A stretch of 64,000 nt of DNA from Rhabdophis nuchalis (Eukaryota; Chordata; Lepidosauria; Squamata; Natricidae), in NCBI GenBank assembly GCA_039707465.1, contig CM077651.1:23983019-24047018 (forward strand), written 5' to 3'. This document shows positions 1 to 64,000 of the stretch, in pieces. Every line of letters begins with the position of its first letter. Positions within the stretch are counted from its first letter, which is position 1. The translations under genes and the position numbers were made by a program. Below the pieces are notes generated by a model that was not told the DNA's origin, did not search any database, and saw only the letters and a program-made list of their open reading frames with translations.

Positions 1-521
1 CAAAGGTGGCACGTGAAGCCATTTCTGAGGGCACGCAAGGCGTTGCCCTGTTAGCTCCAGCGTGCATGAGCGTGCTGGCCAGCAGATTTTCAGTCTTGAT
101 TTTCAGCCATTTTTTGCCCTCCTGAAGCCTCCAGAAGGAGAAAAATGGCCCAATGGGCAACCTGGAAGTCCATTCCTGAACTTCCGGTTTGTGTGTTGGG
201 CCTTTTTTCACCCTCCCCAGGCTCCTTAAAAGCTTCTGGAGCCTTGGGAGGGTGAAAAATGGACCTACCGGGCCCATTTACTGAGCCCACCGGAAGTCAG
301 AAAATGGGCTGTTTACTGCCACTGGGGAAGGCCATTTTTGCCCTCCCCAGGCTCCAAAAAAGTTCTGTGTACATGTGCTGGACAGCAGGGGTATCACACA
401 TGTATTCTCAGGGAGCACGGCATGGGAGGCATTAAATTATGGGGGTGGGCACACGAGCATGCACAATAGCGCGAACGTGTGTACTTTAGGCACCCAAGGC
501 AAAAAAGGTTCGCTATCACTG
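1..521. mobile_element. Non-autonomous hAT element, left end outside window
   Basis: The right terminus reads ...GGTTCGCTATCACTG and is followed by ACCTATAC (522-529), a plausible 8-bp target duplication. The interior is GC-rich, with repeated 'gccctccccaggctcc' blocks, as in the complete relative at 12832-13287. No transposase frame is visible. The left end lies before base 1, so the duplication cannot be checked. Confidence 0.65.
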
Positions 522-535
522 ACCTATACTTATGA

Positions 536-1010
536 TGTTTATTTATTTATTTTATTCAAATTTATACCCCGCACCTTCTCCAAAAAAGGACCCAGGCGGC
601 ACACAGGAAGTTTAAAAAACAATACAAATATAACAAAAATTTAAAAATTTAAAAAAAGCTATTATATCCATGTCCTGTGCTAAAATCGTATAAAATCCCC
701 CAAATTAAAATCTATCTAAAACAGTCAAAACTGTAGGTTATGCTAGTACGGCTTGTTGGAAAAGGTGAGTTTTAAGACGCTGACGGAAGAGGCGGAGGTC
801 TGAGATGGTGCGTAGTTCTGGGGGCAAATTGTTCCAGAGGGTAGGGCCCGCCACAGAGAAGGCCCTTCCCCTGGGTGTCGCCAACCGGCATTGCCTGGCC
901 GACGGCACCCTGAGAAGGCCCTCTCTGTGGGAGCGGATCGGTCGAAGGGATGTATGGGGCAGAAGATGGTCTCGCATATAACTAGGCCCCGAGTACATTG
1001 TACAACTGTA
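536..1010 (-). mobile_element. L2-clade LINE, 5'-truncated 3' end
   Basis: Read on the minus strand, the segment encodes the C-terminal tail of an L2 reverse transcriptase (frame 1013-738, with [19 protein letters not shown] and AGPTLWNNLPPELRTISDLR). A short 3' UTR follows, ending in a 'ggtataaatttgaataaaataaata' type tail. It aligns by eye with the longer copy at 14433-16013. The catalytic domain is absent, so it is a dead insertion. Confidence 0.85.
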
Positions 1011-1020
1011 CAATGTAAAT

Positions 1021-1154
1021 CAGGGTGTCAAACTGGCGGACCTCAGGCCAGATGCATCACGCGCAGGCCACGCCCACCCTAGCTCCGCAAAGGCAAAAAA
1101 CCATTGCAATACATCACGTGATGTCATGTGACGTGATCAATTTTGATACCCCTG
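1021..1154. mobile_element. Short hAT MITE with 8-bp TSD
   Basis: Termini CAGGGTGTCAAACT and TTTTGATACCCCTG form a terminal inverted repeat. Both sides carry ATGTAAAT (1013-1020 and 1155-1162), a perfect 8-bp target duplication typical of hAT transposition. The element is 134 bp with no coding capacity. It abuts the truncated 5' side of the L2 fragment. Confidence 0.9.
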
Positions 1155-1162
1155 ATGTAAAT

Positions 1163-2065
1163 GGATTCTCCATGCCTCTTCCTACTTTTTTTAAAAAAAT
1201 CTACTTAATCCAAACTGGCTTTACTATGTTTCATGAAGGGTCTTTGATGATCTCTGAACTTACTTGTTTTCTTGCAGATGTTTCATTACCCAAACTAGGT
1301 AACATCATCAGTGCTAGTAAGGAATGATGTTTGCTGTCAGTGTATATTCTAGTGTTGGTGAGGGTGGCCTTAGAGATTGCTTGGTTGGACTGTTTACTAT
1401 GTTTCACCATTTGATAGATCTGAAAATAGATCTATTTTCTCCACTTACTGCAATGCAGTATTTTGTGCCCACCTTTTAATTCTGCAATGGAAATCAATAC
1501 ATTTTAGATTGTTTATCTTTGAGGATGCTGTATGGCTTATAACACTTTTGGTATCCTTTGTCTAAATCTTAGATAAAGAGCATTTTAAATTTTTAGTTAT
1601 TCATGGTATTACAAATGCAAAAGAGAATTTTCTTCTAATGCACTATAATGCATTTTTAAATGAAAAACCTAGAATGAAAAACTGCTTTGGGGAGAAGAAA
1701 GAAATGGAAATCAGAAAAATTTAGTAATGGCTGAATATATCTGAAATGCTTCTATTCCCAGGTTGGAGTAAAGTGAAAAAAAGTTATGTAATTGTAAACT
1801 GAGAATTCAATAGTTCCCACTTAATATAAGGTATGCTCTAGCATTAAAAAAAATCTCAGTTTTAATTCATGATAGAAATAATTGTGTCATTATGGTTCAT
1901 CGCAATCAGCCAGATGTTAAGACTTGATTTGGCATTTTTATCCACCTATTACTATTCTGTTCACAACAATGTGAAGTCACAATTGCCAGTTCTTTAGCTT
2001 TCATAAGCATCCAGTTTTTCTCAAGAATCTAGGATATCATCATGTATCCATGCATATATGCGGGG
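1163..2065. other. No recognisable feature
   Basis: AT-rich unique-looking sequence. Open frames are short and random, with no repeat family recognised. Confidence 0.6.
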
Positions 2066-2795
2066 TGGGCTTCCAAAATTTTAGCAAGGAGTTCTCTGCC
2101 CAATTGCTGGGTGAGCATGGCTATGGTAAGGTGACCAGATTTTAACATTGTTAAAGCGGGACACCATTGATGGGGGGGAGGGGCGGCGCTAGACTTTTTG
2201 CCGCCACTATAAAATATAAATAATACGAGTACTGTCTGCTAAATTCAAGAAAATGTATGTATTTATGAAATAAATAAATAAATTACATACCTAAATTATC
2301 TGAATAGCTGGTGAAATAGCCACGTGGCCACAAAAACCATATATTCCCTTCCCGTTCTCCCGCCGTTCCCTAGCTTGTTGTGCATTCTTTCCAAAAATCG
2401 GGACTTTTTAAAAAATGCCATGGGACGTGAGACAAATTGTTAAAAATTGGGACTGTCCCGCCAAAAGCGGGACGTCTTGTCACCATGGCGGGAAGGGGGG
2501 GGGGCGTTTTTGCCCTCCCTGTGCTCTGGAGGCTTTCCTCAAGTCTCCAGGAGGGCAAAATTGGCCTCCCCGGGCTCAGGAGGCCCTCTGGAGGCCAATT
2601 TCTTGCCTTCCCGAACTTCCAGTAGGCCCATTTTTCACAGTCCCTGAGCTTCCATGCGTGCCCTGCATCCAAAACGGGCTGTGTGAGGATTCCTGGGCGG
2701 GGTGGGTAGGGCCATCTAGGAGTGGGATTTGGGGGTTCTCCAAACTGAACAGAATCCTAGCTAGAGGTGCTCCAGAACCCCTGCAAACAATCTGT
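2066..2795. mobile_element. hAT-like element hosting a second element
   Basis: The left side (GGGGTGGGCTTCC) and right side (gggttctccaaactgaac ... agaacccctgc) match the family seen at 48172-48516 and, inverted, at 41389-41786. The interior is split by another inverted-repeat element at about 2124-2486. No clear target duplication was found, so the outer limits are approximate. Confidence 0.55.
2124..2486. mobile_element. Inverted-repeat element nested in hAT element
   Basis: It begins GGTGACCAGATTTTAAC, ends GGACGTCTTGTCACC, and contains 'gcgggacaccattg' near the left and 'gggactgtcccgccaaaagc' near the right. The terminal parts are rough inverted repeats. It interrupts the outer element between 'ggctatgg' and 'catggcggg'. 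The superfamily is not determined. Confidence 0.5.
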
Positions 2796-3496
2796 TTGCA
2801 TTTTTATTATAATCTTTCTGAGTTTCTTACAGATCTTTCCAAAGCTGGGATTGTCCCTTTTTTGTTTTGTTTTCAATTTTCATAATTTATCTTGCATTTT
2901 ATATTTTGGTAGAATTGCCTCTTGTTGTATTGTATGATTTGTGCCTCATAGTGTTCACTTTTCTTAGCTGTTATTTGTTGCTTTATGATTTCCAAAGCTT
3001 CTTCAATTTTTCTGGTGTTAAGCCAGTATTTTTTTATTAGGCTTGTCCTGATCCGTACATTTTCAATGTTTGCTCTTTCATGTTTCTTAAATTATTTGCA
3101 TTCCATCTTTATCTTGGCCTCCAATCTGATCTTCTATTTTGGGATTGAATATGATTCTGTTTTTGATTTTCTAATTTTGAAACCCAGTTGTTCTTTTAAC
3201 CAGCACTGCTGTACTACAGGCAACCTAGTTGGCCTGTTCAATAGGTGTAACTTTAATCCTTACAAGTGCCTTATTCACATTCTTCATTATGTCAGGTCTT
3301 GGGAGAGATAACTTCCAATGCTGGCAAACTTTGTCTGTCTACCAGTAATTCTGCAGGTACCATAATATTCAGTTTTAATTCTTTTTGTCAGTTTATGTGT
3401 TGTTCTAGTGTTTGGTTCTGTTATTATTATTTCGTGTAAGTTATCATTTGTGTAGTACATATCAGTTGCTTCTTTTATATTTCCAATTGTTGTTGT

Positions 3497-3805
3497 CAGT
3501 GGTGGGATCCTACTGGTTTAACAACCGATTCGGTGATTGCATCCTTGCTTCGCTCGTGCATGCGCCTGACATGTGCTGCATGCGTCAGGCGCAGTTTTGA
3601 AAAAAACTTACTTTTGCCATTACTGCTGGGGAGGAAAACAGCAGAGGCGCGGTAATCTGCTCTGACATGTGACTCAGCTGAGAAGATATAGATGAATAAA
3701 GTGCAGTGGCAAACTTGATCATTGAAGCGAACTGGTTCATTCCCAGCTGATCGTCAGTGCTACTGGCTTGCCTGAACCAGTCCGAACCAGTAGAATCCCA
3801 TCCCT
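3497..3805. mobile_element. hAT MITE with 8-bp TSD
   Basis: Ends CAGTGGTGGGATCCTACTGG and CAGTAGAATCCCATCCCTG are inverted repeats. The flanks GTTGTTGT (3489-3496) and GTTGTTAT (3806-3813) match at 7 of 8 positions. It is inserted in the R4-type LINE. Confidence 0.85.
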
Positions 3806-4131
3806 GGTTGTTATCCAAGTTTCTTCTACCATTCTACTATTGTTCTGGGGATCTTTGATTTTCACAATTTTTCTGAATCTTTTCCCATTCTGCTTCCCTG
3901 AATATTTTATTCCTGGCAATGAACTTCCTTTGGTTTGCTAACCGTTTGATGATAATTGAGTCTGGATAAATTCTTTTCCAATGTCTGCACATATGCTTTA
4001 AGTAGACCCACTTTGTTAGCTCTGATTTACAATAGCAGGCCATAATGACGCAATTGTCAAACATACTATGCTTTTGTCTTGTCTGTGGTTGTTGTTCATC
4101 CAGTTCTTCCAAGGTTGTTCTTCTATGGCTA

Positions 4132-4600
4132 TGTTGTGGCCCAACGGCATCCAGTGGAGCTGTCAGCAGAGTTGGATAGTGAGGAGGTTGGGGAGGAACA
4201 TGGGCCAGTCCTGGAGGCTGAAGAAAGCTCAGACGAGGGCTCTGCATCGGAGGCAGAGAGGGAGCTAGACAGCAGTAAAGCACAGGAACAGCTGGAGACT
4301 GTTCCCAGTGTGCACATGCACAGAGCTGCCAGAAGAGAAGAACAACTAAGAAAGAAGGGTCGACTTAGGAGTAAAGCCACACATTGGAGGTGTTTGCTCC
4401 CTCCCATAGGAAACAAAAGAGGAGCAAATGGGAAGTGGGCTTTTGCAGGAAACAATTTGTTCATTCAGTTATTTCAAGAGTGGAAAATTCTGTTTGTGAC
4501 TATAAGAGAATAGGTGCCAAGTTTTGCCTTGCCCTGCCTGGGTCAGTGTTAATGTCCACTAGCCACTTTTTTGTTTTTCTTATTGACAGTTGCTAAGTCT
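4132..4600 (+). mobile_element. LTR fragment (TGTTGTGG family) with internal open frame
   Basis: This is homologous to the better-bounded LTR at 10391-10967: both start TGTTGTGGCC and share a long acidic open frame. Here the frame reads PVELSAELDSEEVGEEHGP, then SSDEGSASEAERE, then TVPSVHMHRAARREEQLRKK. The right edge is uncertain (roughly 4600). The sequence beyond resumes the minus-strand R4-type LINE. The shared frame is discussed in the findings. Confidence 0.6.
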
Positions 4601-5019
4601 GGGCTGCTATGTGGTAGGTGTTTGAATTCTAAAATCTCAAACCACTTAGCTTCTTCACTTTCTATTACTTTGTCTGTTTTGTGGTCCCACCAATTGTTTG
4701 CAGGCAAATTGTATTTCTTGCAGCTATTCCAGTGCAGCTTCAGTGCTACTCTATCATGCCACTGTTTGTAGTCAGTCTTATAATCTTCTTGCAGCAGATA
4801 ACTGGTCCACTGTTTCTTCAGCTTCTTTACAAGGGTGGCATTGCTGTCTGTTGTTGTCTTCTCAATTCCAGCTTTGTACCCATTTGTTCTTGTGCAACCT
4901 GAATTAACCCCTCTTTCTCTTTCTTTAATTATTGTTTCATTACATAATCAAAATGTTTGAAACTTGTACATGTTGACATAAATAGTTTGAGCTATAGTTT
5001 AGTACACTGGGTGGACATG

Positions 5020-5774
5020 ACCTTGTAGACAACCCTCACTCTATCAAGGACCTTGGAGTACTCATATCTAACGATCTAAGTGCCAGAGCCCACTGTAATA
5101 ACATTGCCAAAAAGGCATAAAGAGTTGTTAACCTAATCTTGTGTAGCTTCTTCTCTGGTAATATTGTACTGCTAACCAGATCATGCAAAACATTTGCTAG
5201 ACCAGTTCTCGAATACAGCACATTTGTCTGGAACCTGCACTGTATATCAGACATTAATACAATTGAGCGAGTCCAGAGATATTTCAGGAGAAGAGTCCTC
5301 TACTCTTCTGCTTGCAACAGAATACCTTATGCCACCAAACTTGAAATTTTGGGCTTAGACAACTTAGAACTACGCCGTCTTCCGTCTGACCTAAGCATAG
5401 TACATAAAATTACCTGCTACAATGTCCTACCTGTCAATGACTACTTCAGCTTCAACCAAACAATACACAAACACACAAACTTAAGGTAAACTGCTCCAAA
5501 CTCGATTGCAGAAAATACAACTTGAGCAACGCCTGGAATGCCCTACCTAACTCTGTGGTTTCTTCTCAAACCCCCAAAACTTTAACCCTAGACTGTCTAC
5601 TGTCAACCTCACCCCATTCCTAAAGGGTCTGGAAGGGGTGTGCATAAGCGCACCAATGTGCCTACCGTCCCTGTCTTACTGTTTCTTTTTATTCGTACCC
5701 ATTTCATGTATCCAAAATCATGTTTATACTTATATATGTTATCTAATACATGCTTGATGAACTAAATAACTAAA
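5020..5774 (+). mobile_element. LINE 3' end, CR1-like RT C-terminus
   Basis: The plus-strand frame 5139-5489 reads FARPVLEYSTFVWNLHC, IERVQRYFRRRV, KLEILGLDNLELRRLPSDL and IVHKITCYNV. This is the pattern of the C-terminal domain downstream of the RT in CR1/Rex-type LINEs. The frame is then lost, but 'RKYNLSNAWNALPNSVV' can still be read after about 5510. The 3' UTR ends in repeated CTAAATAA, which is interrupted by a Helitron at 5775. It is a 5'-truncated, non-functional copy. The exact clade is uncertain. Confidence 0.7.
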
Positions 5775-6343
5775 TCTATATAAATAAAATTGTAACAAGT
5801 TTGCTCAAAACCGCTAATCTGCGAAGGTACTGCACCGATCGCTTCCAAATTTTCACACAACATTTCTTTGAAATGCAGCACCAATGATATATCTATATAG
5901 ATTGTGTAGATGTCACACCTGTGCCAGGTACACACAATGGAAATGTAAAAAATTGTAAAAAAGCTAGGTAGATGGATACAAAGAGAACAGTGGGCCACAG
6001 GTATTATGTTATCTCTTATGACATAAAATACTCTGAGGGAGAAATACAGTAGGTAGGTAGGTAGGTAGGTAGGTAGGTAGGTAGGTAGGTAGGTAGGTAG
6101 GTATGTAGAGGGATAGAGAGAGGGAGAAATACAGTAGGTAGGTAGAGGGATAGAGAGGGAGAGGGAGAAATACAGTAGGTAGGTAGGTAGAGGGAGAGAG
6201 GGAGAAATACACTAGGTAGATAGGTTGGGGGTTATACGATGGTTGTTTGCACGTGTTTGTGTGTGCAGGTGGAGAGCTACACACAGATTGGTTGGCCATT
6301 TAGCCAGACTGGGCCACAGCAACGCGTGGCCGGGAACGGCTAG
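5775..6343 (+). mobile_element. Non-autonomous Helitron
   Basis: The 5' end is TCTATATAAATAAAATTG. The 3' end is CTAG, preceded by a hairpin (GGCCAC ... GTGGCC, 6 bp) about 9 nt upstream. The flanks are A before and T after, with no target duplication, as expected for Helitron insertion. The interior holds a (GTAG)n minisatellite. The copy sits in the TAAATAA tail of the preceding LINE. A relative on the opposite strand ends at 19586. No Rep/helicase frame is present. Confidence 0.8.
6048..6225. repeat. (GTAG)n minisatellite inside Helitron
   Basis: A pure GTAG run at 6049-6102 is followed by three imperfect higher-order units built from 'agagggagaaatacagtaggtag'. The complementary motif (ctactgtatttctcc) recurs at 19040-19325 and 54880-55285. 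Confidence 0.9.
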
Positions 6344-6804
6344 TAACTAAATAAATAAAATTATTTAAGAATTTGGTGTGGCCTCTATCTTGGAGGCTTA
6401 TGTCTTGGAGTATGCTATCAGGAGCATACTCTTCCTAGTGGCCTTCAAAAGAAAACCCCAATATCTTTATTCCATCCTTTTTCAGGTTCCCTCTTCATAT
6501 TTTATGGTATGCACTTGTATAGATTATGGATCAAAAGGAAGACTCACTTGAAGTGTTTTATGTCTGAATGAAGTCTAGAATGGCAACATCTCCTGTGTCA
6601 AACTCACTTTGTTCTTCGCCCGGAAGCTTGGCACAGGGCCTCAGTTTGGCTGATTCAGTAGCAGAACACGATTCCTAATGGGTGCCAAAGAATAGACTTA
6701 TGTACAGAAAATACTTTGAGTTCTTTGACACTCAGATGCTGAACTATTGTATATTTCAAAGAGTTCTCTGTTTCTAATGTTTACGGGCTGATTTGTATTA
6801 GTAG
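6344..6804. other. No recognisable feature
   Basis: The remainder of a TAAATAAATAAA LINE tail occupies the first 20 bases. The rest is unique-looking sequence without a supported feature. Confidence 0.5.
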
Positions 6805-7060
6805 ATGAACTATAATAATCCATGGATTTAGAGCCGTTATAATTTTCAGGAGACTCCTGGCTTTAAATACCGGGTCTTTCTGTTCTCTTAAAGATGGTAG
6901 GGCATGGAAAATATAACACAACAGATCACATTTTCATTCCTGTTCCAACAATTTAAAACCGATGATTAATACCTTCATTAAAATGCATTAAGTTAATTTA
7001 TAGCTCCTTGTATTCCATCACAGGGATGAGCAGGCCTGTTAGGCATGCAAAATATGCATC
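6805..7060 (+). repeat. Locally duplicated unit, copy 1 (LTR-free)
   Basis: From 'aataatccatggattta' through 'ttataattttcaggag', 'cctggctttaaat' and 'cttaaagatggtagggcatgg' to 'gttaggcatgcaaaatat', this closely matches 10350-10390 joined to 10973-11166. In this copy no LTR separates the two halves, so it preserves the unoccupied site. Confidence 0.85.
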
Positions 7061-7261
7061 ATTAAAAATGATTTTTGTATACGCATCAGGTACAGTACAA
7101 GTGCAGTGATTATTGCCTGTGGCTATGAGTATCTCAGCTAGAATCAGCTGTAGAAAGGGTTGGGATATAATAATAGTCAATAGGTTTAGTTGATCATTGT
7201 AGACATGTTTTAAAGAAATTGTTTTGAGTTCTTAACTTCAGTTCTGTTGGAGGGTTAGAAT

Positions 7262-7800
7262 AATGCCACTGTATAGTGCCTTGGTAAGGCCACACTTGGA
7301 ATACTGCATACAGTTTTGGTCGCCACGATGTAGAAAAGACGTGGAGACTCTGGAAAGAGTGCAGAGAAGAGCAACCAAGATGATTAGGGAACTGGAGACT
7401 AAAACATATGAAGAACGGTTGCAGGAGCTGGGTATGTCTAGTTTGATGAAGAGAAGGACCAGGGGAGACATGATAGCAGTGTTCCGATATCTCAGAGGGT
7501 GCCACAAAGAAGAGGGAGTCAAACTATTCTCCAAGGCACCTGGGGGCAGGACAAGAAGCAATGGGTGGAAACTAATCAAGGAGAGAAGCAACTTAGAACT
7601 AAGGAGACATTTCCTGACAGTTAGAACAATTAACCTCTGGAACAGCTTGCCTCCAGAAGTTGTGAATGCCCCAACCCTGGAAGTCTTTAAGAAGATGTTA
7701 GATAGCCATTTGTCTGAAATGGTATAAGGTTCCTGCCCACGCAGGGGGTTGGACTAGAAAACCTACAAGGTCCCTTCCAACTCTGCTATTGTATTACTTG
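7262..7800 (+). mobile_element. CR1 LINE, 5'-truncated, RT C-terminal frame open
   Basis: An uninterrupted frame (7263-7727, 154 codons) encodes the C-terminal domain downstream of the CR1 reverse transcriptase: LVRPHLEYCIQFWSPRC, LERVQRRATKMIRELE, YEERLQELGMSSLMKRRTRG and FLTVRTINLWNSLPPEVV. The stop is followed by the family 3' UTR (gggttggactagaaaacctacaagg) and a short TATT-type tail. No catalytic domain remains, so this is a 5'-truncated insertion and not a gene. Other copies: 21129 (minus), 38104, 46885, 47601 and 62920 (minus). Confidence 0.92.
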
Positions 7801-8525
7801 TATTTGATTTTTTTTCATGATACCCTCTTTTATCTGTGTTTACTATTATGATTGTTCTTCAACGACTTATATTGTTGGATTATAGAGTTTCTAGTATTGC
7901 CAGGTGGGGGAAAAGGGAAGTAATCACTTTCATTGTGCCTGAAAATTCAGACAATTTTTGCTAAGTAATATAATTTCCCCAGCCTTTCTGATCCTCTTAG
8001 CAAGCTAAAGAAATTTAGCAAATTTGCTTTCCCCCCCCTAAAATCAAGCTGCACCTTAACCCGTAGAATAACAATAGTTGTTCTCATCTATCAAATTCCA
8101 AAGAATTAATTCACCTAAGCATTTTATTTTATTTTTTAAAAAAGAGAACACTATTGGAGGGACTCATACATTTTTGTTACTTTGCAGGTTAATGTTATCA
8201 TTGAATACAGTAAATTGTATTTGCTTAATGGATCTCAGTTTTGCTTCCTTATTAAATCAGAAGTTGGAAGCTGCAACAAAAAAATATTCACCTAATGGTA
8301 CAAATTATAAGATCAAATTTTGAAAGATTTTGGAATCTGCAGCAGACTGTAGTTCATTTGAGTTTAGTAACATAGGTTATTTTATTTTAAGCAATGGGAT
8401 TAAGTGATTATGTGAAATAACCTGATGTCTGTCCTTATGTCTTTTACTAAGCGAAAAAAAGCATACACACGTTGTGTATTCCGGTTTTGGATGCTTCTTA
8501 TTATTAAATTTAAAAGAATGTTTGT
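7801..8525. other. No recognisable feature
   Basis: AT-rich unique-looking sequence with only short open frames. Confidence 0.5.
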
Positions 8526-8605
8526 TAGTCCTTGACCTACAACTGCTCATTTAGTGACCGGATCTACAACTGTTCATTTAGTGACTGTTGAAGTTACAGT
8601 GGCAC

Positions 8606-9067
8606 CAGGGGTGGGTTCCTGCCAGTTCTAACCTCTTCTATAGAAGAGGTTCCACAAATCTACAGTGCCATTTAGAACCGGTTCCAGCTCCCTCCCCCCG
8701 TCTGTCCACACATCATCAAGATGAAGAGCGAGAGGAGGAATTCTGGGAGTTGAAGTCCACAAGTCTTAAAGCTGTCAAGTTTGAACACTCCTGGGTTTTT
8801 TTTCTAAAGGGTTAGGGGTGCAAGGGTCTTGTAACTTGACAGCTTTAAGACTTGCATGCTTCAAATGCCAGAGGTTCTGAGCCAACATTTTGGTTGCTAA
8901 GCAAGAGTGTTGTTAAATGAGTTTCACCTCATTTTACAAGTTGGCCACGCCCACCCAGTCACATGACTGCCAAGCCTCTCCTACCTGGTCACATGGCTGG
9001 CAAGGCACTCCCACAAAGCAGGCCACACTACAGAAGAGGTTCTAAAAAAATTTGAAACCCACCACTG
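8606..9067. mobile_element. hAT MITE nested in TIR element
   Basis: Ends CAGGGGTGGGTTCCTG and TTTGAAACCCACCACTG. The flanks AGTGGCAC (8598-8605) and AGTGACAC (9068-9075) match at 7 of 8 positions. The interior includes a partial inverted repeat of 'agctttaagactt'. Confidence 0.88.
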
Positions 9068-9244
9068 AGTGACACTAAAAAAAGTATTTTATAACCATTT
9101 TTCACACTTTGGATCATTGCAGCAACCCTGTGGTTGCTCCATCAAAATTTGGCACTTGGCAACTGGCATGTATTTATGACAACTGCGCTCTCCTGGGATC
9201 ACATGATCACCATTTGTAACCTTCCCAGCTGGCTTCTGATAAGC

Positions 9245-9470
9245 CAGTGGTAGTCAACCTGGTCCCTATTGCCCACTAGTGGGCGTTCCAGCTTTCATGG
9301 GGGGCGGTAGGGGTTTTGTCCAATACTGAAGCACTTTCCTTTTTAAAATTTAATTGACTTCCCTACTTTATAAATCACTATTACTGTGGAACCGATGGGC
9401 GGTTAGAAAATTGTACTACTAACAGAGATACAAAAGTGGGCGGTAGATATAAAAAGGTGGACTACCCCTG
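9245..9470. mobile_element. hAT MITE nested in TIR element
   Basis: Ends CAGTGGTAGTCAACC and GGTGGACTACCCCTG. There is a perfect 8-bp duplication, TGATAAGC (9237-9244 and 9471-9478). Length is 226 bp. Confidence 0.92.
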
Positions 9471-9575
9471 TGATAAGCTAACTCAATGGGGGTGGTGGTA
9501 ATCCAGAATCATTTAACAACCGCATGATTCACTTAGCAACTGCACTGATTTGTTTAACAATTGTGGCATAAGAAG

Positions 9576-9871
9576 CAATGGTGGGTTCCGGCTGGTACAC
9601 CCCGGTACGCGTGTACTGGTGCTTGCTGGGAGCCGCAGGCACTGTTCCTGCATGGTGCTCCAGAGGGCCCATCCACCCGCCCGCTCTCCTTACCTCTATT
9701 TGAGCCGACCGGGGCATTTGTGCATGTGCACGCAGTGTACGGCGTCTGTGCGACACTCCGCTGAGCAGCTGGAGTGCCACAGGGCGGTGGTGTGCATGCA
9801 TGCATGCATGTGGTGGACTCCTGGCTCCGTCACAGCGTACTGATTGCAACATGATTTGGAACCTACCACTG
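9576..9871. mobile_element. hAT MITE nested in TIR element
   Basis: Ends CAATGGTGGGTTCCGG and TTTGGAACCTACCACTG. The flanks ATAAGAAG and ATAAGATT match at 6 of 8 positions. It belongs to the same family as 13335, 20500 and 30594. Confidence 0.82.
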
Positions 9872-10214
9872 ATAAGATTATAAAATGGGGCTAATCTCAC
9901 TTAACAGCTGGCTTGCTTAGCCACAGAAATTTTGGGCGCAACTGTGGTCATAGGTCGCGGACTACCTGGAGCCGATGGCAATCACATTTTAGATAATTTC
10001 TAGTACAGAAGACTCGTGTTGACTGCCTACGAATCTGTACTTTGCTTCTGTGAATCATTATTTTGTGGCTTTGAAAATACATGTTTTATTTTCAGCGGTT
10101 TTGACACCCATAAGGCTCGTATCATATGTCAAGGAAAAACAAGGATGGCCTCATTGCCCTACAACTCACATGTTCTTTCTTTGGTTTTAGATATTCATTG
10201 CTGAGGTATGTTTT

Positions 10215-11166
10215 AATTTAAACTTATAAACCTAATACCTCTGCCATGTAATTATGCAAATAAAGTTTGCAACAGAAGGGTCCTACTTTCTAATTGTACT
10301 AATCACTACACCCTGCATCTGTTCAAGCCACTTCCACCAATCAGTCTGTTTATTAAATAATCCACGGACTTAGTTATAATTTTCAGGAGTTGTTGTGGCC
10401 TGCCAGCAGCCAGCTGAGCTGGCAGCAGATTTGGACAGTGAGAAGGTTGGGGAGGGACCTGGGCCAGTCCTGGAGTCTGGGGAAGGCTCTGATGAGGGCT
10501 CTGTGTCAGAGGCAGAGAGGGGGCCAGAGCCGTCTGACAGTTATCAGCTGCCTTCAGAGTCAGGCGTCAGTGAGGCAGACGAACAGCTGGAGCCTGTTCC
10601 CAGTGTGCGCATGTGCAGAGTTGCCAGACGAAGGGAACAGCTAAAGAACAGGGGCTGACTTGGGAGTAAGGCCACAGATGGACGATGGACGATGAATGGC
10701 CCCTCACAGAGGAAATAAAAGAGGAGCAAAAGGGGAGTGGAGTTTGCAGGAGACAATTAGTTCCCTTCATTGGTTTGTGACTCTCCGAGACTCCGTGTCA
10801 AGCTTTGGAGATATCGGCCTGGCAGCTCTCCAAGCCAGATAAGGTCTGTGATTGTAAATCCTCCCTTGAAAGACTTTGCTGGACGTTAATGAGCAGAATT
10901 CACAGCAAATTAATAAAAGTGGTTTTTGTTGGTTCAAGGAGTTTGCTTCTTGCTCTTGGGAAGCCTAGGAGTATCCTGGCTTTAAATGGTGGTTCTTTCT
11001 GTCTCTTAAAGATGGTAGGGCATGGAAAACAGCACAACAGATCACATTTTCATTCTGGTTCCAATAATTTAAAACTGATGATTAATACCTTCATTAAAAT
11101 GTATTAATTTATAGCTCCTTGTATTCCATCACATGAATGATCAGACATGTTAGGCATGCAAAATAT
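10215..11166 (+). repeat. Locally duplicated unit, copy 2 (LTR-interrupted)
   Basis: The left portion (aacctaatacctctgcc ... tgtttattaaa, 10225-10352) is repeated at 11165-11312. The right portion (10350-10390 plus 10968-11166) is repeated at 6805-7060. A solo LTR at 10391-10967 interrupts it. This points to a repeated unit of at least 370 bp present more than once in tandem order. The family is not recognised. Confidence 0.8.
10391..10967 (+). mobile_element. Solo LTR with 5-bp TSD and empty-site paralogue
   Basis: It starts TGTTGTGGCCTGCC and ends ...GAAGCCTA. GGAGT flanks both sides (10386-10390, 10968-10972). The copy at 6805-7060 lacks the insert and reads straight through, which fixes the ends. 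A polyadenylation-like AATAAA is at 10912-10917. An open acidic frame (10395-10658) reads PAELAADLDSEKVGEGPGP, then EGSDEGSVSEAERG, then PVPSVRMCRVARRREQ. The terminal TA in place of CA is unusual. The frame is shared with the copy at 4132. Confidence 0.8.
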
Positions 11167-11312
11167 TTTAACTATATGAATCTAATAATACCTCTGCCAT
11201 CTAATTTTACAAATAAAGTTGAGAACAAAAGTGTCCTACTTTCTAATTGTACCAATCACTACACCTTTCATCTGTTCAAGCCACTTCCACCAATCGGTCT
11301 GTTTATTAAAAA
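11165..11312 (+). repeat. Locally duplicated unit, copy 3 (left part)
   Basis: 'aataatacctctgccatc' through 'ccacttccaccaatcggtctgtttatta' matches 10230-10352 with scattered substitutions. It follows directly on the right part of copy 2, a head-to-tail order. Confidence 0.8.
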
Positions 11313-11456
11313 AAGAAAGAAAATTAAAGCGTACTGAAATTCTTCCAAAGATATGTGGAGTTAGAGTACTCCATGACTATAATTTCACGATTGGAAATCT
11401 CAAAGCACACAAAAAAGTCTTCCAGATTTTTTATTTACTAATCAAATCTGATTTGA

Positions 11457-11515
11457 CCGCCCTGGGTCCGTTTGGAGAAGGACGGGGTGTAAATTTAATA
11501 AATGAATGAAATGAA
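11457..11515 (+). mobile_element. L2 3' terminus only
   Basis: 'ccgccctgggtccgtttgg' followed by 'aaatttaataaatgaatg' is the last few dozen bases of the L2 3' UTR, also at 35488. It is an extremely short 5'-truncated insertion. Confidence 0.75.
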
Positions 11516-12058
11516 TCTGCCACAATCAAAAGATTCTCAGCAGCTTTGTGAGAAAATACAATAAAATTTAGAAATGCAAGAAATATGACGAAGCTCAGAC
11601 ATACTATATGGCACAAGGTTCTCAAAAGCCTTTCAGAAAATCTCTAGTCTTCAGCGTTTTCTGGAAGGCTGATAATGTTGAAATAACAAGACATTATTCC
11701 ACTGACAAGCTACAAAAAGAAACTATTTGAAATGAAATGTATGCCTATTAAGTACAATGCAACAGGAAAAGTATTTTAACAATTGGATTCAGTACATGGA
11801 GCTTATTATCTAATAGTTACCTGGCAGGTAACTTCCTTCTTGCTTGCAGAGAGAAATAAAGCTGAAGATTACTTATCCCAATTAATTTGCACTCTTGATT
11901 GTAGATAGTAGGACATAATCTTGAAGAGAATTCTTGCACCTTCCTTCTTTCCAACTATGTAGTTTACAGATTTTTTCACTAATTTTGAAATTTAGCAAAG
12001 ATAGATTTCTAGACTTGCTGACTGAATCTTTTTTTCTATCTGGTAATGGTATTATAAA
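11516..12058. other. No recognisable feature
   Basis: Unique-looking AT-rich sequence with no supported element. Confidence 0.5.
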
Positions 12059-12390
12059 AGGGATGTGGTGGCTCAGTGGCTTGTCGATCAGAAAGGTCAA
12101 CAGTTCGGTGGTTCAAATCCCTACACGTGTACTGGAGCAAGCTCCTGTTACTTGTCCCAGCTTCTGCTAACCTAGCAGTTTGAAAGCATGTAAAAATGCA
12201 AGTAGAAAAATAGGGAACACTTCTGATGTTCCGTGCACCTTTGGCGTTTAGTCATGCTGGCCACATGACCACAGAGACATTTTTGGACAGTGCTGGCTCT
12301 TCCGCTTTGTAATAGAGATGAGCATCGCCTCCTAGAGTCGGGACTGACTAGCACATATGTGCGAAGGGAAGCTTTATCGTTACTTAATGA
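12059..12390 (+). mobile_element. Sauria SINE
   Basis: The tRNA-related head has an A-box-like GGTGGCTCAGTGGC and a B box GGTTCAAATCC. The body has the squamate hallmark 'gtcatgctggccacatgacc', 'gagatgagcatcgcc' and 'gtcgggactgact', and the end is 'gggaagctttatcgttac'. In this family the 3' end is Bov-B-like and such LINEs are thought to mobilise it. The element indicates squamate origin. Confidence 0.88.
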
Positions 12391-12654
12391 TATTATGTGA
12401 TGTAGTTGCAGTACAACATTCCTCGGGCAACTAATTTTTTTGTAATATTTTTACTGCAGAATCCAATAATAAATGATTGGAGAAGGAGTAAAGGTGAGCA
12501 TCTGATAATTTGGCTTGGATGCTTTAAACTGGCAATAAGAGATCTGCCTTATGAGATTTTAATATTTAAAAAGATGGAAGCGTTCGGTAATTGCTTTCAC
12601 CTTTAAAAATATTCTCCTGTCCAATAAAAGAGAACCCTGTGCTCTGCTTTTGGG

Positions 12655-12770
12655 ATGATAATAATTTATTAAACCTATATGCCACCTAACTCTCAGTGGC
12701 TCACAACAATAACAGAAATTACAATAATACCAATAAAACAAACTAATAAAAATAAAAGATGGAAACCCCA
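12655..12770 (-). mobile_element. LINE 3' tail (L2-like)
   Basis: On the minus strand 'gttgtgagccactgagagtt' and 'aggtggcatataggtttaat' resemble the conserved 3' terminus of L2-like reptile LINEs. No coding part is present. Confidence 0.55.
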
Positions 12771-12831
12771 TGAAAGATTCTCTCTTGCCAAAGGGAGGGC
12801 GAAGCGTCACATCTTCATGGTTCTTCTATAC

Positions 12832-13287
12832 CCATGATGGCGAACCTATGGCACGCAGAGCCCTCTCTGTGGGCATACCAGCTGTCACCCCACCGTGCAT
12901 GGGTGTGAACCTCCTGCCAGCCAGCTGGTTTTTGGGCCTCTGCCGCATTTGCGTGGGGGCAGGGTGCATACACGGGGGGACGGGGACGTTTACATTGCAT
13001 TTTGGGGCGTCGCACAGTATTCCTGTGCCCTGTTTTGGCTTCCAGGTTGGTGCAGGAGGCCTTCCAGGCCCAAAGCAGGCCACTGTGGTGCCCTGCAAGG
13101 CCCCCCCCCCCCGGTGCCCCATTTTGGGTCTGGAAAGCCAAAAATGGGTGGTGTGTGTGTGGAGCACATGTGTGAGGGAGTACGGGAGGGTTGCATGTGC
13201 ATGTGCAGGGCATAGGGGGTTGCACACACATTGCATTATGGGTTCAATGCTTTTTATACACAATGACAAAAAGGTCAGCCGTCACTG
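12832..13287. mobile_element. Non-autonomous hAT element with perfect TSD
   Basis: Ends CCATGATGGCGAACCTATGG and AAAAGGTCAGCCGTCACTG. TTCTATAC flanks both sides (12824-12831, 13288-13295). The GC-rich interior produces long spurious open frames on both strands (for example 12770-13429) with no transposase similarity. Confidence 0.92.
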
Positions 13288-13334
13288 TTCTATACAATGG
13301 CAGAGTGGGTGCCATACAAATCTTGGGGATATAT

Positions 13335-13551
13335 CAGTGGTGGGTTCTGGATCCCATTGCAACTGGTACAGTGCAACAGGACTCAGCGTCTGCCAAAGGA
13401 GCGCACGCCTTTGTCCTTACCTCTTGTGACGCCTCCGCGAGCCTCCGTGACGCTCCGGAAGGTCTGGGTGGGACCTCCGGAACGGTACCCGGTGCTCCGA
13501 GCAGGCACCGATACGCCCATACCGGGATGTACCGCCTGCAACCCACTACTG
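13335..13551. mobile_element. hAT MITE
   Basis: Ends CAGTGGTGGGTTCTGG and CTGCAACCCACTACTG. The flanks GGATATAT and GGGTACAT match at 6 of 8 positions. Same family as 9576, 20500 and 30594. Confidence 0.8.
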
Positions 13552-13809
13552 GGGTACATCCTTGTTCTAGAGGGGAAACAAAGAAGGGGTCCTGAGAAAT
13601 GGCATTGTTTAATTGAGGGGGAACCTGGAGTACATCCCAGCCCTGCAGGATTGAATCAGTCAGGGAGTGGTGGCGGGAGATGGACAATCGCTCAAGTAAC
13701 CAGGCCCAATATCATGTATACGTTTCAATATCTATGTTAAACGCCAAGAAAGAGAAATCGTAGCACCTTCTATTAATTGTACATAATGAAATGAATGGAG
13801 GCTAAAACA

Positions 13810-14216
13810 GACAACTTACAGTGCATACATTTGGGTTATGATGGTTCATGTTCTTTACACACTGGCTGAGATGGTCAGCCAGTTCCAGGCCATGATACAG
13901 TCCCACTGGAATGAGGCCCTCCGGCTCTTCTTCACCAGTGGCATTTCCCTCCAGCCTTTGCCCAAAGCCCCATACCAGGAGGCTGAAGGAGACCCCAAGT
14001 TGGAATTTCTTCCCCCCTCTGACCCGCACAAAAAGACCCTGAAGGGGAAAACTCTCTGCAGCAACACAAGCGTTCATTGAACGTATCCACCCCAGGGGCC
14101 ATAGTTTGAGGACCCCTGATTTAGTGCAATATAAAAAAATCCAAATAATTTTTCTACAGACCACCAAAATTTCTTTGTGGACCACTAGTGGTCCATAGAC
14201 CACCAGTTGTTGACCG
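13810..14216. mobile_element. Two degenerate hAT right ends
   Basis: 'gccatagtttgaggacccctg' ends at 14118 and is followed by ATTTAGTG. A second terminus, 'caccagttgttgaccgctg', ends near 14218, followed by CTCTATGT. Matching left ends were not found, so both are partial or decayed. The open frame at 13838-14080 lies inside this material. Confidence 0.45.
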
Positions 14217-14432
14217 CTGCTCTATGTGATGCTTTTTTAAAGAAATTGAGACTTTTGATTAATTATGATCAACCTTGGTCCTCAGTAACTACAGCATTCC
14301 CATGTTTTGTTCTGATATTTATACATCTGACATAGTGGTTGAATGAATCATAGGAAGCAATTCCTTTGTGTTGTGACATGCACAGAATGTTCCATTTTAT
14401 TAAATAAAGAGGCTCTAGAAATGCTAGGTAAG

Positions 14433-16013
14433 CTATTTATTTTATTTATTTTATTTATTTTATTTATTTTATTAAATTTATACCCCGCTCTTCTCCTTGT
14501 TAGGACCCAGGGCGGCGCACAGGCATTATTAAAACACAATATACAATATCAATTAAAATATATTAAATTACTAGACCTGTGCTAAAAACCCATGTTAAAA
14601 CCATACCAAATTGATTTATTTTTAAAAAGTCAGAAGTAGGGGCTATCCTAGGCCGGCTTGTTGGAATAGATACGTCTTAAGACGTATGCGGAAGAGGCGG
14701 AGGTCCGAGATAGTGCGGAGGTCGGGGGGTAGGTCGTTCCAGAGGTCCGGGCCCGCCACAGAGAAGACCCTTCCCCTGGGTGTCGCCAACCGGCATTGCC
14801 CCGCTGACGGCACCCGGAGAAGACCCTCTCTGTGGGAGCGGATCGGATGAAGGGATGTATGGGGCAGGAGGCGGTCTCGTATATAGCTAGGCCCCGAGAC
14901 ATGGAGCGATTTAAAGATGGTCGTCAGCACCTTGAAGCACACTCGAAAGGCCACAGGCAGCCAGTGCAGCTCGCGCAGGAGAGGTGTTACGTGGGTTTGC
15001 CTTGAGGCACCCATAATCACCCGCGCGGCCGCATTCTGTACTAACTGTAGCTTTCGAGTGCACCTCAAGGGGAGCCCCATGTAGAGAGCGTTACAGTAAT
15101 CCAGCCGGGATGTCACAAGCGCTTGAGTGACTGTGCGAAGGGCTCCCCGGTCCAGTAAGGGGCGCAACTGGCGTATCAGGCGTACCTGATAGAACGCCCC
15201 CCTGGCCACGGCCGTCACATGGTCCTCCATGGACAGCCGGGAATCCAGGAGGACGCCCAAGTTGCACGCCCTCTCCATGGGGGCCAGTTGTTCGCCCCCA
15301 ATGGCCAGTGTTGGACTTATCTGGCTGAACCGGGGTGCCGGAAACCACAGCCACTCGGTCTTGGAGGGGTTGAGTCTGAGTTTGTTACTACCCATCCAGA
15401 TCCGTACGGCCTCCAGACACCGGGAGAGCACCTTGACGGCATCGTTGGGGTGGTTTGGGGTGGATATGTACAACTGAGTGTCATCAGCGTACAGATGGTA
15501 TTCCACCCCAAAACCACGGATGATCTCGCCCAGCGGCTTCACGTAGGTGTTAAACAGGAGTGGCGAGAGGACCGACCCCTGAGGGACCCCACATGTGAGT
15601 GGCCTCGGGGACGACCTCTGCCCTCCTGCCAACACCCATTGCGACCGACCAGAGAGGTAGGACGAGAACCACCGTAAGACGGTGCCTCTCAGCCCCAACC
15701 CCCCCAATCGGTGCAATAAGATACCATGGTCGATGGTATCAAAAGCTGCTGAGAGGTCTAATAGGACAAGGATAGAGGAACAACCTCTATCCCGTGCCCT
15801 CCAGAGATCATCCACCAACGCGACTAATGCCGTTTCGGTGCTGTGACCGGGCCGGAAGCCGGACTGGCGCGGGTCTAGATAACCAACTTCCTCCAGATGT
15901 CGGGGAAACTGTTGGGCCACCACACTCTCAACAACCTTCACTAAAAAGTGAAGGTTGGAGACGGGACAATAGTTCTCTAATAAAGCTGGGTCCAGGGATG
16001 GTTTCTTGAGGAG
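14433..16013 (-). mobile_element. L2-clade LINE, 5'-truncated but with intact RT frame
   Basis: This is a 1.6-kb minus-strand insertion. The open frame (next entry) enters from the truncated 5' side near 16010 and runs to 14643. The 3' UTR and a (TAAAATAAAT)n-like tail follow down to 14433. The lack of frameshifts across more than 1.3 kb suggests a relatively young insertion. The N-terminal endonuclease is missing, so it cannot move by itself. Confidence 0.92.
14643..15941 (-). pseudogene. L2 ORF2 reverse transcriptase (5'-truncated)
   Basis: There are 432 codons from the first internal methionine, and the frame is open upstream of it to about 16010. Ordered RT motifs are visible: [13 protein letters not shown] near residue 31, motif A LLDLSAAFDTIDHG near residues 60-73, [14 protein letters not shown] near residue 119, and the catalytic YADD box in [13 protein letters not shown] near residue 148. 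The C-terminal domain [20 protein letters not shown] ... [13 protein letters not shown] is typical of the L2 clade. All three RT catalytic aspartates appear present. In full-length elements the product primes reverse transcription at a nicked target. Here the APE endonuclease part is missing and the methionine is not a native start. Confidence 0.88.
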
Positions 16014-16136
16014 CTATAAAAAACAGTAGCACTAAATTTTTCATTGAATGTGAATTCAATGTGTTCTCTCTGGAAATTGTTTTGGCTCTCTCAAGTAATC
16101 ATTGGAATAAGGTTTCAATTCAGTACAAATTAATAT

Positions 16137-16512
16137 AGATAGTCCTCCACTTACAACAGTTTGCTTAGTGAACGTTCAAAGTTACAATGCCACTGAAAAA
16201 AGTAACGTATGGCCATTTTTCACACATGACTATGTAGCATCCCCATGGTCATGGGATTTACACTTGGATGCTTGGCAACCAACTCACATTTATGACGGTT
16301 GCAGCGTCCCTGGGTCACATGATCTCCTTTGACAAGCAAAGTCAATGGGGAAGCCAGATTCACTTAACAACCATGTTGCTAATTTAACAACTGCAGTGAT
16401 TCAATTAACAAATGTGGCAAGAAAAACCATAAATGGGGCAAAACTAACAATGAATTTCTCACTCAGCAACATAAATTTTGGGCTCAATTGGTCGTAAGTC
16501 GAAGACTATCTG
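16137..16512. mobile_element. TIR DNA element (AGTCCTC family), near complete
   Basis: Ends AGATAGTCCTCCACTTAC and GTCGTAAGTCGAAGACTATCT, flanked by TA-containing sequence. About 376 bp, non-coding. It is the cleanest reference copy for the family in this window. Confidence 0.85.
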
Positions 16513-16603
16513 TATTTCCAGTGGTCATTGCATCTGTCTGGAGCCATCTGTTTTTTAACCCTAATCAATAGCAGACAAGGTGGTAGAAGCATGTCTTCTA
16601 TAC

Positions 16604-16725
16604 CAGGGGTCTCCAACCTTTGCAATTTTAAGTCTGAAGGACTTCAGCTCCCAGACTTTGCTGGCTGGAGAATTCTGGGAGCTGAAGTCCTTCAGACTTA
16701 AAGTTGCAAAGGTTGGAGACCCCTG
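16604..16725. mobile_element. Palindromic hAT MITE with perfect TSD
   Basis: A 122-bp near-perfect palindrome, CAGGGGTCTCCAACC ... GGTTGGAGACCCCTG. The arms are built from 'aagtctgaaggacttcagc'. TTCTATAC flanks both sides (16596-16603, 16726-16733). Same family as 23478. Confidence 0.95.
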
Positions 16726-16740
16726 TTCTATACTACCTTT

Positions 16741-16982
16741 TGAGTGCTGCGGTGGCGCAGAATGCAGTAATGCAGGTTACTTCTATGGATCTCAAGGTGC
16801 CACCAGTTTGGCAGTTCAAATCTCACCAGCTCAAGGTTGACTCAGCCTTCCATCCTTCCGAGGTTGATAAAATGAGGACCCAGATTGTTGGGGACAATAG
16901 GATGACTCTGTAAAACTGCTTAGAGAGGGATGTAAAAGCACTATGAAGGGGTATATAAGTCTAAGTGCTATTGCTATTTGTA
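16741..16982 (+). mobile_element. MIR-like tRNA-derived SINE
   Basis: The head has 'gcggtggcgcagaatgcag' (A-box region) and GTTCAAATCTC (B-box region). The core 'tgataaaatgaggacccag' resembles the MIR/CORE block. The tail 'aactgcttagagaggg ... gtatataagtctaagtgc' ends in (TATTGC). Copies occur at 28733 (plus) and 39845 (minus). The exact Repbase name is not known to me. Confidence 0.82.
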
Positions 16983-17812
16983 GTTCCTTCCTACAACAAT
17001 AATTACTTTATTTATATTAAAATCAATATTAAATATACATGCAGAGCTCCCCACAGTCTTTGATTAAACATACCCACATTAACTTGATGCTCATTAATTT
17101 TAAACCTAGTCAGTTCAGATGTCCTATCAAGGGTTAGATAACATTTGTACTTTTATTAAATGACAAACAGCAGCTTTTAAAATTCGTATCCTGCTGTTTT
17201 TATAAATGCAGCAACAGTAGACTTCTTAATGACCAGAGATATCTGTAAGCTGATGCATTTAGGAATTATCTAATATCAGGATTGAATTAGCCATTACAAT
17301 TTTAACATAATTTAACTGAGGCTTTGCAGACTGCTTCACATAATATGTCTGATTTTAGCTCAGGTTGATGTATGAACTAAACCACCAACTTTATATCAAA
17401 GTTATGTTTTGGTGAATATAACTGCTTGTGACTTATTTGGTGAATCATGTTGAAACAAATCATCTCTTAGTATCCTGTGTGAGAACCCTCTTTGGAGATG
17501 AGAAGTGAGATTTCCCATGGTTTGGATTATTATTCAGTGCCAAGTATGCTACCAACCACTTCAGCTAAAAGCTTTGTTAAGAGGGAGGTTAAAAGATTAT
17601 GAACTATGACTCAGAACAATCCCAACTGAAATGATTATTTTGCTCTTAAGTTCATGAAATTCCATACTATTACACTATGAGTATATTCTAATACATATTT
17701 TGCATGCCCTGCATTATACTTAATTTTGGCGAGGTATAAAAAACATGTTTTTTTTCTGCAGCTTTGCTATAAGAATTATTGGGATGAAGGAAGAAAATTC
17801 CAAAGTGTGAAC
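16983..17812. other. No recognisable feature
   Basis: AT-rich unique-looking sequence. Confidence 0.5.
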
Positions 17813-18014
17813 CAGGGGTGAAATCAATTTACCTTCGTTACCAGTTCGCAAATGCGAGCATATGCGCCACCTCCACACATGAGCAGGACCTTCCGTGCAT
17901 GTGCAGAGCATCAAAAACAGGACGTGATGACGTCCGGATGGGTGGGCGGAGCCTCCCGCTGCTACAGCTACCGGTTCACCTGAACTGGATAGAACCGGTC
18001 GAATTTCACCCCTG
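17813..18014. mobile_element. hAT MITE
   Basis: Ends CAGGGGTGAAATCAATT and GTCGAATTTCACCCCTG. The flanks GTGTGAAC and GTGTGGAG match at 6 of 8 positions. Length is 202 bp. Confidence 0.85.
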
Positions 18015-18869
18015 GTGTGGAGCAAATACTTTATATACAAGGAATGTTTAAAGAAAAAGATGCAAAGGAATGATGGCTTTACAGATAATGAGTGGTGAAT
18101 GATGCAAAGAACATTTATTATGCAAAATGCATAATAAACATCGTAGCATGAGGTTTTACACTCGTGATGGAATTTGATGCAATTATCAGCCAGTTTTGTA
18201 AATTGTCCCATAGTCATGAAATTTCTGACCACTGTATCTTAGGGAGACCCTGATTTTACCCTGTTGTGAATTAATTAGGTGATTATCTCTTCCTTTCTCT
18301 TCTTCCCTTTCTCTCACACTCAAATATGCCAACTAAACATTTGATATTGGAGAGTGCTATGCTCTGAAAAATGCCATCTGCCAGATCTTCCTTTAGTTCA
18401 AATTACTGATGTTGCCCTCCCCTCCTCCCCCCGCCCTTAATATGAATGGAAGCGGAGATATTTTGCTATAAATAGGGTAATATTAAACTGTGTATTTATG
18501 GCAACTAATCTGGTGAAGTTAGAGATACACTCATGGAACTGGTAGATAGCTGGATAGCTTATATTGAACATTGCTTTGAGATAGATTTCAAAAGTTATGA
18601 ATCTGTGTCTGAATTTAAACATTTATTTCTATTTCTCCAGTTGCTATGTCCATTTTTCCAAAGAAGTGTCAGCAGTTGGTGGAAGGAGGAAATGAAGACT
18701 GCTTAGCTGTTTTAGATCAGTTTTTCATTGCAACTGAATTTTCTTTCCTTCCGTCAGAAAAACTTATTTTTAGTGATTTCAAGTTATGTTGCAAGGCCAA
18801 TATGTGTCCCCAAGTTTGCTGTTTGCTTCATTTTATTTTTCTTAAAAGAAAGAAGCAAGAAAAGGAGAT
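18015..18869. other. No recognisable feature
   Basis: Unique-looking sequence with short frames only. Confidence 0.5.
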
Positions 18870-18916
18870 ACACCTACCTACCTCTCTCTCTCTCCCTCTA
18901 CCTACCTACCTACTTT

Positions 18917-19029
18917 GAAGTGGACAAGGGTTCCATGTGAACAGCAATTGAACATGGGTCAGTCGGTCCTGAGAGATAGGCGAGTGCCATTCCGAAGGGA
19001 CGGGTGATGGCCTCTGTCGCCCTCGGCCT
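18917..19029 (+). pseudogene. 28S rRNA fragment
   Basis: 'gggttccatgtgaacagcaa' and 'ttgaacatgggtcagtcggt', followed by 'cctgagagataggcgagtgc' and 'gaagggacgggtgatggcc', match the conserved vertebrate 28S rRNA sequence with a few substitutions, ending 'gccctcggcc'. Only about 113 bp are present, flanked on both sides by CTAC/CCCT simple repeats. It is a non-functional captured or retroposed piece. The identification is from memory of the conserved rRNA, without alignment. Confidence 0.88.
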
Positions 19030-19325
19030 CTCTCTCTATCCCTCTACTGTATTTCTCCCTCCCTCCCTCCCTCCCTCCCTCCCTCCCTCCCTCCCTCCCT
19101 CCCTCTCTCTATCTCCCTCCCTCCCTACCTACCTACCTACCTACCTACCTACCTACCTACCTACCTACCTACTGTATTTCTCCCCCCCCTCTACCTACTT
19201 ACTTACCTACCTACCTACCTACCTACCTACCTACCTACCTACCTATCTACCTACCTACCTACTGCATTTCTCCCTCACTCTCTCTATCCCTATAGCTGCC
19301 TACCTACCTACCTACTGTATTTCTC
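19030..19325. repeat. (CCCT)n / (CTAC)n minisatellite
   Basis: Long CCCT (about 19052-19104) and CTAC (about 19126-19172 and 19204-19263) runs are separated by 'ctactgtatttctccc' spacers. The 108-codon frame across it is simple-repeat translation. Confidence 0.92.
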
Positions 19326-19587
19326 CTTGAATCTTATGGACAGAGTATTATGACATTTTGTATTATGTCATCTGTGGCTCACTGCTCTCTCTGTATCCAT
19401 CTGCCTACATGTTTTACATTTTCGTTGCATGTACCTGGCACAGATGTGACATCTACACAATCTATATATATCATTGGTACCGTATTTGAAAGGAATGTTG
19501 TGTGAAAATTTGGAAGTGATCGGTGCAGTACTTTCGTAAATTACCTGTTTTGAACAAACTCATAGTTACATTTTTATTTATATAGAT

Positions 19588-19930
19588 TGTTCAAAGTTAC
19601 AACAGCAATGAAAAAAGTGGCTTAAGACCATTTTTTCACTGTTACAACCTTTATAGCATCCCAATGATCATTTGACCAGAATTCAGATGCTTGGCAACTG
19701 GTTCATATTTATGACGGTTGTTTTGTCCCAAGGTCACATGGTCAACTTTTGCTACCTTTTGACAAGCAAAGTCAATGGGGACGCCAGATTCACTTAACAA
19801 CTGGGTTACTAAGTTATTAACTGCAATATTTCACATAATAACTGTGAAGATCGTGAAATGGAGGAAACTCATTTAACAAACAACAGAAATTTTGGGCTCA
19901 ATTGTGGTCATAAATCGAGGACCACCTGTA
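19588..19930. mobile_element. TIR element (AGTCCTC family), left-truncated
   Basis: It begins inside the family at 'ttcaaagttacaacagcaatg' and ends GTCATAAATCGAGGACCACCTG. It abuts the Helitron 5' end, suggesting the Helitron inserted in or replaced its left part. Confidence 0.8.
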
Positions 19931-20106
19931 GTTGTATGTTTGGGGTGGTGGTGGTAGCATTTGCTTTCCAAACTATTTCAAGTTTCTGAAACTAACGTAT
20001 TCAATTTTTCTTTATTTAAAACTCAGCATGCATTTTTAACGATGTAACATATTCAAACATCCTATCTTGTGTATCTCACAGGACTAGAACAGTTATTATC
20101 GGACTA

Positions 20107-20499
20107 GAGATAGTCCTTGATTTGTGACCACAATTGGGTCCACATCTGTTGCCAAGCAAGGCAGTTGTTAAGTGAATTTTGTCCCATGTTACGACTTTTC
20201 TTGCCATAATTCTTAAGAGACTCACTGCAGTTGGCAAGTTAGGAACATGGTTGTTAAGTGAATCTGACTTCCCCATAGACTTTGCTTGTCAGACGGTCGC
20301 AAAAGGGGATATGACTTGACTTTAGGACACCACAGCCGCCATCAATACGAGTCAGTTGCCAAGCATCTGAATTTTGATCACGTGACCAAGGGGATGCTGC
20401 AATGGTCTTGAGTATGAAAAATGGTCATAAGTCACTTTTTTCCAGTGTCGTAACTTTGAACGGTCACTAAATGAACTGTTGTAAGTCGAGGACTACCTG
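20107..20499. mobile_element. TIR element (AGTCCTC family), inverted copy
   Basis: Ends AGATAGTCCTTGATTTGTG and TTGTAAGTCGAGGACTACCTG. The orientation is reversed relative to 16137. A hAT element is inserted exactly at the right terminus and duplicates ACTACCTG. Confidence 0.85.
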
Positions 20500-20810
20500 C
20501 AGTGGTGGGTTCTGGATCCCGTTCCAACTGGTATGATTGGAACGGGCTGGCGTCGCCCACTTGCCTGATGCACACATGTGCTGCAGCTGCAAACAATGCT
20601 TTCACAAGCCTCCACAATGCTCCAGCTACTCAGTGGAGCATCGCACAGACGCAATGCACTTGCGTGGAAGTGCCGAAAGCTTTAATACACCAGTAAGGAG
20701 CTTGGGTGGGCAGGTGTGCCCTCCGGAGCACCATACTGGAACGGTACCTGATGCTCTGGGTAGGCTCCGGTACACCTGTATCAGGGCATACCGCCTGCAA
20801 CCCACCACCG
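20500..20810. mobile_element. hAT MITE inserted in a TIR terminus
   Basis: Ends CAGTGGTGGGTTCTGG and CTGCAACCCACCACCG. There is a perfect 8-bp duplication, ACTACCTG (20492-20499, 20811-20818). Length is 311 bp. Confidence 0.92.
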
Positions 20811-20818
20811 ACTACCTG

Positions 20819-21128
20819 TATGATAGCACAATCTTTTCTTTCAGGTCTTTCAGTGCAGATATTGTTATTGTTCACATTGTTATACTTCGGTAATATTTCT
20901 GGTAATTGTATGCTGTAGGAATTTCTCTTCTATATCTTTACCTCAGATTAAATGCATAAATTAATGCATTTTTCAGAGAGATCAGCCTCTCTGTTAGTGT
21001 TACCCATATAATAAAGACCTTTTAAGGATGCCAGGCAGAGAGTGAGCATGTGCGCACGTGCGCATATTTGTGTGGGATGGGGGTTAGCATAGTGAGCTGT
21101 AGGGTGGTATGAAGACTTTTTTAAAGAA
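20819..21128. other. No recognisable feature
   Basis: Unique-looking sequence with a short TGTGCG-rich patch near 21045-21065. Confidence 0.5.
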
Positions 21129-21840
21129 TGGAATAGAATAGAATAGAATAACAGAATTGGAAGGGACCTTGGAGGTCTTCTAGTCCAACATCCTGCTCAG
21201 GCAGAGTACCCTATACCAGGGGTTTCAAACTCAATTTCATTGAGGGCTGCAACAGGGCTGTGGTTGACCTTGGGGGGGGGGCTTGGTTGACTTGGTGGGT
21301 GTGGCCAACTGGGTGGGCGTGGTCAACTTGACACCAATACCCAAACTGCTGGCATGTTTCCGCTTTTCACTAGGTAGACTGGGGCCAAAGCTACATTGGG
21401 TTGACCTCTCGTCTTTTCACCGAGTAGACCAGGCCGAACCTACACTGGCATGGTTGCTTCTCTTCACACTGGATATACTGGACTGAAGCTATGCTAACCC
21501 AATCTTTTCTCTTCACATTGAATAGACCAGGACGGCCCCACATGCCACATCTGGCCCATGGGCCTTGAATTTGATACCCTTGCCCTACACCATTTCAGAC
21601 AAATGGTTATCCAATCTCTTCTTAAAAACTTCCAGTGTTGGAGTATTCACAACTTCTGGAGGCAAGTTGTTCCACTGATTAATTGTTCTGTCAGGAAATT
21701 TCTCCTTAGTTCTAGGTTGCTTCTATCCTTGATTAGTTTCCACCCATTGCTTCTTGTCCTGCCCTCAGGTGCTTTGGAGCAAAGCTTGACTCCCTCTTCT
21801 TTGTGGCAGCCGCTGAGATATGGAACATTGCTGTTATGAA
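21129..21840 (-). mobile_element. CR1 LINE 3' end, split by a hAT element
   Basis: It starts with the CR1 tail (GAATA)n, then 'aattggaagggaccttgg' and 'gtcttctagtccaac', and continues after the insertion at 21583 with 'catttcagacaaatggttatcc' and 'ttgttccactgattaattg'. On the minus strand it encodes the same C-terminal RT region as the copy at 7262, with frameshifts. Confidence 0.9.
21217..21582. mobile_element. hAT element inside CR1
   Basis: Ends CAGGGGTTTCAAACTC and GAATTTGATACCCTTG. The flanks CCCTATAC (21209-21216) and CCCTACAC (21583-21590) match at 7 of 8 positions. The interior repeats 'tcttttcac..agtagac' with variation. Confidence 0.9.
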
Positions 21841-21926
21841 CCCGAACCTGGATATTTGTGGCCTCAATCCAATAATTTAACTTCTTCGCTATACCGACTT
21901 TCCATTAAACTAAGTATACACTAAAT

Positions 21927-22872
21927 CAGGGGTCCCCAACCCCTGGGCCGCGGACCGGTGCCGGTCCGTGGCTGGGTGGGAGCCGGGCCGCAGGGCTGGA
22001 GAGGAGGAGGAGGGAGGAGGGGGCAGCCCCCTGAGCAGAGCGCGCGGGAGAACGCAGGCGCGGCTGTTCGCGCCGTTGGAGTGTGGCTCTTCCTCCACCC
22101 TCATCGATGGAGGGACTCCTGTGCGCCGCCGGACCGGCCACTGATTCCCTCCCCTGCTGGCATGCCGGCCACTCATTTTCTTCCAGGGGCTGCGGAGGCT
22201 CAGCGGGCGGGGGAGGGAACTGGCGGCCGTAGGGAAGGTTGCTCCGGCGGCGCACAGGAGTCCCTCCGTCGACAAGGGTGGAGGAAGAGCCCCCACCATC
22301 CTCCTGCGTTCTCCCGTGCGCTCTGCCCAATGGGCTGCCCCCTCCTCCCTCCTCCCCCTCTCCAGCCCTGCAGCCCAGCACCTACCCAGCCACGGAGCCT
22401 GACCGAGCGAACGAGTGACCAAGCACGGCGGACGGGCGGGGGATGACGACGACGACAGACACACATAGAGAGACAGATAGAGGGAGGGAGGGAGAGAAAG
22501 ATAGACAGAGACACAGAATGAGTGAATGCAAGACAGACACACACACGCACACACACACAGAGTGACAGAGATGGGCGGATGAAGGAGAGAGACAGAGAAA
22601 GAAAGAAAAAGAAAGTGGGAGAGAGAGAAAGACAGACAGAGGGAAAGAGACAGAAAGGAAAGAAAGACAGAAAAAGATACAGAAAGAGAGAAAGAGAGAG
22701 AAAGAAAAAGAGAGAAAGAGGGAAAGAGAAAAAGAAAGAAAGAGAAAGAAATAAAGAGAGAAAGGGAAAGAGAGAAAGAAAGAAATAGCGAGAGAAAGAA
22801 AGAGAGACAGAGACAAAGAAAGAGAAAGAGAGAGAGAGAGAGAAAGAAAGAAAGAAAGAAAGAAAGAAAAAG

Positions 22873-22927
<55 letters not shown>

Positions 22928-23110
22928 ACTTATGACCAAAGTTGAGGCCAAAAGTTTGGTTGCTAACCAAGATCATTGTTAAGTGAGTTTCACATTTTCC
23001 AAGTTGGACCCGCCCACCCAGTCACATGACTGCTGAGCCACTCAGCCGGTCCGCAGAATTTTCTTTAAAATGAAACCGGTCCCTGGTGAAAAAAAGTTTG
23101 GGGACCCCTG
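21927..23110. mobile_element. 1.18-kb non-autonomous hAT element, perfect TSD
   Basis: Ends CAGGGGTCCCCAACCCC and AAGTTTGGGGACCCCTG. CACTAAAT flanks both sides (21919-21926, 23111-23118). The left half is GC-rich with an internal inverted duplication (21970-22400, for example 'ctggagaggaggaggg' against 'ccctccccctctccag'). The right half is GA-rich simple repeat. Long frames here (214, 258 and 189 codons) are artefacts of GC-rich and GAAA composition. Confidence 0.93.
22590..22926. repeat. (GAAA)n-rich microsatellite in hAT element
   Basis: Interrupted GAAA/GAGA tract, almost pure from about 22841 to 22926. Confidence 0.95.
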
Positions 23111-23118
23111 CACTAAAT

Positions 23119-23469
23119 GAATGAGCAGCAGCAGTAGCAACAGTACCTGTGTGTGTAGGACTCTGATTTGAAGTCAGTGAGCCCTTACCAGATGCTTCTT
23201 TTTTATGGAACTATCCAGAGTTTAAAGCCAGTTCTTGTTATCTTTAGCCAAAAAGATTTGACTGAAAATGGTATAAAGTTTTCTTTCTGCAACTGTGCAA
23301 AATTGACCGCTCTAGAGTGGACCAATGAGTCAACTTAAAAAAAAAAAAAGGAAGGCAAACTCCTTTGAGTATCATAATACTTTGCTTACTATTCAGTTCC
23401 TAGAAAATTCTATGGATTTCATTTCATTTCCTTTTATTTATGTCTCTGAGTAGGAGGAATGATAGATTG
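23119..23469. other. No recognisable feature
   Basis: Unique-looking sequence with a short A run near 23338. Confidence 0.5.
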
Positions 23470-23477
23470 GATTAGGC

Positions 23478-23612
23478 CAGGGGTGGGCAAACTTTGCAAC
23501 TTTAAGTCTGAAGGACTTCAGCTCCCAGACTTCTCCAGCCAGCAAAGCTGGCTGGAGAAGTCTGGGAGCTGAAGTCCTTCAGACTTAAAGTTGCAAAGTT
23601 TGCCCACCCCTG
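23478..23612. mobile_element. Palindromic hAT MITE with perfect TSD
   Basis: CAGGGGTGGGCAAACTTTGC is mirrored by GCAAAGTTTGCCCACCCCTG. The TSD is GATTAGGC (23470-23477, 23613-23620). The 135-bp palindrome shares its arm core with the element at 16604 but has different terminal bases. Confidence 0.95.
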
Positions 23613-23669
23613 GATTAGGCTATTTGTTCATAGACCCTGAAAGTGAAAGAAACCATACTGTTTATGGTT

Positions 23670-23796
23670 CTGAATCAGTGTAACTCACTGGTTCTGATGC
23701 AAATAACTACTAAAAACCCAAACATACGAAGACTCTTCGTATGTTTGGGTTTTTAGTAGTTATTTGCATCAGAACCAATGAGTTACACTGATTCAG
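23670..23796. repeat. 127-bp near-perfect palindrome, unclassified
   Basis: The arms start CTGAATCAGTGTAACTCA and meet at 'acgaagactcttcgt', with one visible mismatch over about 63 bp. No terminal CAGGG motif or target duplication was found, so it is not an obvious hAT MITE. Confidence 0.85.
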
Positions 23797-24117
23797 CCAA
23801 GTAAAAGAAAAATCATGATTCATAGACTCCATCAAATTAACTGAAATCGTGACTTATTGAAAATGGCAAACGCTCTTAGATGGCAGTGATTATATCATGA
23901 TTTCCATCTGGATACAATATACTGGTTACTAAAAATTGGAACGATAAATGGCAATACAATCCTACGTCTGCTTTGCTTAACAGCATGTCCTACTGGGTTC
24001 ATTGGCTACACTCCTAGCTAAACATCTATATAGATTGCATCATTCTCATATATATATATATGTGTGTGTGTATGTGTGTGTGTGTTAGTTTTTATGAGCT
24101 GATCAATAAATAAATCA

Positions 24118-24174
24118 GAGAGACTAGGATAGATCTATTTCGAGCTTTTTAGCTCTCATCAGCTAGTCATACTC
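24118..24174 (-). ncRNA. Type I hammerhead ribozyme motif, copy A
   Basis: Minus strand, in order: outer stem I GAG, loop TAT, inner stem I GACTAG, core CTGATGA, stem II GAGCT-AAAA-AGCTC, GAAA, stem III AUGG-type hairpin reading TAG-AT-CTA closed by A15.1-U16.1, C17, then CTAGTC (perfect partner of GACTAG), T, and CTC (partner of GAG). All conserved nucleotides are canonical, including U at position 7 and G-C at 10.1-11.1. The predicted cut lies between plus-strand bases 24128 and 24127. Stems differ from the array copies but all pair. Activity is inferred. Confidence 0.88.
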
Positions 24175-24258
24175 TTACTGGGATTTCAACCGGGGCTGTA
24201 TTGCATATCAGGTAGGATCCTTTAACCATTCAGCCAGCCTGGCTCTCCCAATTGCATC
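24175..24258 (-). other. tRNA-like head of ribozyme element A
   Basis: On the minus strand 'gccaggctggctgaatggtt' followed by AAAGGATCC resembles a class II (Leu/Ser-type) tRNA A-box region. GGTTGAAATCC (24183-24193) is a near-consensus B box. It ends about 12 nt upstream of the hammerhead. It may be an internal RNA polymerase III promoter; function is inferred. Confidence 0.65.
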
Positions 24259-24517
24259 AGATATATATATATTGCTGATCAATATATATATATATTGATC
24301 AGCTCATAAAACTAACACACTTATCTAAAAAATTTACACAATGTAATTTCATGGTTCTCTGTCTAGATGGTCTCTGGTGATGAGCCGAAAGGCAGAGAGG
24401 GAAACAGTATGTCTCCTCCCTTAATGGGGCCCTAACAGGAAGTTGTGAAAACAATTATATATCTGCCTTGGATGGCTTGCACCCTGCAATGCATCCAAGG
24501 CTTCTGGATGCATTGCA

Positions 24518-24548
24518 GGTTCGAATCCCAGTGACCCGGTTCGAATCC
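24518..24548 (+). promoter_or_regulatory. Two consensus B boxes upstream of ribozyme B
   Basis: GGTTCGAATCC occurs at 24518-24528 and again at 24538-24548, each an exact RNA polymerase III B-box consensus. The duplication 'ggttcgaatcccagt' is 20 bp apart. The A-box part of the head is poorly preserved in this copy ('gatggcttgcaccctgc'). Confidence 0.6.
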
Positions 24549-24551
24549 CAG

Positions 24552-24612
24552 TTGAGTGTGGCCAACTGATGAGAGCTAATAAGCTCGAAATAGATCTATC
24601 TTGGTCTCTCAA
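24552..24612 (+). ncRNA. Type I hammerhead ribozyme motif, copy B
   Basis: Outer stem I is TTGAG (24552-24556) with CTCAA (24608-24612), the longest outer helix of the set. The internal loop is TGT against T. Inner stem I is GGCCAA with TTGGTC (one G-U pair). The core is CTGATGA (24566-24572), stem II GAGCT-AATA-AGCTC, then GAAA (24587-24590), stem III TAG-AT-CTA, and cleavage triplet AUC ending at 24600. Every required core base is present. Predicted cleavage is between 24600 and 24601. Confidence 0.9.
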
Positions 24613-24710
24613 ATTTAAATAAATTTATTGATCAGCACATAAAACCTAACACACACAGACACACACATATATATATGAGAGAATATTTTCCATTGTAAAT
24701 GGCTGATGTA

Positions 24711-24787
24711 ATCAGGGAAACCGGATAGCTCAAGGCATAGAAAGGCTTGCCTGATATGCTGGAAAGTGCCGGTTCAAATCCCAGTAG
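24711..24787 (+). promoter_or_regulatory. tRNA-like head of ribozyme element C
   Basis: An A-box-like GGATAGCTCAAGG (24723-24735) and an exact B box GGTTCAAATCC (24771-24781) are separated by 35 nt. The block looks like a degenerate tRNA and ends just before hammerhead C. It suggests RNA polymerase III transcription reading into the ribozyme. Confidence 0.7.
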
Positions 24788-24844
24788 GAGTATGGCCAGC
24801 TGAAGAAGGCTAATAAGCCTGAAATGGATCCATCCTGGTCTCTT
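24788..24844 (+). ncRNA. Type I hammerhead ribozyme motif, copy C
   Basis: Outer stem I is GAG with CTT (one G-U), loop TAT against T, inner stem I GGCCAG with CTGGTC. The core is CTGAAGA, with position 7 being A, which is tolerated. Stem II is AGGCT-AATA-AGCCT, then GAAA, stem III TGG-AT-CCA, and AUC ends at 24834. The 10.1-11.1 pair is A-U and not G-C, which may weaken cleavage. Predicted cut between 24834 and 24835. Confidence 0.85.
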
Positions 24845-24915
24845 ATTTATTAAATCAGCCCTTAAAAATCTAACATATATATATATATGTTTTCTGAGGT
24901 TTTCGCGGGTGTTTG

Positions 24916-25192
24916 TATGTAGGTCTTTGGTTGTTCGGGTTTTCTCCCGCGTAGAATTGGAAGTATCTTCACGACGTTTCGATGAAATCTCATTCATCAT
25001 CTTCAGGCTGGTGCTTCCGGCTTGGTGCTTCCGGCTTGGTGCTTCCAGGAGCACCAAGGAAGCTCCTGGAAGCACCAAGCCGGAAGCACCAAGCCGGAAG
25101 CACCAGCCTGAAGATGATGAATGAGATTTCATCGAAACGTCGTGAAGATACTTCCAATTCTACGCGGGAGAAAACCCGAACAACCAAAGACC

Positions 25193-25198
<6 letters not shown>
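24916..25198. mobile_element. 283-bp foldback element, Penelope-type motif
   Basis: The near-perfect arms begin TATGTAGGTCTTTGGTTG and turn around a short spacer at 25053-25061. The arms contain 'cctgaagatgatgaatgag' followed by 'catcgaaacgtcgtgaag', and 'tctacgcgggagaaaaccc'. The same framework recurs in the foldback at 56502-56645. Repeated 'cggcttggtgcttc' units lie near the centre. The right arm runs directly into the (TA)n tract preceding the ribozyme array. Confidence 0.8.
25096..25155 (+). ncRNA. Degenerate hammerhead-like motif in foldback arm
   Basis: CTGAAGA (25108-25114), one unpaired T, stem II GATGAA/TTCATC (25116-25121 with 25128-25133, loop TGAGAT), GAAA (25134-25137), then CGTC as a minimal stem III plus cleavage triplet. 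Proximal stem I is only GC/GT, but GGAAG and CTTCC further out can pair across an internal loop. The mirror copy lies on the minus strand of the left arm. Weaker than copies A-C; it could be a relic. Confidence 0.45.

Positions 25199-25267
<69 letters not shown>
25199..25267. repeat. (TA)n microsatellite
   Basis: About 34 uninterrupted TA units between the foldback and the tandem array. Confidence 0.97.
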
Positions 25268-25270
<3 letters not shown>

Positions 25271-25307
25271 ATAAATGTTTTTTTAAAGGAATGATTAATA
25301 ATTAATT

Positions 25308-25364
25308 AAGAGACCAGGATGGATCCATTTCGGACTTCTTAGTCCTCGTCAGCTGGCCATACTT
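25308..25364 (-). ncRNA. Type I hammerhead ribozyme motif, array unit 1
   Basis: Minus strand: AAG, TAT, GGCCAG, core CTGACGA (position 7 is C), stem II GGACT-AAGA-AGTCC, GAAA, stem III TGG-AT-CCA, AUC, CTGGTC, T, CTT. Inner stem I is 6 bp with one G-U pair, the outer stem is 3 bp, and 10.1-11.1 is G-C. Predicted cleavage lies between plus-strand bases 25318 and 25317. The very short stem III resembles hammerheads reported to act as dimers in Penelope-like elements and retrozymes; TGGATCCA is self-complementary. Confidence 0.9.
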
Positions 25365-25370
25365 TCCTAC

Positions 25371-25442
25371 AGGGATTTGAACTGGTGCTCTCCAGCATTC
25401 GAAGCAGGCTTCTCTATGCCTTGAGCTAACCAGCTTCCCTGA
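25371..25442 (-). promoter_or_regulatory. tRNA-like head of array unit 1 (A and B boxes)
   Basis: On the minus strand the A-box-like TGGTTAGCTCAAGGC (25418-25432) and B-box-like AGTTCAAATCCCT (25371-25383) are spaced as in tRNA genes, and the block ends 7 nt before the outer stem of the hammerhead. The same block recurs every 344 bp (25715, 26059, 26403, 26747 and 27091 onward). It may drive RNA polymerase III transcription of the array; not proven. Confidence 0.7.
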
Positions 25443-25651
25443 TTACATCATCCTTTCCACAGGACTTTATAGATGAAGATACTATGTTACAGCTTCCTGC
25501 TAGGCCTGTTTAAGGGAGGAGACAAACTTGTCATCCTTCTCTGTCTTTCGACTCCTCTTTGAGATCATCCAGACAGAGACCTATTAAATTGCTGCTGTCT
25601 TTTTTAGATATGTGTTAAATGTTTTTTTAAAGGAATGATTAATAATTAATT

Positions 25652-25708
25652 AAGAGACCAGGATGGATCCATTTCGGACTTCTTAGTCCTCGTCAGCTGG
25701 CCATACTT
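25652..25708 (-). ncRNA. Type I hammerhead ribozyme motif, array unit 2
   Basis: Identical in all stems and core bases to array unit 1. Predicted cleavage is 344 nt from the neighbouring site. Confidence 0.9.
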
Positions 25709-25995
25709 TCCTACAGGGATTTGAACTGGTGCTCTCCAGCATTCGAAGCAGGCTTCTCTATGCCTTGAGCTAACCAGCTTCCCTGATTACATCATCCTTT
25801 CCACAGGACTTTATAGATGAAGATACTATGTTACAGCTTCCTGCTAGGCCTGTTTAAGGGAGGAGACAAACTTGTCATCCTTCTCTGTCTTTCGACTCCT
25901 CTTTGAGATCATCCAGACAGAGACCTATTAAATTGCTGCTGTCTTTTTTAGATATGTGTTAAATGTTTTTTTAAAGGAACGATTAATAATTAATT

Positions 25996-26052
25996 AAGAG
26001 ACCAGGATGGATCCATTTCGGACTTCTTAGTCCTCGTCAGCTGGCCATACTT
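25996..26052 (-). ncRNA. Type I hammerhead ribozyme motif, array unit 3
   Basis: Identical in core and stems to unit 1. The unit differs outside the ribozyme by one base upstream (aaggaacg). Confidence 0.9.
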
Positions 26053-26339
26053 TCCTACAGGGATTTGAACTGGTGCTCTCCAGCATTCGAAGCAGGCTTC
26101 TCTATGCCTTGAGCTAACCAGCTTCCCTGATTACATCATCCTTTCCACAGGACTTTATAGATGAAGATACTATGTTACAGCTTCCTGCTAGGCCTGTTTA
26201 AGGGAGGAGACAAACTTGTCATCCTTCTCTGTCTTTCGACTCCTCTTTGAGATCATCCAGACAGAGACCTATTAAATTGCTGCTGTCTTTTTTAGATATG
26301 TGTTAAATGTTTTTTTAAAGGAACGATTAATAATTAATT

Positions 26340-26396
26340 AAGAGACCAGGATGGATCCATTTCGGACTTCTTAGTCCTCGTCAGCTGGCCATACTT
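26340..26396 (-). ncRNA. Type I hammerhead ribozyme motif, array unit 4
   Basis: Identical in core and stems to unit 1, and shares the aaggaacg variant with unit 3. Confidence 0.9.
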
Positions 26397-26683
26397 TCCT
26401 ACAGGGATTTGAACTGGTGCTCTCCAGCATTCGAAGCAGGCTTCTCTATGCCTTGAGCTAACCAGCTTCCCTGATTACATCATCCTTTCCACAGGACTTT
26501 ATAGATGAAGATACTATGTTACAGCTTCCTGCTAGGCCTGTTTAAGGGAGGAGACAAACTTGTCATCCTTCTCTGTCTTTCGACTCCTCTTTGAGATCAT
26601 CCAGACAGAGACCTATTAAATTGCTGCTGTCTTTTTTAGATATGTGTTAAATGTTTTTTTAAAGGAATGATTAATAATTAATT

Positions 26684-26740
26684 AAGAGACCAGGATGGAC
26701 CCATTTCGGACTTCTTAGTCCTCGTCAGCTGGCCATACTT
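26684..26740 (-). ncRNA. Type I hammerhead ribozyme motif, array unit 5
   Basis: Same as unit 1 except one stem III loop base: minus strand TGG-GT-CCA. The change falls in the 2-nt loop and leaves all pairs intact. Confidence 0.9.
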
Positions 26741-27027
26741 TCCTACAGGGATTTGAACTGGTGCTCTCCAGCATTCGAAGCAGGCTTCTCTATGCCTTGA
26801 GCTAACCAGCTTCCCTGATTACATCATCCTTTCCACAGGACTTTATAGATGAAGATACTATGTTACAGCTTCCTGCTAGGCCTGTTTAAGGGAGGAGACA
26901 AACTTGTCATCCTTCTCTGTCTTTCGACTCCTCTTTGAGATCATCCAGACAGAGACCTATTAAATTGCTGCTGTCTTTTTTAGATATGTGTTAAATGTTT
27001 TTTTAAAGGAATGATTAATAATTAATT

Positions 27028-27084
27028 AAGAGACCAGGATGGATCCATTTCGGACTTCTTAGTCCTCGTCAGCTGGCCATACTT
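27028..27084 (-). ncRNA. Type I hammerhead ribozyme motif, array unit 6
   Basis: Identical to unit 1. It lies in the last, partial unit, which keeps its tRNA-like head but is cut off about 90 bp beyond it. Confidence 0.9.
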
Positions 27085-27177
27085 TCCTACAGGGATTTGA
27101 ACTGGTGCTCTCCAGCATTCGAAGCAGGCTTCTCTATGCCTTGAGCTAACCAGCTTCCCTGATTACATCATCCTTTG

Positions 27178-27222
27178 TCTCCTCCCTTAAACAGGCCTAG
27201 CAGGAAGCTGTAACATAGTATC

Positions 27223-27284
<62 letters not shown>

Positions 27285-27330
27285 GAATAATTTTCACAGC
27301 TCCTGTTCAGGGTCCCTTTAAGGGGAGGAG
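27178..27330. repeat. Inversion junction with (TA)n centre
   Basis: At 27177/27178 the array flips: 'gtctcctcccttaaacaggc' through 'catagtatcttcat' (27178-27225) is the reverse complement of the unit body. A (TA)n run (about 27226-27282) follows. Then 'atgaagaataattttcac ... aggggaggag' continues a diverged unit in the original orientation. The whole forms an imperfect palindrome around the TA tract. Confidence 0.85.
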
Positions 27331-27509
27331 ACTTAACATCTTCCCTCTCTGCCCTTCGACTCAACCCAGAGTCATCCAGACAGAGAACCAAATTAGATTA
27401 CTGCTGTGTGACATTTTTTAGATATGTGTTAGATTTTTTTTTTTAAGGGCTGAAAATAAAGAGACCAGGATGGATCCATTTCAGGCTTATTAGCCTTCTT
27501 CAGGAAGCA
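27283..27509 (-). mobile_element. Diverged unit with broken hammerhead (copy D)
   Basis: The body resembles the array unit ('ccctttaaggggaggagac', 'gactcaacccagagtcatcc'). The hammerhead at 27463-27509 (minus) has CTGAAGA, stem II AGGCT-AATA-AGCCT, GAAA, stem III TGG-AT-CCA, AUC and CTGGTC. The upstream stem I strand is replaced by TGCTTC, which cannot pair. The break is at the core/stem I boundary, where the adjoining 640-bp palindrome begins. It is predicted to be inactive. Confidence 0.8.
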
Positions 27510-27784
27510 TCAAACCTACTTATCCACCAACTCTAAAGCAAGCACCTTCAATGCAAGGGTCAGGTTTGTAAGTCTTCAAGTTTTTTTAAAAATGTATTTA
27601 TTCTCAGGTGTTGGTGCATAGATTAATTTGATAGAACCAATAAACTAAATAAACCTGAAATATATATAGATATAGATATAAATATATCTGTCTGGATTAT
27701 CTCTGGGTTGAGTCGAACGGCAGAGAAGGATGACAGTTTGTCTCCTCCCTTAAATGGGCCTCAAAACAGGAGCTGTGAAAATAT

Positions 27785-27832
<48 letters not shown>

Positions 27833-28142
27833 GTGTGTGTGTATGTGTGTGTGAGAGAGAATATTTTCACAGCTCCTGTTTTGAGGCCCATTTAAGGGAG
27901 GAGACAAACTGTCATCCTTCTCTGCCGTTCGACTCAACTCAGAGATAATCCAGACAGATATATTTATATCTATATCTATATATATTTCAGGTTTATTTAG
28001 TTTATTGGTTCTATCAAATTAATCTATGCACCAACACCTGAGAATAAATACATTTTTAAAAAAACTTGAAGACTTACAAACCTGACCCTTGCATTGAAGG
28101 TGCTTGCTTTAGAGTTGGTGGATAAGTAGGTTTGATGCTTCC
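27503..28142. repeat. 640-bp near-perfect palindrome
   Basis: The left arm starts GGAAGCATCAAACCTACTT and the right arm ends AAGTAGGTTTGATGCTTCC. The centre is an AC/AT/GT simple repeat near 27822. Only isolated mismatches are visible, such as 'gggttgag' against 'ctcaactc'. The arms include the element body 'gtctcctcccttaaatggg' and a segment 'tttattggttctatcaaatt'. The 64-codon frames on the two strands (27697-27891 and 27754-27948) encode nearly the same sequence because of the symmetry. Confidence 0.95.
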
Positions 28143-28732
28143 TAAATTGGTGCTACATACCACTAAGTATATAACAATAACAACAACAACAACAACCAGA
28201 AGTAAAAGCCCAGGATAGGAAGACGAGAAAAATAATGACTCATGGCCTTCATCTGCCCAGCAACATAGACAGATTCTACCTACCAAGGAAAATTGGTGGG
28301 CGTGGAATGTTGCAAGTACATCAGATGGTTGAAGAAGAAAAAAGAGCATTGGAAGAATATCTGAAAGGCAGTGAAGACAATGGACTGAAGCTAGTATACC
28401 AGGAAGGCTTAGTGACTACTAGAGAGGCCAAACTGGCATACAAGAATGACCAAATGAAGAACAGAATGGAGTCATGGAAAGACAAACATTACAAACATTA
28501 CAAACATTACAGGGCCAAAACCATTTTAAAAAATAGCAGGGGAAACAGATAATAAGACCTGGCAATAGCTAAGAGCAGATAATTTGAGGAAAGAGACAGA
28601 GGGGCTAATTTCGGCTGCACAAGACCAAGCCTTCAGAACAAATGTATACAAAGCCAGAGTTGAGAAGATAGTAACATACAGCAAATGCCACCTATGCAAA
28701 GAAACTGAAGAAACAGTGGACCAACTGGTGAA

Positions 28733-28950
28733 CCACAGTGGCACAGTGGTTAGAGTGCAGTACTGCAGGCTACTTCTGCTGATTGCCGGCTGCCTGCAGT
28801 TTGGCACTTTGAATCTCACCAGGCTCAAGGTTGACTCAGACTTCCATCTTTCCGAAATGGGTAAAATGAGGACCCAAATTGTTGGGGGCAGTAGGTTGAT
28901 CTGTAAACCACTTAGAGAGGGCTGTAAAGCACTGTAAAGTGGTCCATACC
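28733..28950 (+). mobile_element. MIR-like SINE inserted in R4-type LINE
   Basis: 'cagtggcacagtggttagag' is the tRNA-like head. The core is 'gggtaaaatgaggaccc' and the tail 'accacttagagagggctg'. Same family as 16741. It separates the LINE zinc-knuckle region from what follows. Confidence 0.85.
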
Positions 28951-29088
28951 ATGACTGCTAGGTCTCATTTGCGAACTGGTAGGGAAGGTAAGTGAGCAGA
29001 TATGGAATAACTCAAAGAAATTCAACAAGGATCCAGCTTGGTTAAAAGAGGTGGATAAAAATAAAAAAAACCTGAAAGGAAAGAACTA

Positions 29089-29510
29089 CCATATTTTTCG
29101 GAGTAAAAGACGCACTGGAGTATAAGACGCACCAAGATTTTGAAGAGGCAAATTAAAAAAAAAAGTTTTTGCACTCTGCAGACCTCCCAAAAACAGCCCA
29201 TTTTTCATGAAAATGGGCTTGGTTTTTTTGTCAAAAAAGGGCATCAATAGCCTTTAGGAGGTTTATAGAGTGCTCCTGGGGGTTGAGGGAGCACACATGA
29301 GCAACAAATGGCTCATTTTTTACTCACTTGTGACCTCCCCAGCTGCCAGGATCACTCTGAAAGCCTCCTAAAGGCTATGCACGGCCATTTCGGCAAAAAG
29401 GAGAGGGGTTTTGGGAGGCCAAAAATGCTGTATTCAGTGTATAAGACCCACCCAGATTTTCACCCTCTTTTTTGAGGGAAAAAGGTGCGTCTTATACTCC
29501 AAAAATATGG
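29089..29510. mobile_element. TIR element with TA target site
   Basis: Ends CCATATTTTTCGGAGTAAAA and TTATACTCCAAAAATATGG with flanking TA on both sides. The subterminal repeats 'gacgcac' and 'gtgcgtc' are inverted. At 422 bp it is non-coding. A longer relative lies at 54275-55361. A Tc1/mariner-like mechanism is suggested by the TA site only. Confidence 0.85.
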
Positions 29511-29660
29511 TAGTAATAACAGCAGAAATGGTGGAGGAAAGAGTAATGAAGTTCAAGAATTGGTCAGCACCAGGTGAAGATGAACTACATGGATTTTGGT
29601 TGAAACCTCTAACTGGTTTAAACCCACTTATTGCCAAACAGTTAAGTACATACTGTTGTT

Positions 29661-30593
29661 CAGGATTCTTTATTGTGAGGGGAGGGGGGAGAAAGAGAGA
29701 GGGGGGGGGGAGAGGGAGATTATGTCTTCCTTTGTATTATATACCGTAGTCTTTTAACTTTTCAGTATAAACTGCATAATTATTTTCTTCTTTTTCCATT
29801 TTTATTTTTAGCTGAGATACCATTTTTCTTTTCAGCCAACATTTAAAAAAATCTTTTTATTCATCTGTTATGTTATATATTCGTCTATCATTTTTAAACA
29901 TCTATGGATTACCAACTAGAGGGCAACTTCACTTGCATTATGTCCTACTCAACATTAACCATAGAAGGGCCCCAAAAACTAACATTGAAGAATAAAAGTG
30001 TTTGGTTTAATTCTTTTACAAAAAAAAAGAAGATAAATTCTTCCAAATTTTGAAAATGTTTAAATATTATATTTTTTACAAGAGCTTCCAGAATTTACTA
30101 ATTTTTTTGAAAAAAATCTTTTAAAATTAAGAAAAAATTAAATTAAAAACTGGACATGTTTAAATTTTTATATTGAAATGAAGTTTCAGAATTTAAAAAA
30201 TAATAATTTAGGTTTTTCCGATTTTGGGAGGGGGGGGAATCTTTTAAACATTTTGTAAATTTAAATTTTTTCAATCCTTTAAATGAACTAGTGTAAAAAA
30301 AATAGAGTGACACTGCTGTGATTTGCCAAATGTGTTCCATGTATGTGCTTATACCTATGTAGGACCCAATTTACACACGTACCAAATATAGACCAAAAAA
30401 CAAATTCACCATCAGGCAATTGCAAAAGGTGCCTTTATTTGGAGTAGCTTACATCCTGTGATGATGTCTATAACACTATCAAACATCCACATTTGTCTAT
30501 CCCAGATGCGTGGGAAGGACTGGATAGGCAAAAAAATGCAAAATCCTGTCTGAACATCTGGCTGACTATGTGACAGACAATAATGGTCTAGTG
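29661..30593. other. No recognisable feature
   Basis: A GA/G-rich patch at 29676-29720 is followed by A/T-rich low-complexity sequence. Short poly-A and poly-T runs give spurious frames. Confidence 0.5.
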
Positions 30594-30901
30594 CAGTGGT
30601 GGGTTCTGGGTGCTACAGCCTGGTATAGGTGTACCGATAGTAGCGGGCAGCAGCGACCACTGTATTGGTACGGTGGCTTGTTTGGCCCACCCGCCCAGCC
30701 GCAATCCATACCAGTTTTTGAAGCAACCAGCAAATTGTGCGTGCACACACAGTGTGTGTGGCACCTGCGCGACCTCCAGCAAGCAGCTGGGTGTCGGAGG
30801 GGAGGTGGAGTGTGCATGCATGCGCCGTGCACGTGCCCGACTAGGATGCTTGGCCTCGTGCACAGCAAACAGGTTGCGATGGGATCCAGAACCCACCACT
30901 G
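30594..30901. mobile_element. hAT MITE with perfect TSD
   Basis: Ends CAGTGGTGGGTTCTGG and CCAGAACCCACCACTG. GTCTAGTG flanks both sides (30586-30593, 30902-30909). Length is 308 bp. The overlapping frames on both strands (115-130 codons) are compositional. Confidence 0.95.
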
Positions 30902-30909
30902 GTCTAGTG

Positions 30910-31966
30910 GTACATTCAAATGTTTTCTCCATAATTAACATACTGTCCATGCCATAAGAAGGATGCTGAATCAAGCACACATATCTGTATTGGATTTAAT
31001 GTCTCTATTGAGGCGACGAAAAATTGCTGTCATTGCTGCATTTAACAATACTTTCATTCACCGTAAGATTACTGACAAGACCCAAACCAAGAATATGTAG
31101 TGATTCTTCCAAACCGAGTTCTTTATTGTTTCACACCTATAGACAGGATCTTGCCAGCGAGAGGGACTGTCTTCACCTTCTTTCTTTCACACTGTAATAT
31201 CTGAATTAAGTTGCCTCTTACTCCTCTGGAAGGCATTTCCTCCCTTCTGGGAATCTACCTCCTTACTTCATTCCATGTCACTTCATCAACAATGAGAAAT
31301 TCCTCATTTTGGCAACTAAGCATAAAGGCTTACCTTTCTCCCTCACAGCAGAGCAGTGGTAATTCATTTTTTGAGCTGTGGATTGAAGGGAACATGTGTG
31401 AAGCTTAAAAGCTTAACAAAAAAAGCTTAAAAAATAGAACGAAGGCACAAAGTTGATCAGGAGAGAGCAGAGCAGAACGCACTGACTCGGAAAGATTTTC
31501 TTCTTCTGGTGTAAAAATAGTTATACAAAATATTTTAATAGCTTTTCTGACAAGCTAGTTTAGCCAATGATTTATTTCCTTAATGATAATTATGTTTTGG
31601 AGGAGTAGTCGGGTGAATTTGTCTCTCTCTGTATGTAGACAATATACACACACCATTAAAGCTAAGGGCAAACGCTGAGAGAATTTGAAAGTTTTTCACT
31701 GTTTTTGTGATATTTTACCTCATTCTAAAATGATAAATCTCTAGACCCAGATTTTTTCATTTCTCCACCAGTGCATGAACACAGTTCCATCTGCTCTTTC
31801 GTATGAACTGCTGCTGATATTGGAAGCATGCATCTTAAAATCATGTGTCATAATTAAGCAGGTTACTCTATTCCCTGATTCTCTATTTCAGTCATATTCT
31901 AAAGGATATCGAAAAAGTATACATTTTTATACAAGATTTTTCAAGTGTGGGTTGGATGTACATATA
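30910..31966. other. No recognisable feature
   Basis: Unique-looking sequence with no exon-like frame or known repeat. Confidence 0.5.
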
Positions 31967-32356
31967 CAGGTAGCCCTTAACGTATGACCATAATTGAGCT
32001 GAAAATTTCTATTGCGATGGGAGACATTTGTTAAGCGAGTTGTCCCATTTTACAACTTTTCTTGCCACGGTTGTTAAGTGAATCACGTTACTGTTAAATT
32101 AGTAACACAGGTGTAAAGTGAATCTGGATTACCCATTGACTTTGCTTGTCAGAAGGTTGTAAAAGGTGGTCACATGACCCCAGGATACTGCAACCGTCGT
32201 AAATATGAATCAGTTGCCAGGTGTTTGATCACACGACTAGGGGGATGCTATAAAGGTTGCATGTGTGAAAAACGAAAATGGTCATAATGACTTTTTTCAG
32301 TGATGTTGTAACTTTGAACGGTCACTAAATGAACTGTAGCAAGTTGAGGACTACCG
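31967..32356. mobile_element. TIR element (AGTCCTC family), inverted copy
   Basis: CAGGTAGCCCTTAACGTATG and CAAGTTGAGGACTACCG are the ends, flanked by TA on both sides. It shares 'attttacaacttttcttgcc' and 'cattgactttgcttgtcag' with 20107. Confidence 0.85.
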
Positions 32357-32672
32357 ATATTTCAGAGAAAACTGCACTGGATCTTCCTACATTAGTGTTC
32401 AAATCTCTCCTGTCTACTAAACACCATATATAGATACTGTGATGAATAGGCTTGAGCAATCACATCCATAAACATAGTGGCCATCTAATCATTGCTGTCA
32501 TGTATTCTCTATATTGATTCTGGGTTTGGTCCAGTATATTGGATTTGAACCAAGTCAGCAAACTTAGCATGTTTTGAACAAATCCAATAAGCGACTGCAA
32601 AAGTTTCGTGGAAGAAATGAGGGAAATATTTCGAACCTTCTGTCTGGTTTCATGTGTATTCTGTAACTTTCA
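32357..32672. other. No recognisable feature
   Basis: Unique-looking sequence. Confidence 0.5.
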
Positions 32673-32680
32673 GTGCACAC

Positions 32681-32856
32681 CAGGGGTGGGTTTCAAATTT
32701 TTTAGAACCTACTCTGTAGGTGTGGCCTATTTTGTGGGCGTGGCTTGGCAGTCATGTGACAGGGTAGGAGTGGCCACCTTTTAAAATGTGGTGAAACTCA
32801 TTTAACAATGCTCTTGCTTAGCAACCAAAATTTTGGACTCAATTGTGATGATAAAT

Positions 32857-32912
<56 letters not shown>

Positions 32913-33088
32913 TCCTTTCTTCCTTCCTTTTTTCCTTCCTTTCCTTTCCTTTCCTTCCCGTTGGGTCACTGGCAGCGGCGGGCCAGATTTATTTCCAGGT
33001 ACGCTGGTGGAACCCCCTCTCACTGGTTCTCTAAATTTCACCAACCGGTTCTCGCGAGTAGGTGCGAACCTGCAGAAACCCACCCCTG
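32681..33088. mobile_element. hAT element with perfect TSD and (TTTC)n expansion
   Basis: Ends CAGGGGTGGGTTTCAAAT and CAGAAACCCACCCCTG. GTGCACAC flanks both sides (32673-32680, 33089-33096). A TTTC microsatellite (about 32856-32955) lies inside. Confidence 0.95.
32856..32955. repeat. (TTTC)n microsatellite
   Basis: Pure TTTC to about 32913, then degenerating into TTCC and TTTCC units. Confidence 0.95.
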
Positions 33089-33096
33089 GTGCACAC

Positions 33097-34425
33097 TATC
33101 GATAATGTACTTAACTTTCTTCAGTAGGGTTATTAGTGCAGTATTTAGCATTTAGGACTCGAGACTAACAATCTGTGAGATGTATGTTAATAATCTGTGA
33201 GATGTATGTTATATTATGTGCCCATATCTGCTTTTTTTTATTTGACTCAATTTTCTCCAAGCAAGATAGGCGATTCATGTTTATAAACAAATTTTGTTCC
33301 TTTTATATATCTTACAGGCAGGTTCTGTAGACCACTATCTTTTCCAACTAATTAAAACCATATTTTAAATGGTGTCCTTGCTTCACTACTGTTTAGCGAT
33401 GTTATTTTCTAGGTCTGCTTTTTATTTCGTGTTCGGCTTTCCTGGGATTGCGTCCCACCACTTATGTAATACTGGAGCTCTTTAGCAGACTCAGCAAGTA
33501 GCAGGAACTGTACTGAGCTACAAGAGGGATTGCCCAGAATGTATAACATGCTGGGAGAAAACCTATAAAAACAATAACATTAACAACTCTCAGCCAGAAT
33601 TTGAAGTTTAAATTATTTCACTAAGGTGAAATATTATCTTTGGAGGAGTAGATGAAGGACCTTCATTCTCAGTGTAGCTGTGATGGTAATATTCTTCTCT
33701 ACCAGGATTTTGATGTATACCCAAGTACATGACAGTTCATTAAAACTAAACTTTAATTTGGGCTTATTATTGTGACTATTTTTGAGAGCTTGATTTTGCT
33801 GTGAAAGAGCCACGATTGGGAAATGATTTGAGTTGGAACCTGTGTGACCTGGATTGTCTTTAAGTATAATTTCATTCATTCTGCTTCTTTATCCTTCATT
33901 TGAATTTATAACTGGGCCAGTGTTGGATTCTGTATTATTGAGGACTTCATGAGGATAATTGAGGATTCCCAGTGATAGATAAAAATGACCTAGCTAGGCA
34001 GTTAACTGAATTTTGAAAGATAATGCTAGACATTTTAATTAAAAGTGTCATTTTTAGCTGGTGACTGGATTTAGTTCACATTTTGTTTGCTTTCCCCCTT
34101 GGGCTACTTTCAACAGCAAAATTTAAGAGGTAATGGCTTTTGAGAGGTAATGGTGAACAATTCTCTTCTAAAACTTCCCTTCACACTGTAGTGGGTTTGT
34201 TTTGTTTGAAACAGCTGTGAAATAAGATATAGCTGAAAGCTTTCTGTGTTATGACAGAAGAGACAACAAAGCCACTGAGATTTCAAAGCATTGTGAAATA
34301 TTGATGAAATAATTCTGTAAACTAACATATAAGACAAGCAAGGCAGATGTTAGAGTAATACTGAAAGTTTGTTGTCATATAAAGCTTAAACCCACAACAG
34401 GTCCAATAGAAGGAGCATCTTGTAG
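33097..34425. other. No recognisable feature
   Basis: Unique-looking sequence. The short duplicate 'aatctgtgagatgtatgtta' occurs in tandem near 33170-33209. Confidence 0.5.
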
Positions 34426-34429
34426 ATTC

Positions 34430-35000
34430 TGTCCATTAGTGAGTGTCACCTGGAGAAGAACCTTTTCTGTTGCTCCACCCATCCTATGGCCCCAAACTCC
34501 AGTTGTACAGTGACTAGGTTAATTACTTTAACAATTGGGAACGAGCCTAGGTATTTAGGACCCAGTTTCTTAGATGTGCCTTGTGTGCCTGACGTGCTTC
34601 CTCCAGTGCCTTATGGGCAACTGGCCAAATGTTCTGCAGTTTGGCTATCCACCCCTAAGGAGGGTATGTGTGGTTTCTCTTGAGGCAGCTCTGGCATAGC
34701 TACAAAGTCCTGACCTGAGGCCATCTTAAACGGGGTGAACCCTGGGCTACTATGCACAGAATCGCTACATGCTACTACTGCAAAAGGCAAAAGGTCAGCC
34801 CAATTGTCTTGTTGGTAATTAATGTAGCACCTGAGGTACTGTTCCAGGACTGAGTTGGTTGTCTCACATATTCCATTAGTTTGGAGGTGATGGGAGGAGC
34901 TTAAGCCCTGGGCTGTTCCCAACAGCTTCAAAAATTCCCATCAAAACTGTGATGTAAATTGCACTTCTGTATTTGAAATAATGCACTCAGGTGCAACCTA
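34430..35000 (-). pseudogene. Ty3/gypsy integrase remnant
   Basis: The minus-strand frame 34931-34611 reads LLGTAQGLSSSHHLQTNG, then ICETTNSVLEQYLRCYIN, NWADLLPFAVVACSDS and HSSPGFTPFKMASG. This is the C-terminal part of a gypsy integrase core including the third catalytic glutamate (ETTN). Upstream 'EVQFTSQF' is readable, and downstream a GPKYLG segment (GPY/F-like module) can be read in another frame near 34560. Frames are shifted and no LTRs or RT are nearby, so it is an isolated dead fragment. Confidence 0.82.
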
Positions 35001-35169
35001 TACATGTATTGTACAAAAAGTGTGGCTAACATCTTTGCGGCGGGAATCTAGGGAACAAAGTGCTGTGGAAAGGCCAGAAGACATGGCTTTGCCATCTGAT
35101 CTAAAAATCAAAGAATATTGTGCAGAATCTATAAAATGGCTGTGCTTTTCCTGAATTAACTGTGTTCTC

Positions 35170-35375
35170 CTGTTGACTGTACTGAATTTTTTTTTAAACC
35201 CCCGTTTATATTGTTTTGCTATTTTAATGCTTGTGTCACTTTATTTGGGGAGTATTTGGTATTGTTAAAATGTTTTAATTTTGGAGCTGCCCAGAGTCAT
35301 ATATGTAAGATGGGCAGCTTGTGTATATAATTCAAATAAATGAATCAGATCAATGAATAAACAAATAAATAAACT
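35170..35375 (+). mobile_element. LINE 3' UTR and tail (L2-like)
   Basis: 'ggagctgcccagagtcatat ... gatgggcagct' is the conserved stem-like 3' end of L2-like LINEs, followed by 'aataaatgaatcagatcaatgaataaac'. Confidence 0.65.
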
Positions 35376-35434
35376 TTGTCAACTACATGTCAAATCAAAA
35401 CGGAGAAAAACTGCTTTCATTTTAAAATAAAATA

Positions 35435-35457
35435 TCCCCCCCCCCCCCCCCCCCCAG
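35435..35457. repeat. Poly-C tract
   Basis: More than 20 uninterrupted C residues. Confidence 0.97.
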
Positions 35458-35487
35458 CCATTACATTGACTGTAATCTCATTTCTGG

Positions 35488-35570
35488 GTCCGCCCTGGGT
35501 CCGTTTGGAGAAGGGCGGGGTATAAATTTAATTAAAAAAAATAATAAAATTAATAAAATAAAATTTCTTA
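35488..35570 (+). mobile_element. L2 3' terminus only
   Basis: 'ccgccctgggtccgtttgg', 'gggcggggtataaattt' and a (TAAAAT)n tail, as at 11457. Confidence 0.75.
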
Positions 35571-36268
35571 TGAGAGCAATTTGTGAATGTCATGATCCCC
35601 TGTAGAATTAAATTACTGTCTCTATGCTCTGTTTACAGAGAAGAGAAATTGCAGTTAGAAGACTATCCGTATTATTACTATTAATGCCATCTCTTCCACT
35701 TTGTCATATTCTTAGGCACATAGCCTTTATAAAATAATTAGAATACCAGACTAAACGTCAATGTGTCTTGTATTGATTTGTATCTAGTAGAAGGTCTCAG
35801 TTTTGCTTTTACCCAGTTTGTTTTCATAACTCAGCATGATTTATGCAATGTTTTGTAGATCATGAAGTTGGAAAATGTCCAAGAGTGCCTTGCTCATTCA
35901 AGATATGACCATTTAAATACTTAACAGTTTCCCATTAATCAGCTTGCACCATCCAGATCCCACTGTGCCAAAAGCTAATAGGAAGCAGCAAAATATCTTT
36001 TAGATATCTCAACTAAACAAGCCAAACTACCGTATATACTACATCTGAATATTTTCTTTTTAAAGGGAAAAAAAGTGATATTTTCATATATGAATTCACT
36101 TAAAGGTTTTCTTTATATTTAGAGAAAGTTCTCCAAAATTTAAAATGCCTTTTTCAATAAGTCAGGTAAATTGTTCATAGTTCTATCTTCTGGGATGGGT
36201 AAAACACGTGGTTTTTAAAAAATATTTATTTGTAAAAAAATTTGGTGATCCATCTTATCACAGGGTAA
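35571..36268. other. No recognisable feature
   Basis: Unique-looking AT-rich sequence. Confidence 0.5.
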
Positions 36269-36276
36269 CTGCAGTT

Positions 36277-36511
36277 CAGAGGTGGTATTCTGCAGGTTCT
36301 GACCAGTTCTGGAGAACCGGTAGCAGAAATTTTGAGTAGTTCGGAGAACTGGTAAATGCCACCACTGACTGGTCCCAACTCCATCTATTCTCTGCCTCCT
36401 GAGTCCCAGCTGATCAGGAGGAAATGGGGATTTTGCAGTATCCTTCTTCTGCCGTGCCCACCAAGCCATGCCCACAGAACAAATAGTAAAAAAAATTGAA
36501 TACCACCACTG
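36277..36511. mobile_element. hAT MITE
   Basis: Ends CAGAGGTGGTATTCTGC and TTGAATACCACCACTG. The flanks CTGCAGTT (36269-36276) and TTGCAGTT (36512-36519) match at 7 of 8 positions. Confidence 0.88.
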
Positions 36512-36519
36512 TTGCAGTT

Positions 36520-37178
36520 CCCTGCAGTTGTTTTTTTCTGACCAATGAATTATGGAATTAGATATTTGGAAGGCTCATCTAATCTGACACTCTGGATTGT
36601 GCAGAAAAACCAATTAAATCATCCGCAAGAACTGTTTTTAAAATCTGGTTTTTAAAAACTCCCAGAGATGGAGAATTCCCAATCTTTGTTAGATGGCATC
36701 TTTGAAAAGGTTATTGCCACAAAGCATTGGCCAGCTGTAAAGGAGTTGTTTCTGAAAAACAGCCTCTCTTCCAGACCAGGCAGAATTCCAAATCTAAAGT
36801 CTGTCTTTCTATTAACCAATAGCATTTTCAACATGTTCAAATTAATCTCCGTTTGTTAATGTCCAGGAAGGATATTGATTGTTTCATTGGAGTTGTGACA
36901 GCAAATCCAAAGCTGTGCTCCCTCCAAAATTCAGGAGGATATCTTACAATGATTTCATGTTTATTTTGGTTAATCTAAGGGGCAAGATAGAACTTTTGAG
37001 GAGACTCTGCCAATGATTATAGTACCAAACAGTCCTGCAACCTTAGCTTTTGAATCTACAAGATCCAGAACAGCTTGTAGTACAGTGATCTGCAGGTTCA
37101 GTTTTGCCAGCTGTTTGGATCACAAGAATCCAAGGACCAACAAAAGGGCACATTCAGATATTCATTTGCACAATCATT
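36520..37178. other. No recognisable feature
   Basis: Unique-looking sequence. No supported element. Confidence 0.45.
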
Positions 37179-37495
37179 TATGTTGTTGTTGTTAGTTGCG
37201 AAGTCGTGTTTGACCCATCACGACCCCATGGACAACGTTCCTCCAGGCCTTCCAATCATCCGGAGTCCATTTAAGCTCACGCCTACTGCTTCAGTGACTC
37301 CATCCAGCCACCTCCTTCTCTGTCATCCCGTTCTTCCTTTGCCCTCAATCTTTCTCAGCATTAGGCTGTTCTCCAGGGAGTCCTTCCTTCTCATTAGGTG
37401 GCCAAAGTATTTCAGGATCTGGCCTTCTAAGGAGCAGTCAGGGTTGATCTCCTCTAGGACTGCCAGTTTGAACACCTTGCAGTCCAAGGGACTCG
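37179..37495 (-). mobile_element. Bov-B (RTE) LINE 3' end
   Basis: The plus strand begins with TGTTGTTGTTAGTTGC (complement of the AAC tail), then 'cgaccccatggacaacgttc', 'actgcttcagtgactccatc' and 'ccttctcattaggtggccaa'. These are the reverse complement of the Bov-B 3' coding end also present, in direct orientation, at 51995-52557. Frames are broken. Confidence 0.9.
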
Positions 37496-38103
37496 TTCAT
37501 TTATGCATCACAGCACATTGCTTTGTGTAATATTTAGTCACTTGTATGACATATTTATTTATTTAGTCACTTGTGTAACAGCTAACCATCTCTCTTTGAT
37601 AGGCATAAATTTTCAAATCATCTCAGAGAAAATTCCAGATTCCTCAATTGCATGTCTATCCTTTTTAAAAAATCATTTATTGATTCCCAAAAGAACTTAA
37701 GGCCGAGTCACAGAGATACTAATTTTCCTCCAAACCTTCAAGACTTTAACTCCCCTTATGTAGTGGCCTTGGTGACCCACAATTCCAGCACCAATTATTC
37801 TTCCTTTCTCATTTCACGCTGACTTAATCAACAACTGCAAAGAGAATTGGGTCACTCTATAGAGGCTGTGTTCACAGGAGCGACTCTGAGGCATAATTCT
37901 CCTAAATCTCCCTTATATGTGTGCATGCCACCTTGTGGCCCTCATATCTGAGACAATGAGAAAGCCTGCAAAGATGAAGTCGGGAAAGCTAAGACTCAAG
38001 ATTTACTAAGGCTTGCAACAAAAGCCAAAAATAACAACAACAACAACGCCTTCTTTCAACATGTAAAAAACAAGAAAAAAGTCAATGAAATCATTGGTCC
38101 ATT
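37496..38103. other. No recognisable feature
   Basis: Unique-looking sequence with an AACAAC stretch near 38032-38046. Confidence 0.5.
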
Positions 38104-38435
38104 AAATTGGGTATGCCTAGTTTAATGAAAAGAAGGACTAGGGGTGCCATGATCATGTTCCAATATCTAAAGGGTTGCCATAAAGAAGAGAGATTCAACT
38201 CTGAAGGCAGGAGAAGAAGCAATGGATGGAAACTAATTAAGGAGAGAAGTAACCTAGAACAAAGGAGAAATTTCCTGAAAGAACAATCAGTGGAACAACT
38301 TGCTTCTGGAAGTTGTGAATGCTTCAACACTGGAAGTTTTAAGAAGAGATTGGACAACCATTTGTCTGAAATGGTTTCCTGCTGGAGCAGCAGGTTGGAA
38401 TAGGATTTGTCTCTTTTAATTCTGTTATTCTGTTC
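38104..38435 (+). mobile_element. CR1 LINE 3' end
   Basis: Encodes GMPSLMKRRTRGAMIM, ERSNLEQRRNFLKE and ASGSCECFNTGSFKKRLD with internal deletions relative to 7262. The tail is interrupted by a hAT element. Confidence 0.85.
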
Positions 38436-38459
38436 TACTAGATCAAGGGTATCAAACTT

Positions 38460-38983
<524 letters not shown>

Positions 38984-39332
38984 AAACTTGATTTCATTGA
39001 GTGCTGCATCAGGGTTGCAGGGGTGGGTGTGGCCAAGGTGGGCATGGCCAGCTCAATGTCACTTGTGGCATCTGTGGTGGCCTGAGCAGTCTGCCATTGA
39101 AAACGGGCTCCCAAGTTCCTTTTTTTGGCTGCGATGGCCTCCTGAAACCCTCTGCCAGCAAAAACAGAGTTCAGGAGGGCCGTACACAGCACTCCTGAGC
39201 TCTGTTTTCTCTGGCTGAGGCACTTTGGGCTGGTCCTTCACTGTTTCCAGGACAGCCCCACAGGCCAGATCTAAGCACCCTGCGGGCCAGATCCGGTCTC
39301 TGGGCTTTGAGTTTGACACCCCTGTATTAGAT

Positions 39333-39844
39333 GATCCTTCTAATGTCATAAAAATCATGATTTTCAGGCAGCCTTGAATAATCTAGCATGTGTGCAAAAG
39401 CCCACCTTCCAGTTATTCTAATTTTTATCACCTCTCTGTCCCGCTGATCCTTGTTCAGGCTGTATATCCCTTTGCCAACCAAACCCTTCTATCCATTTGA
39501 AGCCAACAGTTCCAGAATAGCAACAATCGCCTTTGACTTTCTGTCTAAGTAGAACAAAGCCAGCACTCCTGAATCCAGAGTTTCATTTGGTAAACCTGGA
39601 CATGGGGCATACCTGTAGCTTTTTATTGACAGGGATAATAGTTGCCTTGTAATTAATTCCAACACATTGTCAATGCCTGCTCTCAGCGCTTGGTTGTAAA
39701 TCATATCCAAGTGGCAGTTAATTACTTCGCTGGTTTAGGATATATGTATGAGTGGAAGTGGAAAGCAGAACCAGAGTTAGCCAAGGTCTCCAAAATCCAG
39801 ACAATGAGTTTAATTTTGAAATCTTTCTTCTGCAACCCTGGGTA
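39333..39844. other. No recognisable feature
   Basis: Unique-looking sequence. The minus frame at 39489-39710 shows no recognised motif. Confidence 0.45.
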
Positions 39845-40050
39845 TAGCAATAGCACTTAGACTTATATACCGCTTTACAGTGCTTTACAGGCCTCTCTAA
39901 GTGGTTTACAGAGTCAGCCTATTGCCCCCAACAATCTGAGTCCTCATTTTACCCCCCTCGGAAGGATGGAAGGCTGAGTCAACCTTGAGCCTGGTGAGAT
40001 TTGAACCGCCGAATTGTTAGGCAGCCTGCAGTACTGCACTCTCACCACTA
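39845..40050 (-). mobile_element. MIR-like SINE, inverted
   Basis: 'tagcaatagcacttagactt' is the complement of the SINE tail, followed by 'gcctctctaagtggtttac', 'cctcattttaccc' and 'tgagatttgaacc' (B-box region). Same family as 16741. Confidence 0.88.
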
Positions 40051-41388
40051 CTCAGATATCTAGGTATCTGGTAGTCCTAGAAGAAAAAGTGTGATGAAGA
40101 TTAAGTTACCATACTGGAGTGCCCATTGATCGCTACAAAAGAATTAGCATAGCTACATCTGTTGAGTTTCCAGGTTAAACCATCTACCAAAGTGGTTAAA
40201 TATTTCTTTACATTCCTTTTTATTGCCAAAAAACCTGATTTGAAATTAACCCAAGTAATCAGGCCAAGCCTGATAATTGATCTTATCTAAAACCATAAAA
40301 TTAAAATAAACAAGGAACCTCAACATTTACCTTCTACATTCTACCATAACATTCAGCATCCCTTTCTCTATTTTTTAAAAATTCTAAAACTCTTTTTTTT
40401 AGAAATTCACCTTAGAAATTTGACCAGTTTGAAATGTTTGTTTAATAGAAAACTGTGAAGTAGGTGATTTATGCCTGCCTGTGGGTTTTTTTTTCTTTTT
40501 AAATAATATGATCTTCGTAACAATGCAAAATTGGCTTGTTTTGCAAAAAAAAACTATATTTATTTTGACATTTAACTGAGTGCATTCTAGGGTGAGCATA
40601 TTAAAAAAAAATCTTGCAACCTCTAGCCTGCTGTTGCTGTTTATGCTTTACCATTTTTATCAGTATAATTTTATTGAAATCTAAACTTTACCACCAGCTG
40701 CTCTAATTTCTGCTTATACAACTACTTTAGAAATAACCTCACCTGCCAATATTTAGTTTTAATATAGATTCATATACAGTAGATTGAGCACCTCTTAATT
40801 TTTGTAACAATTTTTCTGCAGCTTTTTCTGTTTCATTTGAGACAGAATAGGCCAATTTTCTCTTTTAGGGTTAGAAATACACCAGAGTGCAAATACTCAG
40901 TGAATTATTTCTGGAGTATTTAGCAAGTAATAAGCCTACTCTAATTATTTCTTTTGAGAAATTGAACACATTCTAATATGATTCTAATTTGTTTGCACGA
41001 ATAACAATTAAAATGCAAATTAATGAATAATGCTATTTTAAAGGTAAGCACTATAAATCACAGCTATTAAACAAAAAGATGACCATGGAGCTGAATGCAT
41101 TAGATTGTTGGTCAGCAGACTTAATCACATAAATCTGATTAACTAATGAAGCAAGCTTACTTGGGAGGCTGTTCCGCAAACTACTGCGACAGAAATTTTA
41201 GAAAAGTGAAGAACTAGATTTAAACAAAATGGTTATTAGGAAGGAGAAGGATACTTTGGAATGCATGGAAGTTTGTAAATAAAAAGCAATCCTATTCCAA
41301 TCGTATTGTTTCAAGGGTTGGAAGGCTGCTTCCCAAGTTTTTCATGATGCTTTCCAGACCAGAGACTGACATAATGTTGAGTTTCAGC
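40051..41388. other. No recognisable feature
   Basis: Long AT-rich unique-looking stretch. No conserved frame or repeat family recognised. Confidence 0.5.
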
Positions 41389-41786
41389 AGTGGGCAGTTG
41401 GGGTTTGCAGGGGTTCGGGAGAATCTCTAGCTAAGATTCTGTGCAGTTCAGAGAACCCCCAAATCCCATGCCTGGCTGGTCCCGCCCACCCCTCCTGCCC
41501 CCTCCCAGGAGTCCCCATGCGGCCCATTTTGGATGCAGGTAAGTGCAGGGCCCGTACGGAGGCTCGGGGAGGTGAAAAACAGCCCTACCAGAAATTTGGG
41601 AAGGCTGGAAACGGGCCCTGGTTTCTGATTGCCAGAGGGCCTCTGGAGCATGGGGAGGCTGTTTTCCGCCCTCCCGGAGGTGCACAAAACACCTCTGGAG
41701 CCCTGGCAGGGCAAAAACGCCCCCTTGTTGTGGTGCAGGAGGTTGACTAGGCCACGCCCACCCAGCAACTGGCCAGAGAACCCCTT
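41389..41786. mobile_element. hAT-like element, right end lost
   Basis: Starts CAGCAGTGGGCAGTTGGGG and carries 'tcagagaacccccaaatccc' and 'ccacgcccacccagcaactgg', the inverted form of the 48172 family. It stops at the poly-T start of an L1 tail (about 41788), so its right terminus is missing. Confidence 0.65.
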
Positions 41787-41787
41787 G

Positions 41788-41930
41788 CTAATTTTTTTTT
41801 TTTATATTGAAAAAGTTTTATTGGTTTTACAGTTTTTCAATAGGGTGGGGTAAGGGATACAAAGAAATTTTGAGAGCATTCACGTCAAAGTCGTCGGCCC
41901 TTCCGGGACATCAAAATAGATCATTACAAT
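41788..41930 (-). mobile_element. L1-like 3' UTR and poly(A)
   Basis: The plus strand has a T run (41789-41801), then 'atattgaaaaagttttattgg'. On the minus strand this is an AATAAA signal ahead of a poly(A) tail. It lies on the other side of the L2 insertion from the L1 5' part at 44346-46240, in the same orientation, and could be the 3' end of the same copy. Confidence 0.6.
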
Positions 41931-44345
41931 AGATCATGACCCAATTAATTCAAGGCCCCACACACGAGGGTGGACATACACCGGATCTCATCTTTGTCTC
42001 TGGCCAGTGGAAAAGTGATCTGATTATAGGGGATATAGTCATCACGCCCTTGTCATGGTCAGATCACTCACTTCTCCGGCTCGACTTTCCAACCGCTACC
42101 CCCCTCCGCGGGGAGGCGGAACCTGAGTCACCAATTTGGTTCCGCCCCAGGCGCCTGATGGACCCTAATGGGTTCCAGGCGGCGCTTGGGCCATTTCCTG
42201 TACCCCTGACCCGCGCCCCGATGGAGGACCTCGTGGCCGCATGGAATACTGCGACCACGGGAGCCTTGGATCGGGTCACGCCCTTGCGGCCTCTCTTGCG
42301 GCGGCGAGCCACCCTGGCTCCTTGGTTTACCGAGGAGCTGAGGGTGATGAAACGCCACAAGAGATGCCTAGAGAGAAGATGGAGGACTACCCGATCTGAA
42401 TCTGACCGGACACAGGTAAGAGCCCATTTACGGACTTACATTGTGGCGCTGAGAGTGGCCAAACGTCATCATTGTGCCACTCTCATAGCATCCGCAGATA
42501 ACCGCCCTGCCGCCCTGTTTAGGGTGACCCGCTCCCTCCTTCAACAGAGGGTGCGGGAAGCCCCGCTACAGGGTAGAGCAAAGGAATTTGTGATTTATCT
42601 GCAGGAGAAAATCGCTCAGATACAGAACGAGTTAGCCCCCATTGATGGCCCAGTGGGTTGCCACGAGGCGGATCTTGTTTGGGAGGAGTTTGACTCCGTT
42701 GCTTCCGAAGATATGGACAGGTTACGTGGGCGACTGCGAGCCACCACATGTTTATTGGACCCGTGTCCCTCCTGGCTTGTACTGGCATCCTGGGAGGTGA
42801 CATGAGGCTGGCTCCAAGTGGTTGTCAACGCATCCTTGAGTGAGGGTTCCTTGCCTGCTTCCCTAAAAGAAGCTATGGTGAGGCCCCTCCTCAAGAAGCC
42901 CTCTTTGGATCCAGCTTTACTAACCAACTATCGTCCAGTCTCCAACCTTCCCTTTTTGGCGAAGGTTGTTGAGAGTGTGGTGGCACAACAGTTTCCCCGT
43001 CACTTGGAGGAAGTTGAGTATCTAGATCCGCGCCAGTCCGGCTTTCGGCCCGGGCATAGCACCGAGACGGCATTGGTCGCGTTGGTAGATGATCTCTGGA
43101 GGGCCAGAGATGGGGGTCTCCTCCTACCTCTCTGGCCGGTCGCAATTTGTGTTGACAGGGGGGCAGAGGTCGACCTCGAGACCCCTCACATGTGGGGTGC
43201 CTCGGGTCGGTCCTCTCGCCCCTCCTATTCAACACATATATGAAGCCGCTGGGTGAGATCATCCGTGGTTTTGGGGTAGAGTATCATCTCTACGCTGATG
43301 ATACTCAGCTGTATATATCTACCCCAAACCACCCCAACGATGCCGTAGCGGTGATGTGCCAGTGCCTGGAAGCCGTGCGGATCTGGATGGGAAGTAACGG
43401 ACTCAGGCTCAACCCGACCAAGACCGAGTGGCTGTGGTTTCCGGCCGCCCGATTCAACCAGCTCACTCCATCGCTGGCCATAGGGGGCGAACATCTTGCC
43501 CCTGTGGATGGGGCGCGCAACTTGGGTGTCCTCCTGGATACCCGGCTGTCCATGGAAGATCAGGTGACAGCCGTGGCCAGGAGGGCATTTTACCAGGTTC
43601 GCCTGGTACGCCAGTTGCGCCCCCTATTGGACCGGGATGCCCTCCGCACAGTCACTCATGCTCTCGTGACATCCCGACTGGACTATTGTAACTTTCTCTA
43701 CATGGGGCTCCCCCTGAGGTGCACCCGGAGACTGCAGTTGGTGCAGAATGCAGCCGCGCGAGCAATAATGGGAACCGTTAGGTTCACCCATGTAACACCG
43801 CTCTTGCGCGAGCTGCACTGGCTGCCTGTCGTCTTTCGGGTGCGCTTCAAGGTGCTAGTTATCATCTTTAAAGCGCTCCATGGCTCGGGACCTAGCTATC
43901 TGCGGGATCGGATCCTGCCCCATACATCCTCACGGCCGATTCGCTCCCACAGAGAGGGACTACTCCGGGTGCCATCCACTAGACTCTGTCAGCGGGCGAC
44001 GCCCAGGGGAAGGGCTCTCTCTGTGGCGGGCCCTGCCCTCTGGAACGACCTCCCCCCAGATATTAGAACAACCACGGACCTCCGTTCCTTCCGTCTGAAA
44101 TTGAAAACGCATTTTTTCTGCTTGGCCGGCCTAGGGTAGCCTCTCTACTATAGTATTATAGGGTTATAGGGTTTTAGTGAATTGGCATTGGGAATTTTAG
44201 CGCAGGGTTTTACTGTTTAATTTGCTTTTAATTGTTTTGTATATTTATGTATATTTATTGTTTTAACTTCCCTGTGCACCGCTCCGAGTCCCCTTGGGGA
44301 GAGGGAGCGGTCTAGAAATTAAAATTATTATTATTATTATTATTA
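41931..44345 (+). mobile_element. L2-clade LINE, 2.4 kb, internally deleted
   Basis: The frame 41936-42805 starts in the last part of the APE endonuclease (GGHTPDLIFV ... SWSDHSLL). It continues through the linker (LAPWFTEELRVMKRHKRCLE) and is lost near 42800. Frame 42818-43243 gives [35 protein letters not shown] and [18 protein letters not shown]. Directly after [10 protein letters not shown] about 120 bp are missing compared with the copy at 14643, removing motif A (AFDTIDH). Frame 43192-44139 resumes with [19 protein letters not shown] and the C-terminal domain. The 3' end has 'tccgagtccccttggggag' and an (ATT)n tail. Dead because a catalytic aspartate is absent. Confidence 0.9.
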
Positions 44346-46240
44346 ACAAAAAACATTTTTCATACACTACAAAGTGAAAGCAAGTACATATTTTTAAGTT
44401 CTCAGTTCTATGCTGTCAGTCATTTACAAAAATCCAGATACACATGTTATACAATATTACTCAAAAAATCAAGGCAAAGTTATTTTTTAGATCTAAGTCT
44501 CTTGGCAATTGTATCTTCTATCTCTCCTTCCAGGCCCCCAGCGGGCGGGGCCGTGGCCCCCCCTGCCCCCCCTGGATCTTCCCCCAGGACAGAGGAATGT
44601 TTTTTAAGAAAGGATTCCGCCTCAGCAACTGTTTTAATCCTCACTCTTCCTCCCTCCCAGAATACCAGCATCCCTTCGGAACCAGATCCCGTGATCAAAC
44701 AATTTTTTGGACAAGAAGGAAAATTTCCTTCTCGCTTCTCTAATCTTTCTTGGGATCTGCTTCAGAATGGCAACCTCCTTTTGTTGGTAAATTAACGGAC
44801 CTCCTCTTTGCACTTTCAAGATTTCCTCTCTGGTTGACCTTCTAACAAATTTAACATGTATCTCTCTGGGTACTTCATTTATCCTGGCATATGCAGAGTT
44901 TATTCTGTAGGCTAGGTCAATGTCCCCCCTGATCTCATCCTTAGGTTTATGTAAATAGTCTGCTATAATTGTGCTCATGAGTTCAGGGAGACATTCACCA
45001 GGTTCCTCAGAAACATTCTGAAATCTCAAAAAATATGTCATCCTTTCCATATCAATCCTAGACACATGCCCATTTATTTCCACAACCTCATTAGTAACAT
45101 TTTTAATCTCTCCCTTAGCCCCCACCAGCCCCCCTTCCAACTCTTCATTCTTCTGTGTGTTCTCCAGCACTTGTTTCCGTGTGTCCAATAGCTCCTTTTT
45201 AAAGTTGATATTTTCTTCTCTCTGGGCCTTGATTTCTTGTACCAAAGTTTGTATAACAGATTCAAGAGAAGCCATCCTTAATTCTAAGCTTACCAGTGCT
45301 GATTCTTGTGCCATGATTAGCTGTTAAAGTCAATGCCACTAAAATGGCGTTTTTTGGGTGGGGCTGTTGAGGCAAATCAGGAGCCAAAAGTTCAAATCAG
45401 GATTGTAAAGTTCAGGAACCAAGAGAGAAACAGTTTTCCAGATCAATAATTATAATAACGAAGGCACTCCAGAAAAGAGATCACAAATCCAAAAAAAAAA
45501 ATTCTTCTTTAGTAACAAGAGGAAGTCCAAATCACAAAGAGACGCTGGGAATTTTCCATAAGTAAAATAGTCATTCAGGGACAAAGAGAAGCCATTTTCC
45601 ACCGCCCAAGCTCAAAGCCAGAAGGAGAGAGTGGTAAAAAAAATTGTTTCAAGCCAGCCAGATCTAGAAACTTTGTAGCAAGGCAAACCGCAGATCACTT
45701 TCCCTTGTTGCAAACAATCCGGATTGAAGATATCCGCTTCCTCGCAGCGAGGAGCCATTTTCAAGTGCCGCTTTAAATCCAAGGGGGGGTTTAACAAGCA
45801 AGCACCCCCCTCCAAGTTCTTTCAGCCAGGCTGACAGCAAAGAAAAAAAAGTTTTAAATCACTCACTCTCCCCCTCGCAGCCGAAGCCCCGGGAAGCCTT
45901 CCAACTCAGCCGATCAGCTCTCTCCATGTTAATGAACGATGCCGTCTTCCTTTGGCGAAGGGAAAACCCCCCGCAGCATGTCCTCCTCCACCTGAGCCGA
46001 AGACAAGGGTCGCTTCCCCACTGCCGTGGGGGGAAGCAACCCAGGCAACGCGGCCCTACGGGAGACCCCCAAAAACGGGGCGTCTCGCCCCCGTGGGGGG
46101 GCAGGAAAAGAAACAAAGCGGCGGACGAACCCTAGGCTCGCCCGTCACCGCTGGAGCCGGAACCGGAAGTCGCTAAATTTTTTGAAGCTCAGCCCTGGTG
46201 AGTTGCTAAGGCAAAAATAAAGTTCCAGTATGGAGAAGGT
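44346..46240 (-). mobile_element. L1 LINE 5' part: 5' UTR and ORF1
   Basis: On the minus strand a GC-rich 5' UTR (about 46240-45315) is followed by ORF1 and some 130 nt beyond its stop. ORF2 is not present. The L2 at 41931-44345 adjoins the internal end and an L1-like 3' end lies beyond it. Confidence 0.75.
44480..45314 (-). pseudogene. L1 ORF1 protein (frameshifted)
   Basis: ORF1p is an RNA-binding, trimeric chaperone of the L1 particle. The minus frame 45314-44634 begins MAQESALVSLELRMASLE with a heptad-like coiled coil (residues about 5-85). An RRM-like part follows, with YFLRFQNVSEE near residue 93, then the C-terminal domain IHVKFVRRSTREEILK near residue 155. Near 44690 the frame shifts: the natural ending VFWEGGRVRIKTVAEAE and FLKKHSS lies in another frame and stops at 44480, after a G-rich insert-like stretch. 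The start codon is the natural one, just after the 5' UTR. One frameshift makes it a pseudogene. Confidence 0.82.
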
Positions 46241-46884
46241 CGTTTTCCTAAACATAGCACGTTGCCTCAAAAGCTTCCTCTGAATTACCGAGTGTGCTGG
46301 CATGCATCGATTCAAAATAGGAGAAAAGGCAGCTTTTGAAAGTCGGTTAGGAAGTAACAGTCTGTTTAAATGGGTTGTCTGAGGAATACTATATGGGTAG
46401 TATTTCTGCCTCCCTCCTTCTCTATCCCCTCACTCTTCTGTTCCTATTTCCTTTAAGCCGACGGCCATATTAAGAAGCTGATAAGAAGCTCATCTTTAGA
46501 CTTCTCTTTAAGCAGTTTAAGAATGAATGGCTCATAAACCCAGGTTTTGAGCCAGATGGTGGAAGTCATGGTTGTTTTTAGTCCCAAGTCCTTTCGGTAC
46601 CCAGTTCTGGGTTCCAGACACCCAGTTTGGCCAGTCAAGAAAAGGCATTCCAAACGCAAGGGTAAAAAGGGAAGTGGGAAATAAAAGAGAGTTTTAAATA
46701 GGAATTTTCTCACTGCTTGTCCTTCCCTGGCAGACAAAAGACAGATGGCGAGGACTTTTGATAGCACTGGCCAAATGCCAGGCTGAATTTAGGCAGCAGT
46801 GACCAGCAGTGCTTCTGGACAGTTTTACTGAGGGAACTAATAAAGAGGATACATAAACAAAGGCCCAAATTATCCTTTTGAATC
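46241..46884. other. No recognisable feature
   Basis: Unique-looking sequence. Confidence 0.5.
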
Positions 46885-47165
46885 ATTCTTATGAATCAGA
46901 TTTTTGGAACGGGATGAGAGGAAGAGATCAATTTGGAATTATGCAGAGAGAAGCAATCTAGAATTAAGGAGAAATTTCCTGACAGTAAGAACAATTAACC
47001 TGTGGAATAACTTGTCTTCCAAAATTGTGGGTACTCCAACACTGGAGGCTTTTAAGAAGGGACTGGATAACCATTTCTCTAAAATTGCATAGGGTCTCCT
47101 GCTTCTACTCCAGGGTTGGAGTAGAAGGCTTCCAAGGTCCTTTCCAATTCTGTTATCCTGTTTTC
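46885..47165 (+). mobile_element. CR1 LINE 3' end
   Basis: Encodes ERSNLELRRNFLTVRTIN, LWNNLSSKIVGTPTLE and AFKKGLDNHF, then the 3' UTR 'gcttccaaggtcctttccaa'. 5'-truncated. Confidence 0.88.
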
Positions 47166-47600
47166 TAAATGGCAGCATTGTACTCACTCCAGATACGATT
47201 CTGTAGAAGAACTTTAAATCTTAGACAAGCATTAGACATTTCTATAATTAAAATAAATAGAAATATCAAAATAACTCCACACAACAACTAGTAAATGTGT
47301 AATCATTTTGGCTTGTGCCAGATGCCTATGAAGGGTTTACTGAAAATATCTTCCAAGTGAAAGCTTTTTTTAATCTGAATCTAATTAAAAGTTAATGAAA
47401 AGGGCCCTTGATTTTGGCAAACAAATTTTAGTTTACGGACAGTCATAGTGTATGAAAAGGAGCCCTTCAGTGTGTTGTGGTTTTATAGAAAGCATCTGTG
47501 GAAGACTAGTTGTTTGAAAACTGTCCAACAAAGCCACACATTTAAGCACTTTCTCCTGTTTGTGCAGGTTAGATTTTATTGCAATGTTAACAGACATTTC
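47166..47600. other. No recognisable feature
   Basis: Unique-looking sequence between two CR1 ends. Confidence 0.5.
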
Positions 47601-48009
47601 TAACAGACTAAAACATATGAAGAACGGTTGCAGGAGCTGGGTATGTCTAGTTTAATAAAAAGAAGGACCAGGGGAGACATGATAGCAGTTTCCCAATATC
47701 TCAGGGCTGCCACAAAGAAGAGGGAGTCAAACTATTCTCCAAGGCACCTGAGGGCAGAACAAGAAGCAATGGGTGGAAACTAATCAAGGAGAGAAGCAAC
47801 TTAGAACTGAGGAGAAATTTCCTGACAGTTAGAACAATTAATCAGTGGAACAGCTTGCCTCCAGAAGTTGTGAATGCCCCAACACTGCAAGTCTTCAAGA
47901 AGATGTTGGATAGTCATTTGTCTGAAATGGTATAGGGCTTCCTGCCTAGGCAGGGGGTTGGACTAGATGACCTCCAAGGTCCCTTCCAACTCTGCTATTG
48001 TATTGTATT
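47601..48009 (+). mobile_element. CR1 LINE 3' end
   Basis: Very close to 7385-7800 ('acatatgaagaacggttgca', 'ggttggactagatgacctcc'). It has a one-base frameshift near 47705 and a (TATTG)n tail. Confidence 0.9.
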
Positions 48010-48171
48010 GCTTATTCATATGAGGAGATACTAAATAGAATCGTTGATAACACTTCATTGCGTATATTGTTTTTTCTTTCCCTTTACAGAGTTGCTTTCA
48101 ACATTTCAATACGTAGTGTCAATCTCCATAGCAAAATAAGTGAGGACAACTTTTTTTTTAACCTTCCCTGC

Positions 48172-48516
48172 AGGGGTGGGCTTCAAAAATTTCAACAACG
48201 GGTTCTCTGCCCGTTTGCTGAGTGGGCATGACCATGGTGGGCGTGGCCTAGTGGGCTTCCTGCACTATGGCAAGGTGTGTGTGATGTTTTCAGCTTCCCT
48301 GGGCTCTGGAGGCCCGTGTCCCCCACTCCCCGAGTCTCCGTGTGGGCGCTGCACTTACCTCACATCCAAAAAAGATCGTGTGGAGACTCTGGGGAGGGGA
48401 GGGGTGGCGTGGGGTGGGCGGGGCCAGCCAGGGATGGAATTTGGAGGTTCTCTGAACCGGCCATAATGATAGCTATGGGTTGTCCCGAACCTGGGCAAAC
48501 CCGTAGCAGCCCACTC
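48172..48516. mobile_element. hAT-like element
   Basis: Ends CAGGGGTGGGCTTCAAAA and GTAGCAGCCCACTCCTG. No matching 8-bp flanks were found (CTTCCCTG against GAAGTATA). Same family as 2066 and 41389. Confidence 0.65.
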
Positions 48517-48526
48517 CTGGAAGTAT

Positions 48527-48931
48527 AGCTAGTCCTTAATTAATAACTGATTGATTAAGAACCTTTTGAAATTAGAAGACACTTAAAAAAAGTTACTTAT
48601 GACCCATCCTCAAAGTTACGAATGCCATATCACCCCTGTGGTCACATGATTATATTTTGGGCACTTGGCAAGCATCTCCCATTTATGATCAGTTGCAGTG
48701 TCCCATGGGCACATGATAGCATTTTGTGATATATTTTTGGGGCATTTTCTGGCAACCCCTTCCTCCCGCCGCCCGTTGGATAAGATGGATTTGCATTTAC
48801 AACCATGTGACTCATTAACAACCATTGTAAAATAGTCATAAATTTGAGTCTTGTGACTTGATTTATGTTCACAATGACTTACGACCAAAATTCTGGGCTC
48901 TATTGTGGCTGAAACTTGAGTTTTATCTGTA
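48527..48931. mobile_element. TIR element (AGTCCTC family), diverged
   Basis: Starts 'ctagtccttaattaataac' and keeps 'gttacttatgaccc', 'gggcacttggcaagcatc' and 'aaattctgggctctattgtgg'. It is the most diverged copy. Confidence 0.7.
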
Positions 48932-49911
48932 GAATGAGGGATCTGTGCCTTGATTTTTGAGTAGGCAAATTAAAATTTTCATCCAGGGCTTTGAAATACT
49001 AAGTAATCCCTAGTCAAAGATTATAGGGAAAGTTGGAAATACAGCAAATTAGCAATTAATCTAAGCAAAGGACAGTATCTGATTGCTGGCCATGACAGGT
49101 TCACCTTCTTTCTCAGCACTTATTAAAATGTTTATCACTCTGTCTCTTTCTTCCTCCTCATCTTCTTCTCTAACTTGAGTGCTCACTAGTAAAAGCACTT
49201 TTGCAGAAAGTTCTAAAAATACTCTCTGGTAACTGCTGTGTAAGTAATTCATATCAGTGAAATAAAAGGACATTGTGCTAAATGAGCTGGTGACATGAAA
49301 TAAAATGGTGTGTCAACTGTAGAGGGTGTTCCTTGGTGTGGAACAGACACTTGAGCAAGGCATTTGATTTTCTGCCATTTGGGGATCGTGGAAATTGGTT
49401 GCAGATTATTTAAAATGAAAGCAGTGAGTTATCCACACCAAAGAGCTAAATGTTGAAAAAAGTTAAATGGGGAGAAGATTGCCCTTAGTTTGCCTTCCAA
49501 ATCACAAGGAACTCTTAAGGATGTGGACAATATCACCATCATCACCTCCACCACCATCATTATCTTTATCATCATTGTCATCATCTTAGGAACCTGAATC
49601 CATTACCTTCTATTAAAATGTGTGAAAAAATCTAAATCCTAAAAACTTAAATAAAACAATTGATTTCACCATTAATATTACCATCAAATAATAATTACAA
49701 TGAGGATCATTGGAGAGTTTCCTGGAACTGAGTCTGTAAAATAATTATTAATTGAAGTGCAACTTTTAATCCAGTCATGTCAATCTCCTTTTGTCCTCTG
49801 TCATCCATTTATTTATTTGATTCTTCGAATATACCGTATATCTTGGGTTTTTTTCTTCAGGATCTTAAGATAGGGTACATAACATCCCCCCCCCCCAAAC
49901 CACAGCTGGAT
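48932..49911. other. No recognisable feature
   Basis: Unique-looking sequence with an imperfect CAT/TCA-rich stretch (49530-49590). Confidence 0.5.
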
Positions 49912-49916
49912 AAATG

Positions 49917-50374
49917 TGTTAGGGGTAAAAACACCCCCGGTGAAAAAAAAAAGAGGTGGAATAGTGCAATATACCGGACAGCAAGAGATACGTTGCTTAA
50001 ACCACACAAGAACTCTCAAACACTGATAGTAGAAAAATAAATAGTCTTTACTCTTGATGTAACTAAAATTCTTCTTCCAAACAGTGATACTAACTTCTCC
50101 AACAATTAACAGTCCTTCACCAAAACACAGTTATCTTACAGTCAGTCAAAACAATGATTCTTCTTCCGTCTTCAGTTTCAGCTCCTTCCTCAGTGGCAAT
50201 CAAGAAGCAAGGAAAGCAAAAAAGGGATGAACTGTGTTCCTTGCTGCCTTTTATGATTAAGCTGGGAAGCACAGCCAATCAGATTCCACATAGTCTTTAA
50301 AGATACATATACCCTTTAATAATCCCTGCTTATATATATATTGTCAACCCAACATCAGGATAATTATCCTAACA
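49917..50374 (-). mobile_element. Solo LTR with 5-bp TSD, same family as 38460
   Basis: The minus-strand start is TGTTAGGATAATTATCC, then 'tgatgttgggttgacaatat'; the end is ACCCCTAACA. AAATG flanks both sides (49912-49916, 50375-50379). 'actatcagtgtttgagag' and 'agcaacgtatctcttgctg' align with the LTR at 38460 in the U5-like part. Confidence 0.9.
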
Positions 50375-50407
50375 AAATGTTTGTTCTTTTATCATGCTTA
50401 TTTAGTA

Positions 50408-51078
50408 CTAGCTGGATAACCATGCTTCGCGATGAAACTATGTGACGGGGCTATGCAGGAGAAATTCGGTTCACAATCCGAATTTGAACCAGTGGTGGTC
50501 GGTGATTGAAACACATAAGGGAATATCACTCCTGCTGCCTTGAGTCCAGAAGCAGTTCCATAGGTGGAAGGTGTAGACATTTTGGCAAGGTACCAACATT
50601 TGGTACTGTAAAGAGCCCCAGGCTGTTCCTGAGTGAAGGAGTGGAACATCTTCTAGTTTGAACTGAGGTAATGGAATGTGAGGCAACTGGCAGTTGGAAC
50701 AGAGTTCTTTTCAGGTGTGGAGGGGGAGTAGAATGTCTAGCTCCTTAGTATCAGAGACTGTTAATATAAGGCAACTGGCAGTTGCAACAGTTATTTTCAG
50801 GTGGGGAGGGGGAGTATAGTATAGTAGCATAGGATAGCATAGTCTTTATTATCATGGTACAAAATAAATACTACAAAACTGCTAGAGCTCCTTAGCATTA
50901 GAGCATATTAATTACTGTATAAAAATAGTAATGATCTGATGGTCATTTCAAAAAATTCTTTCTTAGCGAGCACCTAGAAGGCAAGAAGAACATATATGCC
51001 AAATTTCAGGTTTGTAGACTTTACGGTTCTGGGGATTTCATGATGAATAAGTGGTACTTGGTTTATATATATATTAAA
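50408..51078 (-). mobile_element. Helitron-like repeat
   Basis: On the minus strand it ends CTAG followed by T, with an A/T-rich start near 'ttaatatatatataaaccaa'. The phrase 'ctacaaacctgaaatttggc' and 'ctaggtgctcgctaagaaag' resembles a widespread reptile repeat. A clear 3' hairpin or TC start was not confirmed. Unrelated in sequence to the Helitron at 5775. Confidence 0.4.
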
Positions 51079-51079
51079 C

Positions 51080-51990
51080 TAAGAAAAGTAAGGAAACCTT
51101 TTCTGTGTTAGACCAAACTTCCATCTAATTCACCATTCTATTTTTCAGAAAGATCAGTAAAATGCCCCAGGAAATGCATAGGCAGGGCAACAATCTCCCT
51201 ACATTAGTAACAATTGGTATCATTTTGGGCCTGATCTTGGAAATAACGTATCACCTTATGTCTCTATCTAAGCCCCTTTCAAATCCATCTGGACTGATGG
51301 CTGCTCTTATCTGCAGAATGTGAATATCAGGGAAGAAATATATATTGATTATCATATGCTTATTAGTTTACTAGAAAGATTATGGGGGAAAACCAGGAAT
51401 ATGCAAATGTGGGATTTGTTTATTCACATATTAATAACAGAAGAAATTCTTTGCTGACAGGTGTCTTTTTTATTCATATCGGGATTTTAAATCTGACAGC
51501 TCCATATTAACTGCTTATAGGAACTTTGGATATCGGGAGTTTTTTGTCTATAGCAAATCATAAAACCGTAGCTGATTCAACACATTCTTGGCTGCTGAAG
51601 GCTATAATTTGTATTGAAGGAGAGGACAGTACAAATCTATAACAGATTTTATTATAAATATCACCAATGATTTGCAATGTGCTATCCAAGTTCATTTCTT
51701 GACCTTCTCACTTAAGGCCAAGGACTTTAGGACAAAACAAAAGTAACCATTTGTGTGAAGTGAAGGCATTTGTTATACATTCTATAATTATTAAGTGGGC
51801 CATTGCATCTGGCCTCCTTAACCAATATAAGTTTCTCAAGAGATTCTCTTCAAGAAATCAAGAGCAAGACCAGAGGGGTAACTAACTTATTGAACTACTT
51901 CTATTTGTGAACAGACTGAGAAAGTTTGGACAGCAGTTATTTCAAGGAGGTTCAAGTACAATAAGGATTTCCTAACCCTACTGAAGATTT
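51080..51990. other. No recognisable feature
   Basis: Unique-looking sequence. Confidence 0.5.
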
Positions 51991-51994
51991 TAAT

Positions 51995-52557
51995 TTCTTG
52001 GCCAAGAAATTAAAAGATGCTTGCTCCTGGGGAGGAAAGCTATGGCAAATCTAGACAGCATGCTAAAAAACATAGACAGCACCCTGACAACAAAAGTACA
52101 TATAGTCAAGGCTATGGTTTTCCCAGTTACAATGTATGGCTGTGAAAGTTGGACCATAAGAAAGGCTGAGCACCAAAGGATTGAGGCCTTTGAACTATGA
52201 TGCTGGAAAAGACTCCTACGAGTCCCTTGGACTGCAAGGCGATCAAAAATGGTCAGCCCTAGTGGAGATCAACTCTGACTGCACTTTAGAAGGCCAGATC
52301 CTGAAGATGAAACTAAAATACTTCAGCCACCTAATGAGAAGGAAGGACTCATTGGAGAAGAGCCTAATGCTGGGAAAGATTGAGGGCAAAAGAAGTGGAT
52401 GACAGAGAATGAGGTGGTTGGATGGAGCCACTGAAGCAGTAGCCGTGAGCTTAAATGGACTCCAGAGGATGGTGGAGGACAGGAAGGCCTGGAGAAACGT
52501 TGTCCAAGGGGTCGTGATGGGTTGGACATGACTTTGCAACTAACAACAACAGCAACC
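51995..52557 (+). mobile_element. Bov-B (RTE) LINE 3' end
   Basis: 'ggaggaaagctatggcaaat', 'ggttttcccagttacaatgt' and 'gaaagttggaccataagaaa' are hallmark Bov-B C-terminal coding sequence. The frame 52181-52402 gives DSYESLGLQG and LEGQILKMKLKYFSHLMRR, then DSLEKSLMLGKIEGKRS. The copy has frame breaks and ends with an AACAACAACAGCAAC tail. Bov-B is abundant in snakes and is known for horizontal transfer. Confidence 0.93.
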
Positions 52558-53161
52558 GATGCTACTTTGATTCTCAATGAGCTGTCTGAATAATTCCTTG
52601 AAATGTAATAATTATTATAAATAACAGTTTGGGATACTGCCTTTCTCATGTGTGGGTTCTAGAAGCTTCTTTAATACTCAGTGTTTTGATGTGCTCTCTT
52701 GAATTCTGTACTTTGAATGTGTCATTTTTGCATGTATTATATCTTCTTTCTTTACTTTAAATGTCTTTATCAGCCTGCCTTTTAAAGCAAAGTGACAGAG
52801 GAATGGGTGGGAGGCAAAGGTTTCTGGCAACTGTGCTTCGTATGACCATTTATTTCAACCATTTTCTTCCTGATCCTGAAGATGAACTGCAGTTATTATA
52901 ATTGTTTTAATGTGTTTACTCTTTTGTTCAGGTTTCATAGAATATAATATTGTAAGCTTAGAATAGTTACGAGGAAATGGTTTCGTTGGGGAGAAAATAT
53001 ATTTGCCTAATGCATTGTAATGATTTCACAGTAGTCGGTGAAAATGTAGAATTATATATAAACTGAAAAATTGGATGACCCGATCAGCGAGTGAAAATAT
53101 ATTCCCTATACATACTATACATACATTTTATTTTATTATTTTACTTTGCCATTCCATATAT
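52558..53161. other. No recognisable feature
   Basis: Unique-looking sequence. Confidence 0.5.
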
Positions 53162-53703
53162 TGTAGAAAGTTAGTCCCCTCCCTTCCCCTAGAAGAATTA
53201 AATATTTTGAGAAATATTAAAAAAAAGTCAGAATATTATATTTCCCTAAAGGAGAAACATGCTCTTGGAAAGCAGCCCCCACCTTTCTTAATAGCCCCAG
53301 CAGGACTGGGCCAGCCTATCTACAAGACAAAAGCCCTTCAGATCCAGAGCGATGGGATTAAGATATGACCCTCGAGCACATAATAAGAGCAGGGCTCACT
53401 GCATTGCAAAATCACCTGGGGACATTACATCACCCAGCAAGCTTCAACCAAACTTGGCCTGCATGACCCCATGGGAGCCTGAGTACACCCAATAGAATAC
53501 ATGCCCTTTGCCACAGGAACAGGAAGCTCAAGGGCAAGACCCAAGAGTGGGTATAAATAACCTCACTCTCCACTCCATGTGGTCAGCTGCCCAGGACATC
53601 AAACCCATGTGGTCCTGTTCATCAATAAACCATCTTTCCAACCAGCCTCCATGTTTCCAGTCCCTTTCCTCCGTCTTGGAATTGAACTATATTTCTTCCA
53701 ACA
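53162..53703 (+). mobile_element. Solo LTR, endogenous-retrovirus-like
   Basis: Starts TGTAGAAAGTTAGTCCCC and ends TTTCTTCCAACA. ATAT flanks both sides as a possible 4-bp duplication, which would fit gammaretrovirus-type insertion. A TATA-like GGGTATAAATAACC is near 53549 and an AATAAA near 53624, spaced as in a U3-R unit. No gag, pol or env is nearby. The low-complexity TSD weakens the call. Confidence 0.65.
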
Positions 53704-53879
53704 ATATAATGTTGCATCTGTCTCTTCTCCAGAACCTTAGGGCAATACGTATTGTATTCCTTTCCTCCAGTTTTTCCTCACCAAAAACAAACCTGAACAT
53801 TAGGACAGACTGAAAGAGAGTGATTGGCTGTAATGATATGTGTGGTAAGGCAGTCATTGACTGTAGATCAAACCTGAGT

Positions 53880-54152
53880 ATTTTATGGTGCCCAAGGCCT
53901 CATCCAGCCCTTTGACTGCCCCTGTCTGGCCCATGTGAGGTCAATTGGAAATTAGAACTCAAATGTAAATTAGTGTACACCATGCATGTAGTAGAACTGC
54001 ACTGCTTTTATTTTGAAGGTGAGTGCTATTTTTTAAAATTTATGAATGTGTGTGCATATAAGCCTATGCACTTTCACAGCCCTGTTGGCTTGGCCATCCA
54101 TAACCGTCAGTTTCTCATGTGGAGTCCTGGGAAAATTAATTGCCTACCCCTG
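53880..54152. mobile_element. Degenerate hAT element
   Basis: The right end is AATTAATTGCCTACCCCTG, followed by CTCTAGAT. The interior 'ctgtctggcccatgtgaggt' is typical of these elements. The left end is not resolved. Confidence 0.5.
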
Positions 54153-54274
54153 CTCTAGATCATCTAATGAGCTTCCAAGGCTGAAAGGAGAATCGTAGTC
54201 TACCTGGCTCTAGTTCAATACCTTCACCACTATATCACTCTGGAACATGTCTTCATCCTAATTACAAAATATTA

Positions 54275-55361
54275 CCATATTTTTGGAGTATAAAACGCAC
54301 CTTTTTTCCTCTAAAAAGAGGGTGAAAATCTGGGTGCGTCTTATACATCAAATACAGCATTTTTTTGCCTCCAGAAACCCCGCCCCTTCACCAAAATGGC
54401 CATGCCCATACCCTTATAGAGGCTTCCAGAGAGCTCCTGGGGGCTGGGGAGGGCAGAAATGAGCAAAAAACAGAGAGTCCCCCCCCCCCAGCCCCAGCAG
54501 CACTCTATAAGCCTCCATAAGGCTATGCAATTTTTTTGACCAAAAAACAGCCCGTTTTTGCGATAAATGTGCCGTTTTTTTGCTCATTTTTGACCCCCCC
54601 CCAGGAGCACTCTGCAAGCCCCCCAAGGCTATTCATGCTTTTCATTTGAAAAAAAAACCGGGCCCCTTTTCGCTAAAAACAGGCCGTTTGGGGGAGGTTT
54701 TCAAAGTGCAAAAAGGGTTTTTTTTTCCCTTTTGGAAAGCTGTTTAGTTAGAGTGATTGATGAGAATTACGTTGGTCAAGTACTGTGCCTGCAGAAGCAA
54801 AGATTTGTTCCAGAGGTGGTCAGTGATTTCCTTCTCCAGCACATGGGTAGATACACCTGGAAACACCTGGAAACATCTACCTACCTACCTACTTATCTAC
54901 TCTCTCTCTCCCTCTACCTACCTATCTACACACTCTCTTCCTACCTATCTACTGCATTTCTCTCTCCCCTCTATATACCTACCTACCTACTGTCTCTCTC
55001 CCTACCTACTTACTATATTTCTCTCTCTCTCTTTCTGTCTCTCTATCCCTCTACCTATCTACACTCTCTCTTTCTCTACCTACCTACTGTATTTCTATAT
55101 CTCCCACCTCTATCTACCTATCTACCTACTCTCTCTCTTCCCCTACCTATCTATTGTATTTCTCTCTCTCTCTATTTCTCTCTATCCCTCTACCTACCTA
55201 CCTACCTACTCTCTCTCTCTCCTTACCTACCTACTGTATTTCTCTCTCTTTCTCTCCCTCTCTATCCATCTATCTACCTACCTACATTTTTTAAAAATTT
55301 GCCTCTTCAAAACCTGGGTGCATCTTATACTCCAGTGCGTCTTATACTCTGAAAAATACGG
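54275..55361. mobile_element. TIR element with TA target site and minisatellite
   Basis: Ends CCATATTTTTGGAGTATAAA and TATACTCTGAAAAATACGG, flanked by TA. Related to 29089. The right half is a (CTAC)n-based minisatellite (54880-55285) producing two 206-codon frames rich in Leu, Ser, Tyr and Thr, which are not genes. Confidence 0.85.
54880..55285. repeat. (CTAC)n minisatellite
   Basis: Imperfect units of 'tctctctccctctacctacctac' with 'ctactgtatttctc' spacers. The same spacer motif occurs in the Helitron-associated arrays at 6048 (complement) and 19030. Confidence 0.92.
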
Positions 55362-55363
55362 TA

Positions 55364-55714
55364 CATTCCAGTCTTGATAGTATTTCGAGATAAAGAGGGC
55401 CAAGGTGAATGCACTATTCTCATCCTGGACCTGCCAATGGTCATTCACTAGAATGAGAGCTTGATTTTTCAGTAACTACACAATAGAGACCGTATTCTGA
55501 AAGTCCTTAAATACACTTGCAAGTGTTAAGAAAGATAGAAACCCAGCTGGGAAATGGTAATATAACCCATAAATTTGCCACCTGTGGAATGTTATCTAGA
55601 ATTCTGTTGTTCAAGTCTCACTTGTAATCAATGTCTTTTATTGTATCATATATACCTGTGATAGCGAACCTAGCGAATGCAGCATATTTCTTTTATGCAT
55701 CTTTGGTCCCCCCC
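55364..55714. other. No recognisable feature
   Basis: Unique-looking sequence up to a poly-C run at 55710. Confidence 0.5.
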
Positions 55715-57440
55715 CCCCCCATATTTTTCTATTTTATTCAAAAAATGAAAATACAAAATGCAAAATAATTTTTCACCCAAAGACAAAACTAGACAAAAAC
55801 ACTAAAAAAATGTGAGCTAAAAGGACAAAGAACAAAAACACATATTATCCCCTGCTAGTTGAACACTGACAAATATATTGCAAAAACAATAACTTCCCCA
55901 CCCCCTTGCAAAACTTTTATAAACTACGACAGTACATTTGTCTGCAACCCAATCTGACCTGGCATACATTATACTCACACCCACCCACACACCCACCCAC
56001 ACATCCACCCACACAAATAGTTAACAGGTTAATCAACAGCAGAATTAAATTGCAAAGCCTTCTGTTATCAATCTGCTATTGTAATTAACTCGTAGAAAGT
56101 CTGCAATAGTTTCTTATCTACCACAGATCACCCCAATCATTAATCTCCAATCTGTCCAGGATTAAATAGCCTCTTAATAATAAAATATTTCCTTAGGATT
56201 TTAATTGGGAAGTTTCCCAACAATTGCACCTTATTTCCCAAGTTCCGAAGTCTCTGTTGTAAATATCTTTGCAGCATCCCTTGTTCAAAAAGCTTCTTTA
56301 AAAAATACAGGATCCATCTTGCCAAGGAAGTCCAGTCCATCATTTGTCAATTCCATTACCTCAACACTTCTTATATTTATATTCCTTTCCATTTTTTTTC
56401 TGGCAAATCTGTAATTTTCAGACCAGATTCTTTCTTTGCCTGGCAGCAAATCAGATTCCGATTCATCGAGTTGTGAATCAAGTCCAATAGTTGTTTTCCC
56501 ATGTAAGATTGAGATTGTCTTGGCAACGTTTCGGCAAGGTCCGCTTTACTCGCTTGTGCGAGTAAAGCACGAAGCCGAAAACACCAGCCTGAAGATGGCG
56601 AGTGGGACCTTGCCGAAACGTTGCCAAGACAATCTCAATCTTACACGGGAAAAGACCCAAATGCAACAAGACCATTTAAAAAATCTGTAAATTGGAGAGC
56701 ATTCTTTTTTCAAATCATTTCCAGAAAGCTTTATCTCTTTTTGGGGACATTATGAAAACACAGTGTTCCTTCCAAGGACAAGAGAAGTAGATAAATCATA
56801 AACCAGCATCCACAGAGAACAGCTGAGATATTTTTTTTCCAAAATAAAAAAAGATGAAAAGAAAGAGAATTTTCCCATCAAAAGTTAAAAAATAAAGATC
56901 AGATTTTTTAAGGAGCCGAAAAGAACAAAGTTTGTAATATAATCCTGTATAAGTGTAAGTCCAAAAGGATGACTTTCACTGCCAGAATGTGTATTTTCAT
57001 CGCTGACTTCCTTAAGGCAAAAGTTAAAGTGGGTTAGCGTTCAATGATAAACAATGAGGGAACAGAAAAAAAGTTGTAAAAGTCCAGCAAGGGATTATCA
57101 AATAGACCAGCAGTCAACTAATCAGATAAAATGTAAATCAGAGAGTATAAACTTTAGAAAATGGAATTAAAACCTAGGCGTGCTTAAAAAAAAGAACAGC
57201 TGAAGGGAAAAGATGGAAAGAGACCCAACCTTCCGTTCACGTCTTACCAAGAGTTGCGGTCTTCAAGATCCCCTCCTCTCTGCAAGTCTGAAGATTGTCT
57301 TGGATCCTTCCTAGTCTTTTCTTCAAAAACAGGGAGCAAGATGCCAAACAATCGGCTTTGGCAGCAAAACCCAGTTGTTCTAGGGTGGGAGAAAAGAAAT
57401 TGCCCACTGCTCAGCATGCCATCTTGGGGGAAGGCCCTTC
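55715..57440 (-). mobile_element. L1-like element, decayed, with foldback inside
   Basis: On the minus strand the right end begins 'cttcccccaagatggcatgc', like an L1 5' end. A long non-coding leader follows, then a frame near 56343-56140 with LARWILYFLKKLFEQGML and LRNLGNKVQLLGNFPIKIL. The left end is AT-rich. No RT is visible. A foldback lies at 56502-56645 and a CCCACACA-rich tract near 55976-56015. The assignment to L1 (or an L1 derivative lacking ORF2) is tentative. Confidence 0.45.
56502..56645. mobile_element. Foldback element, Penelope-type motif
   Basis: The arms TGTAAGATTGAGATTGTC and GACAATCTCAATCTTACA continue inward through 'ttggcaacgtttcggcaagg'. An inner hairpin GCTTTACTCGC/GCGAGTAAAGC lies at 56543-56568. 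The right arm contains CTGAAGA (56589-56595), stem II GGCGAG/CTTGCC (one G-U), and GAAA (56615-56618), the same hammerhead-like order as at 25108, with stem II sequence changed but paired. Stem I pairing is poor. Confidence 0.7.
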
Positions 57441-57985
57441 TTTTATCCATCTTTGAATTGTGTAAGTAGAACATGGATAGTTTTCATAGCCAGGCGGAGG
57501 TGGAGATTACTTAAATGTCAATGTTTTATAAGATCAGGTAAGGATTCATTAAGGGAAATAGGAGATAAATTATTTTTTGACCTGGTGTAAATTCATTTTT
57601 CCTGAAAAGGTGACATGATTCAAAAAGCATGGAAGAAGATTGGTCTTGTTGTTTGGTCATTTCTCAAACCTGAATACTGTATTGATATTGTATTAGAGTG
57701 GACAACTACTTTGCTAAGTGCAAAGGAATAAGTTGATGACAAGAATAGAACTACAGCTGTTTTAGAAACACAGAAACTAAGAAAAAGGCCATTTTCCCTC
57801 TTTTCTGGGAAACTGGATGTTTTTCATACCCCATTAGAAATGTGCAGTGCATAATTTGGATTGTTCATAGAATCATCACATTTGATATATTAAACGTGAA
57901 GGGGTAGTTGGATAAATATATACTCTGCACAAAACATCAAATTAGTATAAATTCAGTTGTAATTTATGAAAGATATGAAAGCTGG
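57441..57985. other. No recognisable feature
   Basis: Unique-looking sequence. Confidence 0.5.
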
Positions 57986-58317
57986 ATTTAGGTCCGCAGG
58001 TTGGATAGTAATGCTATATAATGTATACATCTAAAAACAGTTTGCCCTCTTTCAAGGAGAAGATATACTTTATATTTCCATTCTTGGTGACCCAAATGAT
58101 TCTGTGGCCACCCTCTGGAGTTGTTGGGGGCTGATGGGGCGGGAGGGGGGAACAACAGGCTTTGACTGAACCTTGGCAATACCGAATGGCTTTGGGTACA
58201 TAGGACTTTGTCGTCTGTGACTCTGGATGGTGTGGCACTGCCCCAGACAGATTCAGTCTGCCACTTGGAGGTTCTTCTGGACTTACGACTCCTGCTCAAG
58301 GAGAAGTGACAGTCATG

Positions 58318-58626
58318 CAGTGGTGGGATTCCAAATCTTTTCCTACCGGTTTTATGAGAGCACGCTTTGTGTGCGCAGCACTCAAGAACTACCTTCGGTG
58401 TCAGTGCTGGTGAGCTGAGCTGTTTTTTTTAGCTCAGCTGAGGTGTGACAATCCGCTCTGACATGCGAATCAGCTAAACTAAAAGCAAGGGAATATAGGA
58501 CAGGAAATGATGGGAGTGGGAGGGTGGGGCCAACCAGAGGTGGTATTTGTCGGTTCTCCAAACTTACTCAAAATTTCTGCTACTGGTTTGCCCAAACCGG
58601 TCTGAACCAGCTGAATACCACCTCTG
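58318..58626. mobile_element. Composite hAT element with 8-bp TSD
   Basis: The left end CAGTGGTGGGATTCC belongs to the 3497-type family and the right end GCTGAATACCACCTCTG to the 36277-type. An internal CAGAGGTGGTATTTGTC occurs near 58536. The flanks CAGTCATG (58310-58317) and CAGCCATG (58627-58634) match at 7 of 8 positions, so the whole 309 bp moved as one unit. Confidence 0.82.
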
Positions 58627-59334
58627 CAGCCATGGCTAGGAGAGCCTTTGCACAACTTTGTGCTGTATGACAGTTGCAGCCTTTCCTGGATCGGGATTCC
58701 CTGTGCTCAATCATTCTATCCCTGGTCATCTCATGTTTGGACCATTGTAATGCACTCTACATGGGGCTACTCTTGAAGAGCATCTGAAAGCTACATCTGG
58801 CACAGAGTGCAGCAGCACAGGCAATTTTGGGGGTCCCAAGGATGGTCCCATTAACAACACTGCTCCACGAGCTGCATCAGCTACTGGTCTGTTTCCAGAT
58901 GCAATTGAAATTGTTGGTCCTTCATGAATGGGCCCAGGTTACTTGGGGGACCATCTCACTGGTATTGGCCTGTCCCTCTTGTGCTGGGAGAGAAGGCAAG
59001 CTGGAGGTCCCATCAAATTGATTATTCCAGCTGGCGGGGTCCTGGAGGAGGGCCTTCTCTGCTATTGCTCCTGCCCTCTGGAATATCTTGCCCCTTGATG
59101 TGAGGCTGCCCCCAACCCTCCTATCCTTTCATAAGGGCTTCAAGACTTGACTATACCAGTTTGCTTGTAGCCCCAATAGGGGAACAGTGCAGTGGAGGTG
59201 GTTGATTGAGTAACAACAGATCCCACCTCCCTCCACTCGCCCCTGCCCTCCTCATGTGTCATCGGATTTGAATGTCTGGTTTTAATTTATTTATGTGTTA
59301 ATGTACTGTATAAATACATTTTTATGACTGTAAG

Positions 59335-59479
59335 CAGAGGCGGCATTCAGCCGGTTCTCTCCGGTTTGGGTGAACTGGTAGCTGCTGCTGCATGAGGCTC
59401 CGCCCACTCGCCCCAACATAATGCACAAGCATTGTGCATGTGTAGTACTGGTAGGGAAGGTAAGTGAATCCCACCTCTG
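59335..59479. mobile_element. hAT MITE in LINE 3' end
   Basis: Ends CAGAGGCGGCATTCAGC and TGAATCCCACCTCTG. GTAAG is repeated on both sides, but a clean 8-bp duplication is not evident. Confidence 0.75.
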
Positions 59480-59540
59480 AGTAAGCCACCCAGAGTTACC
59501 CTGTGGCAAGATGGGCAATCAATAAATTTTATAAATAAAT

Positions 59541-60703
59541 GGGAATATATTCATATTGGGAGAGGAAGCTAGAATTCTATGTTGGCTGCAGGTCTCAAGA
59601 GTAGCAAGGAATAGATTTTCTGTATGGATTTGGGACTGAAGCCATCTGTTGAAAAATCCTGGATTAACTGGAATTGGCAGGGAAAGTTTAGGCCAAAATG
59701 CCAGAAGTGTTTTATTTCTTTTCAATACTACCGCCGCAGTTGTAGAGTTCCAGTTTTGCTGCTTTCTCCTGTGTCCGGTTTCTGTTTGTAGTGCTTAATG
59801 ATTGCCCATTTCTGTCTATCATTCGAAACCTCCTTTATTTTATATGTATTGAGATGAAAACCATTTGCATTTACTCTCACAGTTCAGGGCTCTTCAGTTA
59901 AATGGGATCCTTTGTAAAGGGCCACTCCTGAGGATTTTTTAGAAATGGGATTGCATACTTCCACAATCAGGAAAAAGGAGGGGCAGCTTAATTATGTGTA
60001 CCAAGTGGAACAGAAATCAGGTAATAGATGAATGTAGGTATCATGTGGCAGGCTTTTTAATGTGTTTGTGCATTTGTGAAGAAGGCACTGAACTCTTTCT
60101 TCTCTCTGTCTGCTCTCTCCCTACTTCACTCCCTCCTTTGGAAACAGAAATGCAAGCTCTTCTTATCTTCAGCGTAGAAATTATTATGTACCTGCATTAA
60201 AAAAAATGATTTTCCAACACATCCCACTCCCCAGCCTCTTTGGGGAGAGAGAAGGAACCAAGGGATTGGTGGATTGAGGGAGAGAGAAGGAACCAAGGGA
60301 TTGGTGGATTGCAAATAACACTGCACCCCTGCTCAACATTCCGCCTATCATCAAGAGCCTTCTTCTTCCGAGAAGGAAGAGAGCTCTCCCTTTGTCACTG
60401 GTGCCCTCCCCCTTTGGCAGCCCTATCTTGCTAGCAGGTATCCGAGTTGTCCCCTTATCCTTCCCCTTTCCACAGGAATCTTATGCCATTTCCTCTCTCC
60501 TCACCACCCCCAAGAGATTTCAAATAAGGACACTTCCTCCTCCTGCTCCTCCGCCTCCTCCAATTTGCAGAAATGTTAGCCATTTTGTAGTTGTGAAGGA
60601 GGGGGAACAAGACAAAAAAGCTGTGGGCTGTGAGTAAAACTGTTCCCCCAACTCCATTCAGGAGGGGGCTCACCAGTGGACCACTAGCACTCCCCAGCCA
60701 GCC
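59541..60703. other. No recognisable feature except a short tandem duplication
   Basis: Mostly unique-looking. At 60243-60312 a 35-bp unit (gggagagagaaggaacc ... ggattg) is present twice in tandem. Confidence 0.55.
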
Positions 60704-60708
60704 TTACT

Positions 60709-61006
60709 GTCAGGTCTAGAAGCCATCTTGGGCATTGGATCTTCAGGCCTGCCACATTTAGTCTGTGGAAAACTGGGAGGAGGGATTGTATGGAGCTGGG
60801 GGGGGGGATATATAGCCTTAATAACATTCTTTTCTCCGAAAGTCAAGGACATTCTGTCCTGCACCTGGAGGGGTGTGACTGGGAGGCAACTCCAGTTGGG
60901 ATGGTGCTTTGATGTGCCAATATGACATCTCTAATAAAATGGAACTTTGAGGAACTTCAAGCCTCAGAGTCTTCTTTCGTTGAGGGTGTTACTTGGAACC
61001 CTGACA
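60709..61006 (+). mobile_element. Short solo LTR with 5-bp TSD
   Basis: Starts TGTCAGGTCTAGAAGCC and ends TTGGAACCCTGACA, an inverted TGTCAG/CTGACA. CTTAC flanks both sides (60704-60708, 61007-61011). TATA-like GATATATAGCC is near 60808 and AATAAA near 60933. Length is 298 bp. Retroelement class undetermined. Confidence 0.85.
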
Positions 61007-61011
61007 CTTAC

Positions 61012-61497
61012 CTTGCCCTCAGGCATCAAAGTCTCCCCCTCATTCTTTCCTCTTCAACCAGCACTGTTAAGAGATTCCAAAGCAACCATGCATGCTTATG
61101 AGGCATTGCCATCAGATAATTGGATGCAGGGGCCACAGGGAGACAGGAAAGAGGGTGGGGGTATGGTCCTCTAATCTTTCCTTGCACCTTATAACCTATG
61201 GGCTTTTGGGAAATACAGCTGGACTGAAATTTAGCCAAATTTTAATCCCACAGGAGTGATGAGTCCTGGATTTTGGTCTCATGGTATAAATTAGCCCACT
61301 TGAAGTATGCTGATTCAAAAATTGTTGCTTTGTGATATTCCATTTCACCCAATCAAACAGACTTCAGAGCTTTTTTGTAGTATTTAGCTATTGAACAGCA
61401 CAAGGTCTAGAAAAAAAACATTGCAATAATCCACTCAATATTATTCCCCAAGGTGATGCAATTGCTATTTATGAGTATTCTTGAAATATATTGAATC
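61012..61497. other. No recognisable feature
   Basis: Unique-looking sequence. Confidence 0.5.
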
Positions 61498-61845
61498 AGC
61501 CAATTATTTATTTATTTATTTATTTGGATTTATTGACCGCCCCCTCTCTCCGAAGAGATTCGGGGCGGTGTACAAGAATTTAAGAGCATATGCATATATA
61601 ACAATTATAAATAATAAAACTAAATTAAATGTTTTACCCTGTGTTAAAATATCTCGTTTAAATTTATAACGTAAAAACCCGATTAGGTAATATTTACAAC
61701 TAGGCTGGTATGGTAGATTAGGTTAGGCCAGGCCGGCCTGCTGGAAAAGATGGGTCTTTAATTGTTGACGGAAGGAGCAGAGGTCCGTAGTAGATCTAAG
61801 CTCGGGGGGTAGGTCATTCCAGAGGGTTGGGCCCGCCACAATTAT
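61498..61845 (-). mobile_element. L2 LINE 3' end
   Basis: Plus-strand (TTTA)n, 'accgccccctctctccgaag', then the complement of the C-terminal coding tail ('cggaaggagcagaggtccgt', 'ccagagggttgggcccgcc'). Strongly 5'-truncated. Confidence 0.88.
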
Positions 61846-62914
61846 GAATTCAACTAACCATTATATCCTCTAGCACATATTTTACATTTTTATAATTGTA
61901 GACATCATGAGAACTTAGAATGTTTTGATAGATATTCTATATCCATGGTGTTTCCATAACCTGTGAATCTGTGGTAACAGGAAATAGTGTCAGATAATTG
62001 GCAAATGAGATAAAAATCAGAAATAAAATTTAACAATTGAGATGGGGTAGATTCCTATCAAAGGGGTAGATTTCTTTGATCAATATGTTATGGATGTCCA
62101 ATATATTAGGGATCAGATTGGTGAGAATCTAAGAAATTAGTAATCTGTTCTTTCAGATAGAAGTCCAATTAAAACTCAAGGGATTTATTTACAAATATTT
62201 GTGCTGTATGAGAACAACTCTAAAAAATTGTAATGCGCTTCAGTAGTAAAGAGAGAATCATTATAACAATGCCTGTCTAGATGCTTTGCTTACACCTGCA
62301 AGTGACAAGTTATCTGCTTGCCTTGATTAGTATTGCCTCATGGAATGACTAGGTGTGTGTGAATATATTCTTATCCTATTATCTTTTCTCTTGACCTACT
62401 TTGTTTTTGAATGGCCTCTTTCTTTGCTTAATGGCCAACACCCTGCATTATTGCAGTATTTCCTGGTAATTTTCCTACATTATTTTGGACAAAAGGCTTT
62501 TCATTTGCTTGTTTATAAATGGGAAAAGTGAACTGGTTCAATGACAAAAATGTTGTATTTTTTCCCGTCCGCTAGAGAGCAAGAAAGTATACTGATGGTA
62601 AAAAGGACATTATTGTATATTTCCTTCTGTTTTCTCTCACGCACACTCCCCATTTCTTTAACTACTTCATGGGGGGAGGGGGGGGGAGCAAAGGTATATA
62701 AATAAATACCTGTAGTAAAACTTTCTCCTGAGTTTTATGATATGTATGAAGCCAATACCAGGTTTTGATTGTCAATTAGAATAATGTGGTATCCTATGAT
62801 TGCTGATGAAGGGATCAAGTAGTAATTACAGAGCTGTAGTCATGTAATACAAGCTTTGCATTTCAGAATTAATGTTGTAGCTCTACAGGTGTCACCAGTT
62901 TTGTTTCAGTGAAA
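61846..62914. other. No recognisable feature
   Basis: Unique-looking AT-rich sequence. Confidence 0.5.
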
Positions 62915-62919
62915 TTTAA

Positions 62920-62990
62920 TAAAATTACTGAGTTGGAAGGGACCTTGGAGGTCTTCTAGCCCTACTGCCTGCTCAAGCAGTGGCTTTTTT
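62920..62990 (-). mobile_element. CR1 LINE 3' terminus
   Basis: 'gagttggaagggaccttgga' and 'ggtcttctagccctactgcc' are the complement of the CR1 3' UTR. Only the last 70 bp are present. Confidence 0.85.
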
Positions 62991-63014
62991 GGTGCCTGCT
63001 GCTCACTGCTGGCA

Positions 63015-63018
<4 letters not shown>

Positions 63019-63045
<27 letters not shown>

Positions 63046-64000
63046 CTTATAAACCGCTCCCTCTCCCCATAGGGACTCGGGGCGGTGCACAGGTAGAATA
63101 AAAACAATAAATACATACAAACATTCCTTAAAAACAAATTAAACCTAACCTGCGCTAAAATTTCCCATTAAAACTGAACTATACTAAAACTACCCAGTAA
63201 AACCCCAAAGACAGAGAGACTACCCTAGGCCGGCCAGACAGAAAAGATGAGTTTTTAATTTAAGACGGAAGGAGCGGAGGTCCGTGGTCGTCCTAATATC
63301 GGGGGGAAGGTCGTTCCAGAGGGCTGGGCCCGCCACAGAGATAGCCCTTCCCCTGGGCACCGCCCGCTGACAATGTCTAGTGGACGGCACCCGGAGAAGT
63401 CCCTCTCTGTGGGAGCGAATCGGCCGTGAGGATGTATGAGGCAGGATCCGATCCCGCAGGAAGCTAGGTCCCGAGCCATGGAGCGCTTTAAAGATGATAA
63501 TTAACACCTTGAAGCGCACCCGAAAGATGACAGGTAGCCAGTGCAGCTCGCGCAAGAGCGGTGTTACATGGGTAAACCTGGCGGTTCCCATAATTGCTCG
63601 CGCGGCTGCGTTCTGGACTAGCTGAAGCCTTCGGGTGCACCTCAAGGGGAGCCCCATGTAGAGAGAGTTACAATAGTCCAGTCGGGATGTCACGAGCGCA
63701 TGAGTGACTGTGCGAAGGGCGTCCCGATCCAATAGGGGGCGCAATTGGCGAACCAGGCGAACCTGGTAAAATGCCCTCCTGGCCACGACTGTCACTTGAT
63801 CTTCCATGGACAGCCGGGCATCCAGGAGGACACCCAAATTGCGCGCCTCATCCACAGGGGCAAGATGTTCGCCCCCTATGGCCAGCGATGGAGTGAGCTG
63901 GTTGAATCGGGCAGCCGGAAACCACAGCCACTCGGTCTTGGTCGGGTTGAGCCTGAGTCCGTTCCTTCCCATCCAGATCCGCACGGCTTCAAGTTCATAT
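63019..64000 (-). mobile_element. L2-clade LINE, extends beyond window
   Basis: The (ATA)n tail (63019-63038) and the 3' UTR 'agggactcggggcggtgcac' are followed on the minus strand by an intact frame (63984-63220). It starts [20 protein letters not shown] and includes [35 protein letters not shown] and [15 protein letters not shown]. It is closely related to the copy at 41931. The catalytic region lies outside the window. Confidence 0.93.

Follow-up and report, generated by a model that had tools for sequence, protein, structure and literature searches.

What kind of element is a 344-bp tandem repeat in which each unit carries a hammerhead ribozyme motif? It could be a local satellite or a mobile element and, in the latter case, it must be asked which enzyme moves it and from what RNA template. 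The repeat considered here lies in the window, by which we mean the whole 64-kb stretch of DNA that was analyzed (C9:23983019–24047018 of a 1.918-Gb assembly). The element bears on which enzyme moves animal retrozymes and on whether RNA circles are their intermediate.

Papers are cited below by PMC number, for what the available portions of their text state. Type I hammerheads, mostly in tandem repeats, are known from cnidarians to mammals, those of mammals being isolated motifs, and a role of Penelope-like elements (PLEs) in the spread of retrozymes has been proposed because the two co-occur and both have hammerheads and tandem copies (PMC7229834, PMC7761336). A published proposal derives the conserved intronic hammerheads of vertebrates from an element of this kind that was present in an ancestral amphibian (PMC3088659), and intronic hammerheads in reptiles have been described in a review (PMC6155905). 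We found no report of hammerhead retrozymes in reptiles in the literature searched, the coverage of which was partial, so that earlier reptile repeats are possible.

Hammerhead motifs in the tandem array

The array and its hammerheads, as delimited in the window, are the following:

25264–27176, minus strand: tandem array (Tandem Repeats Finder), period 344 bp, 5.6 copies, 99% matches, six hammerheads
25306–25366, minus strand: hammerhead u1, C3 at 25352, predicted cleavage after 25318
25650–25710, minus strand: hammerhead u2, C3 at 25696, predicted cleavage after 25662
25994–26054, minus strand: hammerhead u3, C3 at 26040, predicted cleavage after 26006
26338–26398, minus strand: hammerhead u4, C3 at 26384, predicted cleavage after 26350
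26682–26742, minus strand: hammerhead u5, C3 at 26728, predicted cleavage after 26694; stem III loop altered at one position
27026–27086, minus strand: hammerhead u6, C3 at 27072, predicted cleavage after 27038

The first-pass annotation had described six consecutive copies at an exact 344-bp spacing, each with a complete type I hammerhead. Six hammerheads are indeed present and neighboring ones are spaced by exactly 344, but the array amounts to 5.6 units rather than six whole ones. The hammerheads are complete in all six minus-strand copies, with CUGACGA, a 5-bp stem II with a G–C pair at its base, GAAA, a short stem III, an AUC triplet and a stem I with UAU opposite U. The internal units show three single-base differences, two of them at one and the same position. 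All three are A to G in the sense strand, and A-to-G editing was considered as the source of these variants and rejected, three being too few.

A strict descriptor found nine hammerheads in the 64-kb window: the six of the array and three others, at 24162 (minus), 24566 (plus) and 24800 (plus). It found none in the 64 kb outside the cluster formed by the array and its older copies, and none in 200 dinucleotide-preserving shuffles. The unit folds better than shuffled sequence (z = −2.33, with 2 of 100 shuffles as good). There are no open frames of 90 aa or longer within the array, and coding sequence for a Penelope-like reverse transcriptase (RT) and GIY-YIG is absent from the unit.

Older copies and the anatomy of the unit

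Older relatives of the unit lie on both sides of the array:

24081–24262, minus strand: older copy c1, with head, hammerhead (C3 at 24162) and linker
24296–24451, plus strand: older fragment c5, with linker and 3′ domain
24520–24660, plus strand: older copy c2, with partial head, hammerhead (C3 at 24566) and linker
24671–24885, plus strand: older copy c3, with leader, head, hammerhead (C3 at 24800) and linker
27287–27500, minus strand: older copy c4 (27503, minus), with a hammerhead lacking stem I, linker and 3′ domain
27687–27790, plus strand: older fragment c6, with 3′ domain; mirror copy at 27856–27958, minus strand

Comparison with these relatives gave the order of the unit as leader, tRNA-like head, hammerhead, linker and 3′ domain. 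Two box-like 11-mers were located in the first unit by comparison with the general consensus sequences:

25373–25383, minus strand: B-box-like 11-mer, 10/11
25418–25428, minus strand: A-box-like 11-mer, 10/11

By the same consensus sequences, the A box scored 10–11 of 11 in three of four copies and 9 of 11 in c2. The B box scored 10–11 of 11 in all four copies, but B-like sites of at least 10/11 occur 25 times window-wide. Neither ARAGORN nor Rfam, including a search with the head alone, found a tRNA in the head. The missing TTTT on the sense strand of the array was considered as a sign of Pol III read-through; this argument was dropped because it was not significant (shuffle P = 0.34). One T-run occurs in c3 and one in c4.

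The 3.8-kb cluster (24048–27832) holds eight of the eleven (AT)5-or-longer tracts of the window, each of which, by eye, is at or near an end of a hammerhead-family or PLE sequence. A near-perfect 648-bp palindrome (27499–28146; arms of 324 nt, 98%) with an (AC)n(AT)n center cuts off the c4 hammerhead. Two perfect palindromes elsewhere in the window (23477–23613 and 16604–16725) have related arms with CAGGGGT near the start; these presumably resemble short DNA-transposon fold-backs with hAT-like ends.

Base pairing was compared in five intact, distinct hammerheads (two array variants, c1, c2 and c3). Paired bases occupied 85 of 85 cells, with no pair broken, and 7 of the 17 base pairs, spread over all three stems, were altered on both sides. 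The observed paired share, two-sided changes and covariation score were each attained by 0 of 500 shuffles, while further pair types, one of the five measures, did not exceed the shuffles (488 of 500 as high). Slid alignments yielded no pairs with two-sided change. The damaged copy c4 had been left out of this count because its stem I is destroyed; with c4 added, 95.1% of the cells were paired and 7 pairs were altered on both sides, a number reached by 3 of 500 shuffles.

An Rfam search, which the first-pass annotation had suggested as a check, gave a divided answer. At the gathering score there were no hits in the window, while at an E-value of 0.1 there were eight matches to HH9 (RF02275), with 27.5–33.2 bits against a cut-off of 52. 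All of these fell within the cluster: six on the array, one for each unit (27.6–28.3 bits), one on c1 and one on c2. HH9, which we take to be the RECK-intron hammerhead, is not claimed as the direct parent of the array hammerhead because the score is below the cut-off. The genome does contain an HH9 copy above the cut-off (L064:1504–1573, C1:378970325; 88.7 bits), the only such match reported. Judged by the range of HH9, this copy makes an amniote host probable; a reptile or snake is likely, the repeat types suggesting a squamate.

The sequence of stem III is palindromic over 10 nt, with AUGGAUCCAU in c3 and in five units of the array, and AUAGAUCUAU in c1 and c2; in u5 the palindrome is broken. 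In folds of a lone copy, stem III is weak, with a pairing probability of 0.08 for an array unit and 0.00 for c1. Co-folding of two copies, tried with u1 and with c1, gave a double hammerhead with a 10-bp stem III. By this model, a tandem array is a place where hammerhead pairs can form.

Copies across the genome

The unit had at least 258 matches in the genome (40 scored of 612 candidates). We analyzed 36 loci, namely the window and 35 other places that were the best among the matches listed; being best matches, they are biased toward young copies. One block was taken at each locus, defined as the largest run of matches of ≥95% identity in which gaps did not exceed 60 nt. Further blocks were excluded, for example the opposite arm at L017, which is separated by other sequence.

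The 36 loci hold 188 exact array-type hammerheads, and among their 167 full units there are 137 that match the reference unit at 100% identity, which upholds the recent amplification that had been suggested from the near identity of the units in the window. No match to the exact family pattern was found in viral contigs. As a 344-bp tandem repeat with a type I hammerhead (the retrozyme class being 150–450 bp), a GC content of 0.41, which is under the 50% retrozyme criterion, and dispersed copies at 36 loci, the unit is retrozyme-like, as had also been proposed. The description as a tandem array needs a qualification: the repeat is tandem, but it is no local satellite, rather one of many dispersed insertions that look as if they were made by reverse transcription. 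The genome of a probable amniote that keeps an HH9 ribozyme also holds a recently mobile hammerhead element, many copies of which look recent.

Two 3′ ends and two arms

In the window, the array is bounded by the following features:

25196–25267: (AT)36 at the 3′ end of the array, site A
27177–27225, plus strand: inverted second arm, a short stub ending at site B (BLAST span 27174–27232; 3 nt in common with the array at the joint)
27226–27281: (AT)28 at the 3′ end of the inverted arm

We scored 53 outer 3′ ends in the 36 blocks: 30 lie at site A, 21 at site B and two elsewhere, at unit positions 132 and 62; at the latter, an N run begins. Site A corresponds to unit position 339–344, reading ...TTTAACAC then AT. 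Site B is a BLAST edge at 144; by eye, it reads ...TATCTTC then AT, a few bases earlier. An (AT)3 or longer tract follows directly after 42 of the 53 ends, and 51 of 53 have (AT)≥3 within 60 nt, compared to 220 of 5000 random 60-mers from the window. The two ends lacking a nearby (AT)n are the one at the N run and one (L010) that abuts an older unit. At several A ends, (AC)n comes first.

Seventeen of the 36 blocks are two-armed, and all of them have a minus-strand arm on the left and a plus-strand arm on the right, i.e., they are head-to-head with the 5′ ends meeting in the middle. Fifteen of these pair an A end with a B end; in one (L026), A is paired with the end at 132, which is 12 nt short of the B edge, and in one (L038), B is paired with the N run. 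The chance of no symmetric pair in 15 is about 2 × 10−5 if the arms are independent (9 × 10−6 for 16). Among the one-armed blocks, 14 end at A and 5 at B. By BLAST, the shortest arm measures 32 nt and the longest 2849 nt; at the joints, overlaps reach 22 nt and gaps reach 53 nt. The insertion in the window is one A/B case, with a long A arm (edge 340) and a B stub between the two AT tracts. For target repeats longer than 4 bp, a further retrozyme criterion, we found by eye an 11-bp repeat at both ends of one locus (L031), and AT repeats would hide others.

Palindromes and arrays can arise from chimeric reads or mis-assembly, and since four blocks (L010, L015, L038 and L042) end in N runs, copy numbers may be wrong. 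It is nevertheless very improbable that the pattern itself is such an artifact, considering that the identical two ends, the orientation rule and the AT flanks recur at 36 loci that differ in their flanks and arm lengths.

Some loci contain variants that are common to part of their units: A320G in two neighboring units of the window, G63A in two distant units of L033, and an A-run insertion, which may be slippage, in five of the ten units of L032. Such sharing within one locus would be expected if a tRNA-headed SINE had been amplified in tandem at the DNA level, by slippage or unequal exchange, with the hammerhead as a passenger, and squamates commonly carry tandem repeats derived from SINEs (PMC10702118). 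The repeat units of that study are, however, ≈70–290 nt and always shorter than the SINE, whereas here the whole 344-nt element is repeated. Also against a SINE-derived satellite are the spread of near-identical units over many contigs (36 loci), the use of two fixed 3′ ends that mostly lie in (AT)n, the 17 loci with an inverted second arm and the 11-bp target repeat. The A/B rule weakens it further; we consider this origin improbable.

The 5′ ends behave differently from the 3′ ends. Contrary to the expectation for run-off, only 1 of 34 lies within 5 nt of the predicted cleavage site. They are mildly clustered, with 9 of 34 at unit positions 303–325 (2.3 expected), just downstream of the predicted cleavage site, and 7 of 34 at 81–102 (2.2 expected), these ranges having been chosen after looking.

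A Penelope-like element with the same insertion pattern

A palindrome made of two PLE fragments adjoins the array:

24889–25052, minus strand: PLE fragment with a PLE-type minimal hammerhead, left arm of the palindrome, ending at P2 beside (AT)n
25062–25196, plus strand: PLE fragment, right arm of the palindrome, ending at P1 beside (AT)36

The palindrome has CUGAAGA...GAAACGUC cores over an ATG, much like the PLE hammerheads that have been described (PMC7761336, PMC11167929). A second, older PLE-like fragment at 56502–56690 has a PLE-type hammerhead (GUU triplet, by eye) and is partially palindromic.

The PLE was surveyed in 28 locus records, with the window counted once and nine being retrozyme loci chosen for their PLE matches. 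Copies of ≥93% identity were counted (n = 52); two of these are overlapping matches on one L030 stub, and L044 and L045 have a common flank and are maybe one insertion duplicated. The copies end at P1 (query 133–136) in 24 of 52 cases, at P2 (query 157–162) in 24 and elsewhere in 4, and (AT)3 occurs within 3 nt after 39 of the 52. The distance between P1 and P2 is 27 nt on the query but ≈29 in the DNA because the query is without two bases. Fourteen head-to-head pairs, with their members at most 120 nt apart, were found: 11 are P1/P2 and three have one end elsewhere, so that all 11 pairs with both ends at these sites are asymmetric. Two plus–minus neighbors (one P1/P2, one P1/P1) are not head-to-head.

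Since the same AT target, head-to-head orientation and two-site pattern are found in both, the retrozyme and the PLE share target, orientation and two-site rule. The link to PLEs made in the first-pass annotation is strengthened by the PLE adjoining the array and by this rule in 11 of 14 PLE pairs, the other three being unscorable. Because the retrozyme insertions follow a rule that also holds for a PLE in this genome, they indicate the enzyme and narrow the choice of template, although the common habit could reflect shared AT targets, not a shared enzyme. At one locus (L030:1956–2785), a retrozyme arm is joined 5′ to 5′ with a PLE fragment in an AT-flanked stretch, which speaks for the link, though a later PLE insertion may also have produced it.

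At least 151 matches to PLE endonuclease pieces were found (150 scored of 4631 candidates). The stop-free frames listed include ones of 608, 643 and 690 aa and one of 2063; the 608-aa frame (C6:64590910) lies inside the stretch of retrozyme locus L016. The GIY-YIG match of the PLE piece is below the Pfam cut-off (17.1 vs. 22.6 bits), and the pieces are assigned to PLEs, putatively, by motif and neighborhood.

Inverted pieces are also produced by twin priming, and LINE insertion by target-primed reverse transcription with twin priming is another way in which the two-armed blocks might have formed. RT frames (Pfam RVT_1) are present in the window at 14646–16013 (minus) and 43156–44136 (plus). 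The 3′ ends, however, run into AT or AC repeats and have no A-tail, and the two-site rule agrees with that of the genome's own PLE and resembles what has been published for the anole PLE (PMC11167929). There is little probability left for a LINE origin.

A proposed route of insertion

Most likely, the element is an amniote retrozyme that is mobilized by PLE machinery, the two ends of a cut AT repeat serving as starting points for reverse transcription, perhaps on a circular 344-nt RNA. The 344-bp unit would then be a non-autonomous retroelement of the retrozyme type with a structured 3′ domain. Its multimeric transcripts would be cut by the hammerhead, probably in pairs via the palindromic stem III, into 344-nt RNAs, which would probably be closed into circles. 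The PLE enzyme would cut AT-repeat DNA, and both DNA ends would prime reverse transcription, one at site A and one at site B, for one to many laps, after which the two cDNAs would be joined head-to-head. In the window, a single insertion between (AT)36 and (AT)28 would comprise 25264–27176 as its long arm (A) and 27177–27225 as its short arm (B).

As for the template, a monomeric 344-nt circle may serve as the rolling template for a pair of PLE enzymes in an amniote, a proposal to which we give close to an even chance. With just one A site and one B site per circle, both the strict A/B pairing and the arms of many laps would be explained. If true, ribozyme-made circles would be a direct transposition intermediate of animal retrozymes. 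The partial unit variants in the window, L032 and L033 argue against one circle that was copied a single time; they would fit a mixed multimer or subsequent DNA exchange. The anole PLE enzyme, moreover, uses unprocessed RNA (PMC11167929), which also weighs against the circle.

The same observations favor another template, the uncut multimeric transcript of an array already in place, moved by the PLE enzyme with the ribozyme perhaps dispensable for transposition: variants are shared by some units within a locus, and the anole PLE reportedly inserts mainly unprocessed RNA, its hammerhead mutants inserting equally well in vitro (PMC11167929). Since a multimer has many A and B sites, A/A and B/B pairs would be expected to be as common as A/B pairs, whereas all 15 fully scorable pairs are asymmetric. 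A multimer would also yield A/B pairing if a bound pair of enzymes consistently offered one site of each kind. On balance, we regard an uncut multimer as rather unlikely.

Comparison with known systems

As far as the searched literature shows, two things are new: a recently mobile tandem hammerhead in a probable amniote, and a two-site, two-arm rule that ties it to a PLE. The closest parallels to the unit itself are the amphibian retrozymes, including newt satellite 2 and axolotl Rtz331 and Rtz353, which likewise have a type I hammerhead with a weak stem III. Those of the axolotl are also 330–350-bp tandem repeats in a genome with PLEs, and they cleave better as dimers in assays; one class has a palindromic tetraloop (PMC7229834). 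The present unit differs in its probable occurrence in an amniote, its putative tRNA-like head and its head-to-head (AT)n insertion signature, which is read directly.

The SMα element of schistosomes has a Pol III head. By its description, SMα is, like the present unit, a SINE-like element with a type I hammerhead (PMC8490949). Of the two, only the present element has been described with a palindromic stem III and two-armed insertions. The SINE-derived satellites sSat1–3 of squamates resemble it as tandem repeats, tied in scaled reptiles to tRNA-headed elements; the word hammerhead is absent from the paper on them (PMC10702118). In contrast to sSat1–3, the present unit is the whole element, with all the parts seen in dispersed copies, and its insertions look reverse-transcribed. 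HH9 (RF02275) is the best Rfam family for the present hammerheads, yet the scores stay below the 52-bit cut-off, and HH9 is a single conserved copy whereas the present hammerheads are repeat copies.

The mode of insertion most resembles that of PAc, a PLE of the green anole. Its enzyme cuts and extends both strands, favors AT-rich DNA and starts at two adjacent sites on the RNA, and the element carries a minimal hammerhead (PMC11167929); an AT-rich target and, in the PLE beside the array, a minimal hammerhead are found here too, and the insertions point to two RT start sites and the use of both strands. PLEs encode their own enzyme, whereas the 344-bp unit encodes none. For PAc, no strand difference in the start site was seen (PMC11167929), whereas here the arms of fully scorable pairs always differ.
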